This document shows positions 1 through 64,000 of a stretch of DNA of 64,000 nucleotides, piece after piece. Numbering within the stretch: the first letter of the stretch is position 1; the number at the start of each line of letters is the position of its first letter. The notes beneath the pieces are model-generated. The model did no database searches. It was given only the letters and a program-made list of their open reading frames with translations, and was not told the DNA's origin. The position numbers were made by a program, and so were the translations under genes. The DNA is from Veillonellaceae bacterium (GTDB lineage Bacteria > Bacillota > Negativicutes > Veillonellales > Negativicoccaceae). The stretch lies in assembly GCA_022771805.1 (NCBI GenBank), contig JALELM010000020.1, positions 62,001 to 126,000 of the forward strand. Reading direction: 5' to 3'.

Positions 1-31
1 GAATAAAAAGACCGTACGATTTATAAAATGA

Positions 32-60
32 TTGACAGACCGTCTCTTCTTTGCTAAAAT
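32..60 (+). promoter_or_regulatory. Sigma-A promoter of the T-box operon
   Basis: TTGACA at 32-37, a 17-base spacer and TAAAAT at 55-60, with a TGn extension directly before the -10 box. Transcription should start near 67, just ahead of the T-box leader. It is a near-consensus promoter, so control is expected at the leader rather than at initiation. Confidence 0.85.
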
Positions 61-66
61 ATTGCT

Positions 67-288
67 TAATACCATACAGGCAAGGACAGGGACGCATCGA
101 AGCGGAGATTTCTCCAGAGAGCCGGCGGGGCTGAGAGCCGGTGAAATCGCAACGATGAGATCACCCGAGAGCCGCAGGCGTGAATTCAGTAGCGCCCGCC
201 GCCGCCGGCGTTAACGGATAATGAAGTGATAAATAGGGTGGTACCGCGCACTGCGCCCCTGCAGATACTGCAGGGGCTTTTTGTTATT
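67..288 (+). promoter_or_regulatory. T-box riboswitch, probable isoleucine specifier
   Basis: A tRNA-sensing T-box leader. The T-box sequence AGGGTGGTACCGCG lies at 235-248 and is followed by an intrinsic terminator (10-bp stem 255-264 with 268-277, then a T-run). Stem I runs from about 85 to 180, with the typical AGAGAGCC...GCTGAGAGCC distal part. In the specifier-loop region, GAG-ATC-A-CCC at 157-166 fits the usual GAR-NNN-A-CC pattern, giving codon ATC (Ile) at 160-162. The specifier is read by eye and is less certain than the T-box call itself. Uncharged tRNA should stabilise the antiterminator and switch on the two genes downstream. Confidence 0.93.
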
Positions 289-385
289 AAGAAAAAGTGA
301 GGTGGGGAATGTGGTCGAAGGCGAGATTAGCCGATTGTGCAATACGGAGGAAACAGATCAGAGAAAGCAGAAAGGAACGAACAGT

Positions 386-1738
386 ATGAATACACAGACA
401 GTCAAACGATCGACAGAACTAATCGCCGCGGAGAAGGAATTCTTTGCACCCTGTGCCCGGATTCCCTACTATCCGTTGATGCTGGATCATGCACACGGGT
501 CAACGCTGACGGATGTGGACGGCAAGAGTTATTTGGACTTGCTGACCAGTGCCAGCGCACTGAATGTCGGGCACACGCCGGAGCCGATAGTGGAGGCGAT
601 CATTGCACAGGTGCGCAAGATGATTCACTATACGCCGGCGTATATGTACCACGAGCCGTTGGTACACTTGGCGAAAAAGATGTGCGAAATTACGCCGGGA
701 GATTTTCCGAAAAAAGTGATCTTCGGCTTGACGGGCTCGGATTCCAACGATGCTCTGATCAAGTTTGCGCGCGGATATACGGGACGGCAGCATATGATTT
801 CTTTTATCAATGCATACCACGGATCCACGTACGGCTCGCTGTCGCTTTCGGCAATCAGCGCCAATATGCGGCGCAAAATCGGACCGCTTTTGCCGGGCTG
901 CCATCATGTGACGTTCCCGGACAGTTACCGCGGTCTGTACGGCAATCCCGAACCGGCGACGGTGGACGAATACCTGGCGCCGCTGCGCGAAATGTTGGCA
1001 AGTTATGTGCCCGCCGATGAAGTGGCCTGTATCGTGGTGGAAACCCTGCAGGGCGACGGCGGTCTGCTCGAAGCGGTACCCGGTTACTTCCGGGCGTTGC
1101 GCGAGCTTTGCGACGAACACGGGATTCTGCTTGCGGTCGATGATGTCCAGCAGGGACTCGGGCGAACGGGAACCTGGTGCTCGTTGGAACACTATGATGT
1201 GGTGCCGGATCTTGTCGTGTACGGTAAGTCGCTGGCGGCGGGGCTGCCGCTTTCGGCATTGGTCGGTCGGGCGGAAATTATGGACAGCCTGGCGGCGCCC
1301 GCGCATTTGTTCACGACGGGAGCCAATCCCGTGTGCTGTGCCGCGGCGTTGGCGACATTGCAATATATCGAGGACAATGATCTGCTGGCGGAAAGTCGCC
1401 GCAAAGGCGAGCTGGCGAAAGAACGGATGCAAGGCTGGGTGGAACGTTTCGACTGCGTCGGCGATGTTCGCGGCTTGGGCTTGTCTCTCGGGGTCGATAT
1501 CGTCAGCGACAAGGTCGCCAAGACGAAGGATCCGGAAGCCGCACTGAAGATCTGTAATCGCTGTTTCGAACGCGGTTTGGTCATGATTGCATTTGCGGGC
1601 AGCGTGTTGCGCTTCCAGCCGCCGTTGGTCATTACGGATGAAGAATTGACGACGGTATTGGACACGATCGAAGGTGTCCTGGAGGAATGGGAAGCGGGCG
1701 AGCTGGCCGATTATGAAGTCAGCGGTCAGGGCTGGTAA
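386..1738 (+). CDS. Isoleucine 2-epimerase-like class III aminotransferase
   Basis: A 450-residue PLP enzyme of the class III aminotransferase fold. From memory of the family it most resembles the Lactobacillus isoleucine 2-epimerase: DHAHG-T-DVDG near the N-terminus, GSDSNDA, a long GRTG loop region, and the PLP lysine in GKSLAAG at about residue 281. That enzyme racemises branched-chain amino acids at C2 rather than transaminating them. ATG 386 is chosen because homology begins there and AAAGGA precedes it; the frame is open further upstream to a TTG at 281, inside the terminator. The upstream T-box with an apparent Ile codon supports a branched-chain amino acid substrate. A generic aminotransferase such as GABA or diaminobutyrate type remains possible. 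Confidence 0.82.
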   Translation: MNTQTVKRSTELIAAEKEFFAPCARIPYYPLMLDHAHGSTLTDVDGKSYLDLLTSASALNVGHTPEPIVEAIIAQVRKMIHYTPAYMYHEPLVHLAKKMCEITPGDFPKKVIFGLTGSDSNDALIKFARGYTGRQHMISFINAYHGSTYGSLSLSAISANMRRKIGPLLPGCHHVTFPDSYRGLYGNPEPATVDEYLAPLREMLASYVPADEVACIVVETLQGDGGLLEAVPGYFRALRELCDEHGILLAVDDVQQGLGRTGTWCSLEHYDVVPDLVVYGKSLAAGLPLSALVGRAEIMDSLAAPAHLFTTGANPVCCAAALATLQYIEDNDLLAESRRKGELAKERMQGWVERFDCVGDVRGLGLSLGVDIVSDKVAKTKDPEAALKICNRCFERGLVMIAFAGSVLRFQPPLVITDEELTTVLDTIEGVLEEWEAGELADYEVSGQGW

Positions 1739-1749
1739 GGAGGTACGAT

Positions 1750-2859
1750 ATGGGACAAGTCAGCGTAAAAAATGTAGTTAAACTCAGCGGCGCATACATC
1801 GCCTACCTGATCGGTTCCGGCTTTGCAACCGGGCAGGAAGTGCTGCAGTTTTTCGTGTCCTACGGGACCAACGGTTTCTACGGTGCTCTGATTTCGTTGG
1901 TGCTGTTTTGCAGTGTCGGCGCCGTCCTGATGATGAAGGGTCATGAGCTGCAGCTCAAGCAGCCGGCGCTCATCTTCCGGCATTATTGCGGCAATGTCAT
2001 CGGGCGCGGGATCGAGTATTTTACCTTGCTCTTTATCTTCAGCATCGTCGTCATCATGATCTCCGGCTCGGGTGCGATTGCGGAGGAATACTTCGGTGTG
2101 CCGGCGATGGTCGGTTTCCTCGGCATGGGCGTTCTGGCGATGGTTACGGTGCTCGGCGGTCTGCGGCGGCTGATTGATATCGTCGGCGCGATCGGCCCCT
2201 GTATCGTCGTCTTTACCGTCGTGGTCGGCCTGTATACATTCTTCCGCGATTTCAGCGGTTTCGGGATCGTGGCCGATACGGCGACCGCGCTTTCCGTTCG
2301 TCCCGTCAGTGAATGGTGGCAGGCGGGGGTGCTGTTCTTCTGCTACAATATGCTCGCCGGTACCGTTTTCTTCACGGAACTCGGAGCCCAGGCGAACAGT
2401 CGCAAAGAGGCGGGGATTGCCGGTTTTTGCGGCGGCTTCTTCCTGATGCTGACGGTGCTCGGTATGTACGGCGGGATGCTGGCGAATTTTGATGCGGTCA
2501 TCGGAATGCAGGTACCGAACCTCTATCTCGGCGCGCAAATCAGCCCGTTGGTGGCGGTCGTGTTCTCCGTCATCATCATGCTCGGGATCTACTCGACGAC
2601 GGCGCCGATGTACTGGCTGATAAAAAATGAATTCATGAAAGTGGTCCCGCAGCGTTGGGAAACGGTGCTGACATTGGTGCTCGGTGTCGTTTTCATGGCG
2701 GGGGGCTCACTCCCGTTCGGCACACTGGTCGGGGCGATTTATCCTTTCGTCGGCTATGTCGGTATCGCGTTGGTCGTGGTCGTCATGACACGTACGCTGC
2801 TCGGTATGGGCAAGGCGAAAACGGATAAAGCAAATGATGTCTGCTCCGAAGATGCGTAA
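1750..2859 (+). CDS. YkvI family membrane transporter
   Basis: A 369-residue polytopic membrane protein with about 10-11 hydrophobic segments. It begins with VKLSGAYIAYLIGSGFATGQE, the hallmark of the YkvI-type group within the LeuT-fold transporters. The TAAGGAGG ribosome site sits 11 bases after the upstream stop, so it is translated from the same T-box-controlled message as the epimerase-like gene. Substrates of this group are not established. The operon context suggests import or export of a branched-chain or D-allo amino acid (inference). Confidence 0.8.
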   Translation: MGQVSVKNVVKLSGAYIAYLIGSGFATGQEVLQFFVSYGTNGFYGALISLVLFCSVGAVLMMKGHELQLKQPALIFRHYCGNVIGRGIEYFTLLFIFSIVVIMISGSGAIAEEYFGVPAMVGFLGMGVLAMVTVLGGLRRLIDIVGAIGPCIVVFTVVVGLYTFFRDFSGFGIVADTATALSVRPVSEWWQAGVLFFCYNMLAGTVFFTELGAQANSRKEAGIAGFCGGFFLMLTVLGMYGGMLANFDAVIGMQVPNLYLGAQISPLVAVVFSVIIMLGIYSTTAPMYWLIKNEFMKVVPQRWETVLTLVLGVVFMAGGSLPFGTLVGAIYPFVGYVGIALVVVVMTRTLLGMGKAKTDKANDVCSEDA

Positions 2860-2901
2860 GCACAGGCACGGATACAAGGATATACATGTGAACGTCAATA
2901 C

Positions 2902-2936
2902 AAAAGACGCCCGCAACAGTGCGGACGTCTTTTTGT
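2902..2936. terminator. Bidirectional terminator between transporter and bioB
   Basis: Inverted repeat AAGACGCCCGCA / TGCGGACGTCTT around a short loop, with A-tract on the left and T-tract on the right. It can end both the plus-strand T-box operon and the minus-strand bioB message. Confidence 0.85.
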
Positions 2937-2958
2937 TCTATACAGATGTAAATACGGG

Positions 2959-3972
2959 TCAGCTCTGCGCCGGTAACGGACGCGGATGAGAAAAGCGCCG
3001 ACCCAGGTCGCGAACCATGGTAATATCCTGTTCGGGACTGCGGCCGGCCGTGGTCAGGTAATTGCCGACCATAATGCCGTTCAAACCGGCATTGAGGGCG
3101 AAGGCCTGCAGGTCGCGCAAATTGACTTCCCGTCCGCCGGCGGTGCGGATCAGTGCCCGCGGCAGGACAAAGCGGAACATGGCGAAGGTGCGCAGGATAT
3201 CCAAGGCGCTCAGCGGCGGCATATTTTCAAACGGCGTTCCCGGAATGGGATTCAAAATATTCAGCGGGATGGAGTCGACCCCGAGCGCCTTCAGCGTGAA
3301 GGCCATTTCGACACGCTGCTGCGGCGTTTCCCCCATGCCGAGAATACCTCCGGAACAAATACGGATACCGGCGGCTTTGGCGGCCGCCATCGTTTTTAAT
3401 TTATCTTGGAAATTATGTGTACCGCAAATGGCATCGAAGTGGCTCGGTGCCGTTTCGATATTGGCGTGATAGCGGGTGACACCGACTTCTTTCAGGCGTG
3501 CGGCCTGCTCGTCGCTGATCAGGCCGAGCGAGCAGCAAATTTCCAAGCCGACTTCCTCGCGAATTCGTCGCAGGGCGGCGAGGATTTGCTCGAATTCGCG
3601 AGGGTTGCCCTGGTTACGCCCCGAGGTGACGATGGAAAAACGCACGGCGCCGGCCTCTTTGGCACGTCGTGCGGCCGCCACCAGCGAATCTTCGTCGAGC
3701 AGCGGGTACTCTTTGACGCCCGTACAATGATGTGCCGACTGGGCACAGAATTTGCAGTCCTCCGGACAGCGTCCGCTGCGGGCATTGATAATCGCGCAAA
3801 AATCAACGCGATCGCCGTTGTACCGTTGACGCACTTTGTCCGCCAAGGCCATCAGCAACATACAGTCTTCGTCTTTCGTCAGGATAATCTGTTCCGCCTC
3901 TTCGCGGGTAATCTCTTCGCCCGCCAGGATACGGTCGGTTAGAGCGATCAGTTCTTGTGCAGTGGAATCCAT
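2959..3972 (-). CDS. bioB: Biotin synthase
   Basis: A 337-residue radical SAM enzyme that inserts sulfur into dethiobiotin. The SAM-cluster motif CPEDCKFC (Cys69, Cys73, Cys76) is followed by AQSAHH. YHANIET and NLNPIPGTP-like segments of biotin synthases are present, as is the auxiliary-cluster region. The start has TAGGAGG seven bases upstream. It is transcribed alone from its own promoter, with no other biotin gene in the window. Confidence 0.97.
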   Translation of the reverse strand: MDSTAQELIALTDRILAGEEITREEAEQIILTKDEDCMLLMALADKVRQRYNGDRVDFCAIINARSGRCPEDCKFCAQSAHHCTGVKEYPLLDEDSLVAAARRAKEAGAVRFSIVTSGRNQGNPREFEQILAALRRIREEVGLEICCSLGLISDEQAARLKEVGVTRYHANIETAPSHFDAICGTHNFQDKLKTMAAAKAAGIRICSGGILGMGETPQQRVEMAFTLKALGVDSIPLNILNPIPGTPFENMPPLSALDILRTFAMFRFVLPRALIRTAGGREVNLRDLQAFALNAGLNGIMVGNYLTTAGRSPEQDITMVRDLGRRFSHPRPLPAQS

Positions 3973-3997
3973 ACAAACCTCCTACCCTTTTTGCTCT

Positions 3998-4026
3998 ATT
4001 GTAGCGAGTGAAGAAACGAATGTCAA
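3998..4026 (-). promoter_or_regulatory. bioB promoter
   Basis: On the minus strand, TTGACA (4026-4021), a 17-base spacer and TACAAT (4003-3998). The divergent promoter for the MocR gene (TTGCCT 4074-4079, 17 bases, TACAAT 4097-4102) lies about 50 bases to the right. The MocR product could therefore contact both; no BirA-type operator was recognised. Confidence 0.8.
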
Positions 4027-4121
4027 TGAATGCAAAATTAAAAAGATGACAATTGAGAGAGTTTGCAGGGAATTTGCCTATGAGGGTGGAGTAACGTACA
4101 ATAGAATGATAGGAGGTTGCA

Positions 4122-5474
4122 ATGGGTACGTTGCCTTTGTATATGCGCCTGTATCGCGAGATGCGGGAGAAAATCGAGACGGGGCTGTGGCCGGCAGGAA
4201 TGAAAATGCTGTCCGTGCGCGAACAGGCCGGTACACTCGGCGTGAGCAAATTCACCGTGGAGCGTGTGTACGGGCAGTTGGCGGCGGAAGGATACATTCG
4301 GGCAGGCAATCGCTCGTGCTATCGGGTGGCCTCACAGGTCACGGTGCGCCGGGAACGGCAGCCGTTGGCGCGCAAGCCGAAGCCCGCCGTCCCCGTGCAG
4401 GCGCGCTATGATTTTGCCACGGCGGCCATGGATCGGGAAGGGTTTTCCTTTGCTCAATGGCGGCGTTGCTTCTACCGTGTCTGGCGCCGGGAAGAAGATC
4501 TGCTGCGTTACGGTGATGAACGGGGCGAACCGGAGCTGCGTGAAGCGCTGGCCTCGTACGGCGCGCAGGCTCGTGATACGTATGCGGGCGCGGATGCCAT
4601 CGTCGTCGGCTCGGGGACACAGCAATTATTGCGGATTCTGGCCGGTTTGCTGCGGGAAGATTACGGTGCGGTCGTTTTCACGGAGCGGGAATTCCCCTTG
4701 GGGATCGATACATTTGCGGCCGAAGGGTATACGGTGCGGCTGGCGGCGCCGTCGGAAACGGTATCCGACTTGATTGAGCGCACCGGACGCGCACTCATGT
4801 ATGTGCTGCCCTCGCTGATTTATCGTTCGAGCGGCGTCATGCCGGCGCGCCGCCGGGCGGAATTGCTGGCGTGGGCGGAAGCGCAGGACGGCTTGATTAT
4901 CGAAGATGATTTCGATTGCGAATTGAGTTATTACGGGGCGCCCGTCGCCTCTCTGCAGGGGATGGGCGACGGCAAGCGTGTCGTCTACATCGGTTCGCTG
5001 TCGAAGGTGTTGCCGCCGTCATTCCGGCTGGCCTATATGATTTTGCCGCCGGAGTTGAACGAACGCTTTGAAGCGCGCCGCCATCTCTACCGGCAAACGG
5101 CTTCGGTAGCGGAGCAGCTGGCGTTGGCGGATTACATCCGACGCGGCGCGTTGACCGTCCAAATTCGTAAATTGCGCGGTCTGTACCGAAAGAAATGGCA
5201 GGCGCTGCGCGCGGCGTTCATCGCGGCATTCGGTGAGCGCTTACGGGTGGATGAACCGACGGGCGGTATCTACTGTCGCATTCGTCTCGCCACGGAGTTG
5301 ACACGCGAGGAACTGTATCGGCGGGCGCTGGCGGCGGGTGTGGCCTTGCGCCGGGAAAAGCGGCCGGTCGGCGAGGCGCAGGGAGAGGTGTCCTTCCTGC
5401 TTGCATTCGGACAGGTTCCGCAAGAGGAGTTTCCCGCGGCTGCGGCGGCGTTGGCCGCGGCGTGGCTGCGTTAG
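4122..5474 (+). CDS. MocR-type GntR regulator with aminotransferase domain
   Basis: A 450-residue fusion of an N-terminal GntR winged helix (residues about 5-70: LSVREQAGTLGVSKFTVERVY, then GYI) and a class I aminotransferase fold. The PLP lysine lies in GSLSKVLPPSFRLAY. MocR proteins sense PLP or amino-acid adducts and often regulate themselves and a divergent gene. The divergent gene here is bioB, which would be an unusual target. ATG 4122 is preceded by AGGAGG. The leader would be only about 13 bases if the TACAAT box at 4097 is used. Confidence 0.88.
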   Translation: MGTLPLYMRLYREMREKIETGLWPAGMKMLSVREQAGTLGVSKFTVERVYGQLAAEGYIRAGNRSCYRVASQVTVRRERQPLARKPKPAVPVQARYDFATAAMDREGFSFAQWRRCFYRVWRREEDLLRYGDERGEPELREALASYGAQARDTYAGADAIVVGSGTQQLLRILAGLLREDYGAVVFTEREFPLGIDTFAAEGYTVRLAAPSETVSDLIERTGRALMYVLPSLIYRSSGVMPARRRAELLAWAEAQDGLIIEDDFDCELSYYGAPVASLQGMGDGKRVVYIGSLSKVLPPSFRLAYMILPPELNERFEARRHLYRQTASVAEQLALADYIRRGALTVQIRKLRGLYRKKWQALRAAFIAAFGERLRVDEPTGGIYCRIRLATELTREELYRRALAAGVALRREKRPVGEAQGEVSFLLAFGQVPQEEFPAAAAALAAAWLR

Positions 5475-5485
5475 AGGAGGTATAT

Positions 5486-6763
5486 ATGGGCAAACGATTT
5501 CGGTTTATTCATTGTGCGGATTTGCACTTGGGTACGCCGGTAGCCGATGTCGGCGAAGGGCAGGCGCATTGGGCGAAGGTATTGCGGGAAGCCGCGTCCG
5601 AGTCTTTTGCGAATATAGTCGACTTGGCGCTCGAAAAGCAGGTCGCGGCTATTCTGATTGCCGGCGACGTGTACAATGCCGCGGATCATTCGCTTGCGGC
5701 ACAGCTGGATTTTGCACAGGAGCTGTTCCGGGCGGCAAAGGCGGGGATCCGCGTCTTCGTTGCACACGGGAACCACGATCCGCTCGGGGCGTGGCGGGCG
5801 GAAGTGCCGCTGCCGCCGACGGCGCATGTCTTCCGCGCCGATCGGACGGAGTCCATTCCCTTGGTCGTTGACGGGGAGACGGCGGCGCTCGTGTACGGGC
5901 GCAGTTACGGGGCGAATGCGGAGCCGGAGCATCTGGCGGCGGAATTTCGGCGGGAGGAAGGTGCGCCGTATGCCATCGGCGTACTGCATACGCAGGGGCC
6001 GGAAAGCGGCGAGGGGCCGTATGCACCCTGCACCTATGAGGAATTGCGTGCGGCGGGCATGGATTACTGGGCGCTCGGGCATGTGCACACACGCACCGTA
6101 CTGCAGGAAAACCCGTACATGATCTACCCGGGCAATCCGCAGAGTTTGCATCGCAAGGAAACCGGTCCGCGCGGCTGTTACCTGGTCGAAGTCGGCAGCT
6201 ACGGCACAACCATTCCCGAATTTTGCGAAACGGATGCGGTGCGGCGGGAAGAATGGACATTTGACGTGACGGATGTCGCGGATACGGATGCGTTGCTGGC
6301 CGTCGTCGGTGCGAAGCGGCAGGAACGCCGCGCGGCAGTCGGCAAGCCGATTTTAGCGGCGCTGACGTTTACCGGCAGCGGGCCGTTGCATGCCGTCTTG
6401 CGTGATGCGGAGGCACGGGAGGCACTGGCGGAGCGGCTGAACGAGCAGGAACTGTTCAAGCATCTGTTCGTGTATTGCTATCGTCTGACGGATCGGACAC
6501 GCCCGACGACGGACTGGGCCGCCCAGCGGGAACTGCCGGATGCGACGGGCGACTATCTGCGAGCCTATGACGAACTGGCGGGGCTCCCTGCGGCAGAACG
6601 GCAAAGTTTGCTGCGGGAAGCGCTGGCGGAGAGGCCGGAGTTTCAACGCTACCTGCGCCTGTTCGGTGAAATGACGGACGACCGACTGGATGAGGCGTTG
6701 GCGGCGGCGGAGTTGCTGGGAGCACGATACCTGACGGAGGCGGAAGAGTATGAAGCTGATTGA
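5486..6763 (+). CDS. YhaO-like metallophosphoesterase nuclease (SbcD/Mre11 family)
   Basis: A 425-residue calcineurin-fold nuclease. Motifs HCADLHLG, AGDVYNAADHS, HGNHDP, LGHVHTR and YPGNPQSLHR give the di-metal site. ATG 5486 follows AGAGGAGG and starts exactly at the family N-terminus; the frame stays open 24 bases further into the MocR gene. It overlaps the YhaN-like gene by 14 bases, the arrangement of yhaO-yhaN in Bacillus, so the two probably form an SbcCD-like DNA end-processing complex. Confidence 0.88.
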   Translation: MGKRFRFIHCADLHLGTPVADVGEGQAHWAKVLREAASESFANIVDLALEKQVAAILIAGDVYNAADHSLAAQLDFAQELFRAAKAGIRVFVAHGNHDPLGAWRAEVPLPPTAHVFRADRTESIPLVVDGETAALVYGRSYGANAEPEHLAAEFRREEGAPYAIGVLHTQGPESGEGPYAPCTYEELRAAGMDYWALGHVHTRTVLQENPYMIYPGNPQSLHRKETGPRGCYLVEVGSYGTTIPEFCETDAVRREEWTFDVTDVADTDALLAVVGAKRQERRAAVGKPILAALTFTGSGPLHAVLRDAEAREALAERLNEQELFKHLFVYCYRLTDRTRPTTDWAAQRELPDATGDYLRAYDELAGLPAAERQSLLREALAERPEFQRYLRLFGEMTDDRLDEALAAAELLGARYLTEAEEYEAD

Positions 6764-9731
6764 CTTACAATTGGAGCGGTACGATATGTATCGGGACACT
6801 TCCTGGCAGCCGCCGGAAAAAGGCCTGTGCATCATCACCGGCGAAAACGAAAGCGGCAAGACGACCATGCTGCGTTTTATCCGGGACATGCTGTTCGGCT
6901 ATCGCCGCGGTCGGCGCAAAGGCAAACAGGGGAATCTGTCGCTTTGTCTTGCCAACGGCCGGGTCTATCGCATTTATCGGAACGAAGGCGAGACGCGCCT
7001 CGTCGACGATCGCAACGATCTCGTTCGCGGTGAACCGGCGGAGCTCTGGTGGCACGGCCTGGATCGCAAAACATATGAACAGGTCTTTGCGGTCGATCTC
7101 GATGATTTGCAGGGGGCGGAATTGCTTGCCAAGGACGATGTGCGTTCCCGTTTTCTGAGCATGCAGGGCGGGGAACGGCTGGCCAGCGGGCAGCAGCAAA
7201 TCGAAACGGCGATGGAGAGCCTGCTGGTCGGTTCGCCGCAAGGAAAGCGAAAATTGAACCTGCTACTGAATCGGCGGGAAGAAGTAGAGAAAAAGATACG
7301 CGAAATGGCCGCGCAGGAAACGGATTTTGCCGCTCTGCAACGGGAGCAGAAAGCCGTGGCGGAAGACATTGCCCATACGGAAGAGGCATTGGCATCCGTC
7401 GACACCCGCGATCGGACGATGGATCGGCAGCTCGGCGCGTGGCGGCAGTACGAAGAGGGAGCGGAAATCAAGCGTCGGCTCGATCTTTGCAGTACGATCT
7501 CCGCCTTTCCCGCCGACGGCAAGGAGCGTTGGAATCATCTCATGCAGCGCATGGCGGAGATCAAGGCGCGCCGGGACGAACTGGCGGCCAAGATGGAGCC
7601 GCTCGCACCGCAGGCACGGGAGACGGTCGTACCGTGGGAACCGTGGCGCGAAGAGATCGCCGCGCTGTACATGGAAGGTCGCGGCTGGGAAGAACGGGCG
7701 GCGGAACTGGCGGAGAACGATGCGGCGTATGCCGAGTGGGAAGCGGAATTTGCCGCAACGGGAAACAGCTTGGCGCGTTGGCGGGAAACGGATTACCGCC
7801 GTTTGCAGAATGTCGACTGGCCGGCGGGACAGGCACTGGCGCGGCAAATGCGGCAGCGCGATGACGAACTGCATTTCTGGCGGAATGACGAGCCGAAATG
7901 CGAAATCACCGAAACCATCGATGCGGCGGATGTTCCGCCGGTGACGACGGAAGAAGAGTTTGCGGAATGGGACGATAAAGGCAGACGGATGTTGGCTCTT
8001 GTCCGGGAAAAGGAACAGCTGCGGGAAGAAATCGACTACTTGGCGGCGCAGCCCGTACAACGCTACTCGGCGTTTTTCTGGCTCGGTTTCCTTCTGCTCG
8101 CGCCCGCCTGCTATGCGTTCTGGCTGTACTTTACGGGCGGCTTGGGAGCGGAGGCTCTGTACATGGTCGGCGGCTTCCTGCTCATTTCCCTGCTGTGCTT
8201 TTATGTGAATAAACGGCGCAGTCAGCGGCACGGCAAGCGTCTGGAGAAATTGCGCGAGCGCTTGACGCAGGCGGAAGCGGAACAGCACGCGATCGCTGAG
8301 CGGATCGGCCTCGGCATCCCCACAACGGCGGAAGAAGTGGCGCATTTTGTCGGCGAACTCGAAACACTGCGCCGGGATTTCTATCGCTACCGTACGAAAT
8401 TACAGGCGATCGCCTGGCAGGAAGAAAGCTGCCGTCTGCAGGCCGAGCAGCATGCGGAATGGGAAGCACGCGGGGCGAAATTGCAGCAGGACGCGGCGAC
8501 GACCACCGTACTCTGGCAGGAGTGGCTGAAGGCAAACGGTTTGCCGCTCATACCCGCGGCAGAACTTGAGGATCTGCGGGCGGAATGGCAGACATTGTTC
8601 ACGGCGAAAGGACAGGGTGAAATCTTGCGTGTCCGCCGGGAGAAACTGCGGGCACAATTGGCGGAACTCGAACAGCGCACGGCGCAAGTATTGGCGGCCT
8701 GCGGCGTGGAAGCCGAACCGACACCGGCAGCGACCGTACTGCTGGCGAGCGGGTACCGGGAGCAGACCCTTGCCTGGCAGACGGTGCAGGAACGCAATGC
8801 ACAATACCGAGAACTCGCGCGGGAGAAAGCGCTGGTCGATGAACGCTGGCAACTCTGTGAACGGGAGATGCAGGCATTGCTTGACTTGGTCGATGCGAAA
8901 AATGCGGCGGAATTTGCCGATAAAGTCAGCGCCTACGAGGCCTGCGACCGCTTGCGGGCGGAGTATGAACACATCCGCCAGAACTTGCGCCTCTATGCCG
9001 GCAGCGAAGCGGAATTTTTGCGCCTATGGACACAGCTGGAAACGGGCGAATACAAGCAATGGCTGGAGCGGCGTGATCAGTATGAACGCTCCGCGCGGGA
9101 ATACCGGGACAAGCTCAGCGCGTTGCGGCAACGACAGGGGGCGCTGGCGAGCGAATTGCAACGCCTGGCGGCGGACGATTCTCTGAGCAAATTGCTGCAG
9201 GAACGGACTCTGCTCGATGCGGAGATCCGCACGGCGGTGGATGAATACATCGCCTTGGTCTTTGCCCGCAAGATTATCGAACGCTCACGCAGCGCATATG
9301 AAGCGGGCGCAAAACCGGCCGTGGTGGAACGAGCGGGCGGTTACCTTCGCCGGATGACGGACGGGCGCTACGATCTGCGGGTCGATTCGGACGGCCGGGT
9401 GTACACCTATGATGCCGCAAACGAGTACAAGACTGCCGAGCAATGGTCGAGCGGCACGGGAGATCAGGTTTATCTCGCGTTGCGTCTGGCGCTGGCGTTG
9501 GCATTTGCGGAGCGCACGGAAGACATGCCCATCGTATTGGATGACATCTTCGTGCGTTTCGATGAACGCCGGCAGCGGGAAACATTGCGTTTTCTCTTTG
9601 AGTTTTCCCGCAATCGACAGGTATTTCTTTTCACCTGCCATGCCAATACCGCGCGGCTGGCAAGAGAAGCGGACAGTCGGGACGAAGGACATTATTACCG
9701 CTTGGAAGCGGGACGAGTTTTTACGGAGTAA
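6750..9731 (+). CDS. YhaN-like AAA ATPase with central coiled coils
   Basis: A 993-residue SMC/Rad50-like protein. The Walker A motif GENESGKTT is near residue 30. Long Glu/Arg/Ala-rich coiled coils flank a central hydrophobic hairpin (about residues 440-490) that could insert in the membrane, as in Bacillus YhaN. The ABC signature region SSGTGDQVYLALRLALA and Walker B PIVLDDIFVRFD are near the C-terminus. It is the ATPase partner of the overlapping nuclease gene. Confidence 0.87.
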   Translation: MKLIDLQLERYDMYRDTSWQPPEKGLCIITGENESGKTTMLRFIRDMLFGYRRGRRKGKQGNLSLCLANGRVYRIYRNEGETRLVDDRNDLVRGEPAELWWHGLDRKTYEQVFAVDLDDLQGAELLAKDDVRSRFLSMQGGERLASGQQQIETAMESLLVGSPQGKRKLNLLLNRREEVEKKIREMAAQETDFAALQREQKAVAEDIAHTEEALASVDTRDRTMDRQLGAWRQYEEGAEIKRRLDLCSTISAFPADGKERWNHLMQRMAEIKARRDELAAKMEPLAPQARETVVPWEPWREEIAALYMEGRGWEERAAELAENDAAYAEWEAEFAATGNSLARWRETDYRRLQNVDWPAGQALARQMRQRDDELHFWRNDEPKCEITETIDAADVPPVTTEEEFAEWDDKGRRMLALVREKEQLREEIDYLAAQPVQRYSAFFWLGFLLLAPACYAFWLYFTGGLGAEALYMVGGFLLISLLCFYVNKRRSQRHGKRLEKLRERLTQAEAEQHAIAERIGLGIPTTAEEVAHFVGELETLRRDFYRYRTKLQAIAWQEESCRLQAEQHAEWEARGAKLQQDAATTTVLWQEWLKANGLPLIPAAELEDLRAEWQTLFTAKGQGEILRVRREKLRAQLAELEQRTAQVLAACGVEAEPTPAATVLLASGYREQTLAWQTVQERNAQYRELAREKALVDERWQLCEREMQALLDLVDAKNAAEFADKVSAYEACDRLRAEYEHIRQNLRLYAGSEAEFLRLWTQLETGEYKQWLERRDQYERSAREYRDKLSALRQRQGALASELQRLAADDSLSKLLQERTLLDAEIRTAVDEYIALVFARKIIERSRSAYEAGAKPAVVERAGGYLRRMTDGRYDLRVDSDGRVYTYDAANEYKTAEQWSSGTGDQVYLALRLALALAFAERTEDMPIVLDDIFVRFDERRQRETLRFLFEFSRNRQVFLFTCHANTARLAREADSRDEGHYYRLEAGRVFTE

Positions 9732-9769
9732 TCATTCGCTTGCTTCGGAGATGCTTACGAAGAATAAAT

Positions 9770-9796
9770 AGGACGAGCTGCGGCTCGTCCTGTTTG
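9770..9796 (+). terminator. Terminator after the YhaO/YhaN operon
   Basis: AGGACGAGC-TGCG-GCTCGTCCT stem-loop followed by GTTT, 39 bases after the stop codon. The T-run is weak. Confidence 0.6.
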
Positions 9797-9858
9797 CGGA
9801 AACATGAGAAGTATGCCTGACCATCCGGGGACATAAAAGCCGGAGCAAAAGCAAAGAA

Positions 9859-9892
9859 CAAAGACCCGTCCGTTAAGGACGGGTCTTTGTGT
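9859..9892. terminator. Bidirectional terminator
   Basis: CAAAGACCCGTCC / GGACGGGTCTTTG hairpin with a five-base loop. It lies between convergent operons and would terminate the minus-strand lipoprotein message as well as read-through from the left. No gene is seen in 9732-10017. Confidence 0.8.
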
Positions 9893-10017
9893 TAAACAGG
9901 TGAATGCGATCATTCGCCGGTTCTCCGCAGTTGCCGCTTCATCCGGCGGAGAGGCGCTTGTGCTCTCTTTTCACCGCGGAAGGATCACGGCGGTCACCGT
10001 TCTCTCTCCGGCATCGT

Positions 10018-10905
10018 TTATTGCGTTGCTACCGACTCCTCCGGCAACAGGATGGCGGCGAGTTCGGCAAGGCCGTCGACGGCGTACTGGCTCGGGCAGT
10101 AGACGACACGGCCGGGAATATAGCGAAAATCGTCATTGCGCACGGCGTGCAGTCCGGCGTAGGCCGGGTTGTCCGTAAAGACGGCACGCAGGGCGGCTTC
10201 GTCCTCTTCCATATGCCAGGCGGTCAGCAGGATACAGTCGGGATCCGCCTGCAGGAGAAATTCTTGCGGCAGCGATCGCACGTCTCCCTCCGGAAAGGGC
10301 TCGAGCACATTCGGCACGCCGAGGCGGCGGCACATATCGCCGAAGAGTGTATCGCCGCCGCCGAAAGGCGCGTTGTAGGCCCAAAGAAAGACACGCGGCT
10401 TCGCTGCGGCGGGAACGGCTGCCGCGCGAGCGGTGAGTGCGGCGAGACGCTCCTCGTAGCGTGCGACGACGGCTTCGCCGCGATCTCCCGTGCCGGTCGC
10501 CGCGGCGATACCGCGGATCACGGCGGGGATTTCATCCAGCCGCTTGGCCGTGGGATAACGATAGACGGTGATTCCCATCTCACGGAGAGTCCGTTCCAGG
10601 GACTCGTCGAGCCAGTCCGAGCAGATGATGAGGTCGGGGTGCAGGGAGAGAATTTCCTCCAATGTATACGCCTGCACACGCCCCGACACTTGCCGCGCGG
10701 CAACCGTGCTGTAGGAAATTTCCGGGATGTCGACGAGGTTCGAAAGGGCGGCGATCCGCTCCGGCGGGACCAAGTCGAGCAGGATCTCATCCGCATCCAG
10801 ATTCAACGAGACGATATGCTGCGCCTGCGGTGTTGGCGAAGGCGCAGAAGTACAGCCGGTAAGTGCGAGCAGGAGCAGGCACAGGCTGACGAGCAGTTTA
10901 CGCAT
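10018..10905 (-). CDS. ABC-type metal-chelate (B12/siderophore/heme) binding lipoprotein
   Basis: A 295-residue lipoprotein with signal peptide and lipobox LTGC at residues 15-18, followed by a BtuF/FepB-type two-lobed fold. Recognisable stretches are HIVSLNLDADEILLDLVPPERIAALS at the N-lobe, the helix-linked middle, and PDLIICSDW. No permease or ATPase is adjacent, so it would have to work with a transporter encoded elsewhere. It begins 2 bases after the stop of the transglycosylase gene and is probably co-translated with it. The substrate cannot be told from the sequence. Confidence 0.8.
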   Translation of the reverse strand: MRKLLVSLCLLLLALTGCTSAPSPTPQAQHIVSLNLDADEILLDLVPPERIAALSNLVDIPEISYSTVAARQVSGRVQAYTLEEILSLHPDLIICSDWLDESLERTLREMGITVYRYPTAKRLDEIPAVIRGIAAATGTGDRGEAVVARYEERLAALTARAAAVPAAAKPRVFLWAYNAPFGGGDTLFGDMCRRLGVPNVLEPFPEGDVRSLPQEFLLQADPDCILLTAWHMEEDEAALRAVFTDNPAYAGLHAVRNDDFRYIPGRVVYCPSQYAVDGLAELAAILLPEESVATQ

Positions 10906-10907
10906 GG

Positions 10908-11678
10908 TTACTCCCTTCCTTGCAGCGGCAGCGCGCCGGCATATGCTTTTTCCGCCGTCTGCGGGCTGATCATACCTTGCAGGGTCATCGCCGCAAGCAC
11001 CTGTTGCTGACGAATTTTTGCCGCGTCGTAATGTGCGAGCGGATTATAGGCGCTCGGTGCCTGCGGCAGTCCGGCAAGCAGGGTGCATTCCGCCAGCGAC
11101 AGTTCGGCGGCTGATTTACCGAAGTAGGTCTGTGCCGCCGCTCCGATGCCGTAGGCACCGGCGCCGTAATACACGGTGTTGACATATATTTCCAGAATTT
11201 CGTCCTTGGTGTAGGCGCGCTCCAGACCGCTTGCAAGGAGGAGTTCCTCCGCTTTGCGCCACCAGGAACGATCTTGGGAAAGGAAAAGAGTTTTGGCGGT
11301 TTGCTGGGTTATGGTGCTGCCGCCCTCCAACGTTTCGCCGGCCTGATAATTGGTGACCAGCGCGCGGCCGATACCGATAAAATCGACCGGTCCGTGGTCA
11401 TAGAAGCGTTTGTCTTCGATGGCGACGACGGCTTGGCGGAAATAAATCGGCAAGTTGTCGAGCGGGACGAATTCTGCGCGATGCAGCTGTGCTTCGACCG
11501 CCCGGCGGACATCCGTGAGACGTTGCACTCGGGCGGGGATATCCGCCGCGACGACGGTCTCGTAAGTCGTGTGCGTATCCCGGGCAAGGTCGTGCAGACG
11601 TTCGCTGTTGGCAACGGGATCCGTTTGGTACCACCAGACGCCGGCGATAATAAGTAATATGAGAATAAGTTTATTCAT
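10908..11678 (-). CDS. Monofunctional peptidoglycan glycosyltransferase (GT51)
   Basis: A 256-residue, membrane-anchored GT51 enzyme that polymerises lipid II into glycan strands. The N-terminal TM helix (residues 3-17) is followed by AVVAIEDKRFYDHGPVDFIG with the catalytic Glu, GGSTITQQTAKTLFL, the KAEE segment and EILEIYVNTVYYGAGAYGI. No transpeptidase domain follows. This is shorter than class A PBPs and matches the MtgA-type family. The gene leads a two-gene minus-strand unit with the binding lipoprotein. Confidence 0.92.
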   Translation of the reverse strand: MNKLILILLIIAGVWWYQTDPVANSERLHDLARDTHTTYETVVAADIPARVQRLTDVRRAVEAQLHRAEFVPLDNLPIYFRQAVVAIEDKRFYDHGPVDFIGIGRALVTNYQAGETLEGGSTITQQTAKTLFLSQDRSWWRKAEELLLASGLERAYTKDEILEIYVNTVYYGAGAYGIGAAAQTYFGKSAAELSLAECTLLAGLPQAPSAYNPLAHYDAAKIRQQQVLAAMTLQGMISPQTAEKAYAGALPLQGRE

Positions 11679-11744
11679 ATAAGCTCCTTTATGCTATTGT
11701 ACAGACAAATAGCGAGTCGGGCAACGTGCAGCTAAAATTTGCTG

Positions 11745-11773
11745 TTGCAAGATTATGCATTGTGGTGTATAAT
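11745..11773 (+). promoter_or_regulatory. argGH promoter
   Basis: TTGCAA (11745-11750), a 17-base spacer and TATAAT (11768-11773), with transcription expected near 11780. The AT-rich stretch around the -10 box loosely resembles ARG boxes, but no clear pair was identified. Confidence 0.75.
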
Positions 11774-11808
11774 TATCGAAAATGTAAGTGAATGGGGGAG
11801 GAAGTAAG

Positions 11809-13050
11809 ATGAAACAAAAAGTAAACAAGGTGGTTCTGGCCTATTCCGGCGGTTTGGATACATCGGTCATCATTCCCTGGCTGAAAGAGAATTATGATTG
11901 CGAGGTCATTGCGGTCTGCGCCAACCTCGGGCAGCCTGAGGATTTTGCGGCGATCGAAAAGAAAGCGTTGGCAAGCGGTGCGTCCAAGGCGTATGTGCTC
12001 GATTTGCGGCGGGAGTTTTTGGAAGACTTCGTCTGGCCGGTGCTGCAGGCAGGCTCCGTGTATGAAGGCAAGTACCTGCTCGGGACTTCGTTCGCGCGGC
12101 CGGTCATTGCGAAAGCATTGGTGGATGTCGCCAAGAAAGAAGGCGCGGATGCGGTAGCGCACGGCGCAACGGGCAAGGGAAATGATCAGGTGCGGTTCGA
12201 ATTGACGATCAAGGCGCTTGCACCGGAACTGGCGATTATTGCGCCGTGGCGGCTCTGGGAGATTCGTTCGCGCGAGGATGCCTTGGCGTATGCCGCGGCA
12301 CGGCAGGTACCGATCGATTACACCGGCGGCGGGGAAGACAAGCCGAAGCAGCCGTACCCGTACAGCATGGACTGGAACATTTGGCATCTGTCGCACGAAG
12401 GCGCGGATTTGGAGAACCCGGCGAACGCACCGCATGACGATATGTACATGGTGACTTGCGACCCGACGACGGCCAAGGATGAAGTGACCGTCATTACTCT
12501 GGGCTTTGAGCAGGGGAAACCGGTGTCGTTGAACGGGCAGGCGCTCGGCGCGGTAGAAATGATTACGGAACTGAACCGGATCGGTGCGGAAAACGGGATC
12601 GGGATTGCCGATATCGTGGAAAACCGATTGGTCGGGATGAAGTCGCGCGGTGTGTATGAAAACCCGGGCGGGGCGATTTTATTCTACGCGCATCGGGAGT
12701 TGGAATATCTCTGTTTGGATCGGGCGACATTCCATTACAAGGAGCAGGTGGCGGTGCGCTATGCGGAACTCGTCTACGACGGCATGTGGTATGCGCCGTT
12801 GCGTGAAGCCTTGCAGGCATTTGTGACGGCGACGCAGGCAACGGTGACGGGCGAGGTAACCTTGCGGCTTTACAAAGGCAATATTATGAGCCACGGCGCG
12901 AAGTCTCCGTATTCGCTTTACAGCGAGGAGTTCGTTACTTTCGGCCGGGATGAAGTATATAATCAGGCGGATGCGGAAGGGTTCATCAACTTGTTCGGTC
13001 TGCCGCTGAAAATTCGGGCGCTCATGCAAGCGAAAAAGGATCTGGAATAA
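11809..13050 (+). CDS. argG: Argininosuccinate synthase
   Basis: A 413-residue enzyme joining citrulline and aspartate with ATP. It shows the N-type ATP pyrophosphatase loop [12 protein letters not shown] near residue 10, followed by family segments [14 protein letters not shown] and APWR. ATG 11809 is preceded by GGGGGAGGAAG; an in-frame GTG seven codons upstream is less likely. The last base of its stop codon is the first base of the argH start (TAATG), implying translational coupling. Confidence 0.97.
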
Positions 13051-14486
13051 TGAAACTTTGGGGCGGACGTTTTACGGAGAATACAGCGCCGGAGGTGGAG
13101 GAGTTTACTTCTTCCATCGGTTTCGATCGGCGGCTGTATCGTGAGGACATAGCGGGAAGCATCGCCCATGCGACGATGCTTGCCGAGCAGGGGATTATTT
13201 CCCCGACGGATGCGAAGGCAATTCGCGAGGGACTGACGGCCATTTTGCAGGAGATCGAGGCGGGTAAGTTTTCCTTTTCCGTTGCGCTGGAAGACATTCA
13301 CATGAATTTGGAGAGCGCACTGACGGAGCGCATCGGCGAGGCGGGCAAGCGCCTGCATACCGCCCGCAGCCGAAACGACCAGGTCGCTTTGGATATGCAT
13401 TTATATATGCGGCGGGCGATCGTGGCGGTCGGTGAGGATATGCTGTACCTGCTGACGGCCTTGCGCGATGTGGCGCAGGAGCACGCGGCCGTCATCATGC
13501 CGGGGTATACGCATTTGCAGCGGGCGCAGCCGATTTTGTTGGCGCATCATTTGCTGGCCTACTTTGCCATGTTGGCACGGGATTTTCGCCGCTTGGCGGG
13601 TTGCTGGGTCGGGGCGGATATGATGCCGCTCGGGGCGGGCGCGTTGGCGGGGACGAGCTATCCGACCAAGCCGGAACGGGTGGCGGAGCTGCTGCAATTC
13701 GGCTCCCTGTACGGGAACAGTATGGATGCCGTGAGCGATCGGGACTACCTGCTCGAGTTCCAGGCGATGGCATCGATTACGATGATGCATTTGTCGCGGC
13801 TCTCGGAAGAGATTATCCTCTGGGCTTCGTCCGAATATCGTTTCATTGAACTGTCGGATGCGTTCTGCACCGGTTCGTCCATCATGCCGCAAAAGAAAAA
13901 CCCCGATGTCAGCGAGTTGGTGCGCGGCAAGACGGGGCGGGTGTACGGGCATTTCATTGCGCTGGCGACGGTGCTGAAAGGGCTGCCGTTGGCATATAAT
14001 AAGGACTTGCAAGAAGATAAAGAGGGTGTCTTCGATACGGTGGATACGCTGCGGTTTTCATTGCGCGTCTATGCGGATATGCTGCGCTCCATGCGGGTGC
14101 ACAGCGAACGGATGCGGGCCGTGTTGGAGGATGATTTCTCGAATGCCACGGACTTGGCGGATTATCTGGCGAAAAAAGGTCTGCCTTTCCGCGAAGCGCA
14201 TGCGGTAGTCGGTCGGGCGGTGCAGTATTGTGTGCAGCACGATTGCGTGTTGCACGATCTGGATTTGGCGACGTTGCAGCGGTTCAGCCCGTTGTTTGCC
14301 GAGGATATCCTTGCCGTACTGGCGATTGAAAACGTAGTCGCAGTGCGGTCGGCACATGGCGGGACGGCGCCGGTGCAGGTCGAGCGGCAGTTGCAGGCCG
14401 CCGCCGAATTGCTGTCGGCATATAAGGAAGAACAGGCGACACGCACGGCGCGGGTGGCGCAAGCGGAGTTTGTTTTGACAAAATAA
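13050..14486 (+). CDS. argH: Argininosuccinate lyase
   Basis: A 478-residue member of the fumarase/aspartase superfamily that splits argininosuccinate to arginine and fumarate. The signature GSSIMPQKKNPD is clear, with TARSRNDQ and PGYTHLQRAQP upstream. It completes a two-gene argGH operon and is translationally coupled to argG by a one-base overlap. Confidence 0.98.
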   Translation: MKLWGGRFTENTAPEVEEFTSSIGFDRRLYREDIAGSIAHATMLAEQGIISPTDAKAIREGLTAILQEIEAGKFSFSVALEDIHMNLESALTERIGEAGKRLHTARSRNDQVALDMHLYMRRAIVAVGEDMLYLLTALRDVAQEHAAVIMPGYTHLQRAQPILLAHHLLAYFAMLARDFRRLAGCWVGADMMPLGAGALAGTSYPTKPERVAELLQFGSLYGNSMDAVSDRDYLLEFQAMASITMMHLSRLSEEIILWASSEYRFIELSDAFCTGSSIMPQKKNPDVSELVRGKTGRVYGHFIALATVLKGLPLAYNKDLQEDKEGVFDTVDTLRFSLRVYADMLRSMRVHSERMRAVLEDDFSNATDLADYLAKKGLPFREAHAVVGRAVQYCVQHDCVLHDLDLATLQRFSPLFAEDILAVLAIENVVAVRSAHGGTAPVQVERQLQAAAELLSAYKEEQATRTARVAQAEFVLTK

Positions 14487-14487
14487 A

Positions 14488-14523
14488 AAAGACCTTCGGA
14501 TTGTACAATCCGAAGGTCTTTTT
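14488..14523. terminator. Bidirectional terminator between argH and feoB
   Basis: A near-perfect palindrome AAGACCTTCGGATTGT / ACAATCCGAAGGTCTT flanked by A- and T-tracts. It serves both convergent operons. Confidence 0.92.
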
Positions 14524-14530
14524 CTTTGCG

Positions 14531-16600
14531 CTACAGATCGGGGAACACGAGTCGCACGAGTGCAGCGACCGTGATGCAAACGGCGATGCCCATGCTTGTG
14601 GGCAAGAGGACGGAGAGCGCCGTCCAGTACAGCGATTTCGTTTCCCGGAAGATCGTCAGGATGGTCGTGCCGCAGGGCCAATGCAGGAGCGAGAAGAGCA
14701 TCGTGCACAGAGCGGTGAGCCAAGTCCAGCCGTGCCCGACAAGCAGCCCGTGCAAGGCTTGCAGGGAGTCCAGTTCCAAAATGGACGTCTGGGCGAGGTA
14801 AATCATAATCAGGCAGGGAAAGACGATTTCATTGGCCGGCATTCCGAGAATAAATGCGGCCAAGATGGCACCGTCCATACCCATGGCGTGGCCGAGCGGC
14901 TCCATCACGTGAACGAACCGGTCAATGAGATTCGTAGCGCCGAAAGGGGTGTTCGCCAAGTACCAAAGGACGAGCCCCGCTGGCGCCGCTACGACGACGG
15001 CGCGGAACAGTACGAAGAGCGTGCGATCCAGCAGCGAGCGGATGAGTACGGTCACCACTTGCGGACGACGGTACGGCGGCAACTCCAACGTGAAGGCGGA
15101 GGGAACTCCGCGCAAGACCGTCGCGGACAGTAACCGAGAGGCGACGAGCGTCATCAAGACACCGAGAACGATTACGGACGTCAGCAGGAAGGCGGCGCCG
15201 AATGATTCGAGCGGCGCCCCGCTCGTGCCCGCCCAGAACATCGCAATCAGCGCGATGAACAGTGGGAAACGCCCGTTGCAAGGCACGAAGTTATTTGTCA
15301 GTATGGCGATCAGGCGTTCCCGCGGCGAGTCGATGATGCGCGCACCCGTGACGCCGGCGGCATTGCAGCCGAAGCCCATGCACATGGTGAGCGCCTGTTT
15401 GCCGCAGGCGCGGCAGGTCTGGAACGCACGATCGAGATTGTAGGCGATACGCGGCAGGTAGCCGAAATCTTCCAGCAACGTGAACAGCGGAAAGAAAATC
15501 GCCATCGGCGGGAGCATGACGGAAATAACCCAGGCCATGACGCGATATACGCCGAAAATAAGCGGATTGTAAACAGTTTCCGGAATGCCGAGTGCAATCG
15601 CGCCGCGAAGCAACCAATCCTGCAGCGTGAAAAGCATAGCGGCCAGTAACTCGGACGGGTAGTTGGAGCCCTCAATCGTCAGCCAGAAGACGAAGAGCAA
15701 CAACATAAACATGGAAATAAAGCCGGTTCGACGGCCGGTAAAAAAGCGATCCCAGCGCCGGTCGCGGGCGTCATGCGCTGCATCTCCGTAGGAGACGGCA
15801 CGCGCGGCGATCTGCTCGGCACGCAGGACGAAACTCTCCACGATTGCATCGCGCAAATGCTTTTCGTCGTAGCCGGCTGCCGCCAGCTGCTCCCGCTCCA
15901 ACGCAAGTGCCCGGACAATTTCCGGCTTGTGCAGAAAGGAAGCGTCCGTTTTGCGTGCGATGATCTCCTGCAAACCGGGAGCATCTTCCAACAGGTGAAT
16001 GGCAAGCCATTCCGGCGAGAGCCCGTCCGGCGTGTACGGCTTCAGCAGCTGCGCCAGTACATTCCGGGCGGCCGTGATTTCCGGCGGGTAGGGCGAAACG
16101 ATATTCGCCGGGGTGAGCAGATGCCAATCTTTCAGCATGGCGACCAAGGCGTCGAGCCCTTCCCTGCTGCGAGCCGCCGTGCCCAGTACCGGGACGTGCA
16201 GCACCTCGGCCAGACGCGCCGGATCGACATGGATGGAGCGTTTGGCGGCTTCGTCCAGCAAGTTCATGCAGACGATAACGGGTCGTCCGGTTTCGATGAC
16301 CTGTAAGGCTAAATTCAAATTTCGTTCCGGTGCCGTCGCATCGCAGACAACCACGACGCAGGCCGGATTTTCAAAGCAAATAAAATCGCGCGCCAACGCT
16401 TCTTCTTCCGAGGTGGCGAGCAGAGAATAACAGCCGGGCAAATCGACAAGCTCCAGTTCTTGGGCGTTGCGGATCCGACCGTGCGCTGTTTCGACCGTCT
16501 TGCCCGGCCAGTTGCCGGTATGCTGCTGCAGACCGGTGAGGGCGTTGAATACCGTGCTTTTGCCGACATTCGGGTTGCCGGCAAGGGCGATCGTCGTCAT
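14531..16600 (-). CDS. feoB: Ferrous iron transporter FeoB
   Basis: A 689-residue inner-membrane iron(II) transporter. The N-terminal G domain carries GNPNVGKST (residues 8-16), the switch region with TVE, DLPG and NLLD; the polytopic core has two Gate motifs. The start is ATG 16600, which overlaps the feoA stop as ATGA. The frame extends 36 codons upstream inside feoA, but homology begins at MTTIALAGNP. Confidence 0.97.
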   Translation of the reverse strand: MTTIALAGNPNVGKSTVFNALTGLQQHTGNWPGKTVETAHGRIRNAQELELVDLPGCYSLLATSEEEALARDFICFENPACVVVVCDATAPERNLNLALQVIETGRPVIVCMNLLDEAAKRSIHVDPARLAEVLHVPVLGTAARSREGLDALVAMLKDWHLLTPANIVSPYPPEITAARNVLAQLLKPYTPDGLSPEWLAIHLLEDAPGLQEIIARKTDASFLHKPEIVRALALEREQLAAAGYDEKHLRDAIVESFVLRAEQIAARAVSYGDAAHDARDRRWDRFFTGRRTGFISMFMLLLFVFWLTIEGSNYPSELLAAMLFTLQDWLLRGAIALGIPETVYNPLIFGVYRVMAWVISVMLPPMAIFFPLFTLLEDFGYLPRIAYNLDRAFQTCRACGKQALTMCMGFGCNAAGVTGARIIDSPRERLIAILTNNFVPCNGRFPLFIALIAMFWAGTSGAPLESFGAAFLLTSVIVLGVLMTLVASRLLSATVLRGVPSAFTLELPPYRRPQVVTVLIRSLLDRTLFVLFRAVVVAAPAGLVLWYLANTPFGATNLIDRFVHVMEPLGHAMGMDGAILAAFILGMPANEIVFPCLIMIYLAQTSILELDSLQALHGLLVGHGWTWLTALCTMLFSLLHWPCGTTILTIFRETKSLYWTALSVLLPTSMGIAVCITVAALVRLVFPDL

Positions 16601-16821
16601 GATGACCTCCGCACTTGCACATGGCAGGCATCCTGTGCCCGAATGGCGATAACTGTGTTGCGGATGCGATACGCTTGCGGATCGCCCAGGGGACTCTGTC
16701 CGACACAAGCTACCCGCGTGCCGCGAACCAGTCCCAAGTCTTGTAAGCGCCGCCGCAACGGATTTTCACGAATATCAAGAATCGTTGCCGTTTCACCGGG
16801 GCGCAAATCTCCCAGGTTCAT
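16597..16821 (-). CDS. feoA: Ferrous iron transport protein A
   Basis: A 74-residue cytoplasmic SH3-like accessory protein of FeoB: LGDLRPGETATI, then RRRLQDLGLVRGTRV and DPQAYRIRNTVIAIR. It overlaps feoB by four bases. The upstream region 16822-16935 has no obvious Fur box by eye. Confidence 0.93.
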   Translation of the reverse strand: MNLGDLRPGETATILDIRENPLRRRLQDLGLVRGTRVACVGQSPLGDPQAYRIRNTVIAIRAQDACHVQVRRSS

Positions 16822-16937
16822 AATACCACTCCTTTTATTTATTCCGTGCGCCTGTCCTTGTGTCCGGCAAGGTGAGTATACTCAGCGGCGTCACGAAATA
16901 ATTTCAATCATAATCAGTATATCATGCAAAAAAGGAT

Positions 16938-16967
16938 AAAAAAACACCCGTCACAACGGGTGTTTTG
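16938..16967. terminator. Terminator of the SLC13 operon
   Basis: AAAACACCCGT-CACA-ACGGGTGTTTT hairpin with A- and T-tracts. It lies downstream of the minus-strand carrier gene and upstream of feoA. Confidence 0.88.
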
Positions 16968-16997
16968 ATGATAATTCTTGAATCGAGCCGCAACCGA

Positions 16998-18254
16998 TCA
17001 ATAATACGGCCAAACAATCGGGATAACGATGCACGATACGATCAGACAGACGGCAACCAAGCCCGAGCCGACCTTGAGATAATCCATGAAGCGATACTTG
17101 CCCGGCGCAAGAACCAATGTATTCGGCGGTGTGCCGACAGGACTTGCAAAAGCGCAGGAAGAGGCAATCAGAATTGCCATCAGTACCGCCTGCGGATTGG
17201 CGTGAAGGCTGGATGCGATCGCGATGCCGACGGGACAAAGCAATGCTTTGGAGGCCGTGTTCGACATAAACTGAGTCAGGCCGACCGCCAGCAGGAAGAG
17301 CACAATCGTGACCGTAAGCACGGAAGGCTCGCCGCCCATGACCGCCAAGACATAGTGAGCGATCAGCTTGCCCGCGCCGGTTGTATTCATCGCATTGGCA
17401 AGCGGAATCATCCCCGCAAAAAGGAAAATAGTCATCCAGTCGATGGAATGATACGCTTCTTTTTCTGTGATGCAGCGAGTCAGGACGCAGCAAACCGCAC
17501 CGATAACCGCCACGATATGCAACGGCAATCCGATCGCCATCGCTACGATGACGCCGAGCAGGATAATACCGCAAACCCACTGCATGGCCGTGCGTTCTTC
17601 CGCAACGCCGTCGTCTTCTTCCGGGATAACCTGCGAGAGATCGTTCGGCAGAAGATGTTTCCCGAAAAACATCATGTACAGAGTCCCTGCAATCGTAATC
17701 GGGATACCGAGCCAGGCATATTCGAAGAAACCGAATTGCAACTCGGGCATACCCGCGGCACGCAATGCCACATTGGCAAGCATATTCGGCGGTGTACCGA
17801 TAAGCGTGATCGTACCGCCGAGGCCGCAAGCGAAAGCCAGCGGCATCAATTGCCGCGAAGCGGAAATTTTAGCGCGGGAACAAATACCCAAGACCACGGG
17901 AATGAGACAGGCACAAGTGCCCGTATTCGACAAAAATGCGGACATGGCCGCAGCGATGACCATGATTCCGGCCATCAGGCGGTTTTCGCTCGTGCCGCAA
18001 GCCCTGACTACGAGGCCGCCGAGTCGCTGTGCCAGACCGGTTTGGAACATGGAGGCGCCGACGATGAACATCCCGCCGAAGAGAACGACGGTATCATCCG
18101 CCAGGCCGAGAAAAATTTCTCGAAATGGAATAAGACCGAGCAGGCCGCAAGCCATTGCGGCCAAAATAGCGGTAACCGCCAGGGGAATGATTTCCGTGAC
18201 GAATAAAATGGCGACTACCACCAAAATAGCAATACAAATCAAATCGGGTGACAT
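16998..18254 (-). CDS. SLC13 (DASS) family carboxylate/anion transporter
   Basis: A 418-residue membrane carrier with about 11 segments and the two inverted-repeat signatures SNTGTC and GTPPNMLAN in the first half, and SNTASKALL and GTPPNTLV in the second. The family imports di- or tricarboxylates or sulfate with sodium. An AGGAGG site precedes the start. A divergent LysR regulator next door probably responds to the transported acid (inference). Confidence 0.87.
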   Translation of the reverse strand: MSPDLICIAILVVVAILFVTEIIPLAVTAILAAMACGLLGLIPFREIFLGLADDTVVLFGGMFIVGASMFQTGLAQRLGGLVVRACGTSENRLMAGIMVIAAAMSAFLSNTGTCACLIPVVLGICSRAKISASRQLMPLAFACGLGGTITLIGTPPNMLANVALRAAGMPELQFGFFEYAWLGIPITIAGTLYMMFFGKHLLPNDLSQVIPEEDDGVAEERTAMQWVCGIILLGVIVAMAIGLPLHIVAVIGAVCCVLTRCITEKEAYHSIDWMTIFLFAGMIPLANAMNTTGAGKLIAHYVLAVMGGEPSVLTVTIVLFLLAVGLTQFMSNTASKALLCPVGIAIASSLHANPQAVLMAILIASSCAFASPVGTPPNTLVLAPGKYRFMDYLKVGSGLVAVCLIVSCIVIPIVWPYY

Positions 18255-18280
18255 GCTTTTCTTCCTCCTTAGAGAGGTAT

Positions 18281-18481
18281 TCAGTCACGCTCCTCGCGGC
18301 GGGTGCCGTTACAAGGCCAGCCGGGGACGGCTTCCATACTGCCGTGCGTGATGAAGTGCCCCGTACGTGTACGTTTTGCCAACATGTGATGGTAAGCTCT
18401 CTGGCTTACTTTTTGCAGATATTCCCGTGTCTGCAGATCAAAAGAGGGGACGGGAATAGAAATAAGTTCTTTTGTAATCAT
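18281..18481 (-). CDS. Small hypothetical protein preceding the SLC13 gene
   Basis: A 66-codon frame ending 26 bases before the carrier start, with AAAGGAAA about 9 bases before its ATG. The product is soluble, basic and His-rich (RAYHHMLAKRTRTGHFITHG) and not of low complexity. It is probably co-transcribed from a minus-strand TTTACA-N18-TATAGT promoter. A GAAATCGATTTC palindrome at 18507-18518 lies between that promoter and the start and may be an operator. I do not recognise the family, and it may not be a real gene. Confidence 0.42.
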   Translation of the reverse strand: MITKELISIPVPSFDLQTREYLQKVSQRAYHHMLAKRTRTGHFITHGSMEAVPGWPCNGTRREERD

Positions 18482-18755
18482 GCCAAGCTTCTTTTCCTTT
18501 CATAACGAAATCGATTTCTACTCTTACTATAGCGAAACGGCGGGTATTCTGTAAAATTGAGGTTACTTATTAAAAATATAAATATATATCATAAATTCAC
18601 CCCATAAGTGCGGGCGGTTTTTTGTGTTAAAATAGGGATGTAAAATAAAAGTTAGTGTTTGGTAAGGATGTATGGCCGAGCTGAAGACGATTGATACAGG
18701 CATGTCCATATTCTTTATGCTATCTTTGAAAAAACGAGAGGTACGGGAACGACAA

Positions 18756-19784
18756 ATGGATACGGAATATTATCGTAATTTTATGGCTATGGTGGAAGCG
18801 GGCAATATGACTCGGGCGGCGGAGTTTTTGCATATTACGCAACCGACACTCAGCAAGCAGTTGCAGCTGTTGGAAAAGATGTACGGTACGAAATTGATCA
18901 TTGCCGCGCGCGGACGCCGTCGCATGCATTTGACCGAGGCCGGTGAAACGCTGTATCGGCGCTCGAAGCATATTTGCTCCTTGGAGGATCTCGCTTTGGA
19001 TGAGGTGGCCAGCGTGACTCGGGAAGTGCGCGGCGTGCTGCGGTTCAGTATCTCACAGGGGCGATCGCATAATTTTATCCGGAAAGTCCTGACCGGGTTC
19101 CATGCACGGTATCCGCAGGTTACATTTGAAATGCACGAAGGGATCATCACGACGCAGCAGGAAGAATTGCTGATGGGCATTACCGATCTCGGCATTTGCA
19201 ATACGGAACTGACGCAACCGGATCAATTCGAGGTGCTGTTTACGCGCGAAGAAGAGTTGACGGTCGTTGCCCGCCCGGGGTTTTTAGGGTCGCATCCGGA
19301 CGGGAATGTGACTTTGGAGATGTTGCAGGAGGTGCCGTTGGCGATTTCCGGCGGCTGTGCGGGGATGTTGCGGAAGCACATCGGTAATTTGTATGATTAC
19401 TTTCACCCGATCGCCATTTGTACGACGAAGAGCTCGGCGATTGCTTGGGCGCAAACGGGGGAAGTGGCAGCACTGATCCCGGCCGAACCGAACGAGGTGT
19501 TGGATCCGGAGCTGCAACGTTTGCGCGTGGAGTGCGGCGATATCCGGTTGAGTAAATCCATCGTGCGAGCACTCAATCGGCCGCTTTCGCATGTGGCGGA
19601 AGTATTCCTGCGTTATTATGCCGATACGCGCAGGAATGAAGCGGAGCAGAGCGGCGGCATTTGTGAAGAGGAGCCGAAGCTGCAGGGGCGCGTAACGAGC
19701 AAGAGACGGGGAAAGCAAAACAGAAAGAGAGCGAAACAGAACAGACAGAACAGAAAGACGGATATGGAAAGCAAGGGAAAATAA
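18756..19784 (+). CDS. LysR-family transcriptional regulator with basic C-terminal tail
   Basis: The N-terminal winged helix (YYRNFMAMVEAGNMTRAAEFLHITQPTLSKQL) is followed by an effector-binding domain ending around NRPLSHVAEVFLRYY. ATG 18756 is chosen because the helix-turn-helix starts there. Starts at 18672 (AAGGA close upstream) or 18702 are possible and would add up to 28 residues. The last 45-50 residues are a Lys/Arg/Gln-rich tail unlike other LysR proteins. It is divergent from the SLC13 carrier and is the natural candidate to regulate it. Confidence 0.88.
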   Translation: MDTEYYRNFMAMVEAGNMTRAAEFLHITQPTLSKQLQLLEKMYGTKLIIAARGRRRMHLTEAGETLYRRSKHICSLEDLALDEVASVTREVRGVLRFSISQGRSHNFIRKVLTGFHARYPQVTFEMHEGIITTQQEELLMGITDLGICNTELTQPDQFEVLFTREEELTVVARPGFLGSHPDGNVTLEMLQEVPLAISGGCAGMLRKHIGNLYDYFHPIAICTTKSSAIAWAQTGEVAALIPAEPNEVLDPELQRLRVECGDIRLSKSIVRALNRPLSHVAEVFLRYYADTRRNEAEQSGGICEEEPKLQGRVTSKRRGKQNRKRAKQNRQNRKTDMESKGK

Positions 19785-19813
19785 AAAAAGACCGCGTAAG
19801 CGGTCTTTTTTAT
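19785..19813 (+). terminator. Terminator after the lysR gene
   Basis: AAAAAGACCGC-GTAA-GCGGTCTTTTT hairpin directly after the stop codon. Confidence 0.88.
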
Positions 19814-19816
19814 TCG

Positions 19817-19900
19817 GTACCGGTATCGCCGGAGAAGCGTAGCCACCCGAGAGCTTCGGTATATTTCCCCAAGTATACCGCTACCGTACGATACCGGTAC
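19817..19900. other. 84-bp structured inverted repeat, candidate ncRNA or small element
   Basis: Outer 12-bp perfect arms GTACCGGTATCG (19817-19828) and CGATACCGGTAC (19889-19900). Inside are a CGGTATA/TATACCG hairpin (19857-19863 with 19874-19880) and GTAGC/GCTAC (19839-19843 with 19880-19884). The arms also share near-identical GGTATC/GGTATA and GATACC/TATACC blocks, so alternative pairings exist. On the minus strand it lies directly downstream of the promoter-like module at 19927-19961. No coding frame of note; function unknown. Confidence 0.5.
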
Positions 19901-19926
19901 TTTCAGTGTAGCGGTTGCGGCTTCAT

Positions 19927-19995
19927 TTGTAAAATGTAAGTCTGCTATATATAATGCAAAATCTGCTATAAAAAGCGGCTATATATAATGCAAAA
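19927..19995. repeat. Promoter-like repeat module A with an 18-bp direct repeat
   Basis: GCTATATATAATGCAAAA occurs at 19944-19961 and again at 19978-19995. The first copy sits in a module that reads as TTGTAA-N17-TATAAT on the plus strand (19927-19955) and as TTGCAT-N17-CATTTT on the minus strand. The same module recurs at 20419-20451, and partly at 20865-20905. The plus-strand reading would start near 19962 and could make a short RNA ending at the hairpin at 20052-20080. Confidence 0.55.
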
Positions 19996-20050
19996 CTTGC
20001 GAGATCCCTTCGTCGGCAACCGGTAAGAAGTGATGAAAACCTTGGCAAGT

Positions 20051-20081
20051 AAAAAGTCTGCCGCAGTATGGCAGACTTTTA
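20051..20081. terminator. Terminator of the first small island gene
   Basis: AAAAGTCTGCC / GGCAGACTTTT hairpin with T-runs on both strands, 20 bases after the minus-strand stop. It is followed on the minus strand by TTGCC, as is the terminator of the paralogous gene. Confidence 0.8.
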
Positions 20082-20100
20082 TGCTGTGACGAAATTGTCG

Positions 20101-20352
20101 TCAGTGCAAAGACGAGCGAACCGAATCAATGTCCACCCCGGAGTGGTAGTATATGAGATCCGCTCGAGCTAAACGCTTTCGGCACAAGTAACGGTATATA
20201 CCGTTGAGTCGGAATATCTCGCTTCGGCTTACCGCCGGCACGATCCACGGAGACAAGTCGGTGCATTGTCTGTGCGGACGATAGCGGTCGGCAGCTGCGA
20301 GGCGTACGACAATAAGATGCCGAATGAACGCAAGCCATATTTTTCGTACCAT
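20101..20352 (-). CDS. Small protein of unknown function with duplicated RHL/AD-YY motif (paralog 1)
   Basis: An 83-residue basic protein. ATG 20352 is chosen because AAGGAGGT lies seven bases upstream; an in-frame ATG 13 codons earlier lacks a site. It contains two copies of one motif, FIRHLIVVRLAAAD near residue 10 and IYRYLCRKRLARAD near residue 55. Arg, Leu, Arg, Leu, Ala, Ala and Asp match at identical spacing. The second copy is followed by a Tyr-Tyr pair, the first by Tyr-Arg. The neighbouring gene at 20567-20809 encodes a paralog with the same architecture, ribosome site and terminator layout. No family recognised; no signal peptide or clear TM segment. Confidence 0.65.
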   Translation of the reverse strand: MVRKIWLAFIRHLIVVRLAAADRYRPHRQCTDLSPWIVPAVSRSEIFRLNGIYRYLCRKRLARADLIYYHSGVDIDSVRSSLH

Positions 20353-20418
20353 GCTCGGACCTCCTTTCACGGCCATTCGTGCCTTGCTCAAGTTCTACGT
20401 TAGCGCATAACGGGAGGT

Positions 20419-20451
20419 TTGTAAAATATAAGTAGGTCATATATAATACAA
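20419..20451. promoter_or_regulatory. Bidirectional promoter-like module B
   Basis: On the minus strand, TTGTAT (20451-20446), 17 bases and TATTTT (20428-20423), upstream of paralog 1 with a leader of about 64 bases. On the plus strand the same bases read TTGTAA (20419-20424), 17 bases and TATAAT (20442-20447). Module A at 19927 shares almost the whole sequence. A third, weaker relative (ACTTGTATTTTAC on the minus strand) lies upstream of paralog 2 at about 20873-20885. Confidence 0.6.
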
Positions 20452-20490
20452 AAATTTGCGGCAGCGGCGGTTTCTGCAAGCAAGGCAATT

Positions 20491-20530
20491 AAAAACGGAA
20501 CGAGTCGGCGTTTCCGTCGACTCATTCCGT
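20491..20530 (-). terminator. Terminator of the second small island gene
   Basis: On the minus strand, a 13-bp stem ACGGAATGAGTCG / CGACTCGTTCCGT with one mismatch, followed by TTTTT. It lies 36 bases after the paralog 2 stop. Confidence 0.8.
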
Positions 20531-20566
20531 TGTCGTGCCGCATATGCCCCTGCGGCGGTACGAAGC

Positions 20567-20809
20567 TTAACGTTTGAAAGTGGGACATGCTGCGGCATTA
20601 TAGTACATGCGATCCGCTTGTCGTAAGCGCTTCGTGCACAGATGCTTGTAAGCGCCGCGCATGCGCGACACTTTGCGTCGTGTCCGTGCCGGAGCTGTTG
20701 GAGATGGCGTTTCCGCGGTTTCGCGGCTACCGTAGTACCAGTCCGCATGGGCGCGACGCTTAGCGAGCAGATGACGAGCAATAGAATTTTCCCCGATTCC
20801 ATTGGCCAT
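20567..20809 (-). CDS. Small protein of unknown function with duplicated RHL/AD-YY motif (paralog 2)
   Basis: An 80-residue basic protein. ATG 20809 has AAAGGAGG seven bases upstream, in a context (ATGAAAGGAGGGACGGTC) matching that of paralog 1. Motif copies: IARHLLAKRRAHAD-W-YY near residue 10 and AYKHLCTKRLRQAD-RM-YY near residue 55, joined by a Pro/Thr/Arg-rich linker. All four copies in the two proteins share [RK]-[HY]-L, then an Arg, then Ala-Asp followed by Tyr. A short helical nucleic-acid-binding repeat is possible but is a guess. The gene forms a unit of about 455 bp duplicated with paralog 1. Confidence 0.65.
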   Translation of the reverse strand: MANGIGENSIARHLLAKRRAHADWYYGSRETAETPSPTAPARTRRKVSRMRGAYKHLCTKRLRQADRMYYNAAACPTFKR

Positions 20810-20925
20810 GACCGTCCCTCCTTTCATCATTATTTGAGTCCCGACTATAGATTAGCCGAGCTTATGATGAAAGTAAAATACAAGTATTTTGGGTTAGGTA
20901 TAGAATTATGGAATATATAGCGGAT

Positions 20926-21564
20926 TTACTTCGCCTCCGCGCGCAAAGGAATGGGGATGTCCAGTTTCTCGCCGGTCGCGATACGAATGCGCGCGGCGCT
21001 GAGTTCGATCAGGTCTGCAGTAAATGCGGCGACTAAGTCCGCTGGTACATCGACAGTCCAGGTGACCTCGGCGGCAAATTCACGTTCCGTCACCCGGTAC
21101 GGCTGATCCTGCCAAGCTTTTTCGACGGCGCCGATCAGGTCGTAGGGAATGACGACGGAGTGGCGGATGTGCGGAATAAAGCGGACGAGCGGAGCTTGCC
21201 GCAATGCTTCCGCCAGGCTGCCGCCGTAGGCGCGAACCAAGCCGCCCGTACCCAGCTTGATGCCGCCGAAGTAGCGAGTGACCACGGCGAGAATATCAGT
21301 CACATCCCGGTGCTGCAGGACGGTCAGCATCGGACGGCCGGCAGTTCCTGCGGGTTCGCCGTCGTCGTTCGACTGCTCGCGGATTTGCACCGTGCCGAGA
21401 CGGAAGGCACTGCAATGGTGAGTTGCGTCCCGCTCCCGTTTCTTGATGGCGGCCAACGCTTCGCGGGCTTGACTTTCCGTTTGCGCCGGGATCAGATCGA
21501 CGAGGAAGCGGGATTTTTTTATTACGGTTTCCGAGTGAAAAGGATCCAAGATGGAAATATGCAT
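20926..21564 (-). CDS. YigZ/IMPACT family protein
   Basis: A 212-residue protein with the N-terminal UPF0029 domain: KKSRFLVDLIPAQTE, then HHCSAFRLG, SNDDGEPAGTAGRPML, YFGGIKLGTGGLVRAYG. A C-terminal DUF1949-like domain follows. The family is linked to translation control or prolidase-like activity, without a settled role in bacteria. ATG 21564 has AAAGGAGGAG upstream; the frame extends 55 codons further but without homology. Confidence 0.92.
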   Translation of the reverse strand: MHISILDPFHSETVIKKSRFLVDLIPAQTESQAREALAAIKKRERDATHHCSAFRLGTVQIREQSNDDGEPAGTAGRPMLTVLQHRDVTDILAVVTRYFGGIKLGTGGLVRAYGGSLAEALRQAPLVRFIPHIRHSVVIPYDLIGAVEKAWQDQPYRVTEREFAAEVTWTVDVPADLVAAFTADLIELSAARIRIATGEKLDIPIPLRAEAK

Positions 21565-21764
21565 AACTCCTCCTTTCTGTAAACATAACGGATACGATCG
21601 GAGAATGCAAGCCCGTGCTACAATGAAAAACAAAACGTCGATTTCCGCCGGAAGTAAAAAGAAGCGCTGCGCCTCGTTTTTGCATAGTGGATTCATGTCA
21701 AAATGAAGAAAGGTGAAATTTTTTAGCATGATTTGGCGCGCGGCGCTGCAAAAATCGGAAGATT

Positions 21765-21781
21765 TACAGTTGTGCTATACT
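21765..21781 (+). promoter_or_regulatory. copA promoter with possible cop-box
   Basis: Extended -10 TGC-TATACT (21773-21781) with no good -35. TACAGTTGTG at 21765-21774 overlaps it and matches the CopY operator TACANNTGTA except at the last base. No copY or csoR gene is adjacent. Confidence 0.45.
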
Positions 21782-21840
21782 GTAGATAGAAACAATTCGA
21801 TAAATAAGTCCGTTTGGGATTCGGACGGAAAGGAATCGGT

Positions 21841-23967
21841 ATGGCAAGACAGGTATATGATATTACCGGGATGCATTGTGCAGCCTGTGTGGCGAGGATT
21901 GAAAAGGTAGTCGGGCGGCTGGACGGCGTTTCGTCCGTACAGGTGAATCTGCTCACCGGCCGGGCGGATGTGGAGTACGATGCGGCTCGGCTGAGTGCCG
22001 CGGATGTGGCGGCGGCGATCGAGAAGATCGGTTTTGGTGCGGCGGTTGCGCGCCGAGAAGCGCGCGATCCGGGGCGCGAGGCGCGCCGGGCAGGACGGCG
22101 TTTTCTGCTGGCGGCCGTGCTGACGTTGCCGCTGATGCTCGGTATGATCGGACATCTGGCCGGTTGGTGGCCGATGTTGCCGGCGTGGGCGGAGTGTGTG
22201 TTGGCGACGGCCGTCATGGCCGGGCCGGGGAACGGCTTTTATCGCGGTGCGCTGAGCGCTTGGCGTACCCGGGCGTTGACGATGGATACGCTCGTTTCGC
22301 TCGGCACGCTGACCGCTTTCGGCTATTCCGTATATTCCTGGCTGACGGGCGGGCATGAGCTGTATTTTGAAACGGCGGCCGGCCTGCTTACCTTTCTGTT
22401 GCTCGGCGGATACCTGGAAGCCTTGGCGAAGCAACGTACGGGGCGCGAACTGACGGCGCTGCTTGCGGTGGCACCGGCACGGGCGCAGGTCTTGCGCGAC
22501 GGAGAGTATGCGGACGTCCTGGCGACGGAAGTGGCGGTCGGCGATACCCTGCGTGTGCGCGCCGGCGAACAGGTGCCGGTGGACGGTGTGATCCTTTCCG
22601 GGCGGGCGACGCTTACGGAAGCCATGGTGACGGGAGAGAGTATGCCCGTCCTCAAAGAGAAAGGGGCGACCGTAATCGGCGGCACGCTCAACGGCTTGAC
22701 CCCGTTTACCATGCGGGCGACGGCGGTCGGCGAGGCGACCATGCTGGCGCAGATCATTCGCGTCGTCGAAGCGGCGCAACAGTCGCAGGCACCGATCCAA
22801 CGACTGGCGGATCGGGTGGCCGGCGTTTTTGTGCCGGTGGTGATCATGCTTGCGGCACTGACGGGGTTGGCCTATTACTTCGTGCTGGCGCCGGGAAATG
22901 TGGAAATCGCCCTGCTGCGAACGGTCGCAGTCCTGGTGATTGCGTGTCCCTGTGCACTCGGCTTGGCTACTCCGACCTCGGTCATGGTCGGCTCGGGAGT
23001 CGGAGCGGCGCAGGGAATCCTGTTCAAGTCCGCGGCGCATTTGGAAGAAACGGGGCGTCTGACCACTCTGTTTTTTGACAAAACGGGTACGCTGACACGC
23101 GGCGAACCGAGTGTAACGGGCATCGCAACACCTCTTGCGGAGGAGAAATTTTTGTGCTTGGTGGCCGGTTTGGAAACCGTTTCGCAACATCGTTTGGCGA
23201 CCGGTGTGCTCGCGTATGCGGCGGAGCGCAAGGTGGAACCGGCCGCGGTGACGGAGGCGGAGGAAATACCCGGCACGGGAGTTGCGGGCGTGATCGACGG
23301 TGTCCGTTACACGTTCGGCCGTCCCCGGGAAGAATCCGCACAGCGCATGAGCTGGGAAGCGGAGGGCTATACCGTAACCGAATTGCGGCGGGAAGACGAA
23401 AGTCTCGGCCTGCTGGCGATTGCCGATACGTTGCGCGCCGATGCGGCAGCGACCGTGCGTGACCTGCGCGCGCTCGGCATCCGTACGGAGATGATCAGCG
23501 GTGACAATGCGGCGACGACGCGAGCCGTCGCGGCGCGTGTCGGCGTGGATCATGCGACGGCCGAAGTGCTGCCGCTCGGCAAGGCGGAATTGGTAGCGGC
23601 GGCACCGGGCAAAGTCGGGGTCGTCGGCGACGGGATCAATGACGCGCCCGCATTGGCGACGGCAGCTGTCGGGATTGCCGTCGGCGGCGGTACGGATGTC
23701 GCCCTGGAAGCGGCGGATGTGGTGCTGCTGCGCGGCCGGATTTACGACACGGTGCGTGCGGTGGTGCTCTCGCGCGCGACGATGCGTAATATCCGCCAGA
23801 ACCTGTTCTGGGCGTGCATTTACAACGGTATCGGTATTCCGTTGGCGGCGGCCGGATACCTTTCCCCGCTGGTCGCCGGTACCGCAATGGCATTCAGCTC
23901 GGTGTCCGTCGTGCTCAATGCGTTGCGGTTGCGGCGGGTGCAATTGCCGGAAGCGCCGCAAGAATGA
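21841..23967 (+). CDS. copA: Copper-exporting P1B-type ATPase
   Basis: A 708-residue Cu(I) efflux pump. A single N-terminal heavy-metal domain (GMHCAAC, Cys13 and Cys16) is followed by eight TM helices, the CPC ion site in VIACPCALGLATPTS, the phosphorylation motif DKTGTLT and the hinge GDGINDAPAL. ATG 21841 follows GGAAAGGAATCGGT; an in-frame start nine codons earlier is less likely. Monocistronic, ended by a hairpin directly after the stop. Confidence 0.95.
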   Translation: MARQVYDITGMHCAACVARIEKVVGRLDGVSSVQVNLLTGRADVEYDAARLSAADVAAAIEKIGFGAAVARREARDPGREARRAGRRFLLAAVLTLPLMLGMIGHLAGWWPMLPAWAECVLATAVMAGPGNGFYRGALSAWRTRALTMDTLVSLGTLTAFGYSVYSWLTGGHELYFETAAGLLTFLLLGGYLEALAKQRTGRELTALLAVAPARAQVLRDGEYADVLATEVAVGDTLRVRAGEQVPVDGVILSGRATLTEAMVTGESMPVLKEKGATVIGGTLNGLTPFTMRATAVGEATMLAQIIRVVEAAQQSQAPIQRLADRVAGVFVPVVIMLAALTGLAYYFVLAPGNVEIALLRTVAVLVIACPCALGLATPTSVMVGSGVGAAQGILFKSAAHLEETGRLTTLFFDKTGTLTRGEPSVTGIATPLAEEKFLCLVAGLETVSQHRLATGVLAYAAERKVEPAAVTEAEEIPGTGVAGVIDGVRYTFGRPREESAQRMSWEAEGYTVTELRREDESLGLLAIADTLRADAAATVRDLRALGIRTEMISGDNAATTRAVAARVGVDHATAEVLPLGKAELVAAAPGKVGVVGDGINDAPALATAAVGIAVGGGTDVALEAADVVLLRGRIYDTVRAVVLSRATMRNIRQNLFWACIYNGIGIPLAAAGYLSPLVAGTAMAFSSVSVVLNALRLRRVQLPEAPQE

Positions 23968-23994
23968 AAAGCCCTTCAGATGGAGGGCTTTTTC
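23968..23994 (+). terminator. copA terminator
   Basis: AAAGCCCT / AGGGCTTTTT hairpin with an eight-base loop, immediately after the stop codon. Confidence 0.85.
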
Positions 23995-24028
23995 TGCCGG
24001 AGGCAGGGAAAAGAAGACGAATAGTTTG

Positions 24029-24091
24029 CAATTTATGCAAGAATGTAATTTATGCAAGAGTATACAAAAAAATAAGCGGCTGTGCTATGAT
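24029..24091 (+). promoter_or_regulatory. Promoter and direct-repeat operator of the ABC operon
   Basis: Two 14-base direct repeats, [CT]AATTTATGCAAGA at 24029-24042 and 24046-24059, with a 17-base period. They are followed by an extended -10 TGC-TATGAT (24083-24091) with a poor -35. Repeats ending near -39 ahead of a weak -35 are the usual layout of an activator site. The activator is not identified. Confidence 0.55.
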
Positions 24092-24156
24092 AAATTTATA
24101 AAGACCGAGATGTGTATCGGTCGGTGTGTAGTATGTGTGGTAAGGAGGACAGAAGG

Positions 24157-25449
24157 ATGTTCAAAAGAAAGAAGTGGCTGGCGGTAGCACTTACTGCTCT
24201 GATGGCGCTCGGCTTGACCGGGTGCGGCAGCGACGGGCAGAAGTCGACGGAAGGCAAGACGGAACTTACATTCTGGCACGTGTATTCGGAAAACTTCGGC
24301 GCACCGGAAATCAAGGCGATGGTGGACGAATTCAACAAGTCGCAGGACAAGGTTGTGGTCAAAGCCGTCTACAATCCGGATATGTATCCGGGCCTGATGC
24401 AGAACCTGCAGGCGGAAGTCGCCTCGGGCAAGTATCCGGGCATGGTAATGATCGGCTACAATTACTTGAAATATTTCGAACAGAACTTCAAATATGCATC
24501 GCCGACGGAGATCACGACAAATCTCGTGCCGGAAGATAAGGACTATCTCCAAAAGAATTTCCTGCCGAATATTCTGAGTTTGGCGGAAACCAACGGCCAT
24601 CAGGTCGGCGTGCCGTTCTCGATCAGCGCACCGATTCTTTACTACAATGCGGATCTCTATCGTGCGGCCGGCTTGGATCCGGACAAAGCGCCGCAGACTT
24701 GGGAAGATGTCCGCAACGATGCGCGGGCGATTAAGGAAGCGACCGGCAACTATGGTTTCTACATGCAGGAATACCAGGACAACTGGTCGGTGCAGGGCTT
24801 GCTGGAAAGTAACGGCGCGCGGATGCTGAGCGACGACGGCAAACAGGCGACCTTCGCTTCGCCGGAAGCGGTAGAGGCGTACAACTTGCTGCAAGGAATG
24901 GTTCGTGATGAAAAATCCGCATTGCACATCGGTGCGGATGAAGGGATTGCGGCTTTCAGTAGCGGTAAAGTAGGTATTTTGGCGGGATCCAGCGCCAAGA
25001 TCGGCACGATCAGTAAGTCGGCTTCGTTCGAGTTGCGCGGCGCACCGTACCCGTATTTCGAAGGCAAAGAACGCCGTCTGCCGGTCGGTGGGAACTTCTT
25101 GGCGATTACCGCACAGGATCCGGAGCAGCAAAAGGCGGCTTGGGAATTCCTGAAATTCATGATGAAAGAAAGCAATCTGGCGAAGTGGACCATCGGCACG
25201 GGTTACCTGCCGCCGCGTAAAGAGGCGATGAACGACCCGGCACTTAAGGAACAGATCGAAAAGAGCGAACCGTTGCGGGCCGCTTTTGAAGAAATGGAAA
25301 CGCTTGTGCTGTGGGCGGCATTCCCCGGTGATGTCGGAGTTCGGGCGGAAAAAATGTTTGCCGATGCGCGCGATGAAATCCTGAACGGTCAGGATGCCGA
25401 GACCGTCTTGCAACGTGCGCAGGATGAACTGAATGCACTTTTGAAATAG
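24157..25449 (+). CDS. ABC transporter solute-binding lipoprotein (carbohydrate/glycerol-phosphate type)
   Basis: A 430-residue family 1 (UgpB/MalE-like) binding protein. Signal peptide with lipobox LTGC near residue 24, then TELTFWHVYSE, ILYYNADLYRAAGLDP and GKVGILAGSSAKIG. ATG 24157 sits 8 bases after AAGGAGG. It heads an operon with two permeases, an ATPase and a TIM-barrel enzyme. The layout resembles ugp (sn-glycerol-3-phosphate) systems, but the substrate cannot be proved from sequence. Confidence 0.88.
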   Translation: MFKRKKWLAVALTALMALGLTGCGSDGQKSTEGKTELTFWHVYSENFGAPEIKAMVDEFNKSQDKVVVKAVYNPDMYPGLMQNLQAEVASGKYPGMVMIGYNYLKYFEQNFKYASPTEITTNLVPEDKDYLQKNFLPNILSLAETNGHQVGVPFSISAPILYYNADLYRAAGLDPDKAPQTWEDVRNDARAIKEATGNYGFYMQEYQDNWSVQGLLESNGARMLSDDGKQATFASPEAVEAYNLLQGMVRDEKSALHIGADEGIAAFSSGKVGILAGSSAKIGTISKSASFELRGAPYPYFEGKERRLPVGGNFLAITAQDPEQQKAAWEFLKFMMKESNLAKWTIGTGYLPPRKEAMNDPALKEQIEKSEPLRAAFEEMETLVLWAAFPGDVGVRAEKMFADARDEILNGQDAETVLQRAQDELNALLK

Positions 25450-25458
25450 TTTCGTGGG

Positions 25459-25484
25459 AAGGAGGCTCGCCGAGCCTCCTTTTG
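25459..25484 (+). terminator. Intercistronic hairpin between binding protein and permease genes
   Basis: AAGGAGGCTC-GCC-GAGCCTCCTT followed by TTG. It is a terminator-like stem inside the operon, likely to give partial termination or mRNA protection so that the binding protein is made in excess over the permeases. Confidence 0.7.
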
Positions 25485-25500
25485 ACGAGAAGGAGGATGT

Positions 25501-26415
25501 ATGCAAACACGAATCGGACGCACGCTGTCCGGACGGTCTCGGCGGGAGCGTTGGCTGGCGTTTACGCTGATTGCTCCGGCCCTGATCGTGTTCCTGTTGT
25601 TCATGTTCTGGCCGTTGGCCTACACGGTCTATCTGAGCTTTTTCAAGTGGAATATGGTCTCGCCGAATATGGTCGCGGTCGGGATCGATAATTACATCGC
25701 GGTGCTGAAAGATCCCGTGACTTGGCAAATTATGCGCAACACGGTGATCTACCTGGTCGTCTTGGTCGTATTTTCGTTTTTGTTGCCGTATGTGATGGCT
25801 TTCATCAATCAGTTTCTGATGCAGAAGGCACGCGGTTGGTACAAAACGCTGCTGTTTGTACCGAGTATGATTTCGCTTGTGGTCGGCGCGATCGTTTTCC
25901 AGTGGATTTTCAATCCGCTCACCGGGCCGGTCGGAAATCTGGCGCAAATGTTCGGTTGGACCTTGCCGAGTTGGTCGAAGACAGCGGATCTGGTTATTTT
26001 CGTGATCTCACTTGTCGCCGTGTACAAAGCGTTCGGCTACAATTTTCTCATCCTGCTTTCCGGGGTATCCTCGGTGCCGGAAGAGTTGATCGAAGCGGCG
26101 AAACTGGAAAAGACGCCCAAGCGCACGATTTTCAGCAAGATCGTCGTGCCGCTGACGTCTTCCTCCGCTATTTATATTTTGATTATGTGCATGGTGCAGG
26201 GGATCCAGTACGTCTTTACGCCGATCAAGGTGCTGACACAGGGCGGGCCGAATAATGCGAGTTCGAACGTCATCTATCGTGCTTACGAGACGGCATTTAC
26301 CTATTACGAGACGGGGATATCGTCGGTTATTTCCGTGCTGACGCTGGTGCTGTTCATGGTCTTGCTGTACCTGGAGTTCCGCTACGTGGAGCAGGAGGTA
26401 TACTATGAAAACTAA
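25501..26415 (+). CDS. ABC transporter permease (UgpA/MalF-like)
   Basis: A 304-residue inner-membrane protein with six TM helices and the EAA loop EELIEAAKLEKTPKRTIFSKIVVPL. An AGAAGGAGG site precedes the start. It overlaps the next permease by 11 bases and pairs with it as a heterodimeric channel. Confidence 0.9.
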   Translation: MQTRIGRTLSGRSRRERWLAFTLIAPALIVFLLFMFWPLAYTVYLSFFKWNMVSPNMVAVGIDNYIAVLKDPVTWQIMRNTVIYLVVLVVFSFLLPYVMAFINQFLMQKARGWYKTLLFVPSMISLVVGAIVFQWIFNPLTGPVGNLAQMFGWTLPSWSKTADLVIFVISLVAVYKAFGYNFLILLSGVSSVPEELIEAAKLEKTPKRTIFSKIVVPLTSSSAIYILIMCMVQGIQYVFTPIKVLTQGGPNNASSNVIYRAYETAFTYYETGISSVISVLTLVLFMVLLYLEFRYVEQEVYYEN

Positions 26416-27229
26416 GGCGGCCGAGTGGCAATGGCACCTGCTCTTTCTGCTGGTACTGATTGTGCTGCTGTACCCGATAATCTTTGCGGTTTCGACCTCA
26501 TTTAAGACAATGGCGGAAGCGTTTTCGGGCAGTTTGCACCTGTTGCCGCAGACGCCGACCCTGTCGGCCTATGAACGGGTGCTGCTGGTGATTCCGTTCT
26601 TCCGGATTTTGGGGAATACCTTTTTTGTGGCGGCATTGGTGACGGCATTCAAGCTGCTGACCGGCGTGTTAGCGGCATACGCATTCGTTTTTCTTGATTT
26701 TCGCGGGAAAAAGTTCCTGTACTTCGTGCTGATCAGTACGATTTTCATTCCGTTTACGGTGATCATGATCCCGAACTACATCACGCTGTCCAAGCTGGGG
26801 CTGATCGACAACCTCGTCGGGGTGGCGTTGCCGCAGCTGGCGGATGCGACCGGGATTTTCCTGTTGCGCCAGCACATGAAAGGGATTCCGGCGGCGTTGA
26901 TGGAAGTGGCGGATCTGGAAGGCGCATCGCATCTGTACCGCCTGCGCTCCATCGTGATTCCGTTGGTGCGGCCGGCGATTCTCTCCATCGGGATTATTTT
27001 CTTTATCAATTCCTGGAATGAATACGTGTGGCCGGCATTGATGATCAAGAGTCAGGCGCAGTATACATTGTCATTGGCTCTGCAGATGTTCGTCAGTGCG
27101 GAAGGCGGTACGGATATACCGGTCGCTATGGCGGTTTCCACGTTGACGATGTTGTTGCCGTTGGCATTGTATGCGATGTGCCAGAAATTCATCATCAGTA
27201 CATTCGCACAATCGGGGATAAAGGGGTAG
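26405..27229 (+). CDS. ABC transporter permease (UgpE/MalG-like)
   Basis: A 274-residue six-TM permease. The EAA loop is MEVADLEGASHLYRLRSIVIPLVRP, with the usual WNEYVWP segment after it. Its start is inside the 3' end of the preceding permease gene, indicating coupled translation. Confidence 0.9.
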   Translation: MKTKAAEWQWHLLFLLVLIVLLYPIIFAVSTSFKTMAEAFSGSLHLLPQTPTLSAYERVLLVIPFFRILGNTFFVAALVTAFKLLTGVLAAYAFVFLDFRGKKFLYFVLISTIFIPFTVIMIPNYITLSKLGLIDNLVGVALPQLADATGIFLLRQHMKGIPAALMEVADLEGASHLYRLRSIVIPLVRPAILSIGIIFFINSWNEYVWPALMIKSQAQYTLSLALQMFVSAEGGTDIPVAMAVSTLTMLLPLALYAMCQKFIISTFAQSGIKG

Positions 27230-27233
27230 AGTT

Positions 27234-28328
27234 ATGCACAGTATTGTGTTGGAAAATGTAAGCAAACGCTTCGGCGACAAGGTCGTTATCGACGATATGA
27301 ATTTGGCCGTGCGAAAAGGCGAGCGGTTGATCCTGCTCGGCTCGTCCGGTTGCGGCAAATCGACAGTGCTGCGGATGATCGCCGGGCTGGAAACCGTCAC
27401 TTCGGGGACATTGCGCCTGAACGGTGAAGTGGCGAACGACATGGATGCGGGCGATCGCGGGGTGGCGATGGTTTTCCAGAACTATGCGTTGTTTCCGCAT
27501 ATGACGGTAGAGGACAATATTTCCTACGGTCTGCGTATCCGCAAATTGCCGAAGGAAGAAATCGGCCGGCGCGTGCGGGAGGCGATGGAGCTCCTGCAAC
27601 TGGACGGCTTGGCCGAGCGTCTGCCCAGGCAATTGTCGGGCGGACAGCGGCAGCGTGTCGCTCTGTGCCGCGCGCTTGTCAATCAGGCGGACTTCTTCTT
27701 CCTCGATGAACCGCTTTCGAACCTGGACGCACAATTGCGCGCGCATGCCCGCAAGGAATTGGTTAAAATCCATGAGTTGTACGGGCAGACGTTGCTTTAC
27801 GTCACGCATGACCAGATCGAAGCGATGACGGTCGGGCAGCGCATTGCTGTCTTGGACGGGGGCAAAGTGCAGATGCTCGACACGCCGCAGCGTGTGTACA
27901 GCCGGCCGGCGAATCTGTTCGTGGCGACCTTCATCGGCTCACCGTCGATGAATATCATTCCGGTGGAGCGGACGGAGCACGGGCTGCGTATCAACGGTAC
28001 GGACATCGTGCCGGATGCGGCTTGGCGGCAGGTGCTGGCTGCAGCGGACACGAGGGATTTGCGGCTCGGGATCCGGCCGGAGCACATGACGCTGACGACG
28101 GAACCGGAGGAAGGTGCCGTGCCGATCGAGATCACGTATGTGGAAGATTACGGGAATCACGTCGGCTATTATTTCACGGCGAATGAAAAAGAAATCATTG
28201 CCATTCGCAGCGAACGAGCCATAGCGGCCGGCAGTACGGCGTATTGGCGGCCTGACTCGCAGCGGCTGCATTTCTTTGCGGGCGAAACCGGACTGAATAT
28301 CGGTTATCCGGCGGAATGGGAGGCATAA
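27234..28328 (+). CDS. ABC transporter ATPase (UgpC/MsmK-like)
   Basis: A 364-residue ATP-binding subunit. Walker A GSSGCGKST, Q-loop VFQNYALFPHMTV, signature LSGGQRQRVALCRAL, Walker B DFFFLDEPLSNLD, and the H-loop VTHDQIEA. A C-terminal TOBE/OB domain of the MalK type follows (GIRPEHM). It starts 4 bases after the permease. Confidence 0.93.
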   Translation: MHSIVLENVSKRFGDKVVIDDMNLAVRKGERLILLGSSGCGKSTVLRMIAGLETVTSGTLRLNGEVANDMDAGDRGVAMVFQNYALFPHMTVEDNISYGLRIRKLPKEEIGRRVREAMELLQLDGLAERLPRQLSGGQRQRVALCRALVNQADFFFLDEPLSNLDAQLRAHARKELVKIHELYGQTLLYVTHDQIEAMTVGQRIAVLDGGKVQMLDTPQRVYSRPANLFVATFIGSPSMNIIPVERTEHGLRINGTDIVPDAAWRQVLAAADTRDLRLGIRPEHMTLTTEPEEGAVPIEITYVEDYGNHVGYYFTANEKEIIAIRSERAIAAGSTAYWRPDSQRLHFFAGETGLNIGYPAEWEA

Positions 28329-29129
28329 ATGAAGTACTACATCAGCACCCTGGTCACGGGTGTGGATCATCGCAGTGAAACGTTTGACAGCTTGGCGCGG
28401 GAAATCGACAGCTGGCAGGAGCCGGATGTCGGCGTGGAGCTTATCGCGTTCACGCATGATGAAGCATATTGGGAGCGCCTGCTCGCCGTGCTGCCGGAAC
28501 TGACCTGTCCGCGGACATTCCACGGACCGTGGCTCGGTGTCGAGGCGACTTCCGCACCGGACAGCGAAGCGGGTCGGTGGCTGCGGGAGGCCTATACGCG
28601 GGTATTCGATCTGGCGGCACGTTACGATGTCGGCCATGTGGTCGTGCATTACTCGCAGCTGCACTTTACGCCCGAGGCATTGCCCGCAGCGCAGGCAAAC
28701 GCCTATACCAATCTCGGCGATTTATTGGAACTGGCGGCGGAGCGCGGTGTGAATATGGCGATCGAGAACCTCGCCAAACAACCGAGCGGACAGCATTTGT
28801 TTACGAATGAGGAATACGTTGCGTTGTTTGAACGCTTTCCCCAGGCGCGGGCACTGATCGATGTCGGCCATGCGAATGTCAACAAGTTGCCCGTACACGA
28901 TTTCCTGCAGCAGTATGCTTCGCGGGTGGTCGGCTACCATTTGAATAATAACGACGGTGAAGCCGACCGTCACTGGAATATTCATCGCGGCACGTATGAT
29001 TTGCGTACGCATATGCGGTGGGCGAAAGAGTATACGCCCGCTGCGAATGTCGTCTTGGAGTATGAGCCGCATGTCGGTTTGAGTACGGAGGAGCTGCACG
29101 AACAGATCCGGGAATTACAGGCCATGTAA
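28329..29129 (+). CDS. TIM-barrel sugar phosphate isomerase/epimerase-like enzyme
   Basis: A 266-residue AP-endonuclease-2-type TIM barrel: FHGPWLGVEAT, VVVHYSQLHF, NMAIENL, ALIDVGHANV, GYHLNNNDGEADRHWNIHRGTYD, VVLEYEPHVG. The His, Glu and Asp residues fit the usual metal site. It begins at the base after the ATPase stop, so it belongs to the transport operon. It occupies the place taken by the glycerophosphodiesterase in classical ugp operons. The actual reaction is unknown. Confidence 0.78.
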   Translation: MKYYISTLVTGVDHRSETFDSLAREIDSWQEPDVGVELIAFTHDEAYWERLLAVLPELTCPRTFHGPWLGVEATSAPDSEAGRWLREAYTRVFDLAARYDVGHVVVHYSQLHFTPEALPAAQANAYTNLGDLLELAAERGVNMAIENLAKQPSGQHLFTNEEYVALFERFPQARALIDVGHANVNKLPVHDFLQQYASRVVGYHLNNNDGEADRHWNIHRGTYDLRTHMRWAKEYTPAANVVLEYEPHVGLSTEELHEQIRELQAM

Positions 29130-29130
29130 A

Positions 29131-29160
29131 AGAACGGTCCCGCCGGGGCCGTTCTTTTTT
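29131..29160 (+). terminator. Terminator of the ABC operon
   Basis: AGAACGGTCCC-GCC-GGGGCCGTTCT followed by six Ts, two bases after the last stop. Confidence 0.9.
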
Positions 29161-29375
29161 GCCTTGCGGCCGAAGTCGGGCGGGATATTGCGGCAGGCAG
29201 AAAGCCGCTGCCGCTCGCCTCGGATTCCGGCTAAAAAGCATTGGTAAAACGAAGTGAAATTTGTTATGCTGTAGTTGCAAGGAATGAGTATGATGCATGT
29301 GTATCGGTCGGCCGCAAGTGCTCCGGGAAACACCGGTGACGGACACGGGGCAGAATGCGGGCAGGGAGGTGCTGC

Positions 29376-29711
29376 ATGACGGAAACGATGAAGGAAACGA
29401 TTTGGGAAGAGCTGGGCTTTGTTCTCGGGGAAGAGGACGGAGAGCCGTTGTGGGTGCAGGATTTTGAGGACGGTCGCTATGCGGTGGTGACGGATCAGGA
29501 CGGCAATGCGCCGGCAACGGAAATGACACCGCTTTACTGGACATTGTACGATGCCGAAGGGGCATTTTGCTGGTCGGTCAGCCTGCCGAACGCGACGGTG
29601 CTGCGCGAACTCGTCGGCGATGCGACCGGTGAAGCGTTGATTGAGCGCTTGGCGGCACGTCGTCGCCAAAACGTGGAGGAATGGGAACGGGAAAGGGAGG
29701 CGGGACAATGA
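29376..29711 (+). CDS. Hypothetical acidic protein upstream of the crotonase
   Basis: A 111-residue soluble, strongly acidic protein (EELGFVLGEEDGEPLWVQDFEDG) with a charged helical C-terminus. ATG 29376 follows GGGAGGTG. It is expressed from a TTGGTA-N18-TATGCT promoter with TGn extension near 29255-29280. It overlaps the crotonase gene by four bases (ATGA), so the two are coupled. No family recognised. Confidence 0.72.
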   Translation: MTETMKETIWEELGFVLGEEDGEPLWVQDFEDGRYAVVTDQDGNAPATEMTPLYWTLYDAEGAFCWSVSLPNATVLRELVGDATGEALIERLAARRRQNVEEWEREREAGQ

Positions 29712-30487
29712 TTACGGAAACAACCGGTTGGAAAAATGTGCGAATCAGAGAAGAAGAGGAAGGTATCGCCGTCGTACGTATTGCGCGGCCGGAAGCGCTG
29801 AACGCCTTGAACGTGGAAACGATGAAAGAGCTGGACTGCCTGTTTTCCATGTTGCAGACGGATCCGGAGATCGATGTCGTCATCGTGACGGGGGAAGGCG
29901 AACGAGCCTTTGTCGCCGGTGCGGACATTAAAGAAATGGCGGCAATGGATACGCTCGAAGGGCGCAAATGGGGGCTTTACGGCCAGCAGGTTCTGCAGCG
30001 GCTGGAAGACATGGTGCAGCCCGTGATTGCCGCGGTGAACGGTTTTGCCCTGGGCGGCGGTTGCGAATTGGCCTTGGCCTGCGATTTTCGCTATGCCGCA
30101 CCGAATGCGGTGTTCGGGCAGCCGGAAGTAAAATGGGGGATTTGCGCCGGCTTCGGTGCCACCCAGCGATTGGTACGGGCGGTAGGCCCGGGAATGGCGA
30201 AAGAATTGCTGTATACGGCGGAATTCATTTCCGCGGAAGAAGCGTTGCGGATCGGCCTGGTCAATCGGGTCGTGCCGCAGGAGGAACTGTTGCCGACCGC
30301 GTTGGCGACGGCAAAGACGATCCGAGCGAACGCAAAACAGGCGGTGCAATCCACGAAGCAGGCGATTTTGCACGGGCAGGATTTGGATCAGCGTGCGGGA
30401 ATCGCGTACGAAGCACAATTGTTCGGGATGTGTTTTGCCACGGCGGAACAAAAGGAACGGATGGCTTCGTTCGGCAAGAAAAAATAA
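29708..30487 (+). CDS. Enoyl-CoA hydratase/isomerase family protein (crotonase-like)
   Basis: A 259-residue crotonase-fold enzyme. The oxyanion-hole segments GEGERAFVAGADIKEM and ALGGGCELALACD and a QPEVKWGICAGFGATQRL stretch (second catalytic Glu) fit 3-hydroxybutyryl-CoA dehydratase-type members, which serve butyrate or beta-oxidation-like pathways. No other butyrate genes are in the window, so the exact substrate is open. ATG 29708 overlaps the previous stop. Confidence 0.88.
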   Translation: MITETTGWKNVRIREEEEGIAVVRIARPEALNALNVETMKELDCLFSMLQTDPEIDVVIVTGEGERAFVAGADIKEMAAMDTLEGRKWGLYGQQVLQRLEDMVQPVIAAVNGFALGGGCELALACDFRYAAPNAVFGQPEVKWGICAGFGATQRLVRAVGPGMAKELLYTAEFISAEEALRIGLVNRVVPQEELLPTALATAKTIRANAKQAVQSTKQAILHGQDLDQRAGIAYEAQLFGMCFATAEQKERMASFGKKK

Positions 30488-30493
30488 GCAATA

Positions 30494-30523
30494 AAAAAAC
30501 TGCGTGGCAACGCAGTTTTTTTA
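30494..30523. terminator. Bidirectional terminator
   Basis: AAAAAACTGCGT-GGCA-ACGCAGTTTTTT between the convergent crotonase and 2-hydroxyacid dehydrogenase genes. Confidence 0.92.
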
Positions 30524-30527
30524 TTAC

Positions 30528-31478
30528 TCAATAGCCGCGGGTCTTATCGATTTCATGCAACAGCGGTTGTCCGTTGCACCAGCGGCGCCAGTTTTCCGCC
30601 AACCGCGCGATGATCTTGTCAAGGAAATCAGCGGTCAGCGCACCGCTATGTGCCGTGATGAGGACATTCGGCAATTGCCAAAGCGGCGAATCGGCCGGCA
30701 ACGGCTCGGTAGCGAATACGTCCAGGCAGGCAAAGCCGATTTCCTTATTTTTTAAGGCGTCTATCAGCGCGTTTTCGTCAACGAGGGAGCCGCGAGCCAC
30801 GTTGATAAAGCAGGAGTCCGGCTTCATGGTCGCGAATTCCGCCGATCCGAAGAAATGATCCGTTTCCGGTGTGCCCGGCAGAGCGCAGACGACATAGTCG
30901 GCTTCGCGCAGATAGTGGAGCGTTTCGGCGGCGGTGGCGACAACATCCGCGAGCTCCTCGGTCGTCCGCGACTGCTTTATCGCGATGACGCGCATGCCGA
31001 ATGCTTTGGCGCGACGGGCGGTTTCCTTGCCGATCCCGCCGAAGCCGGCAATTAATACCGTTTTGCCGACCAGCGAGCGGAAGGGGCGCCGTTTCCAGAC
31101 GCCTTCGCGCTGCTGCATATACGCTTCGGCGAGATGATGTGTCGCAGCCAGCAAAAAGGCGAAGATGCGCTCCGCAACGGGTGCGTCGTGAATACCGCCG
31201 GTATTCGTCAGGCGGATGTCGCTTTCCTGCACTGCCGGCGGCAGCAATTTTTCGATGCCGGCACTGAGCGAGTGCAGCCAGCGCAGATTCGGCGCCGCTT
31301 GAAGAATCGGGGCGGGATCCTGGAAACCCCAAAGCGCGACGGCCTCCGCAGCGGCCAAATGGGGCAGGGCATCCTCCACCTTGGCAAATGCGTGGACGAC
31401 AGTATCGGGAGCGGCATCTTGCAGCAACTGCAGCTGTGCTTCCGACAGACGATTCAGAACAATCAATGTATGAGACAT
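30528..31478 (-). CDS. D-2-hydroxyacid dehydrogenase
   Basis: A 316-residue NAD-dependent enzyme of the D-isomer-specific family. Nucleotide-binding GFGGIGKETARRAKAFGM, the arginine motif NVARGSLVD and the catalytic His region ITAHSG are visible. GRHPR/glyoxylate-reductase-like members share this length. It is divergent from an L-2-hydroxyacid dehydrogenase, with about 110 bases between the two starts. Confidence 0.9.
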   Translation of the reverse strand: MSHTLIVLNRLSEAQLQLLQDAAPDTVVHAFAKVEDALPHLAAAEAVALWGFQDPAPILQAAPNLRWLHSLSAGIEKLLPPAVQESDIRLTNTGGIHDAPVAERIFAFLLAATHHLAEAYMQQREGVWKRRPFRSLVGKTVLIAGFGGIGKETARRAKAFGMRVIAIKQSRTTEELADVVATAAETLHYLREADYVVCALPGTPETDHFFGSAEFATMKPDSCFINVARGSLVDENALIDALKNKEIGFACLDVFATEPLPADSPLWQLPNVLITAHSGALTADFLDKIIARLAENWRRWCNGQPLLHEIDKTRGY

Positions 31479-31497
31479 GGGTCACCTCCTTAAATTC

Positions 31498-31557
31498 ATT
31501 ATACCTTACTTTCCGACGCGGTAATATCTTGTCTAAGCGCGTCAACTTTGGTATCAT
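31498..31557. promoter_or_regulatory. Divergent promoters of the D- and L-hydroxyacid dehydrogenase genes
   Basis: Plus strand: TTGTCT (31529-31534), 17 bases, TATCAT (31552-31557) with a TGn extension. Minus strand: TATAAT (31503-31498) with only a weak -35 near 31526. Confidence 0.7.
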
Positions 31558-31589
31558 GCAGAAAAAAGGAGATTGGGAGGAAAGAGAGT

Positions 31590-32549
31590 ATGGGAATTCA
31601 GGAACGACGGATCGGGATCATCGGCGCGGGCAATGTCGGCTCGCATGTCGCATTCGCCCTGGCTACGCAGGGTGAGGTCGATGAAATTTTACTGAATGAT
31701 TTGAAAATCGAAAAAGCGGCGGCCGAAGCAATGGATATCGAGGACGCGGTATCCTATCTGCCGCACCATGTGGAAGCACGCTACAGCGATATCGAAGACA
31801 TGGGGCGTTGCGACATTCTGGTCATAGCTGCGGGGGCTTTGCCGCAAAACGATCAGTCGCGACTGGATGCGCTCGACGAGACGGTGAAGGTAATGGATGA
31901 TATCATTCCGCGCATCCGAAAGTCGGGCTTTGACGGGATTATCATCGGTATTTCCAATCCGGCGGATGTCATTGTCGCCTACCTGCAGGAAAAACTGCAA
32001 TGGCCGACGCATAAGATCCTGTCCACCGGCACGGCGCTGGACTCGGCTCGCCTGCAAAAGCAGTTGTCGCGCAAACTCGGCGTGAATCGCCGCTCGCTGA
32101 CGGCATATGCCATGGGAGAGCACGGCTTTTCGGCGATGATTCCCTGGTCGCATGTGTATGTCGCCGGGAAACCGCTGGCGCAGCTGTTGCAGGAGCGACC
32201 GGAACGCTACAGTGTCGATGACTATGAAAAAGAACTCGAAGAAATGAAACAGGGCGGCTACATGGTGTTGAAAGGAAAAGGCTGCACGGAATTCGGTATC
32301 GCGACTTGCACGGTCGAAATTGTCCGGGCGATTTTCCATGACGAACATAAAATTTTGCCCTGCTCGGTGTACTTGGACGGTGAATACGGCCAGGAGCCGG
32401 TGTTCGCCTCGGTACCGGCGATGCTCGGCAAAAACGGGGTGGAAGAAATCATTGAGATTCACTTGACGGAAGAAGAGGCGCAGCGTTTCAATCAATCGAC
32501 GAATATTTTGCGGCAGCATTTGGCGCAGGCACTCGGCGAAAACGCGTGA
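31590..32549 (+). CDS. L-lactate / L-2-hydroxyacid dehydrogenase
   Basis: A 319-residue lactate/malate dehydrogenase family member. IGIIGAGNVGSHVA, the Arg-containing substrate loop (PQNDQSRLD), ISNPADV and the catalytic histidine in GEHG are present. The loop before the Arg differs from standard lactate dehydrogenases, so an L-2-hydroxyisocaproate-type specificity for branched 2-oxoacids is possible. ATG 31590 follows GGGAGG; homology begins there. Confidence 0.88.
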   Translation: MGIQERRIGIIGAGNVGSHVAFALATQGEVDEILLNDLKIEKAAAEAMDIEDAVSYLPHHVEARYSDIEDMGRCDILVIAAGALPQNDQSRLDALDETVKVMDDIIPRIRKSGFDGIIIGISNPADVIVAYLQEKLQWPTHKILSTGTALDSARLQKQLSRKLGVNRRSLTAYAMGEHGFSAMIPWSHVYVAGKPLAQLLQERPERYSVDDYEKELEEMKQGGYMVLKGKGCTEFGIATCTVEIVRAIFHDEHKILPCSVYLDGEYGQEPVFASVPAMLGKNGVEEIIEIHLTEEEAQRFNQSTNILRQHLAQALGENA

Positions 32550-32658
32550 GCAAATATGCCGAGGGCGGGACGGAACTGTTGTGCCGAAACCTCAGTTTCT
32601 ACCGAATTGACGGTCGTTACGCCGAAGATTAAAGGAAAACGAAGAAGTAAACTTGTGT

Positions 32659-32704
32659 AAAAATTACCGTTTTGCACTATACAAAGCGGTAATTTTTGTT
32701 ATAA
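32659..32704 (+). promoter_or_regulatory. Inverted repeat and extended -10 promoter of the outer-membrane protein gene
   Basis: An AAAAATTACCG / CGGTAATTTTT hairpin (32659-32669 with 32687-32697) can end the dehydrogenase message. The extended -10 TGT-TATAAT (32696-32704) directly after it would start the next gene. Confidence 0.65.
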
Positions 32705-32734
32705 TGAATGTACCAGTAAAAGGAGGGATGAAAT

Positions 32735-33250
32735 ATGCGTAAATTGGCAGTAATGACGGCCATCTGTGCACTGGCGGTGACCGGTGCGGCGTTGGCGGCG
32801 CCTGTTACGTACATCCCGGAAGGCGGCACCAACATCGGGTACAATTACAACGGCGCTCGTGACGGAGCGCATGCGGTATATGCCGAACATGGTATTGCGA
32901 ACCGGGTGGTCGTGGGTCTCGAATACCGCGACCTGGTACACGACGGCAATGAATGGGATGTGTACGGCAAGTATCGCTTGAGCGATAATGTATACGTGAC
33001 CTTGGGCAACCGTAACTATGAAGTGGTCGGCAACAAGATCTATGCGGGTCTGGAAGGCATGACCTATCTGTCGGACAAGTTTGACGGGTATGCCAGCGTC
33101 AAAGTCAGCAGCGAAGAAAAGGAATACAAAGTCGGTGCATTGTACGACTTGAGCCCGAATTTCGATCTCGATGTGAACTACACCTATCGTGATCGTGACG
33201 AAAATATCAATCGCCAGGGCGTGGGTGTCGGCGTGAACTATCGTTTCTGA
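32735..33250 (+). CDS. Small outer-membrane beta-barrel protein (YfaZ/OmpA-like barrel)
   Basis: A 171-residue secreted protein. Sec signal peptide (residues 1-22, ALA-AP cleavage) is followed by alternating hydrophobic/polar segments consistent with an eight-strand barrel, ending in the aromatic GVGVNYRF, the usual BAM signal. It is the strongest sign that the organism has an outer membrane. Monocistronic with its own promoter and terminator. Confidence 0.82.
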   Translation: MRKLAVMTAICALAVTGAALAAPVTYIPEGGTNIGYNYNGARDGAHAVYAEHGIANRVVVGLEYRDLVHDGNEWDVYGKYRLSDNVYVTLGNRNYEVVGNKIYAGLEGMTYLSDKFDGYASVKVSSEEKEYKVGALYDLSPNFDLDVNYTYRDRDENINRQGVGVGVNYRF

Positions 33251-33259
33251 TTCAATTAA

Positions 33260-33293
33260 AAGATGATTCCCTGTTTCGGGAATCATCTTTTTT
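33260..33293. terminator. Bidirectional terminator
   Basis: AAGATGATTCCC / GGGAATCATCTT hairpin with T-run, between the outer-membrane protein gene and the convergent CLC gene. Confidence 0.88.
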
Positions 33294-33310
33294 GTTGCCG
33301 CAAACGGACT

Positions 33311-34843
33311 TTATTTTTCATCGGTGTGGAAATAACTGCGAAAAGCCGTCAGTGCCGCTCGCGGCATGACGAAGACGATCCGATCGTTCGGCTGCAGCAC
33401 CGTTGCGCCGCGGGCAACGGTCGACCCGCCGGTGCGGTCGATTTTGGTGATCAGCACGTCGGGCGGCAGGCGCAGGTCGCGGATGGCGACGCCGCAGAAG
33501 CGGCTGCGCGGCGGCAGGGGCGTCACGACCTGAATCATGGTCGGATCCCCGTCCGCCAACGGTGAGGTCGTCCGTAACAGGTTCTGCAAGAGGTATTCGT
33601 AAATCGGCTTGGTGCCGAGCGCATTGGCGGTATAGTAGGCGCAAAGACAGCAAATCGCCAGCGGCAGAAAATAGGAAACACGCTGCGTCATCTCGAAGAT
33701 CAGCAGCATCGAGGTCAGCGGGTTACGCATGACGGCGGTCAGGTAGCCGGCCATGGCGAGAACGATAAAGAAGGCATTGAATTCGCCGCCGAACAGTTGG
33801 GCGAAGAGACAGCCCAGAATGCCGCCCTGAATGAGGATCGGCAGGAAAATACCGCCGGGAACGCCGGAGGTAAAGGAGATCAGGGAGAAAAGGAGTTTCA
33901 CTGCAAAGAGCACGAGCAGAAACAGCCAGGTGTGATCGTTGGCGAGCAGGGTCGGGAGCAACGTGCTGCCGCCGCCGAGTACGGCGGGGAAGGCGAGGAA
34001 GAGCACGAACGAAACGAGGAATGCGGGGATCGGCCGAAAGACAATGTACAGGCCGAGCTTGCCGTATACCCGGTAGCAGGCCTGCATGAGGACATAGTAG
34101 AGACCGCCCGCCAGCCCCAGGACAACACCGAGCAGGACAATGCGCGGATACAAGCCGATCGGGACGGTGCCGATCGCCGGAAAACGAAGAATCGGCTCCA
34201 GCCCGAATACATAATGGCTGAGAATATCGGCCGTCAGCGCGGCGGAAAAGCAACTGATGATGAGCTTTTTGGAAATGTAGCGGTGAATTTCCTCCAACGA
34301 AAAGAGAACGCCGGACACCGGCGCATTGAATGCGACGGACAGACCGGCGGCCGCGCCGCAGGTAAGCAGGTACTGTTCGCGGATGCGGTCGAGACGAAGC
34401 CAACGGGAAATCAATTTGCCGCACATGGCGCCGAGTTGGATGGACGGCCCCTCCCGCCCGAGAGAAAGGCCGCCGCCCGCCGCCAATGTGCCGCCGACGA
34501 ATTTGCCGAGCAGGACTCGCTCCGGGCGGCTTTGCAGCCGGTGCGCGACTTCGGCGCAAACCTGCGGAATACCGCTGCCGCCGGCATGCGGTTCCGCACG
34601 GACGACAAAGCCGCAGAGAACGGCAAGCACGCACAGCGCAACGAGCCAGAGCGGCGCAAGCTGCGGCATGGCGGCGAGCAGTTGCGCCATGGAGGCGACG
34701 AGATCTTCCGCCTCGCTGATGAGCAGCCGGTAGGCGATCCCCGCGATGCCGGCGAGCAGGCCGACGGCAATGCCCTGCCAGAGCAGCGACGACTCGGTTT
34801 TTAAGTCTTTGTGTTGGAGTTTTTGAACGGATTGCAATTTCAT
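33311..34843 (-). CDS. CLC-family chloride/proton antiporter with TrkA-C domain
   Basis: A 510-residue membrane protein. Selectivity motifs GSGIP and GREGPSIQ (gating Glu), FSLEE (position of the proton Glu of exchangers), GGIFLP and a late Tyr are all present. A C-terminal RCK-C/TrkA-C-like domain (about residues 425-505, VAIRDLRLP...NDRIVFVMP) replaces CBS domains. It exports or exchanges chloride or fluoride for protons across the inner membrane. Confidence 0.92.
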   Translation of the reverse strand: MKLQSVQKLQHKDLKTESSLLWQGIAVGLLAGIAGIAYRLLISEAEDLVASMAQLLAAMPQLAPLWLVALCVLAVLCGFVVRAEPHAGGSGIPQVCAEVAHRLQSRPERVLLGKFVGGTLAAGGGLSLGREGPSIQLGAMCGKLISRWLRLDRIREQYLLTCGAAAGLSVAFNAPVSGVLFSLEEIHRYISKKLIISCFSAALTADILSHYVFGLEPILRFPAIGTVPIGLYPRIVLLGVVLGLAGGLYYVLMQACYRVYGKLGLYIVFRPIPAFLVSFVLFLAFPAVLGGGSTLLPTLLANDHTWLFLLVLFAVKLLFSLISFTSGVPGGIFLPILIQGGILGCLFAQLFGGEFNAFFIVLAMAGYLTAVMRNPLTSMLLIFEMTQRVSYFLPLAICCLCAYYTANALGTKPIYEYLLQNLLRTTSPLADGDPTMIQVVTPLPPRSRFCGVAIRDLRLPPDVLITKIDRTGGSTVARGATVLQPNDRIVFVMPRAALTAFRSYFHTDEK

Positions 34844-35036
34844 AAATAAATTCCCTTGTTTGCACTTACGACAGTATGTATTGGTATTGTACCACTAAAA
34901 CGGAACGGGCTGCCAAGCGGCAGGTTTGTTATACAAAATTTGTTTATTCTTTTCGTAAAATGACGGCAGACATCCTCGGCGACCGAATATGTGCTACAAT
35001 GAGTGTATCTGAAAGAGAAATGGGGAGGAAATACCC

Positions 35037-36065
35037 TTGGCATATGTTATAACTTTTTTGCTTGCGGTTTGTGTCACGTATATATTGACGCCCTTTGTCA
35101 AAAAACTGGCGATTCGGATCGGCGCCGTCGATAATCCGAACGCACGCAAGGTGCATTTTCAGGTAGTGCCCCGGCTGGGCGGTCTGGGGATGTATGTCGG
35201 CTTTTTGGCGGCGGTGCTGTACGGTTTGCCGTTGACCTCGGACGTGGTCGGCCTGTTGCTCGGTTCCGCCGTGATCGTTGCGGTCGGGATCTGGGATGAT
35301 GTGTGCCAAATCCCGGCAAAAGTGAAGCTGGCGGGACAGATCTTGGCGGCGGTGGTACTGGTGCTGGCCGGCGTGCGGGTCGACTGGCTGATGAATCCGT
35401 TCGGTGAGTATATTTATCTGAGTGCGGTGCTTTCCGTACCGCTTACCGTTCTCTGGGTGGTCGGCTTTACGAATATGGTAAATTTGATTGACGGTCTGGA
35501 CGGTTTGGCTGCCGGGGTGAGTGCGATCGCCGCGGTGGCGGTCGCGTTGATTGCTTACCAGATGGGGCAATGGGCGAGCGTGGCGATCATGTTGGCCATG
35601 GCGGGCGCGGCGGTCGGCTTTTTACAGTACAATTTCAATCCGGCCAAAATTTTTATGGGCGATACGGGCAGCATGTTTCTCGGTTACACGGTTGCGGCGG
35701 TATCCGTCATGGGTGTGATGAAGACGGCGGCGACGGTGGCGTTGGTCGTACCGGTAATCGCACTGGGCTTGCCGATCATGGACACGGCTTTGGCCATTCT
35801 GCGCCGCTTATGGGCCGGCGTGCCGGTCTTTGCGCCGGATCGCGGTCACCTGCATCATCGCCTGTTGGACAGCGGCCTGTCGCACAAGCAGGTCGTTTTG
35901 ATGATGTATGCCATTACGGCATTCCTGGGCATGCTGGCGCTGCTGGTGGTACATTTGCAGCCGGTGCCGGGGATTTGTCTGGTCGCTGCGGTAGTAGCGG
36001 TCGGAGTGTGGTGGGCATTGCGCTTGGGTGTATTTGCGCGTAATGTGCAAATAGGAAAAAAATAA
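35037..36065 (+). CDS. Undecaprenyl-phosphate N-acetylglucosaminyl 1-phosphate transferase (WecA/TagO-like)
   Basis: A 342-residue polytopic enzyme that loads the first sugar of a cell-surface polysaccharide onto undecaprenyl phosphate. Motifs GIWDDVCQIPAKVKL, NLIDGLDGLAAG, FMGDTGSMFLG and HLHHRLLDSG are diagnostic. The start is TTG 35037, after GGGGAGGAA. It is followed by a wecB gene, together supplying lipid-linked GlcNAc and UDP-ManNAc. Confidence 0.93.
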   Translation: MAYVITFLLAVCVTYILTPFVKKLAIRIGAVDNPNARKVHFQVVPRLGGLGMYVGFLAAVLYGLPLTSDVVGLLLGSAVIVAVGIWDDVCQIPAKVKLAGQILAAVVLVLAGVRVDWLMNPFGEYIYLSAVLSVPLTVLWVVGFTNMVNLIDGLDGLAAGVSAIAAVAVALIAYQMGQWASVAIMLAMAGAAVGFLQYNFNPAKIFMGDTGSMFLGYTVAAVSVMGVMKTAATVALVVPVIALGLPIMDTALAILRRLWAGVPVFAPDRGHLHHRLLDSGLSHKQVVLMMYAITAFLGMLALLVVHLQPVPGICLVAAVVAVGVWWALRLGVFARNVQIGKK

Positions 36066-36078
36066 AGGTGTGGGACGG

Positions 36079-37188
36079 ATGACGAAAAAGGTAATGACAA
36101 TTTTCGGCACGCGGCCGGAAGCTATCAAGATGGCGCCGGTGGTGCGTGCCCTGCAGCGGCATGCCGAGTTTGATGTCGCGGTGGCGGTAACCGCGCAGCA
36201 CCGGGAGATGCTGGATCAAGTGTTGCGTTTGTTCGCCATTACACCGGACTATGACTTGGACATTATGGCTCCGGGGCAAACCCTGTATGACGTCACGACA
36301 CGGGCGTTGCTCGGGTTGCGCGATGTGCTGCGTGCCGCCCGGCCGGATATTGTGCTGGTGCACGGCGATACCACGACTACTTTCGTCGGCGCACTGGCGT
36401 CTTTTTATGAGCAGATTCCCGTAGGGCACGTGGAAGCGGGCTTGCGAACGGGCGATATTTATTCTCCGTACCCGGAAGAAATGAACCGCCGCCTGACCGG
36501 CACGTTGGCGCGTTGGCACTTTGCCCCGACGACGGTCGCGCGGGATAATTTGCTTGCGGAAAACGTTCCTGCGGAACGCATCTTCGTCACCGGGAATACG
36601 GTCATCGATGCCTTGCTGACCGCCGTGAACCCGGACTACCGGCTGACCATTCCGGAACTGGCGGAACCGGATTCGAAGTTGCGGACGGTACTGGTGACGA
36701 CGCATCGGCGCGAAAATCTGGGTGAGCCGTTGCGGCGCGTATACCGGGCATTGCGGCGATTGGTGACGGACTTGCCGGATATTCGGCTTGTGTTCCCCAT
36801 GCATAAAAATCCGGCTGTGCGGCAGGCGGTGCGGGAAGAACTCGGTACGACTCCTCGTGTGCACCTGATCGAGCCGTTGGATTACGAGCCGTTTGCCAAC
36901 CTGATGGCGCAAAGCACGCTCGTATTGACGGATTCCGGCGGGATTCAGGAGGAAGCACCGGGACTGGGCAAACCGGTTCTTGTGCTGCGGGACACGACGG
37001 AGCGACCGGAGGCGGTGGCGGCCGGTACCGTTCGCCTGGTCGGCACGGACGAAAACCGCGTGTACACGGAAGCCAAACGACTGTTGACGGATCCGCAAGC
37101 CTATGCGACCATGTCGGAGGCGGCGAACCCCTACGGCGACGGCAAAGCGGCGGAATATATTGTCGAAATTTTAGCGAAAAACGAGTAA
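36079..37188 (+). CDS. wecB: UDP-N-acetylglucosamine 2-epimerase (non-hydrolysing)
   Basis: A 369-residue enzyme. FGTRPEAIKMAPV at the N-terminus, VHGDTTTT, HVEAGLRTGD, the signature NPYGDG near the end and DSGGIQEEAPGLGKPVLVLRDTTERPE are all present. It makes UDP-ManNAc for surface polymers. ATG 36079 lies eight bases after AAAGGTG; an in-frame GTG three codons earlier is an alternative. Confidence 0.96.
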   Translation: MTKKVMTIFGTRPEAIKMAPVVRALQRHAEFDVAVAVTAQHREMLDQVLRLFAITPDYDLDIMAPGQTLYDVTTRALLGLRDVLRAARPDIVLVHGDTTTTFVGALASFYEQIPVGHVEAGLRTGDIYSPYPEEMNRRLTGTLARWHFAPTTVARDNLLAENVPAERIFVTGNTVIDALLTAVNPDYRLTIPELAEPDSKLRTVLVTTHRRENLGEPLRRVYRALRRLVTDLPDIRLVFPMHKNPAVRQAVREELGTTPRVHLIEPLDYEPFANLMAQSTLVLTDSGGIQEEAPGLGKPVLVLRDTTERPEAVAAGTVRLVGTDENRVYTEAKRLLTDPQAYATMSEAANPYGDGKAAEYIVEILAKNE

Positions 37189-37201
37189 GTTGTATTCTTT
37201 T

Positions 37202-37298
37202 TTGCAGGGAAAAGCTCCGTCTATATATAATTTGCATAAGTTACTACATAAAAAACCGCCTTTTTGCATAGCCAGCCGAGGCGGATATATGCTAGAAT
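37202..37298 (+). promoter_or_regulatory. Promoter region of the ATP synthase operon
   Basis: TTGCAG (37202-37207), 18 bases, TATAAT (37226-37231). A CCGCCT/AGGCGG hairpin (37256-37284) follows, then a second extended -10 TGC-TAGAAT ending at 37298. Confidence 0.6.
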
Positions 37299-37332
37299 AA
37301 TGACGACCCTGTGTTATTCATGAGAGGAAAAC

Positions 37333-37545
37333 GTGAAGAAGCGAAAAGCGGATTGGTTGCGAGCAATCGGTGTGGCAACGAGCGCCGGCATGACTTTGCT
37401 GGTGATGATCCTCGCGGGACTGTACTTGGGCCACTTGGCGGATGATCGCTTGGCTACCGCTCCTTTGGGGTTGGCGGCCGGGGGGATCGTCGGAGCCGTC
37501 GTCGGCATCTGGTCGGTGATCACTCAAATCGGAACAATGCTATGA
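37333..37545 (+). CDS. AtpZ-like AtpZ/AtpI family subunit
   Basis: A 70-residue protein with two TM helices of the ATPase gene 1 family, typical as the first gene of Firmicute atp operons, where it is linked to Mg2+/Ca2+ transport or c-ring assembly. The GTG start follows GAGAGGAAAAC. It overlaps the next gene by four bases. Confidence 0.78.
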   Translation: MKKRKADWLRAIGVATSAGMTLLVMILAGLYLGHLADDRLATAPLGLAAGGIVGAVVGIWSVITQIGTML

Positions 37546-37931
37546 TGGCGGACTGGTCCGGTTTTTTGATCTGGTCCCGTGCTTTAATGCGGGTACAACT
37601 TCGCATAGCCGTTGCCGGGGGTCTCTTTTTGTGGCTGATCGGCCAACAGGGGCATATCGGCGGCTGGCTGTTGGGCAGCGGCTTCAATTGGGTGTACCAG
37701 GGCTTCCTGGTGCTGGTGGTGCGACGGCGGATGCACACAGAGGATACCGACGTACTGCGGCACAAAGTAGTGAATCTTTTTACCGCACGTCTCTTTTTTG
37801 CGGCGGTATTTCTGATGGTAGTTCTGCGGCTGCAGCTGTTCAGCTTTGCGGCCTGTGTAATCGGCTTCCTGTCGTTCCAGCTCGTACTGCTATTTGTGGC
37901 GGGAACGAACGACTTCAAGCATATAAATTAG
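37542..37931 (+). CDS. atpI: ATP synthase subunit I
   Basis: A 129-residue, four-TM protein at the usual atpI position. LGSGFNWVYQGFLVLVVRR in the middle is the most family-like part. Members help assemble the c ring. The start may be either of two adjacent ATGs (37542 or 37545). Confidence 0.72.
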   Translation: MMADWSGFLIWSRALMRVQLRIAVAGGLFLWLIGQQGHIGGWLLGSGFNWVYQGFLVLVVRRRMHTEDTDVLRHKVVNLFTARLFFAAVFLMVVLRLQLFSFAACVIGFLSFQLVLLFVAGTNDFKHIN

Positions 37932-37962
37932 AACAATGTCCTGGTGGGAAGGGGGTGAAGTT

Positions 37963-38637
37963 ATGCATCTACATACAGGTACACATGATGTGCAATACTT
38001 GTGGGGGATGGCAGTGAATATGGACACCTTGTACATGACTTGGTTGACCGGTGCGATTATACTCGTGATGTTGCTGTTGGCTACGCGCAGCCTCAAATTG
38101 GTGCCGAGCGGCATGCAAAATGCGATGGAAGCAATTGTCGAAGTGCTGTGCAATCAGTTTCATGATACGCTGGGTCCGAATTATCGGAAAGCGGTTTACA
38201 TGCTGCTGACACTCTTCTTCTTTATCCTCATCGGTAATGAGATAGGCTTATTACCGACCCCGCATCTGATCGTATCACCGACAAACGACTTGAATACGAC
38301 TCTGGGGCTTGCTGTTGGCGCATCACTGGTGACGCATGCTCTCTACGTACAGAACCGCGGCGTAAAGCGATATATCCAACATTGGTTCGAGCCGTTTGTA
38401 CCGTTTGTGCTGGTCAACATGATCGAGGAGATTTCCAAACCGGTTACGTTGGCAATGCGTCTATTCGGCAATATTCTGGCGGGAGAAATTCTCCTGGAAG
38501 TTCTGAACTTCCTGGCACCGGTGGCTGTACCTATGATCTGGATTTTCGTATCGCTTGCGATCGGAGTCATCCAGGCATTTATTTTCACCATTTTGGTAAC
38601 ATCGTACTTGGGTCATGCTATCGGTGAAGAGCATTGA
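37963..38637 (+). CDS. atpB: ATP synthase Fo subunit a
   Basis: A 224-residue, five- to six-TM subunit forming the ion half-channels. NLLPTP-like and EEISKPVTLAMRLFGNILAGEILL (conserved Arg) are clear. ATG 37963 has GGGAAGGGGGTG upstream; an in-frame ATG nine codons earlier lacks a site. Confidence 0.94.
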   Translation: MHLHTGTHDVQYLWGMAVNMDTLYMTWLTGAIILVMLLLATRSLKLVPSGMQNAMEAIVEVLCNQFHDTLGPNYRKAVYMLLTLFFFILIGNEIGLLPTPHLIVSPTNDLNTTLGLAVGASLVTHALYVQNRGVKRYIQHWFEPFVPFVLVNMIEEISKPVTLAMRLFGNILAGEILLEVLNFLAPVAVPMIWIFVSLAIGVIQAFIFTILVTSYLGHAIGEEH

Positions 38638-38719
38638 TTTGGCCCGGACGATCCGCGTGCAGGATGGAGAGCACGGAAAATCAGAAAACAAGTTATATTC
38701 CTTAAGGAGGAAGTAGAAA

Positions 38720-38992
38720 ATGGAACAAATGACAATGGTAGCTTGGGTATTGATCGTATCGGTAATTGTGTCCGGCGTTATTGCAAGTGTTGCGGCGTAT
38801 GCTGCGGCAACGAATGACGCGAAAGCGGCGACAACGGCATTTGATGCGATGGCTCGCCAGCCGGAACTGGCGCAGCGCCTGTTCGTTAACCTCTTGGTAT
38901 CCATCGGTTTGATCGAGTCGATTCCGATCATCGCTGTAGTTATTGCTATCGTCTTGGTATTTGCTAACCCGCTCGTTGACCTGCTGAAATAA
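38720..38992 (+). CDS. atpE: ATP synthase Fo subunit c
   Basis: A 90-residue helical hairpin with the polar loop ARQPE and the ion-binding carboxylate in GLIESIPII. By hand alignment from ARQPE, helix 1 lacks the GxGxG pattern (replaced by Ala/Asn) and carries Asp in TNDAK at the position of Gln32 of sodium-type rings. Helix 2 has Glu-Ser as in sodium rings but lacks their Tyr. This suggests a two-carboxylate ring; the ion cannot be decided by eye. Confidence 0.93.
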   Translation: MEQMTMVAWVLIVSVIVSGVIASVAAYAAATNDAKAATTAFDAMARQPELAQRLFVNLLVSIGLIESIPIIAVVIAIVLVFANPLVDLLK

Positions 38993-39027
38993 GTAGCGAG
39001 TGATTTCATATTGAGGAGGGAATCCCA

Positions 39028-39522
39028 TTGGTTGAAGTCAATTTTACATTGATCATTCAAATCCTCAACTTTCTGGTCCTCGTTGCCATTTTGGGTAAAT
39101 TCGGTTTCGCTCCGTTAATGCGGGTTCTCGACGAACGTAAAGCGCGGATCAAGGCGGATCTCGACGGTGCACAGGAAGCGCGGCAGCATGCGGAAGAGCT
39201 GCGCCGCGAATACGAAGCACAGTTGCAGGAAGCCCGTGCCAAAGCGCAAGGGATCGTTGCGGATGCGCTGAAAGAAGCGGAACAACAGGCCCAAGCACAA
39301 TTGGAAGCGGTTCGGGAACAAATCGAACAGCAAAAAGCGTTGGCGCAGCGTCAGCTGGCGGAAGAACGCGATGAGCTGGTGCGCGAATTGCGCGAAGACG
39401 TCGTCGAGATGTCGACCGCGATTGCCGCACAATTGATCTCGAAAAACCTCGATGCGGATATGAACCGTAAGCTGATTAACGACTGCATCGACAAGTTGGA
39501 TAAACAGCAGGTAGGTCGGTAG
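39028..39522 (+). CDS. atpF: ATP synthase Fo subunit b
   Basis: A 164-residue peripheral stalk subunit: an N-terminal TM helix (residues 5-22) followed by a long Glu/Gln/Ala-rich coiled coil. TTG start after GAGGAGG. Ends 2 bases before atpH. Confidence 0.93.
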   Translation: MVEVNFTLIIQILNFLVLVAILGKFGFAPLMRVLDERKARIKADLDGAQEARQHAEELRREYEAQLQEARAKAQGIVADALKEAEQQAQAQLEAVREQIEQQKALAQRQLAEERDELVRELREDVVEMSTAIAAQLISKNLDADMNRKLINDCIDKLDKQQVGR

Positions 39523-39524
39523 TT

Positions 39525-40097
39525 ATGAAGAAAAACCGGGAGCTTGCCAAAAAATACGCGGCGGCTCTGTTGGCGATTGCCAAAGATACCGGCGCGTTGG
39601 AAGAAGTTGAGAACGAGCTGACCGCGATCGGTCGTACGCTCGCGGCAGATGCGGAATTTCGTGCTTTTTTGCGGCATCCCTTGCTGGCGCGTGGAACGAA
39701 AAAAGAAGCGGTGGAAGCGATTTTCAAGGACAGCGTACAACCTGTAGTACTGCAGTTTTTGGGAGTTGTCGTGGAACGCGGCCGGGGGGATGTGCTGGAC
39801 GAGATCATCAGCGAGTACATCCGCCTGTCGCAGGAAGAGCGCAATATTGCGGAAGCAAAGATTCGCTCGGCAGTACCGCTGACGGCGGAAGAACGGGAAC
39901 GTTTGACCGAACGGCTCGGTGCCGTCACCGGCAAACAGGTGTATCTTACGGAAACGGTCGACCCGTCGATTCTGGGCGGGATGGTGGTAACTATCGGCGA
40001 CCGGATGATAGACGGATCCTTGCATCGCCAGTTGCAGGAAATGAAAGGGATCCTACTGCCGGATAACTTGGGGATTGAGGTGACTAACGGAATATGA
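39525..40097 (+). CDS. atpH: ATP synthase F1 subunit delta
   Basis: A 190-residue OSCP/delta subunit linking F1 to the stalk. [14 protein letters not shown] at the N-terminus and [21 protein letters not shown] at the C-terminus are the family marks. It overlaps atpA by four bases. Confidence 0.94.
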
Positions 40098-41629
40098 AGA
40101 TTAAACCGGATGAAATAACTTCGGTTATTAAAAAACAAATCGAACACTACAAGGCGGACCTCAATGTCGACGAAGTAGGATCGGTTTTGGAAGTGGGCGA
40201 CGGCATCGCGCACATCTACGGCCTGGACAGATGTATGGCCGGTGAGCTGCTCGAATTGCCGAACGGCGTATACGGGATGGCGTTGAACTTGGAAGAAGCG
40301 AACGTCGGCGCCGTTTTGCTCGGTCGCTATGAAACGATTAAGGAAGGCGATACGGTAAAACGCACCGGCCGCGTTATGGAAGTCCCGGTCGGCGACGTCA
40401 TGATCGGCCGTGTTGTCAATGCGTTGGGACAGGCGGTCGACGGCAAAGGTGAAATCCGCACATCGGAATATCGGCGTGTCGAATTTCCGGCGCCGGGGAT
40501 TGCGGATCGTCAATCCGTAAACGAACCGTTGCAGACGGGGATTAAGTCCATCGACTCGATGGTTCCGATCGGTCGCGGTCAGCGTGAACTGATCATCGGC
40601 GACCGCAGCACGGGAAAAACAGCCGTTGCGATTGACACCATTTTGAATCAGAAAGGCCAGGACGTGATTTGTATTTACGTCTCGATCGGCCAGAAAAACT
40701 CCACGGTGGCGCGTTTGGTTGATAAGCTGACCGAAGCGGGTGCTATGGACTATACCGTCGTTGTACACGCAGGTGCGGCCGAAGGCTCTCCGATGCAGTA
40801 CATCGCACCGTATGCCGGTGTAGCGATGGCGGAACATTTTATGTACCAGGGCAAAGCGGTGCTCTGCGTCTACGACGACCTGTCGAAGCACGCGGTAGCG
40901 TATCGCGCGATGTCCCTGTTGCTGCGCCGTCCGCCGGGACGCGAAGCGTACCCGGGCGACGTCTTCTACCTGCACTCCCGTTTGCTGGAACGTGCGGCGA
41001 AGCTGTCGGACGAAAAGGGCGGCGGTTCGATTACGGCCTTGCCGATTATCGAAACATTGGCCGGTGACGTATCGGCGTATATTCCGACGAACGTCATTTC
41101 CATTACGGACGGCCAGATCTTCTTGGAAACGGAACTGTTCTATGCCGGCGTGCGTCCGGCAATCAACGTCGGTCTGTCGGTATCCCGCGTCGGCGGCTCC
41201 GCGCAGATCAAGGCGATGAAACAGGTCGCGGGCTCGTTGCGTCTGGATCTGGCGCAGTTCCGTGAATTGGCTGCATTTGCGCAGTTCGGCTCCGATTTGG
41301 ATGCGACGACGAAAGCGCAAATCGATCGCGGTCAGCGCATGACGGAAATACTCAAGCAGGCGCAGTACTCACCGTATTCGGTTGAAAATCAGGTCATGGT
41401 GATTTACGCAGCCGTTAACGGCTACCTGGATGACCTGGCGGTGGAAGATGTCGTTCCGTTCGAAAAAGAACTGATCGGCTATCTCCAGTCGGCACATCCG
41501 GAAATCGGTCAGCAGATTTTGGCGGCCAAGAAAATTGAAGAGGGCAGTGAAGCGGAACTGAAAGCGGCCATCGAAGAGTTTAAGGCGCGTTTTCAGGCGG
41601 GACGAAACGACTCTTCGGTAGCGGGGTGA
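40094..41629 (+). CDS. atpA: ATP synthase F1 subunit alpha
   Basis: A 511-residue non-catalytic nucleotide-binding subunit. Walker [14 protein letters not shown] and the later [10 protein letters not shown] are clear; full family length. Confidence 0.98.
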
Positions 41630-41633
41630 GCAG

Positions 41634-42509
41634 ATGGCCAGCACACGCGAAATTAAACGCAGAATTCGAAGCGTAACGAATATTCAGCAGATTACCAAAG
41701 CGATGAAAATGGTCGCTGCGGCTCGTTTGCGTCGTGCCGAGGAACGCGCATTGGGGACTCGTCCCTATGCCGGAAGAATTAGCGCCCTGTTGCAGGAAAT
41801 TGTCAGCACAACGGAGGGTCTGGAGCATCCGTTGCTGGAGCAACGCGAAGTGAACCGCACCGCTTACCTGATAATCGGTGCAGACAAAGGCCTGGCCGGC
41901 GGTTACACGTCCAACCTCATGAAGGAGGCCGTGAGCTATCTGCAGGGTCGCGATCAGGCGGAGTTTGACCTCGTAACGGTCGGTCGTCGCCCGGGGGAAT
42001 ACCTGACACATCGCGGCTATACGGTAAAAGATCGCTATTTCGGTTTTTCCGATCGGCCGACATATGAACATGCCCGTCAACTGGCGAAACAGATGGCGGA
42101 AATGTTCGTCAACCGCGAAGTGGATGAAGTCGTCGTGGTGTACACGCATTTTTACTCCGCTTTACGGCAAAAGCCGCAACAGCAGACGGTGCTTCCGTTC
42201 ATGCCGCAAGACGGCGAAAGCGAAGTAACGGCTGTGCAGACGGAAGAAGCGGTTCCGTATGAATTTTTGCCGGATGTAAAGCAGGTTTTCGAAACATTGC
42301 TGCCGCAATACCTCGAAATCGTGATCTACAATGCGTTGCTGCAGGCGGCGGCCAGTGAACTCGGCTCGCGAATGGCAGCAATGACCAGCGCGACGGATAA
42401 CGCATCCGATCTCATTGATGATTTGACATTGCATTACAACAAGGCGCGTCAGGCGGCGATTACGAACGAAATCAGCGAAATCGTCGGCGGCGCAAACGCA
42501 CTCGAATAA
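41634..42509 (+). CDS. atpG: ATP synthase F1 subunit gamma
   Basis: A 291-residue rotor shaft. N-terminal REIKRRIRSVTNIQQITKAMKMVAAARLRRA and C-terminal ALLQAAASELGSRMAAMTSATDNA coil pair. Five bases separate it from the atpA stop. Confidence 0.97.
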   Translation: MASTREIKRRIRSVTNIQQITKAMKMVAAARLRRAEERALGTRPYAGRISALLQEIVSTTEGLEHPLLEQREVNRTAYLIIGADKGLAGGYTSNLMKEAVSYLQGRDQAEFDLVTVGRRPGEYLTHRGYTVKDRYFGFSDRPTYEHARQLAKQMAEMFVNREVDEVVVVYTHFYSALRQKPQQQTVLPFMPQDGESEVTAVQTEEAVPYEFLPDVKQVFETLLPQYLEIVIYNALLQAAASELGSRMAAMTSATDNASDLIDDLTLHYNKARQAAITNEISEIVGGANALE

Positions 42510-42512
42510 TAA

Positions 42513-43955
<1,443 letters not shown>

Positions 43956-43958
43956 CCT

Positions 43959-44384
43959 ATGTCTACGAACCTGTCAGCCATGCGCGTGGAAATCATCACG
44001 CCGGACGGCACGGTATTCAGCGATGACAACGTGGACATGGTGGTGGCACGTGCCCTTGACGGCGAATTCGGTATCATGCGGAACCATGCTCCGCTGGTAG
44101 CGGCACTGAAAATTTGGCCGGTACGCATCAAAAAAGGTGATGAAGAAATCAGCATTGCCGTTTTCGGCGGTTTCCTCGAAGTACGAGATAATGAAGTGCA
44201 TATTATCTCGGGTCAAGCGGAAACTCCGGAAAGCATTGATGTGGAACGGGCACAACAGGCGCGTGAACGGGCACTGGCTCGTCTGGAAAGTGACGATGCC
44301 GAAATCGATCGCGTGCGTGCGGAACTTGCCTTGCAACGTGCGCTGATGCGACTGCGAGTCGCCGGCGGCTCTCAAGTAAAATAA
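43959..44384 (+). CDS. atpC: ATP synthase F1 subunit epsilon
   Basis: A 141-residue subunit with a beta-sandwich (LDGEFGIMRNHAPLVAAL, FGGFLEV) and a two-helix C-terminal domain. It closes the operon, which is followed by a strong hairpin. Confidence 0.96.
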   Translation: MSTNLSAMRVEIITPDGTVFSDDNVDMVVARALDGEFGIMRNHAPLVAALKIWPVRIKKGDEEISIAVFGGFLEVRDNEVHIISGQAETPESIDVERAQQARERALARLESDDAEIDRVRAELALQRALMRLRVAGGSQVK

Positions 44385-44386
44385 GT

Positions 44387-44414
44387 AAAAACGCTCCGAC
44401 AGGAGCGTTTTTTC
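44387..44414 (+). terminator. ATP synthase operon terminator
   Basis: AAAACGCTCC-GACA-GGAGCGTTTT followed by Ts, directly after atpC. Confidence 0.92.
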
Positions 44415-44458
44415 TTTGCCCGCCGCAACGGGACGCGGATTTTGCAAAACACCGCATT

Positions 44459-44479
44459 CATAGTACACGGAGTACTATG
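44459..44479. repeat. Short inverted repeat
   Basis: CATAGTAC-ACGGA-GTACTATG between the atp terminator and the decayed gene. It may be a boundary scar or an operator of the lost gene. Confidence 0.5.
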
Positions 44480-44502
44480 GCGTAGTTCGCATTAACGGGG
44501 AG

Positions 44503-45370
44503 TTGCATAGAGCAAGATTAACAGCAACAGTTCCGATAAGCGGCGACCCACGTGTCGGGATAATCTATAATACAACCGGGGATGCCACCCCGTATGTTTT
44601 GCACATAACAAAAGATACCCCAAGGGTATTGACTGTAGGGTACGCATACCCTACAGAAACAACCCAAGAGGTATCTTCTGAATATACTATAGTAGAAGTG
44701 CTTCAAAATGTCAAGGACAGAGACGGAATTCCTTGCGTGAACGAGGACGGTACGCTGAACACTGCCGTGACGGACGAGGCGGGATACAGAAAAGGTCGTG
44801 ATTGTCACCGATGACGGAAAGAGGGAAACGAAAAAGAAGTCAAGATACACCACGACTATGATCGCAAGTTGCGTGAAGTCACCTTTGACAAGAACGGCAA
44901 CCCGAACAAGATTACCAACACTAAGGGCGTAGCCGTTGATCCGCCACGTTTTACGGACAGTTGGCAAGTATTACGTGCGGTATGGGAAAGTGTGGCATAC
45001 AAAAACATCAAGGGCGGCAGACCATATGTTCTTACACTCAAAAAAAACACCTCTTTACGAGCCGATGTCGATTTAACGACACCACACGCAGACTCGACCA
45101 CCGAAAACAACGGTGATAAAGTCGTGCATGAGATAGGCTATAAAGAGGTATCTTCTGAATGTACTTTAGCAGAAGTGCGTCGAAGTGTCAAGGACAGCAC
45201 GAGTATTCGGCGCGGAAACTGTACCGACCGAAGCAGCACTTGCGAAGTGGCAGGTTGAAAATCCGTTTGCAAAAATACTGTGGAAGCGGGAGCTTGATAC
45301 CGAAGCGGGCAAGGTAATTCCGTTTCATCTCATTTTTACATATACAAAGAGGTCGCCGCGATGTGTGGCG
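44503..45370 (+). pseudogene. Decayed repeat-containing surface protein (possibly trimeric autotransporter stalk)
   Basis: Two same-frame open segments (44503-44814 and 44869-45258) are split by a TGA. In between, the sense continues in another frame (EKVVIVTDDGKRETK), so at least two frameshifts are present. A 54-base stretch is repeated at 44667-44720 and 45144-45197, each encoding EVSSE-T--EV----VKD. DKNGNPNKITN resembles YadA/Hia-type stalk segments. A further shifted fragment reaches 45258-45340. Base composition is poorer in G+C than its neighbours, and no start or signal peptide survives. Identity as an adhesin is tentative; the decay is clear. Confidence 0.65.
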
Positions 45371-45377
45371 GCTTTTT
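45349..45377 (+). terminator. Terminator of the decayed gene
   Basis: GTCGCCGC / GTGGCGGC hairpin followed by six Ts. Downstream, 45378-45591 holds only a promoter (extended -10 TGC-TATACT near 45463-45474) for the next operon. Confidence 0.7.
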
Positions 45378-45591
45378 TGCTGTATTAATTCGGTCGTTGA
45401 GAGTACGGCAAGGACGAATTCGTCAAAAATACGACAAAATTACAGATGTAAAGCGGTGTGTTATGCTATACTGTATACAATCCTATTGCCGAGATATTAC
45501 TATGCCCGTGGGCATTGGTGGAGATTGGCGATACATGGCGAAGTATCCGGATCGTCCAAGATAAATATTGATGTAAGCGGAAGGAGAGGGC

Positions 45592-46389
45592 ATGCGACGT
45601 CTGTTGGTTTTATGTATATTGTGTCTGGCGGTTCTGACCGGTTGCGGCGGCGAGACGCCGAAGTCCGCTGCGGAGCCGGCGAATATACCCGCCGTTGTAA
45701 AGACGGAGCCGGTCGAGCACGGCGTATCGGTGCTGATGTACCATAAGGTGGCGGCGATCCGGGACAATCCCGCCGTGATTTCGGAAGAGAATTTTCGCGC
45801 GCAAATGCAGCATTTGAAAGATAACGGGTACCATCCCATTACGTTGGCTCAACTTGCCGATTATATCCAAGCGGCGAAACCGTTGCCGGAAAAGCCGGTC
45901 TGTATTACTTTTGACGACGGTTATGCGGACAGCTACCATGTAGTCTATCCGCTGCTGAAGGAGTACGGTTTTCCGTGGACCTTGTTTGTCATTACCGACC
46001 AGGTCGGCACGGAGGATCGGGTGACCTGGGATCAGTTGCGGGAGATGCAGGCGGCCGGCGTGACGCTCGGCAATCACACGCGAACGCATCCGGAACTGAT
46101 CTACCTGGACAGTGCACAACAGCGCGAAGAAATCCGCTCGGCACAGGCACGGATGATCCGGGAGCTCGGTCGCGCGCCGGAATTTTTCTGCTATCCGTAC
46201 GGGCTGTATGATGACGATGTCATTGCCGCCTTGAAAGAGGACGGTTTCCGTCTGGCAGTGACAATGGATCCCGGGCGGGTACACACGGGGGACGATCTGT
46301 ACACGGTGCAGCGGATTTGGATCGGCAATCCGGTCGATTTGGAGCATTATGAGGAACGTTTGACGACGGATGCGTATCGGTCGTTGTGA
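45592..46389 (+). CDS. Polysaccharide deacetylase lipoprotein (CE4)
   Basis: A 265-residue lipoprotein (lipobox LTGC at about residues 15-18). NodB homology domain with VLMYHKV, the metal/catalytic TFDDGYAD, the HTRTHPEL zinc motif and FCYPYG. It likely removes acetyl groups from GlcNAc-containing polymer in the envelope. First gene of a four-gene secreted-protein operon. Confidence 0.9.
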   Translation: MRRLLVLCILCLAVLTGCGGETPKSAAEPANIPAVVKTEPVEHGVSVLMYHKVAAIRDNPAVISEENFRAQMQHLKDNGYHPITLAQLADYIQAAKPLPEKPVCITFDDGYADSYHVVYPLLKEYGFPWTLFVITDQVGTEDRVTWDQLREMQAAGVTLGNHTRTHPELIYLDSAQQREEIRSAQARMIRELGRAPEFFCYPYGLYDDDVIAALKEDGFRLAVTMDPGRVHTGDDLYTVQRIWIGNPVDLEHYEERLTTDAYRSL

Positions 46390-46396
46390 GGTAAGC

Positions 46397-47344
46397 ATGA
46401 AATCTTGGTGGAAACATATTGCGGTGCGATGGTTTGCCGTGACCTTGGTATTCTTTATCGTCACGTCGCCGATTGTGGTTCTTTTCGGACCTTTCGTGAA
46501 CCTGAAACAGGCCGTTGTCGGTGCCATTGTGCGCTCGCGGCATCCGCACTACATTACCTGGCTGTTTGATCAGCAGGAGCTGGATCGGATCCTGGGGCGG
46601 ATGCAGACGACATCGGTGCAGGAAGTATTCGATTTTACGGTTCGGGAAGATGCGAGTCTGAATCTGCAAAAGATCGAATCGGATCGCTATGTCGGTTATC
46701 TGTTGGAAATTCCGGATCCGCGCCGCATTCAGGTGGCGACCGCGGCGGATATCAACGAAAAAGGCGATACGACGAGTAATATCGCCCGCAATAATGGGGC
46801 GGTTGCCGCGATCAACGGTGGCGGCTTCTATGATCCGAACGGCACCGGTACGGGCAGGTTGCCGTACGGATTTATTCTGCATGCGGGTAAGTACCTGCTC
46901 GGCGAACAGGTGGATGACGAGGAAGAAGTCGAGTTCATCGGTTTCACGAAGAAAGGAAACCTGATCGCCGGGACGTATAATAAAGCGGAATTACGCGAGC
47001 TGGATGCCGTGGAAGGAATTACCTTCGGCCCGCCGCTGATTATCAACGGCGAGAAAACCATCAAGTACGGTGACGGCGGCTGGGGGATCGGTCCGCGCAC
47101 GGCGATCGGCCAGCGGCGCGACGGTACGGTGCTGTTTCTTGTCATTGACGGTCGTCAGGTCGGCTACTCGGTCGGTGCTTCCCTGGCGGATTTGCAGAAT
47201 ATTATGTACGAGCAGGGAGCCTATATTGCCGCGAATTTGGACGGCGGCTCCAGCTCGACTCTGTTTTTGAACGGCAAGGTTGTAAACAAGCCGGCAGATT
47301 TGCTGGGTGAGCGGATGATTCCGACGGCCTTCATTGTCAAGTAA
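46397..47344 (+). CDS. Phosphodiester glycosidase (NAGPA) family protein
   Basis: A 315-residue exported protein: N-terminal TM anchor (residues 9-35), then the NAGPA domain with INGGGFYDPNG, GPPLIINGEK, GPRTAIGQ and NLDGGSSSTLFLNG. The family cleaves GlcNAc-phosphodiester links and often accompanies exopolysaccharide or teichoic-like polymers. ATG 46397 follows GAGGTAAGC, eight bases after the deacetylase stop. Confidence 0.87.
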   Translation: MKSWWKHIAVRWFAVTLVFFIVTSPIVVLFGPFVNLKQAVVGAIVRSRHPHYITWLFDQQELDRILGRMQTTSVQEVFDFTVREDASLNLQKIESDRYVGYLLEIPDPRRIQVATAADINEKGDTTSNIARNNGAVAAINGGGFYDPNGTGTGRLPYGFILHAGKYLLGEQVDDEEEVEFIGFTKKGNLIAGTYNKAELRELDAVEGITFGPPLIINGEKTIKYGDGGWGIGPRTAIGQRRDGTVLFLVIDGRQVGYSVGASLADLQNIMYEQGAYIAANLDGGSSSTLFLNGKVVNKPADLLGERMIPTAFIVK

Positions 47345-47352
47345 GGAGCGGT

Positions 47353-48279
47353 ATGAAACGGAGAGCGAATTGGCTGCTGTGCTTTGCAGCGGGGTTGGCG
47401 GTTCAAGCCGGCGTGTATCTGTATCTGGACGGCGTGCTTTTTTCGCCGGATTCCGGTTTTAAGGTGACCGGAGTCATCGAGGAGCAGCAACCGGATTCCG
47501 ACACATTCGGCGAGGTCAGCGGCGAGGGGACGCGCTATGTGTCATTCGATCGCAGTTATATGGCGGTGGTGACGCCGACTTCGGTAGTCATCCATGATGC
47601 CAAAGACAAAAAGAATACGCAGACGGTGGATCTTAAAGGGCGCGAGGTATCTTTCTTCGAGTGGCTCCCGGATCGCAACCTGATTCTCATGGCGTTGTAC
47701 GATCCGGAGGCAAGAGGCACGGACGATCTGATTATCGCCCAATACAATCCGCTGACGCCGGATCATGAATTGGACACGCCGATCGAAAATGTACCGGCGG
47801 GGGCAAAGGTCACTTCCGTGGCATATTCGACAGCGACGAATGCGGTGTATATGAAAGTGCGTTTGCGTGAAGACACGTATCGTATTTATCGTACCGATGC
47901 CAACTACGACACGCGCAGGATCTATGTACAGGCGGAAAACATCGGTCGTATCGCCGTCTTTTATGATGAAGACATCTTCTTTTATGATGATGCGGATGAA
48001 GGCGTAATGTATGCGTTTAACGGCGATGACAGCAGCTGGCGCATGATTTCTCCGCCGGGCTTTTTCCGGCTGATTGGTGTGGCTGATGACAAGACTATCT
48101 ACGCAGCGCGCTGCAACAGGCAAAAGGAAGCGATCGAGCTGTATGAAGGGAAACTCGGCGTCGGCTTTGAAATGACCGCCAAGCTGACGGCTCCCGTGCC
48201 GTTCCGCGATGTCACGATCGCCTATGTACGGGAACACCGCGGGGAAGGTCTGGAAACAGCGGAAGAAAAACAGCGTTAG
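47353..48279 (+). CDS. Hypothetical anchored beta-rich protein
   Basis: A 308-residue protein with one N-terminal TM segment (residues 7-30). The rest is beta-strand-rich with repeating Y-x-x-D-x patterns, compatible with a beta-propeller. No catalytic motif or family recognised. The operon position suggests a role in envelope polysaccharide handling. Confidence 0.78.
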   Translation: MKRRANWLLCFAAGLAVQAGVYLYLDGVLFSPDSGFKVTGVIEEQQPDSDTFGEVSGEGTRYVSFDRSYMAVVTPTSVVIHDAKDKKNTQTVDLKGREVSFFEWLPDRNLILMALYDPEARGTDDLIIAQYNPLTPDHELDTPIENVPAGAKVTSVAYSTATNAVYMKVRLREDTYRIYRTDANYDTRRIYVQAENIGRIAVFYDEDIFFYDDADEGVMYAFNGDDSSWRMISPPGFFRLIGVADDKTIYAARCNRQKEAIELYEGKLGVGFEMTAKLTAPVPFRDVTIAYVREHRGEGLETAEEKQR

Positions 48280-48288
48280 GAGGCATGT

Positions 48289-48582
48289 ATGGCAAAACAT
48301 AAAATACCGAAAAACCGCAGCGATGCGGAAATGATGAAGACGGCAGCTCCGGCGGCGGCGACGATATCGCTTTCGTCCGCGGGTCCGTTGCGTGAAGGGC
48401 CTGTCATGCAAAGTGAATTTCAGCGCGGGTTCGTGACGGAAAAGATGGCGGAACGGATCGGCAAGTTTTTGCTGGAAATCAAGCTGGAGTATTACAAAGA
48501 AGAAGTGCATGATTTTTCCGTGGAAATCAAACGGGACGGTCGAAATATCGTTCTGGTAACTGCACCGAAGCAAACGAAGTGA
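48289..48582 (+). CDS. Hypothetical small protein closing the deacetylase operon
   Basis: A 97-residue soluble protein, basic N-terminus, Ala-rich linker and a C-terminal alpha/beta segment (FLLEIKLEYYKEEVHDFSVEIKRDG). A TTAGGAGG site sits 4-5 bases after the previous stop. No family recognised. Confidence 0.7.
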   Translation: MAKHKIPKNRSDAEMMKTAAPAAATISLSSAGPLREGPVMQSEFQRGFVTEKMAERIGKFLLEIKLEYYKEEVHDFSVEIKRDGRNIVLVTAPKQTK

Positions 48583-48605
48583 CAGCGTTGACGACATGAC
48601 GACAG

Positions 48606-48645
48606 ATCGCACCTATACAAAAGAAGTATAGGTGCGATTGTTTTT
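48606..48645 (+). terminator. Terminator of the deacetylase operon
   Basis: ATCGCACCTATAC / GTATAGGTGCGAT hairpin followed by TGTTTTT. The stretch 48646-48900 beyond it has no convincing gene. Confidence 0.9.
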
Positions 48646-48910
48646 GTGTATGAGAGAAATTCCCTAACGGCGGGATCTCGAGGGATTCACTGCTGTTTTG
48701 CGAAGGAAAATTTGCAACGATATATGTATTGCATTCGGCAATAATATCACGTATACTTTACATGACTTAAGAAGGCAACGAGTTGCCGCAGGGTTTCAGA
48801 GCCTAGCGATAGGTGTCATTACAAGGGAAGGACATGCGTATGGGAATGTTGGTTATGATGGCTCTGCAATACTTCGGAATTCAACTCTAGAGCCTGTCTA
48901 AATGAATAAG

Positions 48911-48992
48911 GGAAAACGCCTTTTTAATTCGGTACGGGAGACCGGAAAGAGGCGCTGTTTTGCTGTATACGGTCTCCTGTGAGACCGTTTTT
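48911..48992 (+). promoter_or_regulatory. Transcription attenuator in the pyrFE leader
   Basis: Three mutually exclusive stems. Terminator: CGGTCTC-CTGT-GAGACCG then TTTTT (48970-48992). Antiterminator: ACGGGAGACCG (48934-48944) with CGGTCTCCTGT (48970-48980), one mismatch. Anti-antiterminator: CGCCTTTTT with AAAGAGGCG, enclosing CGGT/ACCG (about 48917-48953). The geometry is that of PyrR-type pyr attenuators, although the loop only loosely matches the PyrR consensus. No pyrR gene is in the window. Confidence 0.75.
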
Positions 48993-49006
48993 GATTGGGG
49001 GAAGGC

Positions 49007-49720
49007 ATGACGGATGAACGGTTGATTGTGGCATTGGACGTGGCCACGCGCGAAGAGATGGCACACCATGTCCGCCTGCTCGGCGAGGCGGTGGATTTCT
49101 ACAAGGTCGGAATGGAGCTGTACTACAGTCTTGGCTCGGCGGCGCTGACGATTTTGCAGGAACAGAATAAGCGGATTTTTCTCGACTTGAAGCTGCATGA
49201 TATCCCGAACACGGTAGCGGGCGGGGTTCGGTCGTTGGTTTCCCGCGGCGTGCAGATGCTGACGCTTCATGCACAGGGAGGTCGTGAAATGATGGCGGCA
49301 GCGGTTGCCGCCGCCGGTGAAGCGGCCGCTGCAGCGGGGACGGAGCGGCCGAAATTGCTGGCGGTGACGGCACTGACGAGTTTGAGCGAAACGGCCTGGG
49401 AGGAAATCGGCGGCAGACTGCCGCTGGCGGATCAGGTGCGCCGCTTGGCACTGTTGGCGCGGGAAGCCGGCGTGGACGGCGTGGTCGCATCGCCGCAGGA
49501 AGCGGCGTTGATCCGGCGTGAGTGCGGGCCGGAGTTCCTGATCGTCACGCCGGGGATCCGACCGCACTTTGCGGCGACGAATGATCAGGCGCGGATTGCG
49601 ACACCGGCGCAGGCGTTGCGCGCGGGAGCCAGTCACTTGGTTATCGGCAGACCGATAACACGGGCGGACGATCCGCGGCAAGCGGTGCAGGCGATTGTAG
49701 AGGAGATGCGGGAGGTATAA
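49007..49720 (+). CDS. pyrF: Orotidine 5'-phosphate decarboxylase
   Basis: A 237-residue TIM-barrel enzyme making UMP. LIVALDVAT, FLDLKLHDIPNTV (the DxKxxD catalytic set) and TPGIRP are visible. ATG 49007 is preceded by GGGGGAAGG. It abuts pyrE without a gap. Confidence 0.97.
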   Translation: MTDERLIVALDVATREEMAHHVRLLGEAVDFYKVGMELYYSLGSAALTILQEQNKRIFLDLKLHDIPNTVAGGVRSLVSRGVQMLTLHAQGGREMMAAAVAAAGEAAAAAGTERPKLLAVTALTSLSETAWEEIGGRLPLADQVRRLALLAREAGVDGVVASPQEAALIRRECGPEFLIVTPGIRPHFAATNDQARIATPAQALRAGASHLVIGRPITRADDPRQAVQAIVEEMREV

Positions 49721-50308
49721 ATGAACGAGCAGGAAGTACGCGAATTACTGACAAAAACACGGGCGATTTTGACGGGGCATTTCTTATTGACATCCGGTTT
49801 ACACAGCCCGCTGTACGTGGAAAAATTTAATGTCTTGCAACAGCCGCGTTATACGGAAGCATTGTGCCAAGAGCTGGCGAAGCGCTTTGCCGCTGCGCAG
49901 CCGGAGACGGTGCTCGGCCCGATGACGGGCGGCATTCTGCTGGCGCATGAAGTGGGCAAGGCACTGGGCACACGCGCGATCTTCACGGAGCGCGAGAACG
50001 GGAAGATGACATTGCGCCGCGGGTTTACGTTGCGCCCGGGCGAACGGGTTCTCGTCGTGGAAGATATCGTCACCACGGGAGGCTCGGTGCGTGAGGTCGT
50101 CGATGTAGTACGGGCGGCCGGGGCGATTCCAGTCGGTGTCGGACTCCTGGTAGACCGTTCCGGCGGCAAAGCGGATTTCGGTGTGCCGGCAAAAGACGTA
50201 CAGGCCTTGCTGCAATTGGCCGTCGAAGCGTACGAGCCGTCGGAATGCCCGCTTTGTGCGAAAGGCGAGCCCTTGACCGAACGGGGCAGCAAGCATCTGA
50301 AAGGCTGA
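49721..50308 (+). CDS. pyrE: Orotate phosphoribosyltransferase
   Basis: A 195-residue type I PRTase. The PRPP loop VLVVEDIVTTGGS and the N-terminal FLLTSGLHSPLYVEKF are clear. It ends with a Cys-containing tail (SECPLCAKGE) found in the longer bacterial OPRTases. Confidence 0.96.
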   Translation: MNEQEVRELLTKTRAILTGHFLLTSGLHSPLYVEKFNVLQQPRYTEALCQELAKRFAAAQPETVLGPMTGGILLAHEVGKALGTRAIFTERENGKMTLRRGFTLRPGERVLVVEDIVTTGGSVREVVDVVRAAGAIPVGVGLLVDRSGGKADFGVPAKDVQALLQLAVEAYEPSECPLCAKGEPLTERGSKHLKG

Positions 50309-50314
50309 GTTTTC

Positions 50315-50342
50315 AACCCGCGAGCGAAACGCGGGTTTTTTT
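50315..50342 (+). terminator. pyrFE terminator
   Basis: AACCCGCG / CGCGGGTT hairpin followed by Ts, just after pyrE. Confidence 0.85.
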
Positions 50343-50408
50343 CATGCCTGAAATCATGCGGAGATTTTGGCGGGTTTGCTATAATAAAGCAAGCAGAGGT
50401 GAGAGAGG

Positions 50409-51704
50409 ATGGCAATACAAACGAAAAGGCGGCAGTCGGTACCGCGTCGCTCGAGACGGCGGGAGCAGCGCGGCGGATTCCCTTGGCCGCTGCTGTTGCT
50501 GCTGGCGGTCTTGGCGGGAGCCTGGTACCTGTGGCAACACGACCGGCAGGAGGAGCCCGTGCCGGCAACGGAGCCGATACGGACGAGTTCGAAACCGACA
50601 GACGAAGATGCGGATTATCGCGATCTGGCGAAAGAAGTGCAGCGGGCGTTGGTGGCAAGACTGGAAGCACAGGGTGCAACCGCGACGTTGGAGGGTGAAA
50701 CGGAGAAATCGGCCGAACGTTCCGCAACGGGCGGCAACATTCTCTGGCAGGCGGTCAATATGGCGGTCGTGCCGACGACGGAACCGGATATCGCCGAAAT
50801 CGTGCGCGGTATCCGTCCGGCGAGCGGTCGGCTGACGGTCGGCGCGGAAATGGCGGATACGTGGCAGGGTAAGCCGGTGAGCAGGTACGATGTGCAGCTC
50901 ACCGATTCCCCGGACGGCACGGAATGGACGCTGACGTTGGCGCACCTGTACGTCGCTCCGGCACCGCCGGGAGTGAAAACGTCGCCCGCACCCGCCGTAA
51001 CGGCGCCCGCCAAACCGAAACCGAAGCCGAAAGCCGCGGCCGGGGGCAGCGGCAAGCTGGCGATCGTGGTCGATGATTGCGGCAACGATTTGGCGAGCCA
51101 ACGCATATATGAGCAGACGGGGCGGCGCTTCACGCTGGCGGTGATGCCGGACATGGCATACACGCACGAGGCGGCGGTACAGGGTCATGCGGCCGGCTTG
51201 GAAATTTTCGTCCATATGCCGATGGAACCGCTGTCGGGAAGCGGGATGGAAGCGCGCACCATTCGCATGGATATGACGCGGGAAGAGATGCAGAAGATGG
51301 CGCAGGAAGGGCTGGATCGCGTACCGTATGCGATCGGTGTGAACAATCACCAGGGCTCGCGGCTGACTGCGGATCGTGAAGCGATGCGGACGGTATTGGC
51401 CGTGTTGGCGCGCAACGGGATGGTATTCCTCGACAGCGCGACGGCGGGAAATACGATCGGCGATCAAGTGGCGCGCAGCTTGGGGATGCCGTCCGGACGA
51501 AACGAGATTTTCCTCGACAATGAGACGGATGAAGAGGCGATTCGCGCACAAATTCGCAAGGCGGCGGCGATCGCCAAGCGTGACGGCACCTGCATTGCCA
51601 TCGGCCATTGCCGGCCGCATACTGCTGCCGCGGTGGCGTCGATGATTGATGAGTTGGAAGCGGACGGTATCGAATTGGTGTTTGCTTCGCAGTTGCTGTA
51701 CTGA
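50409..51704 (+). CDS. Divergent polysaccharide deacetylase family protein (YibQ-like)
   Basis: A 431-residue protein with an Arg-rich N-terminus and one TM anchor (about residues 25-42). A variable periplasmic region and Pro/Lys linker follow, then the divergent deacetylase domain from about residue 217 (KLAIVVDDCGND, LAVMPDMAYTHEAA, HMPMEP, GVNNHQGS, GHCRPHT). Asp and His residues of the metal site are retained. Possible target: peptidoglycan or a secreted polymer. The promoter is near 50380 (TGC-TATAAT). Confidence 0.87.
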   Translation: MAIQTKRRQSVPRRSRRREQRGGFPWPLLLLLAVLAGAWYLWQHDRQEEPVPATEPIRTSSKPTDEDADYRDLAKEVQRALVARLEAQGATATLEGETEKSAERSATGGNILWQAVNMAVVPTTEPDIAEIVRGIRPASGRLTVGAEMADTWQGKPVSRYDVQLTDSPDGTEWTLTLAHLYVAPAPPGVKTSPAPAVTAPAKPKPKPKAAAGGSGKLAIVVDDCGNDLASQRIYEQTGRRFTLAVMPDMAYTHEAAVQGHAAGLEIFVHMPMEPLSGSGMEARTIRMDMTREEMQKMAQEGLDRVPYAIGVNNHQGSRLTADREAMRTVLAVLARNGMVFLDSATAGNTIGDQVARSLGMPSGRNEIFLDNETDEEAIRAQIRKAAAIAKRDGTCIAIGHCRPHTAAAVASMIDELEADGIELVFASQLLY

Positions 51705-51715
51705 GTTGAGGCATT

Positions 51716-52486
51716 ATGGTGGAAATGAGTGAATGGTGGATCGGGGCGGCATTGTTTGCCGCGGGATTTCTGTCCGCCTTTATCGACAGCGTGGTCGGCG
51801 GCGGCGGTCTGATCTCCCTGCCGGCGATGCTGCTGACCGGCCTGCCGCCGACGGTGGCTCTGGGAACGAACAAGCTGGCGGCGGTGTGCGGTGTACTGAC
51901 TTCCTCGCTGACGTTTTGGCGGCGCGGGCATGTGGAAAAAACCTTGGTGGTGCGGTTATTGCCGGCGGCATTTTTTGCCTCCATGCTCGGCTCGTACACG
52001 GTCATGCATGTCAGCCCGGCCGTATTGGAGCCGTTGATTGTCATGGCGCTGTTGCTGGTGGCGGGCTTCGTGCTGTATCGCAAGGATTTCGGCCGGGTCT
52101 CCTATTATGCGGGGCGCACCCGGACGGTGTGGCTGACGACACTTGCGGCGGCACTCGGTTTCGGGTTTTATGACGGCTTTATCGGACCGGGGACGGGGGC
52201 GTTCTTCATGCTGGCTATGGTGACCGTCGGCTTCGATTTCGTCGGCGCGGCGGGCAACAGCCGCTGTCTCAATGCCGCGACCAATCTCGGCAGTCTCCTG
52301 TTTTTCCTGGGAGCCGGGCAGGTGCACTGGATTTACGGCCTGATGATGGCCGGCGGCATGGTTGCGGGTGGTTACTTCGGTGCGCGGACGGCGATTGCCC
52401 GCGGTTCGTCCTTTGTGCGAATGATCTTTATTCTGGTCGTGGGGGCGTTGATCTTGCGCCTGGCTTGGGGGTACTGGGGGAATTAG
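51716..52486 (+). CDS. TauE/SafE family sulfite/anion exporter
   Basis: A 256-residue membrane protein with about eight segments. FIDSVVGGGGLISLPAMLLTGLPPTVALGTNKLAA and its second-half counterpart GFYDGFIGPGTGAFF are the family repeats. It exports sulfite or organosulfur/organic anions. It lies 11 bases after the deacetylase gene. Confidence 0.88.
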   Translation: MVEMSEWWIGAALFAAGFLSAFIDSVVGGGGLISLPAMLLTGLPPTVALGTNKLAAVCGVLTSSLTFWRRGHVEKTLVVRLLPAAFFASMLGSYTVMHVSPAVLEPLIVMALLLVAGFVLYRKDFGRVSYYAGRTRTVWLTTLAAALGFGFYDGFIGPGTGAFFMLAMVTVGFDFVGAAGNSRCLNAATNLGSLLFFLGAGQVHWIYGLMMAGGMVAGGYFGARTAIARGSSFVRMIFILVVGALILRLAWGYWGN

Positions 52487-52487
52487 C

Positions 52488-53204
52488 ATGCAGACGGTTT
52501 TGATTACCGGCGGAACATCCGGCATCGGCCTGGCGACGGCAGCGCGGCTGGCGGCAGCCGGATATCGCCCGGTGCTTATCGGGCGGGATGCTTCGCGGGG
52601 AGCTGCGGCAACGGCGGAGGTACCGGAGTCGATCTTCCTGGCCGGTGATGTCACGCAGGCAGATGCGTGGCCGGACTTGCTCGCCCGGGCGGCGGCATAC
52701 GGAGAGATTGTCGGGCTTGTCACGGCGGCCGGGCAGTATCGGGAAGGACTGCTGGCGGACGAAACCCCGGCGCAGCTGGCGGAAATCTTCGCCGTCAATG
52801 TGTACGGCACGATATATGCCTGTCAGGCGGCGGCTCCATACTTGCGCCGTACGCGGGGATCGGTGGTTGTGGTGGCATCCGACGCGGCGGTGAACGGCAA
52901 TATCGCCGCATCCGCCTATGCGGCGACGAAGGGAGCGGTGACGGCCTTTGCCCGTTCCTGGAGTTTGGAAATGGCACCGTACGAAGTGCGGGTGAATGCG
53001 GTATTGCCCGGAGATACGGACACGCCGCTGACACGGGCGCAGTACGAGACGACGGCGCGGGAAGACATGGCGGCACAATACCCGCTCGGCCGTATCGCAA
53101 CGGCGGCGGAAGTAGCGGCGGTGATTGCGTTTCTCCTATCGCCGGATGCGGCATTTGTTACCGGCGCTTGGTGGACGGTCGACGGCGGCTTGACTGCTTG
53201 GTAA
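52488..53204 (+). CDS. Short-chain dehydrogenase/reductase
   Basis: A 238-residue SDR. TGGTSGIGLATA cofactor site, an NxxG-like VNVYGTIYACQ, and the catalytic YAATK. The Ser of the usual triad falls in VVVVASDAAVNG. FabG-like, substrate unknown. One base separates it from the exporter gene, so they share a message. Confidence 0.87.
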   Translation: MQTVLITGGTSGIGLATAARLAAAGYRPVLIGRDASRGAAATAEVPESIFLAGDVTQADAWPDLLARAAAYGEIVGLVTAAGQYREGLLADETPAQLAEIFAVNVYGTIYACQAAAPYLRRTRGSVVVVASDAAVNGNIAASAYAATKGAVTAFARSWSLEMAPYEVRVNAVLPGDTDTPLTRAQYETTAREDMAAQYPLGRIATAAEVAAVIAFLLSPDAAFVTGAWWTVDGGLTAW

Positions 53205-53352
53205 GATACGCTGCAAATGGCGAGGAAATACGTGTGTGTATAGAGGTATTTCTATATAGCATAAATGGAATATTCGAAAGCATGGTATAATATAGATAAG
53301 TAATAGAACCGATGCAGTAATAATGTAATCTGTGCAGGAGGGGTGAGTTAAG

Positions 53353-54564
53353 GTGACTAATAAAGAAAAGGAAAAAATGGATCTGGCCGTGGAAGCGGAA
53401 GAAACACCGACCGTGAAAGCGGGAGATGAAATGCAGGAAGTAAAACTCGGCGCGCATATGGATGCCGCGGAAGCTCGTGCAGAACGGAACGATGCGGCGG
53501 ATTTGGCTGTGGAAGCACAGACTCCCGCACCGCTTGCGGCCGGTACGGATGAACGCGATGAAGCGGCGGAAAACCTGATCCGCTGGGGCACTGCCCGGGC
53601 AGGCGTTATCGTCCTCACACCGCTGTTGGGCGGGATTGCCTTGATGGCAAACGAAGTATACATGATCAGTCGCTTGGCGAAGGTATATGATGTCAAGCTT
53701 TCCGACCGGGCGATTATGAGTTTCCTCGGTGCGCTCGGTGCGCGTGCCGTCGGGCACATGGCCGTGGCGATGATCCCGTTGCCCGGACTGTCGTTGCCGG
53801 TAGCGGTTTCCGTAACTTACGGTATCGGTAAAGTGGCGCAGTCGTGGATCAAAGACGGCTTGCCGTTGGATGTGAAACCGTATGTGGAAAAGTTCTCCGA
53901 TTTGAAAGAACAGGGTGAGGAAAAAGTCGAAGAACTGATGGAACATGAGCACAAAAATGAACCTCTCGGCGACGAAACGTATGCCTTCGGCGGCAAAAGC
54001 TGCCCGTTGCGCGAAAAAGCCGGAACGCTGGCGGACGGCGCGGAAAAGGTACTGACGGACGTTCTACTGATGTTCGGCGTAAAACAGGAGACTATCGACG
54101 ACAAAAAAGCATTGGCGCGCGGTGTCTACGAAGTAACGAAAGAAACGACCGCAGAGCTGGCGGCGGATTGGAAAGAACGTGCCGGTGAAGCGCGGAAAGA
54201 AGCGAAAGAACGCGCGGCGGATCTGAAAGAGCAGGCCAAAGAACGCGCCGCAGAATTGAAAGAAGACTGGAAAGAGCGTGCCGCCGAACTGAAGGAAGAT
54301 GCTCGCGATAAGGCGGAAGAACTGAAAGACCGCGTGGAAGAAAAAGCGGCCGAGGCGAAAGAACGTGCTGCCGAGCTGAAAGAAGACGCGCAGGACAAGG
54401 CGGCGGAACTGAAAGACCGCGTGGAAGAAAAAGCGGCCGAAGCGAAAGAACGCGCCGCCGAGCTGAAAGAAGACGCGCAGGACAAAGCGGCGGAATTGAA
54501 GGAGAAAGTGGAAGAAAAAGCGGCGGAAGTGAAGGAAAAAGCAGAAGAGAAAAAGGTGAAATAA
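53353..54564 (+). CDS. DUF697-like membrane protein with LEA-type repeat tail
   Basis: A 403-residue protein. Residues 1-70 are acidic and disordered. Residues about 74-175 are a hydrophobic helical domain resembling DUF697/YcjF. From about residue 255 to the end is an almost uninterrupted Lys/Glu/Ala helix made of 29-residue repeats (KERAAELKEDAQDKAAELK..., three near-identical copies), like group 3 LEA proteins. The GTG start follows AGGAGGGG. An extended -10 TGG-TATAAT lies near 53282-53290. First of three genes that look like a stress or envelope-stability cluster. Confidence 0.75.
   Translation: MTNKEKEKMDLAVEAEETPTVKAGDEMQEVKLGAHMDAAEARAERNDAADLAVEAQTPAPLAAGTDERDEAAENLIRWGTARAGVIVLTPLLGGIALMANEVYMISRLAKVYDVKLSDRAIMSFLGALGARAVGHMAVAMIPLPGLSLPVAVSVTYGIGKVAQSWIKDGLPLDVKPYVEKFSDLKEQGEEKVEELMEHEHKNEPLGDETYAFGGKSCPLREKAGTLADGAEKVLTDVLLMFGVKQETIDDKKALARGVYEVTKETTAELAADWKERAGEARKEAKERAADLKEQAKERAAELKEDWKERAAELKEDARDKAEELKDRVEEKAAEAKERAAELKEDAQDKAAELKDRVEEKAAEAKERAAELKEDAQDKAAELKEKVEEKAAEVKEKAEEKKVK
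54279..54539 (+). repeat. Three tandem 87-bp coding repeats
   Basis: Approximate boundaries. Each 87-bp unit encodes 29 residues of KERAAELKEDAxDKAxELKDRVEEKAAEA. Copies 1-2 and 2-3 differ at only a few bases, pointing to recent expansion, and copy number may vary between strains. Confidence 0.8.
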
Positions 54565-54577
54565 GGGGGAAACTGCC

Positions 54578-54847
54578 ATGATGGATCTGGACAACATGAA
54601 ATTGAAAGCGGAAGCAAAACAGGAAGAACTCGAAGCCAAGGTAAAAATGGCATACGAGCAGGCCAAAGAAGACGGCGGCGATCTCGGCAATAAAGCGGAA
54701 GCAAAAGCGGAAGAACTTGCCGCTAAAGCCAAGAGCGAATTTGCCGATGCACGTCAGGGCGTGCGCGATGCGGCGGAAGAGGTAAAAGAATCCGTCGAGA
54801 ACGCCTATGAAAAAGTGAAAGAAGATATTCACGAAGCGACCAAGTAA
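54578..54847 (+). CDS. Small LEA/CsbD-like helical protein
   Basis: An 89-residue, Ala/Lys/Glu-rich hydrophilic protein (KAEAKAEELAAKAKSEF, EEVKESVENAYEKVKEDI). It is compositionally like the tail of the preceding gene product and likely a shorter relative. AAGGGGGAAA precedes tandem ATGs (54578/54581). Part of the same operon. Confidence 0.7.
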   Translation: MMDLDNMKLKAEAKQEELEAKVKMAYEQAKEDGGDLGNKAEAKAEELAAKAKSEFADARQGVRDAAEEVKESVENAYEKVKEDIHEATK

Positions 54848-54858
54848 GGAGTGACAAC

Positions 54859-55188
54859 GTGTTCAAACTCTTACGCTACGTATTTCGTTGGTACTCGCTG
54901 AAGGCATCGTTCCGCTACTTCGGTACGCTGAAACGGCGGATGTCCTTTTTGCGGCAGGGGCTGATCCTCTTTTTCGCACTGCGAGATGCACGTACGCCGA
55001 CTTTTGTTCGGCTGATGATCCTCGGCGCACTGGGCTACCTGCTCAGCCCGACGGACATGATTCCGGATATTATCGCCGGGCTCGGTTGGCTCGATGATGC
55101 GGCGGTCATTGCCGGCGCGATGAAAATTGCACAGCAATATATCCGGCCGGAACATGTATTGAAAGCCAAGAAGTTTTTCCCGGGTTGA
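54859..55188 (+). CDS. YkvA/DUF1232 family membrane protein
   Basis: A 109-residue protein with the DUF1232 core LGALGYLLSPTDMIPDIIAGLGWLDDAAVI. The GTG start is preceded by AAGGAG. Last gene of the LEA-like cluster. Function of the family is not established; one member of the family is linked to polymyxin and stress responses. Confidence 0.85.
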   Translation: MFKLLRYVFRWYSLKASFRYFGTLKRRMSFLRQGLILFFALRDARTPTFVRLMILGALGYLLSPTDMIPDIIAGLGWLDDAAVIAGAMKIAQQYIRPEHVLKAKKFFPG

Positions 55189-55195
55189 CGAAAAT

Positions 55196-55228
55196 AAAAA
55201 ACACCTGTCGTACGGCAGGTGTTTTTAT
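55196..55228. terminator. Terminator of the LEA-like cluster
   Basis: AAAAACACCTG / CAGGTGTTTTT with an inner CGTACG loop. Usable on both strands. Confidence 0.85.
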
Positions 55229-55279
55229 TTTTATCTCCGCCTCGGAAACGAAACGGTTTCTATGTGCGCTCGCAGGAAT

Positions 55280-55450
55280 TCATTTCAACGGCGGCAGCCC
55301 CGGCAATGTACGCCGCCGGGTGCTCTTGTCCAAATCGTAAGGGACGGATGCGGCGCAGCCGACACAACGAATGCGTCCGCGCCGGCGTTCGACTTGACTT
55401 TGGAACAGATGCAATTCTTTTTTGCAAAACGGACAAATAACAGTGCTCAT
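55280..55450 (-). CDS. Small zinc-ribbon protein
   Basis: A 56-residue protein with two CxxC knuckles (ICPFCKKEL and RCVGCAASV) spaced about 22 residues apart, and a basic tail. ATG 55450 follows ACAGGAGG. The minus-strand promoter is TTGCCA (55496-55491), 17 bases, TATACT (55473-55468). It is too short for family assignment; a nucleic-acid-binding role is possible. Confidence 0.72.
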   Translation of the reverse strand: MSTVICPFCKKELHLFQSQVERRRGRIRCVGCAASVPYDLDKSTRRRTLPGLPPLK

Positions 55451-55727
55451 ACGTACCTCCTGTAGTGAGTATAGTGGAGCGTTCCCGTTTTGGCAAGGTG
55501 CAAACGGCTGCGGCCGTACCGCAGGAGCAAACGCCGGAGCAGACGATGTAATTGCAGAGGAAACGACGAAATAGGCAGGCAAAAGACACGTTCTTGCGTT
55601 TCACTGCGGTGTCGGTAAGCGCATTGCCGAGTGTGAAAAACGGTTGCGGGCAATATGGCCGGCGGCGGTTTTCCGTCTCTGTTTGTGATACAATAAATAT
55701 GTTTAGTAAAGCAAGCGGGAGGGCAGT

Positions 55728-56147
55728 ATGTACGTACATGAAGTGCGGGTGCGCTTTTATCATACGGACGGCATGCAGGTATCGCATCATGCCAACTATA
55801 TTCTTTGGATGGAAGCGGCTCGAGTGGAGTTTTTCCGATGGGCCGGGGTGTCTCTGAATGAAATTATGGCGGACGGGATCGTGTTCCCGATTCTGCACGC
55901 GGAATGTGATTATCTGCATTCCTCGCGTTATGACGATTTGCTGGAAATCCGCACGAAGCTGGTGCGTTTGTCTCGTGCGCAGATCGTGTTCCGTTATGAA
56001 ATCTTTCGGCCGGCGGATCAGCAGGTCATCGCGCGCGGCTTGACTCGAGGCACGTTTACTTCGGTGAAGACGGGTCGGATCATTCGCCTGCCGCAAAATT
56101 ACTACGAGCGACTGGCGGCGCTGGCGGAGCCGGAGGATTGTGAATGA
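55728..56147 (+). CDS. Acyl-CoA thioesterase (4HBT, YbgC-like)
   Basis: A 139-residue hot-dog enzyme. VRFYHTDGMQVSHHANYILWMEAARVEFF contains the catalytic Asp. The usual Gly-x-Val/tyrosine elements follow. It overlaps murI by four bases. The -10 TACAAT near 55689 has a TGn extension. Confidence 0.88.
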   Translation: MYVHEVRVRFYHTDGMQVSHHANYILWMEAARVEFFRWAGVSLNEIMADGIVFPILHAECDYLHSSRYDDLLEIRTKLVRLSRAQIVFRYEIFRPADQQVIARGLTRGTFTSVKTGRIIRLPQNYYERLAALAEPEDCE

Positions 56148-56872
56148 GTTATTCCCGAATCGGGGTGATGGACACCGGTGTCGGCGGGCTGACTGTTTTG
56201 CGTGAACTGCGGAAGCGGCTGCCGCGTGCGGATTTGCTCTATCTCGGCGATACGGCTCGCAATCCGTACGGTTCCCGGCCGACGGCGGAAATATGTGCGT
56301 TTTCCGAGGAGTTGGCGGATCGGCTTATTGCCGGCGGTGCGGAACAGATCGTCGTCGCCTGCAATACGATTACATTCACGGCCTTGGAAGAGTTGCGGGC
56401 GCACAGATCCGTGCCGTTTGTCGGTATGCAAATACCGGCCGTTTCGGCGCGGCGAGTGGGCGTGCTGGCGACACCGGTGACGATCGCCCGGCATGCACAC
56501 CGGGAGCGGTTGGCAGCCGCCGGAGCGATGGTGACGGAAGTAGCCTGCGAGGGGCTGGCGGCCGCGATCGAGCGAGAGGATTCGGCACGTATACGCTTGC
56601 TGGTCGAGCGGTATGCGGCGGCGATTGCGGACTGTGACGCGGCGATTTTCGGTTGCACGCATTACCCGTTGGTGCGCTCTTTGTGGGAGCGGATGTTGCC
56701 GAACTGCCGGTTCATCGATCCGGCGGCGGCGACGGCGGAACGGGCGGCGCAGAGCGGCTCGGGAACGGGGCGGACGGAAATATATTTCACGGGAGAACAC
56801 ATTCCCGCGTTGGCGGCGAGATTGTTCCCGACGGCGCGTATAGGCTCGGTAGATGAGATGAAGGGAGAATAG
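56144..56872 (+). CDS. murI: Glutamate racemase
   Basis: A 242-residue enzyme making D-Glu for peptidoglycan. MDTGVGGLTVLRELRKRLP (Thr for the usual Ser), the two catalytic cysteines in VVACNT and GCTHYPL, and LGDTARNPYG are present. It is slightly short for the family. Coupled to the thioesterase gene by ATGA. Confidence 0.95.
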   Translation: MSYSRIGVMDTGVGGLTVLRELRKRLPRADLLYLGDTARNPYGSRPTAEICAFSEELADRLIAGGAEQIVVACNTITFTALEELRAHRSVPFVGMQIPAVSARRVGVLATPVTIARHAHRERLAAAGAMVTEVACEGLAAAIEREDSARIRLLVERYAAAIADCDAAIFGCTHYPLVRSLWERMLPNCRFIDPAAATAERAAQSGSGTGRTEIYFTGEHIPALAARLFPTARIGSVDEMKGE

Positions 56873-56874
56873 GC

Positions 56875-57468
56875 ATGCTGTACTATGTCTTGAATACACT
56901 GATCGGTATTGTCGTGGCCATTGCGCTCGCCAATTTGCTCTTGGCGCTGTTTGCCCGCCGGCAGGGAGATGCGGCCTGGAAAGTAGTGTTTGCGGGTCAA
57001 CGCCCGCGCCGGGCTGCCGGAATGCGCGGCTTGCGTTGGGAACCGGAGTGGGAGCTGGTCACGGCACAGCCGAAACAGGCGACCTGGCGGACACAGGCGG
57101 TACTTCGTAATGTCGGCCGGGAACAGGGCACCGTCATGGACTGTTTCGCCCGGGCGTACTTGCCGCAGGAGCAGTGCGCCGGAGTGCGTGCGGACGTGCT
57201 GGTTATGGCGGAAGATGCGCCGCGCCATGATAATTACTGGGAGGCGCGGCTGGTACCGGCGAAAACGAATGTGTCGGTGCGGATCGAGCTGACTCTTACG
57301 CTGACCGGAGAGCCGGCTCCGGCGTGGGAAAGCATCCCGGAAATTCCCGTAGATTTGTTCTACCAAGTGTACGGACGCAGTGATTATACCTACGAGAAAA
57401 CACGCTTTTACTGTTTGCCGGCGGAACGGGAACGGGCGCTGGTGGCGAAAGGAGCGATGGCGAAATGA
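56875..57468 (+). CDS. Hypothetical membrane-anchored protein
   Basis: A 197-residue protein with one N-terminal TM helix (residues 4-28) and a soluble beta-rich domain. It starts 2 bases after murI and overlaps the ligase-like gene by four bases, so all three are coupled. No family recognised. Confidence 0.75.
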   Translation: MLYYVLNTLIGIVVAIALANLLLALFARRQGDAAWKVVFAGQRPRRAAGMRGLRWEPEWELVTAQPKQATWRTQAVLRNVGREQGTVMDCFARAYLPQEQCAGVRADVLVMAEDAPRHDNYWEARLVPAKTNVSVRIELTLTLTGEPAPAWESIPEIPVDLFYQVYGRSDYTYEKTRFYCLPAERERALVAKGAMAK

Positions 57469-58196
57469 ACGAGCGGGTGCGGTTGATACCGATTCATACG
57501 CGCATTTTGACGGAAAAGGATACTATCGCGGACGCGGTGGAAGAGTACGGACGCTACCTGATCGGCGCGGCGGATGTGGTCTGCGTTGCGGAAAGCGTTG
57601 TCGCCATTACGCAGGGGAGATATGTCCGACCGGAGGAATTGCGGCCGTCCTGGCAGGCGCGCCTGATGAACCGCTTCGTCCCGAATGCGGGATCGATGGC
57701 GACGATCTACGGGATGCAGGCCGCGATGGAAGAAGAGGGCGAATGGAAGATGCTCTTCTGGTTCGTCATCGGGTTCATTGCCAAGCTGTTCGGCAAGCGG
57801 GGCGTGTGGTACGCGCATTGCCGGCAAGCGTCCTTGGTGGATGATGTGACCGGGACGATGCCCCCGTTTGATAAATGTATCGTCTACGGGCCGCAAGATC
57901 CGGATCGTGTCTGTGAAGAATTGCGGGAGCGCTTGGGCTGCTACGGCGCGGTCATTGCGGACGTGAACGATTTGAAGCGCGCCGCCGTGCTCGGGGCGAG
58001 TCGGAACTTGGAGCGGACGGAAATCGCCCGGACACTGATTGATAATCCCTTCGGTAACGGCAGCGAAAAAACACCGATCGTCGTGCTGCAGGGGTACGCA
58101 CACGCCGCGGGCTTCGACCCGTCTGCGGAGGGGACTGCCTTGCCGCCGCCGTTTACGGAACTTGACAAGGGCGAGCCGACAGAGTACAATGATTAA
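57465..58196 (+). CDS. CofE/FbiB-like coenzyme F420:L-glutamate ligase family protein
   Basis: A 243-residue protein resembling the F420-0:gamma-glutamyl ligase superfamily: IPIHTRILTEKDTI, VVCVAESVVAITQGR, then ADVNDLKRAAVLGAS and NPFGNG. F420 is not expected in this lineage, and neighbours are murI and a membrane protein. A gamma-glutamyl ligase of another acceptor, perhaps in the cell envelope, is more plausible (inference). The thrS promoter lies inside its 3' end. Confidence 0.72.
   Translation: MNERVRLIPIHTRILTEKDTIADAVEEYGRYLIGAADVVCVAESVVAITQGRYVRPEELRPSWQARLMNRFVPNAGSMATIYGMQAAMEEEGEWKMLFWFVIGFIAKLFGKRGVWYAHCRQASLVDDVTGTMPPFDKCIVYGPQDPDRVCEELRERLGCYGAVIADVNDLKRAAVLGASRNLERTEIARTLIDNPFGNGSEKTPIVVLQGYAHAAGFDPSAEGTALPPPFTELDKGEPTEYND
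58162..58190 (+). promoter_or_regulatory. thrS promoter inside the preceding gene
   Basis: TTGACA (58162-58167), 17 bases, TACAAT (58185-58190). It is fully within the last codons of the ligase-like gene; transcription should start near 58197, at its stop codon. Confidence 0.85.
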
Positions 58197-58204
58197 GCAT
58201 AAGT

Positions 58205-58427
58205 AAAGATAATGATGAGGACATGTACCGTCGTTCCCGTCGACACCAGAGAAGGATGCCCCGGCTGTAAGCATCCGTCGCCGTCGTACGGTATACCGCC
58301 TCGGAATCGATTCGCGGCAATGCGAGTCCGGACACGCCCGTTAACGCGTACAAAGAGAATCCGAACGGATTAATTTGGGTGGAACCGCGAAAAAAACTTT
58401 CGTCCCAGGCGGACGAAAGTTTTTTGT
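58205..58427 (+). promoter_or_regulatory. T-box riboswitch, threonine specifier
   Basis: T-box sequence TTGGGTGGAACCGCG at 58375-58389, then a terminator AACTTTCGTCC / GGACGAAAGTT with T-run (58395-58427). In Stem I, TACCGT pairs with ACGGTA and the following codon ACC (58295-58297) is the specifier, matching the threonyl-tRNA synthetase gene downstream. Confidence 0.95.
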
Positions 58428-58451
58428 TTACAAAAAGAAAGGACAAAGACA

Positions 58452-60359
58452 ATGGCAACAATTCAATTGGCGGACGGCAAAGAACGTCAGGTCGATGAAG
58501 CAATGACCTGGCAGGATGTGGTGAAAAGTATCAGCAACAGCTTGGCGAAAAAAACGGTCGTGGCAAAAGTGGACGGCAAACTGACGGATCTGACGGAACA
58601 GGTTCGTGACGGCGCGCAAGTCGAATTTTTCTCCGTGGCGGATCCGGAGGGGCTGCGGGCGTTGCGGCATACCGCATCGCACATCATGGCGCAGGCGATT
58701 TTGCGCCTCTGGCCGGATACGAAACTGGCGATCGGCCCGGCGATTGACAACGGTTTCTACTATGACATGGACACCGAGCATGTCTTCAGCCCGGAAGATT
58801 TTCCGAAAATCGAAAAAGAAATGGCGAAAATCGTCAAGGAAAATCTGCCCTTGGAGCATCGCGTCGTGTCGCGCGAAGAAGCGCTGGAGAAATTCCGCGC
58901 AAGCGGCGACATATATAAAGTGGATCTCATCGAAAACCTGCCGGCGGACAGCACGATTACGTTCTACTCGCAAGGCGAATTTACGGATCTCTGCGCCGGC
59001 GGCCACGTGCCTTCGACGGGGAAGGTCAAGGCGTTCAAGCTGATGAGTGTCGCCGGAGCGTACTGGCGCGGCGATGAAAAGAATAAAATGCTGCAACGCA
59101 TCTACGGGACGGCATTTCCTTCGCAGGAAGAGCTGGATCAATACCTCTTCATGCTCGCCGAGGCGGAACGGCGAGATCATCGAAAACTGGGCAAGGAGCT
59201 CGATCTGTTCAGCTTCCAACCGGAAGGCCCGGGCTTCCCGTTTTTCCATCCGAAAGGCATGGTTTTGCGTAATGCCCTGCTCGAATTTTGGCGCGAGTTG
59301 CATCGCGAGTACCACTATGACGAAATTTCCACGCCGGTCATTTTGAATCGCGACTTGTGGATGCAGTCCGGCCATTGGGATCACTATCGCGACAATATGT
59401 ATTTCACCAAGATCGATGAGGAAGACTACGCGGTCAAGCCGATGAATTGCCCGGGTAGTATTCTCTACTTCAAGAGCGACCTGCGCAGCTACCGTGACTT
59501 GCCGATTCGCGTAGCGGAACTCGGCTTGGTACACCGGCATGAGATGAGCGGCGCGTTGCACGGACTGTTCCGGGTGCGCTGCTTTACGCAGGACGACGCG
59601 CATCTGTACATTTTGCCGAGCCAGATGAAAGAAGAAATCCTGAAAACGCTGGAACTGTTTGATCGGATTTACAGCGCGTTCGGCCTGGAATATCGGGTAG
59701 AACTTTCGACACGTCCGGAGGACTCGATGGGCGACGATGCACTCTGGGATTTGGCGACGGATGTCCTGCGGGATGCCATCGAATCCTCGGGTGTCGAATA
59801 CCGCATCAACGAAGGCGACGGCGCGTTCTACGGCCCGAAGCTCGACTTCCATATCAAGGACTCGCTCGGCCGTACCTGGCAATGCGGAACGATTCAGCTC
59901 GATATGCAGATGCCGGAACGTTTCGATATGCACTATATCGGTGAAGACGGCGAAAAACATCGCCCGGTCATGCTGCACCGCGCCGGATTCGGCAGCATAG
60001 AACGTTTTATCGGGATCCTGATCGAACACTATGCCGGCAAATTCCCGGCCTGGCTTGCACCGGTACAGGTGCAGTTGATTCCGGTCACGGAACGCCACCT
60101 CGCCTATGCGCAGCAGGTACGCGACGAACTGAAAGCGGCGGGAATCCGGGTGCAGATCGACGAACGCAATGAAAAACTGGGCTACAAAATCCGTGGCGCA
60201 CAATTGCAAAAAGTACCGTACATGCTGATTCTCGGCGATAAGGAAATGGAAGCGGGAACCGTTTCGGTACGGCGGCGCGACGGTGAAGAAACACCGGGCG
60301 TAGCCGTGGCGGACTTTACCGCAGACCTGGCGGCGGAAATTGCCGAACGGCGGAATTGA
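58452..60359 (+). CDS. thrS: Threonyl-tRNA synthetase
   Basis: A 635-residue class II synthetase. N-terminal TGS domain, editing domain with HTASHIMAQA and CAGGHVPSTG, and the catalytic core (motif 2 VHRHEMSGALHGLFRVRCFTQDDAH, motif 3 HRAGFGSIERFIGILIEHY). A C-terminal anticodon-binding domain follows. AAAGGAC precedes the ATG. Confidence 0.98.
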   Translation: MATIQLADGKERQVDEAMTWQDVVKSISNSLAKKTVVAKVDGKLTDLTEQVRDGAQVEFFSVADPEGLRALRHTASHIMAQAILRLWPDTKLAIGPAIDNGFYYDMDTEHVFSPEDFPKIEKEMAKIVKENLPLEHRVVSREEALEKFRASGDIYKVDLIENLPADSTITFYSQGEFTDLCAGGHVPSTGKVKAFKLMSVAGAYWRGDEKNKMLQRIYGTAFPSQEELDQYLFMLAEAERRDHRKLGKELDLFSFQPEGPGFPFFHPKGMVLRNALLEFWRELHREYHYDEISTPVILNRDLWMQSGHWDHYRDNMYFTKIDEEDYAVKPMNCPGSILYFKSDLRSYRDLPIRVAELGLVHRHEMSGALHGLFRVRCFTQDDAHLYILPSQMKEEILKTLELFDRIYSAFGLEYRVELSTRPEDSMGDDALWDLATDVLRDAIESSGVEYRINEGDGAFYGPKLDFHIKDSLGRTWQCGTIQLDMQMPERFDMHYIGEDGEKHRPVMLHRAGFGSIERFIGILIEHYAGKFPAWLAPVQVQLIPVTERHLAYAQQVRDELKAAGIRVQIDERNEKLGYKIRGAQLQKVPYMLILGDKEMEAGTVSVRRRDGEETPGVAVADFTADLAAEIAERRN

Positions 60360-60366
60360 GGGAATT

Positions 60367-60813
60367 ATGCACACCAGCGCGACAAACAACACCCCTTCCA
60401 AGAGCATTGAAGTCGGACGCTATGCCATGCGACTTGCGATGACGGCAAGTCGGGAAGAGGAGAGCACATTACGTGCCGAATTGGCAAATCATAACGTGAA
60501 GACGGCAGCGGTCGATTTCGGCGGCATATTCATCGACATTTTGCCGCGGATCGTGGAAAATGCTGTGGTCGCCGCGCAGCGGACCGGTATCGTGCCCGAC
60601 ACGCATGTGGGAGAAGGGGCGGTCGTCGGCGCGGTGCAGGCGGCGTTGGAGCCGATCAAGATGAAGGCCATGGGTCAAAATATCGGCGGAAAAATCGGCT
60701 TGGCTCGCCGCGGCGAACATTTGGTGGTCGCAATATACGGCACGGTCGGCGTCATCCATTTCAATGAAGTGGTAGCCGGCATCGCACATCGTGCGGTAGC
60801 CGATGAGTCGTAA
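60367..60813 (+). CDS. hutP: HutP family RNA-binding regulator
   Basis: A 148-residue protein matching the HutP family throughout: GRYAMRLAMTASREEE, AAVDFGGIFIDILPRIVENAVVAA, THVGEGAVVGAVQAAL, NIGGKIGLARRGEHLVVAIYGTVGVIHFNEV. Bacillus HutP binds histidine and Mg2+ and prevents termination in the hut leader. No hut genes are in this window. It sits 7 bases after thrS and shares its Thr T-box message. ATG 60367 follows GAGGGAATT. Confidence 0.9.
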   Translation: MHTSATNNTPSKSIEVGRYAMRLAMTASREEESTLRAELANHNVKTAAVDFGGIFIDILPRIVENAVVAAQRTGIVPDTHVGEGAVVGAVQAALEPIKMKAMGQNIGGKIGLARRGEHLVVAIYGTVGVIHFNEVVAGIAHRAVADES

Positions 60814-60817
60814 ATAT

Positions 60818-60849
60818 AAAAAGCCCGGAGCGGATGCTCCGGGCTTTTT
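60818..60849. terminator. Terminator after hutP
   Basis: AAAAGCCCGGAGC-GGAT-GCTCCGGGCTTTT. A second, very strong hairpin GTTGCGGGCGGCA / TGCCGCCCGCAAC at 60852-60882 serves the minus-strand antiporter gene. Confidence 0.92.
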
Positions 60850-60928
60850 ATGTTGCGGGCGGCAAATCCTGCCGCCCGCAACACAGGCTGTATTAACGGA
60901 AAAATGTGTGACTTCGGCTGCGTACCCT

Positions 60929-62236
60929 TCAATCTTCGATCGAGTATTGATGAATATCGACACGTTCCGGCTGCCGGGCAATCGTGAACCGGTACACAAT
61001 GTAGCCGACAAGCAACACGATGGCGGCGCCGGTGAGCGAAACGATGCCGGTGGTGGAAATCGCATACAGCGAGTAGCAGAGTGCCACGCCGGCGATGAGC
61101 CGATTGGGTAATGCGTCCTCCGGTGTGAAATGGGCTTTTTCCAAGATGTTTTTCAAGGACAGCGAACAGAGCACGTAGGGAACCAAATTCGTGACGACAG
61201 CTAAATTCACCAGCTGCTCGAACTGTGCGAACATATCTTTGTCCATCGCACTGAGTGCGAGCAGCGACTGCAGCGCGAGTAAGATGATGAAGCCGTACAG
61301 CGGCACATCACGCTTGGTCACCTTGGCAAATACCTGCGGGAAAATCCCCGTCTGCGCACTGCTTTTGAAAACCTGCGACAGAGTAAACTGCCAAGCGAGC
61401 AACGTGCCGAGGCAGGCAACGACCATGGAGCCCATTACGATGCGGCCGATGGTCGGATTGAACATGGTGGCAAAGGCCAGGCCGAAAGGAGCCGAGGAAT
61501 GCAGCAAATCCAAGTTCGGAACGATACCGGCCATGACATTGGTCGAGAAGATGTAGATAATGGCCACGAATAATGTCCCGAAAAATGTTGCGCGCGGTAC
61601 GTCGCGTTGCGGATTTTCCACGGCGTCCATATTGGCCGCCGCCGATTCCATACCGAGAAACGTCCACAGCGTGAGCGAAATCGATTCGGAAACGGCTTGG
61701 AGATACGGCAAGTGCTGCGGATTCCACGCTGCGATATACATATTCGGATCGAACCAGAACCAGCCGAAAAAACCGACGAAAGCAACCGGCAAAATACTCC
61801 CCCAGACGGTGACGGAACTGATTCGCCCCGTCCAACCGCTGCCGCCGAAGTTCAGAATCCCCGTGCAGCAAATGAGGCCGATACAGGCGGCCGTTACTTG
61901 CCCGGGGGAGAGATGCCGGCCGAACATGGTCGCCGCATAACTGACAGCCGTCACGGCAATGGCGACATTGGCCACGAGCAGCGACAATGCGTAGGAGAAA
62001 TTTGTCATAAAGTACCCGGTCAGCCCGAAACGGTAAGCGGCATATCCGCCCATTCCGCCGCGGTTTCGCGAATACATGCCCGAGCGTGCGAACATATGCG
62101 CCAAAGCTAAAGAACCGACGGCCGTGACAAGCCAGGACAGAACGGAGATCGTTCCCACCTGGGCAAGTTTGGTCGGCAGCATAATAATTCCCGAGCCCAA
62201 CATATTGGCCGCAGTCAGCAAGGTCAGCTGCCACAC
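60929..62236 (-). CDS. APC family amino acid/polyamine antiporter (PotE/CadB-like)
   Basis: A 435-codon membrane protein with about 12 TM segments. LLTAANMLGSGIIMLPTKLAQVG is typical of PotE putrescine-ornithine antiporters, as are GMESAAANMDAVENPQRDVPRAT and the C-terminal helices. The only usable start in frame is GTG 62236, which removes the usual short N-terminal leader. Codons for a family-like IASNKKLN precede it. Upstream in the same frame is an ATG (62307) immediately followed by TAA. That ATG lies in the -10 box of a TTGTTT-N17-TATAAT promoter. The gene may be functional from GTG or from a non-standard start. Confidence 0.85.
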   Translation of the reverse strand: MWQLTLLTAANMLGSGIIMLPTKLAQVGTISVLSWLVTAVGSLALAHMFARSGMYSRNRGGMGGYAAYRFGLTGYFMTNFSYALSLLVANVAIAVTAVSYAATMFGRHLSPGQVTAACIGLICCTGILNFGGSGWTGRISSVTVWGSILPVAFVGFFGWFWFDPNMYIAAWNPQHLPYLQAVSESISLTLWTFLGMESAAANMDAVENPQRDVPRATFFGTLFVAIIYIFSTNVMAGIVPNLDLLHSSAPFGLAFATMFNPTIGRIVMGSMVVACLGTLLAWQFTLSQVFKSSAQTGIFPQVFAKVTKRDVPLYGFIILLALQSLLALSAMDKDMFAQFEQLVNLAVVTNLVPYVLCSLSLKNILEKAHFTPEDALPNRLIAGVALCYSLYAISTTGIVSLTGAAIVLLVGYIVYRFTIARQPERVDIHQYSIED

Positions 62237-62304
62237 GTTGAGCTTCTTGTTGCTTGCGATGTAATCACCGGCTTTCCGAGATTGAATTCGTACCGTTTAC
62301 ATTA

Positions 62305-62333
62305 TATCTTCTCCGACCACGACAAACAAATAT
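62305..62333 (-). promoter_or_regulatory. Antiporter promoter
   Basis: Minus strand: TTGTTT, 17 bases, TATAAT at about 62310-62305. The leader to GTG 62236 is about 60 bases and contains no strong ribosome site; AAGAAG lies six to eleven bases before the GTG. Confidence 0.6.
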
Positions 62334-62453
62334 CAAAACACTATGAAGATTATGCATGGTATGCAGATTGGTAAGAAGTACCCGGCCGCCCGGAGAGAAC
62401 AAAAATATGTAACAAAGAGATCTTTTAAGGACATGGAGAGAAAAACAAAAAAG

Positions 62454-62489
62454 TTCTCCCTATTACCTAATGGGAGAATTGTGTATAAT
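62454..62489 (+). promoter_or_regulatory. Palindrome with adjacent TATAAT upstream of cas9
   Basis: TTCTCCC-T-ATTA-CC-TAAT-GGGAGAA (62454-62478) is a nearly complete hyphenated palindrome. TATAAT at 62484-62489 follows it. If this is a plus-strand promoter, the palindrome covers its -35 region and looks like an operator. The RNA would run antisense through the whole tracrRNA gene into cas9. The interval 62334-62453 shows nothing else. Confidence 0.5.
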
Positions 62490-62568
62490 ACAAGTAACGC
62501 AAGCCGCATTTTCTATTAGTGCAAAGTATGTAGCGAAAGCGATAAGACGTTTCAGCCGAAAAAGGCAC

Positions 62569-62668
62569 TAAAAAAACACTCCGAAGAGTGCTTTCAGTCC
62601 ACATAGTAGTGGAGCCTCGAAAGGCGATTTCGTTGAAAAACGTTATTTGAACTCGGTGTACCAAACCT
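62569..62668 (-). ncRNA. tracrRNA of the type II CRISPR-Cas system
   Basis: About 100 nt, minus strand, divergent from cas9. 5' part (62667-62644) is the predicted anti-repeat, ending in GAGTTCAAATAA, the standard tracrRNA junction. A short CGTT-TTTC-AACG hairpin (62642-62631) follows, then a TCCAC/GTGGA hairpin (62613-62598), and finally the terminator hairpin CACTC-TTCG-GAGTG with seven Ts (62590-62570). The matching CRISPR array is outside the window. Its repeat should begin with GTTTGA followed by a GGTGTACCAAACC-like segment. Confidence 0.88.
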
Positions 62669-62674
62669 ACAAGT

Positions 62675-62703
62675 ATCATAGCAGAGGAAGGGGAATCTGT
62701 CAA
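62675..62703 (-). promoter_or_regulatory. tracrRNA promoter overlapping the cas9 start codon
   Basis: Minus strand: consensus TTGACA (62703-62698), 17 bases, TATGAT (62680-62675) with TGn extension. The first base of the -35 box is the A of the cas9 ATG, so the whole promoter occupies the cas9 ribosome-binding region. Start expected near 62668. Confidence 0.88.
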
Positions 62704-64000
62704 TGACGGAAAAAAGAAAAGTTCGCGGTGATTATTTTGTCGGTCTGGATATGGGAACCGGATCGGTCGGTTGGGCCGTTACGGATACAGACTATCAATT
62801 GCAACGCTTTAACCGCAAAGATATGTGGGGAGCCCGTTTGTTTGATGATGCGTCGACCGCGGCGGAACGGCGTACATTCAGGACCGCTCGGCGGCGCTTG
62901 GCGCGCAGGCGGCAACGCATCGCTTGGCTGCAGGAGTTTTTCGCCGAAGAAGTGGCAAAAGTGGATCCGTTGTTCTTCCTGCGCCTGAATGAAAGCAAGT
63001 ACCATGTCGAAGATAAGAACAGAGATCTGCACGGGGATACGAATACGCTGTTTGCGGATTCGGACTTGACGGACACAGCGTACCATAAGCAATTCCCGAC
63101 GATATATCATTTGCGTAAATATCTGATGGAGACGGAAGAAAAACCGGATATCCGTTTGGTGTATTTGGGGATTCATCATATCTTGAAAAACCGCGGCCAT
63201 TTTCTTTTTGCGGATACCAATATGAAAGAAATTCGTCGCTTTGCGCCCTTGTGGACGCGGCTCTGTCTGTACCTCGAAGATATGTACGAATCCTGCCCGT
63301 TGGATACAACGGCGGGAGATCGCATTGCGGAGATCCTCTTGACGGACGACACGTTGCGAAACAAGAAATCACGGTTGAAAACCTTTGCGCTGAACGGAGA
63401 TAAGCAGGCGGAGAATATACTGTATACGTTGGCCGGCGCGAAGATGAGCTTGGCGAAGCTGTTTGCCGACGAGGAGCTGAAAGAGGCGGAACCGAAAGAT
63501 ATTCAATTCGGCCGGACGGATTATGATACGGAACGGGATGCATATGCGGCGGCACTGGATACGCGGGTCGAGATGCTGGATTTGCTGAAAGCGATTTACG
63601 ACTGGATGGTACTTACGCGCATTCTCGGTGACTATGACTATCTGTCCTCTGCGCAGGTGGCGCTGTACGAAGACCATCAACATGATTTGCGAGATCTCAA
63701 GGCTTTGTTGAGCAAGTACACGGATAAAGAAACGGTACGAGCGGCATTCCGCGCTACGGACATTGAAGGGAACTATCCGGCCTACGTCCGTCTCAGCCAA
63801 GTCGGCAATAAAAAGCGTGTCGTCACCTCCAAACTCGCCGATCAGGAAGCCGTGAACAAATATTTCCTTGCTATTGTAAAAGACATCGAGCCGAATGAGG
63901 AAGATCGGGCGCGCCATGAGCGGATAACGGCTCGCTTGGAACAGGGGCAAGCCTTACCGAAACCGCGCAGCAAGGACAACAGCGTCATTCCTTACCAAGT
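62703..64000 (+). CDS. cas9: CRISPR-associated endonuclease Cas9 (type II-A), N-terminal part
   Basis: The frame is open to the window end (432 codons visible; the full protein should be about 1,350-1,400 residues). RuvC-I motif FVGLDMGTGSVGWAV with catalytic Asp16, the Arg-rich bridge helix RTARRRLARRRQRI (about residues 60-73), then the REC lobe (YHLRKYLMETEEKPDIRLVYLGIHHILKNRGHFLF). The N-terminus and REC layout match the II-A group of Firmicutes. The ribosome site is AGAGGAAGGGG, about 10 bases upstream. HNH, later RuvC and PAM-interacting parts lie beyond the window. Confidence 0.96.
   Translation, partial: MTEKRKVRGDYFVGLDMGTGSVGWAVTDTDYQLQRFNRKDMWGARLFDDASTAAERRTFRTARRRLARRRQRIAWLQEFFAEEVAKVDPLFFLRLNESKYHVEDKNRDLHGDTNTLFADSDLTDTAYHKQFPTIYHLRKYLMETEEKPDIRLVYLGIHHILKNRGHFLFADTNMKEIRRFAPLWTRLCLYLEDMYESCPLDTTAGDRIAEILLTDDTLRNKKSRLKTFALNGDKQAENILYTLAGAKMSLAKLFADEELKEAEPKDIQFGRTDYDTERDAYAAALDTRVEMLDLLKAIYDWMVLTRILGDYDYLSSAQVALYEDHQHDLRDLKALLSKYTDKETVRAAFRATDIEGNYPAYVRLSQVGNKKRVVTSKLADQEAVNKYFLAIVKDIEPNEEDRARHERITARLEQGQALPKPRSKDNSVIPYQ

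Follow-up and report, generated by a model that had tools for sequence, protein, structure and literature searches.

Tandem genes for small cationic repeat proteins form a LysR-linked branch of a Negativicutes small-protein family

Introduction

Proteins of fewer than 100 residues are often overlooked in annotation, and small genes that accompany a well-described regulator and transporter are easily passed over. A LysR gene divergent from its target is the usual arrangement of regulator and target, and LysR genes with divergent CitMHS/DASS carboxylate-uptake genes resemble the locus described here in regulator class, transporter class and divergent layout; to our knowledge, the described LysR-transporter pairs have no counterpart to its added small-protein genes or to their promoter. 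The nearest pairing of small proteins with an RNA is that of FbpA, FbpB and FbpC of Bacillus subtilis, basic proteins regulated by Fur, with the sRNA FsrA. Small basic proteins and an RNA appear to be co-regulated in both cases, but the regulator differs, and the parallel drawn here concerns working style alone.

The closest system in working style is the DUF1127 family (PF06568; YjiS, CcaF1, Agrobacterium SDPs), whose members are described (PMC12501420) as small, basic and helical, often with several paralogs per genome, and as regulating transport via protein-protein contact or RNA. The proteins of the present locus are likewise small, basic, paralogous and, by a low-confidence model, helical. 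They differ in lacking a PF06568 match, in their motif, in occurring in Negativicutes, in being LysR-linked, in sharing a promoter and in having an internal repeat.

Results

The tandem gene pair

The two genes lie on the minus strand of the window (the whole 64-kb stretch of DNA that was analysed). Gene 1 (20567..20809, -) encodes a basic protein of 80 aa (pI 10.9), and gene 2 (20101..20352, -) one of 83 aa (pI 10.6), counted from the ATG downstream of its ribosome site. As the first-pass annotation had reported, each carries the same motif twice, once near the N-terminus and once near the C-terminus, and all four copies are ungapped 14-mers: IARHLLAKRRAHAD (20741..20782, -) and AYKHLCTKRLRQAD (20612..20653, -) in gene 1, FIRHLIVVRLAAAD (20287..20328, -) and IYRYLCRKRLARAD (20158..20199, -) in gene 2. 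The common ribosome site (GAAAGGAGG, 7 bases upstream of both ATGs) and the similar placement of the terminators also proved correct in the sequence; these are strong hairpins at 20491..20531 (-; z -4.2) for gene 1 and 20051..20080 (-) for gene 2. Between gene 1 and gene 2 the spacing is 457 bp for the ribosome-site/start repeats and 452 bp for the promoters, and a within-genome search relates the two genes at E = 3.5e-10. They are tandem paralogs, in keeping with the earlier claim of duplicated units. The internal repeat, also claimed then, scores better than in shuffled sequences (p = 0.005 for gene 1, 0.028 for gene 2), as it does in the Negativicoccus ortholog (p = 0.0015) and in a relative in genome G001 (p = 0.0005).

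The two proteins have charges of +8.8 and +12.7 at pH 7 and GRAVY values of -0.96 and -0.03, and no hydrophobic membrane segment is seen in either sequence. AlphaFold2, run with four sequences, predicts a long helix for each of the two motif copies, at low confidence (pLDDT 60-63, pTM 0.30), suggesting a possible helical hairpin fold. Searches of Pfam, NCBIfam and PHROGs at the curated cut-off returned no match, only chance matches below threshold; PF06568 gave none even at E up to 10 in one search and up to 1 in two others, and a sequence-profile search of PDB chains gave 0 matches up to E = 10. In the library searched, no report connects a LysR with both a divergent gene and a small basic protein, and none deals with small ORFs next to LysR genes of Veillonella.

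Upstream of the pair is a gene of the YigZ/IMPACT family (20926..21564, -), a conserved flank. In two Negativicoccus genomes, one of them an N. massiliensis contig, a 71-aa two-copy syntenic ortholog lies between the YigZ/IMPACT gene and a convergent LysR gene. The order YigZ, small gene, LysR is conserved between the window and Negativicoccus, where the sole small gene flanks LysR at its 3' end instead of diverging from it. The two Negativicoccus orthologs differ by 13 synonymous against 7 non-synonymous changes, which gives a dN/dS of 0.14 (Fisher p = 3.5e-5), similar to the values for LysR (0.12) and YigZ (0.09) in the same genome pair. Homology is certain for gene 1, gene 2 and the ortholog from Negativicoccus, and because this ortholog is syntenic, frame-conserved and under purifying selection, gene 1 and gene 2 are real coding genes; the neutral drift or lack of frame-conserved homologs that would have spoken against them was not found. 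A full-length profile found no further close relatives in 61 genomes of the order, and in a scan of genome contigs N. massiliensis was the sole match beyond the window's own genome.

Shared promoter and a structured RNA

Both genes are preceded by a promoter of the form ATTTTAC-N17/18-TAnnnT, the 17 or 18 bases being counted from the end of TTTAC[A/T] to the TAnnnT box. A pattern scan places it at 20849..20879 (-; ATTTTAC-N-TAATCT) for gene 1 and 20397..20427 (-; ATTTTAC-N-TAACGT) for gene 2, with two more at 19905..19935 (-; ATTTTAC-N-TACACT) and 18526..18557 (-; ATTTTACA-N-TATAGT). These four are the only occurrences in the 64-kb window, against 0.33 expected, and all are inside the cluster. 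The whole genome has 13 matches, four of which are in the cluster; in G001 the count is 3 of 16. For the stricter form ACTTnnATTTTAC-N-TAnnnT the 1.44-Mb genome as a whole has just three sites, each of them in the cluster.

The promoter at 19905..19935 belongs to a third unit (19784..19898, -), which would make a long hairpin RNA with a terminator (z -5.75) and in which neither an ORF nor a ribosome site is seen. G001 has a promoter and a structured RNA at the equivalent position (L050 5869-6003), and in both G000 and G001 the hairpin RNA with the shared promoter adjoins the 3' end of LysR. In Rfam the RNA has no match at the gathering score; its resemblance to Leu_leader, at 24 bits against a cut-off of 50, is too slight for an assignment. 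Its pairing with the gene leaders is no better than that of shuffles.

Other short elements surround these units. At 19938-19996 (-), ahead of the third-unit promoter, TTTTGCATTATATATAGC stands twice in direct orientation; it is an imperfect palindrome (TGC-WW-TATATA-WW-GC). Gene 2 is preceded by a related copy and gene 1 by an inverted one. These copies are possibly a regulator site or an UP element. On the plus strand, promoter-like TTGTAA-17-TATAAT sequences occur just past the 3' end of each gene (19927-19955 and 20419-20447), and could give rise to antisense RNAs.

LysR, transporter and a single-copy relative

The conserved partner of the small genes is a LysR-type regulator (18756..19784, +). 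Divergent from it, under the promoter at 18526..18557, is a gene for a single-copy relative of 66 aa (18281..18481, -), with one copy of the motif (RAYHHMLAKRTRTGH). It ends 26 bp upstream of a gene for a CitMHS (DASS/citrate-type) transporter (16998..18254, -), and the two are probably in one operon. An ortholog of this relative occupies the equivalent position in G001 (score 77, p <= 0.001; HFYHHLLEKRLASGQ). G001 also encodes a two-copy protein after the transporter gene. In that two-copy gene a perfect hairpin, CCGGA-TTA-TCCGG, separates the ribosome site from the ATG (L050 8750-8790). The extent given in the first-pass annotation holds for the gene pair, but the context that defines the pair, made up of the shared promoter, the LysR partner, the relative at 18281-18481 and the RNA unit at 19784-19898, lies outside it.

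Short-similarity tests relate gene 1 to this relative (p <= 0.001); gene 2 alone shows no significant similarity to it, and an HMM of six repeats does not place it above noise. Two other window matches of that HMM, at 37324 and 56144, were taken as chance, the former after being read.

Relatives across the Negativicutes

A repeat HMM trained solely on Negativicoccaceae repeats and run over 380 Negativicutes genomes found an outside match in G047 (E = 0.0028). In G047 the small gene is divergent from a LysR gene that a separate search had identified as the nearest ortholog beyond Negativicoccaceae (52% identity), and the promoter of the small gene matches the shared pattern exactly. Small genes divergent from LysR are also present in G043, with the shared promoter, in G004, and in many Veillonella-type genomes, where the motif is weaker and a W-P-x-P-x-T segment is shared. 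A widened model, which contained the G043 and G004 sequences and excluded the loci it went on to find, added five further g10 genomes, in which the gene, preceded by the promoter ATTTCAC..TATACT, is beside YigZ, not LysR. It also added G111, which belongs to a different family in the class and has the gene beside a 44%-identical LysR. Weak HMM matches in G286 (L077), G258 (L079) and G342 (L080) were set aside for want of a matching small gene or LysR neighbour, as were later ones (L127, L129, L131) that had no LysR neighbour.

The LysR-linked proteins share the motif x-[YWFI]-x-[HYR]-[LMI]-x-x-x-R-[LR]-x-x-[ACG], and their genes adjoin an orthologous LysR or YigZ gene. The promoter, as ATTT[TC]AC-N17/18-TAnnnT, is upstream in G000, G001, G002, G003, G047, G043 and the five g10 genomes, and absent upstream of the G004 and G111 small genes. 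Similarity tests are significant for the 18281 relative against G047, G001 sg2 against G047 and G047 against G043 (p = 0.0005 each), and for G043 against Veillonella (p = 0.0025); several other pairwise tests between single-copy and two-copy groups are not, and profile comparisons are weak. The link between the two groups depends on short similarity, with promoter and neighbourhood as independent support, and the Veillonella-type proteins are probable rather than proven members. Veillonella-type relatives and the G043/G019 pair show dN/dS of 0.20-0.30 (p <= 0.0013); the close pair G019/G039 has too few changes for an estimate.

One Veillonella-type genome (L114 974-5438) likewise has a copper-type ATPase, YigZ, the small gene and LysR in this order, and the neighbourhood is therefore old. 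In G004 another small gene (MGSKKSEDEKILEYLKQVGKRYYRP...; L112 5992-6225, -) with a strong ribosome site is directly before CitMHS, beside the same LysR.

The two-copy form has been found in Negativicoccaceae only. Because single-copy relatives are found in other Negativicutes families, beside LysR or YigZ, the two-copy proteins represent a derived branch that has been amplified locally, within a Negativicutes small-protein family that is linked to one LysR clade. The earlier proposal of a new family with an internal repeat therefore stands in that the family is real and matches none in the databases searched, but the repeat belongs to this branch and not to the family as a whole. As an unrecorded family that adjoins one type of regulator and shares its own promoter, it is real and probably regulatory.

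Discussion

With the shared promoter, a strong ribosome site and a terminator each, gene 1 and gene 2 would be strongly expressed stand-alone units, and their products small cationic proteins with a long helix for each of the two motif copies. The LysR clade probably controls the shared promoters. The constant LysR partner, often divergent, the carboxylate transporter that sometimes accompanies it, the basic non-membrane character of the proteins and the strong expression signals together suggest a LysR-controlled modulator with a protein partner. The proteins would be cytoplasmic adaptors or modulators that bind LysR itself or the carboxylate transporter under its control and, when the LysR ligand is present, adjust uptake or response, much as DUF1127 proteins act on PhoR. 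We infer the LysR control, the partner, the effect and the strong expression from the arrangement of genes and signals. Such tuning of carboxylate uptake or response through a protein partner is the most likely mechanism, proposed tentatively and at less than even probability. The broader explanation, a LysR-linked duplicated branch of small cationic modulators with LysR-controlled promoters, is the best overall and has an about even chance of being right.

The main rival is that the proteins are small basic RNA-binding chaperones that work with the hairpin RNA of the cluster, like FbpABC with FsrA. Their high positive charge would fit, as would the hairpin RNA that shares their promoter type and adjoins the 3' end of LysR in G000 and G001; set against this, no RNA with the shared promoter was found in Negativicoccus or other relatives, the RNA has no special pairing to the gene leaders, no known RNA-binding motif is present, and the charge of the relatives is modest (about +3 to +7), so that this role is unlikely, if worth keeping in mind. 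Charge, small size, predicted helices, strong expression signals and tandem copies could describe cationic antimicrobial or membrane-surface peptides acting in the envelope or outside the cell. Here it counts that no signal or leader sequence is seen, that export or modification genes are not nearby, and that the linkage is to a metabolic-type LysR, not to immunity genes, which makes such action improbable.

A type I toxin-antitoxin-like arrangement, in which small cationic peptides are repressed by antisense RNAs from the plus-strand promoters, would draw on the tandem duplication and on the TTGTAA-17-TATAAT sites. Its probability is very low: the GRAVY values are not those of hydrophobic transmembrane toxins, no comparable antisense site was noticed at the Negativicoccus ortholog, and the conserved promoter and LysR linkage, together with long-term purifying selection, speak against it. 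That the ORFs are merely chance frames within a repeated non-coding element could be argued from the third unit, which has the same promoter and no ORF. This idea is hardly credible, being refuted by purifying selection in the Negativicoccus pair and in the wider relatives, and the ribosome sites and the conservation of the frame in other genera and families likewise oppose it.

Returning to the LysR-controlled modulators, the carboxylate transporter, the cationic repeat proteins and the hairpin RNA might all be governed by LysR through one promoter type, as a previously unseen Negativicutes-wide circuit, a possibility that is rather doubtful at present. With its motif, promoter and LysR genetic partner all defined and with relatives across a class, the family lends itself to simple knockout tests, also in its Veillonella-type relatives. 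It may reveal how Negativicutes adjust organic-acid uptake.
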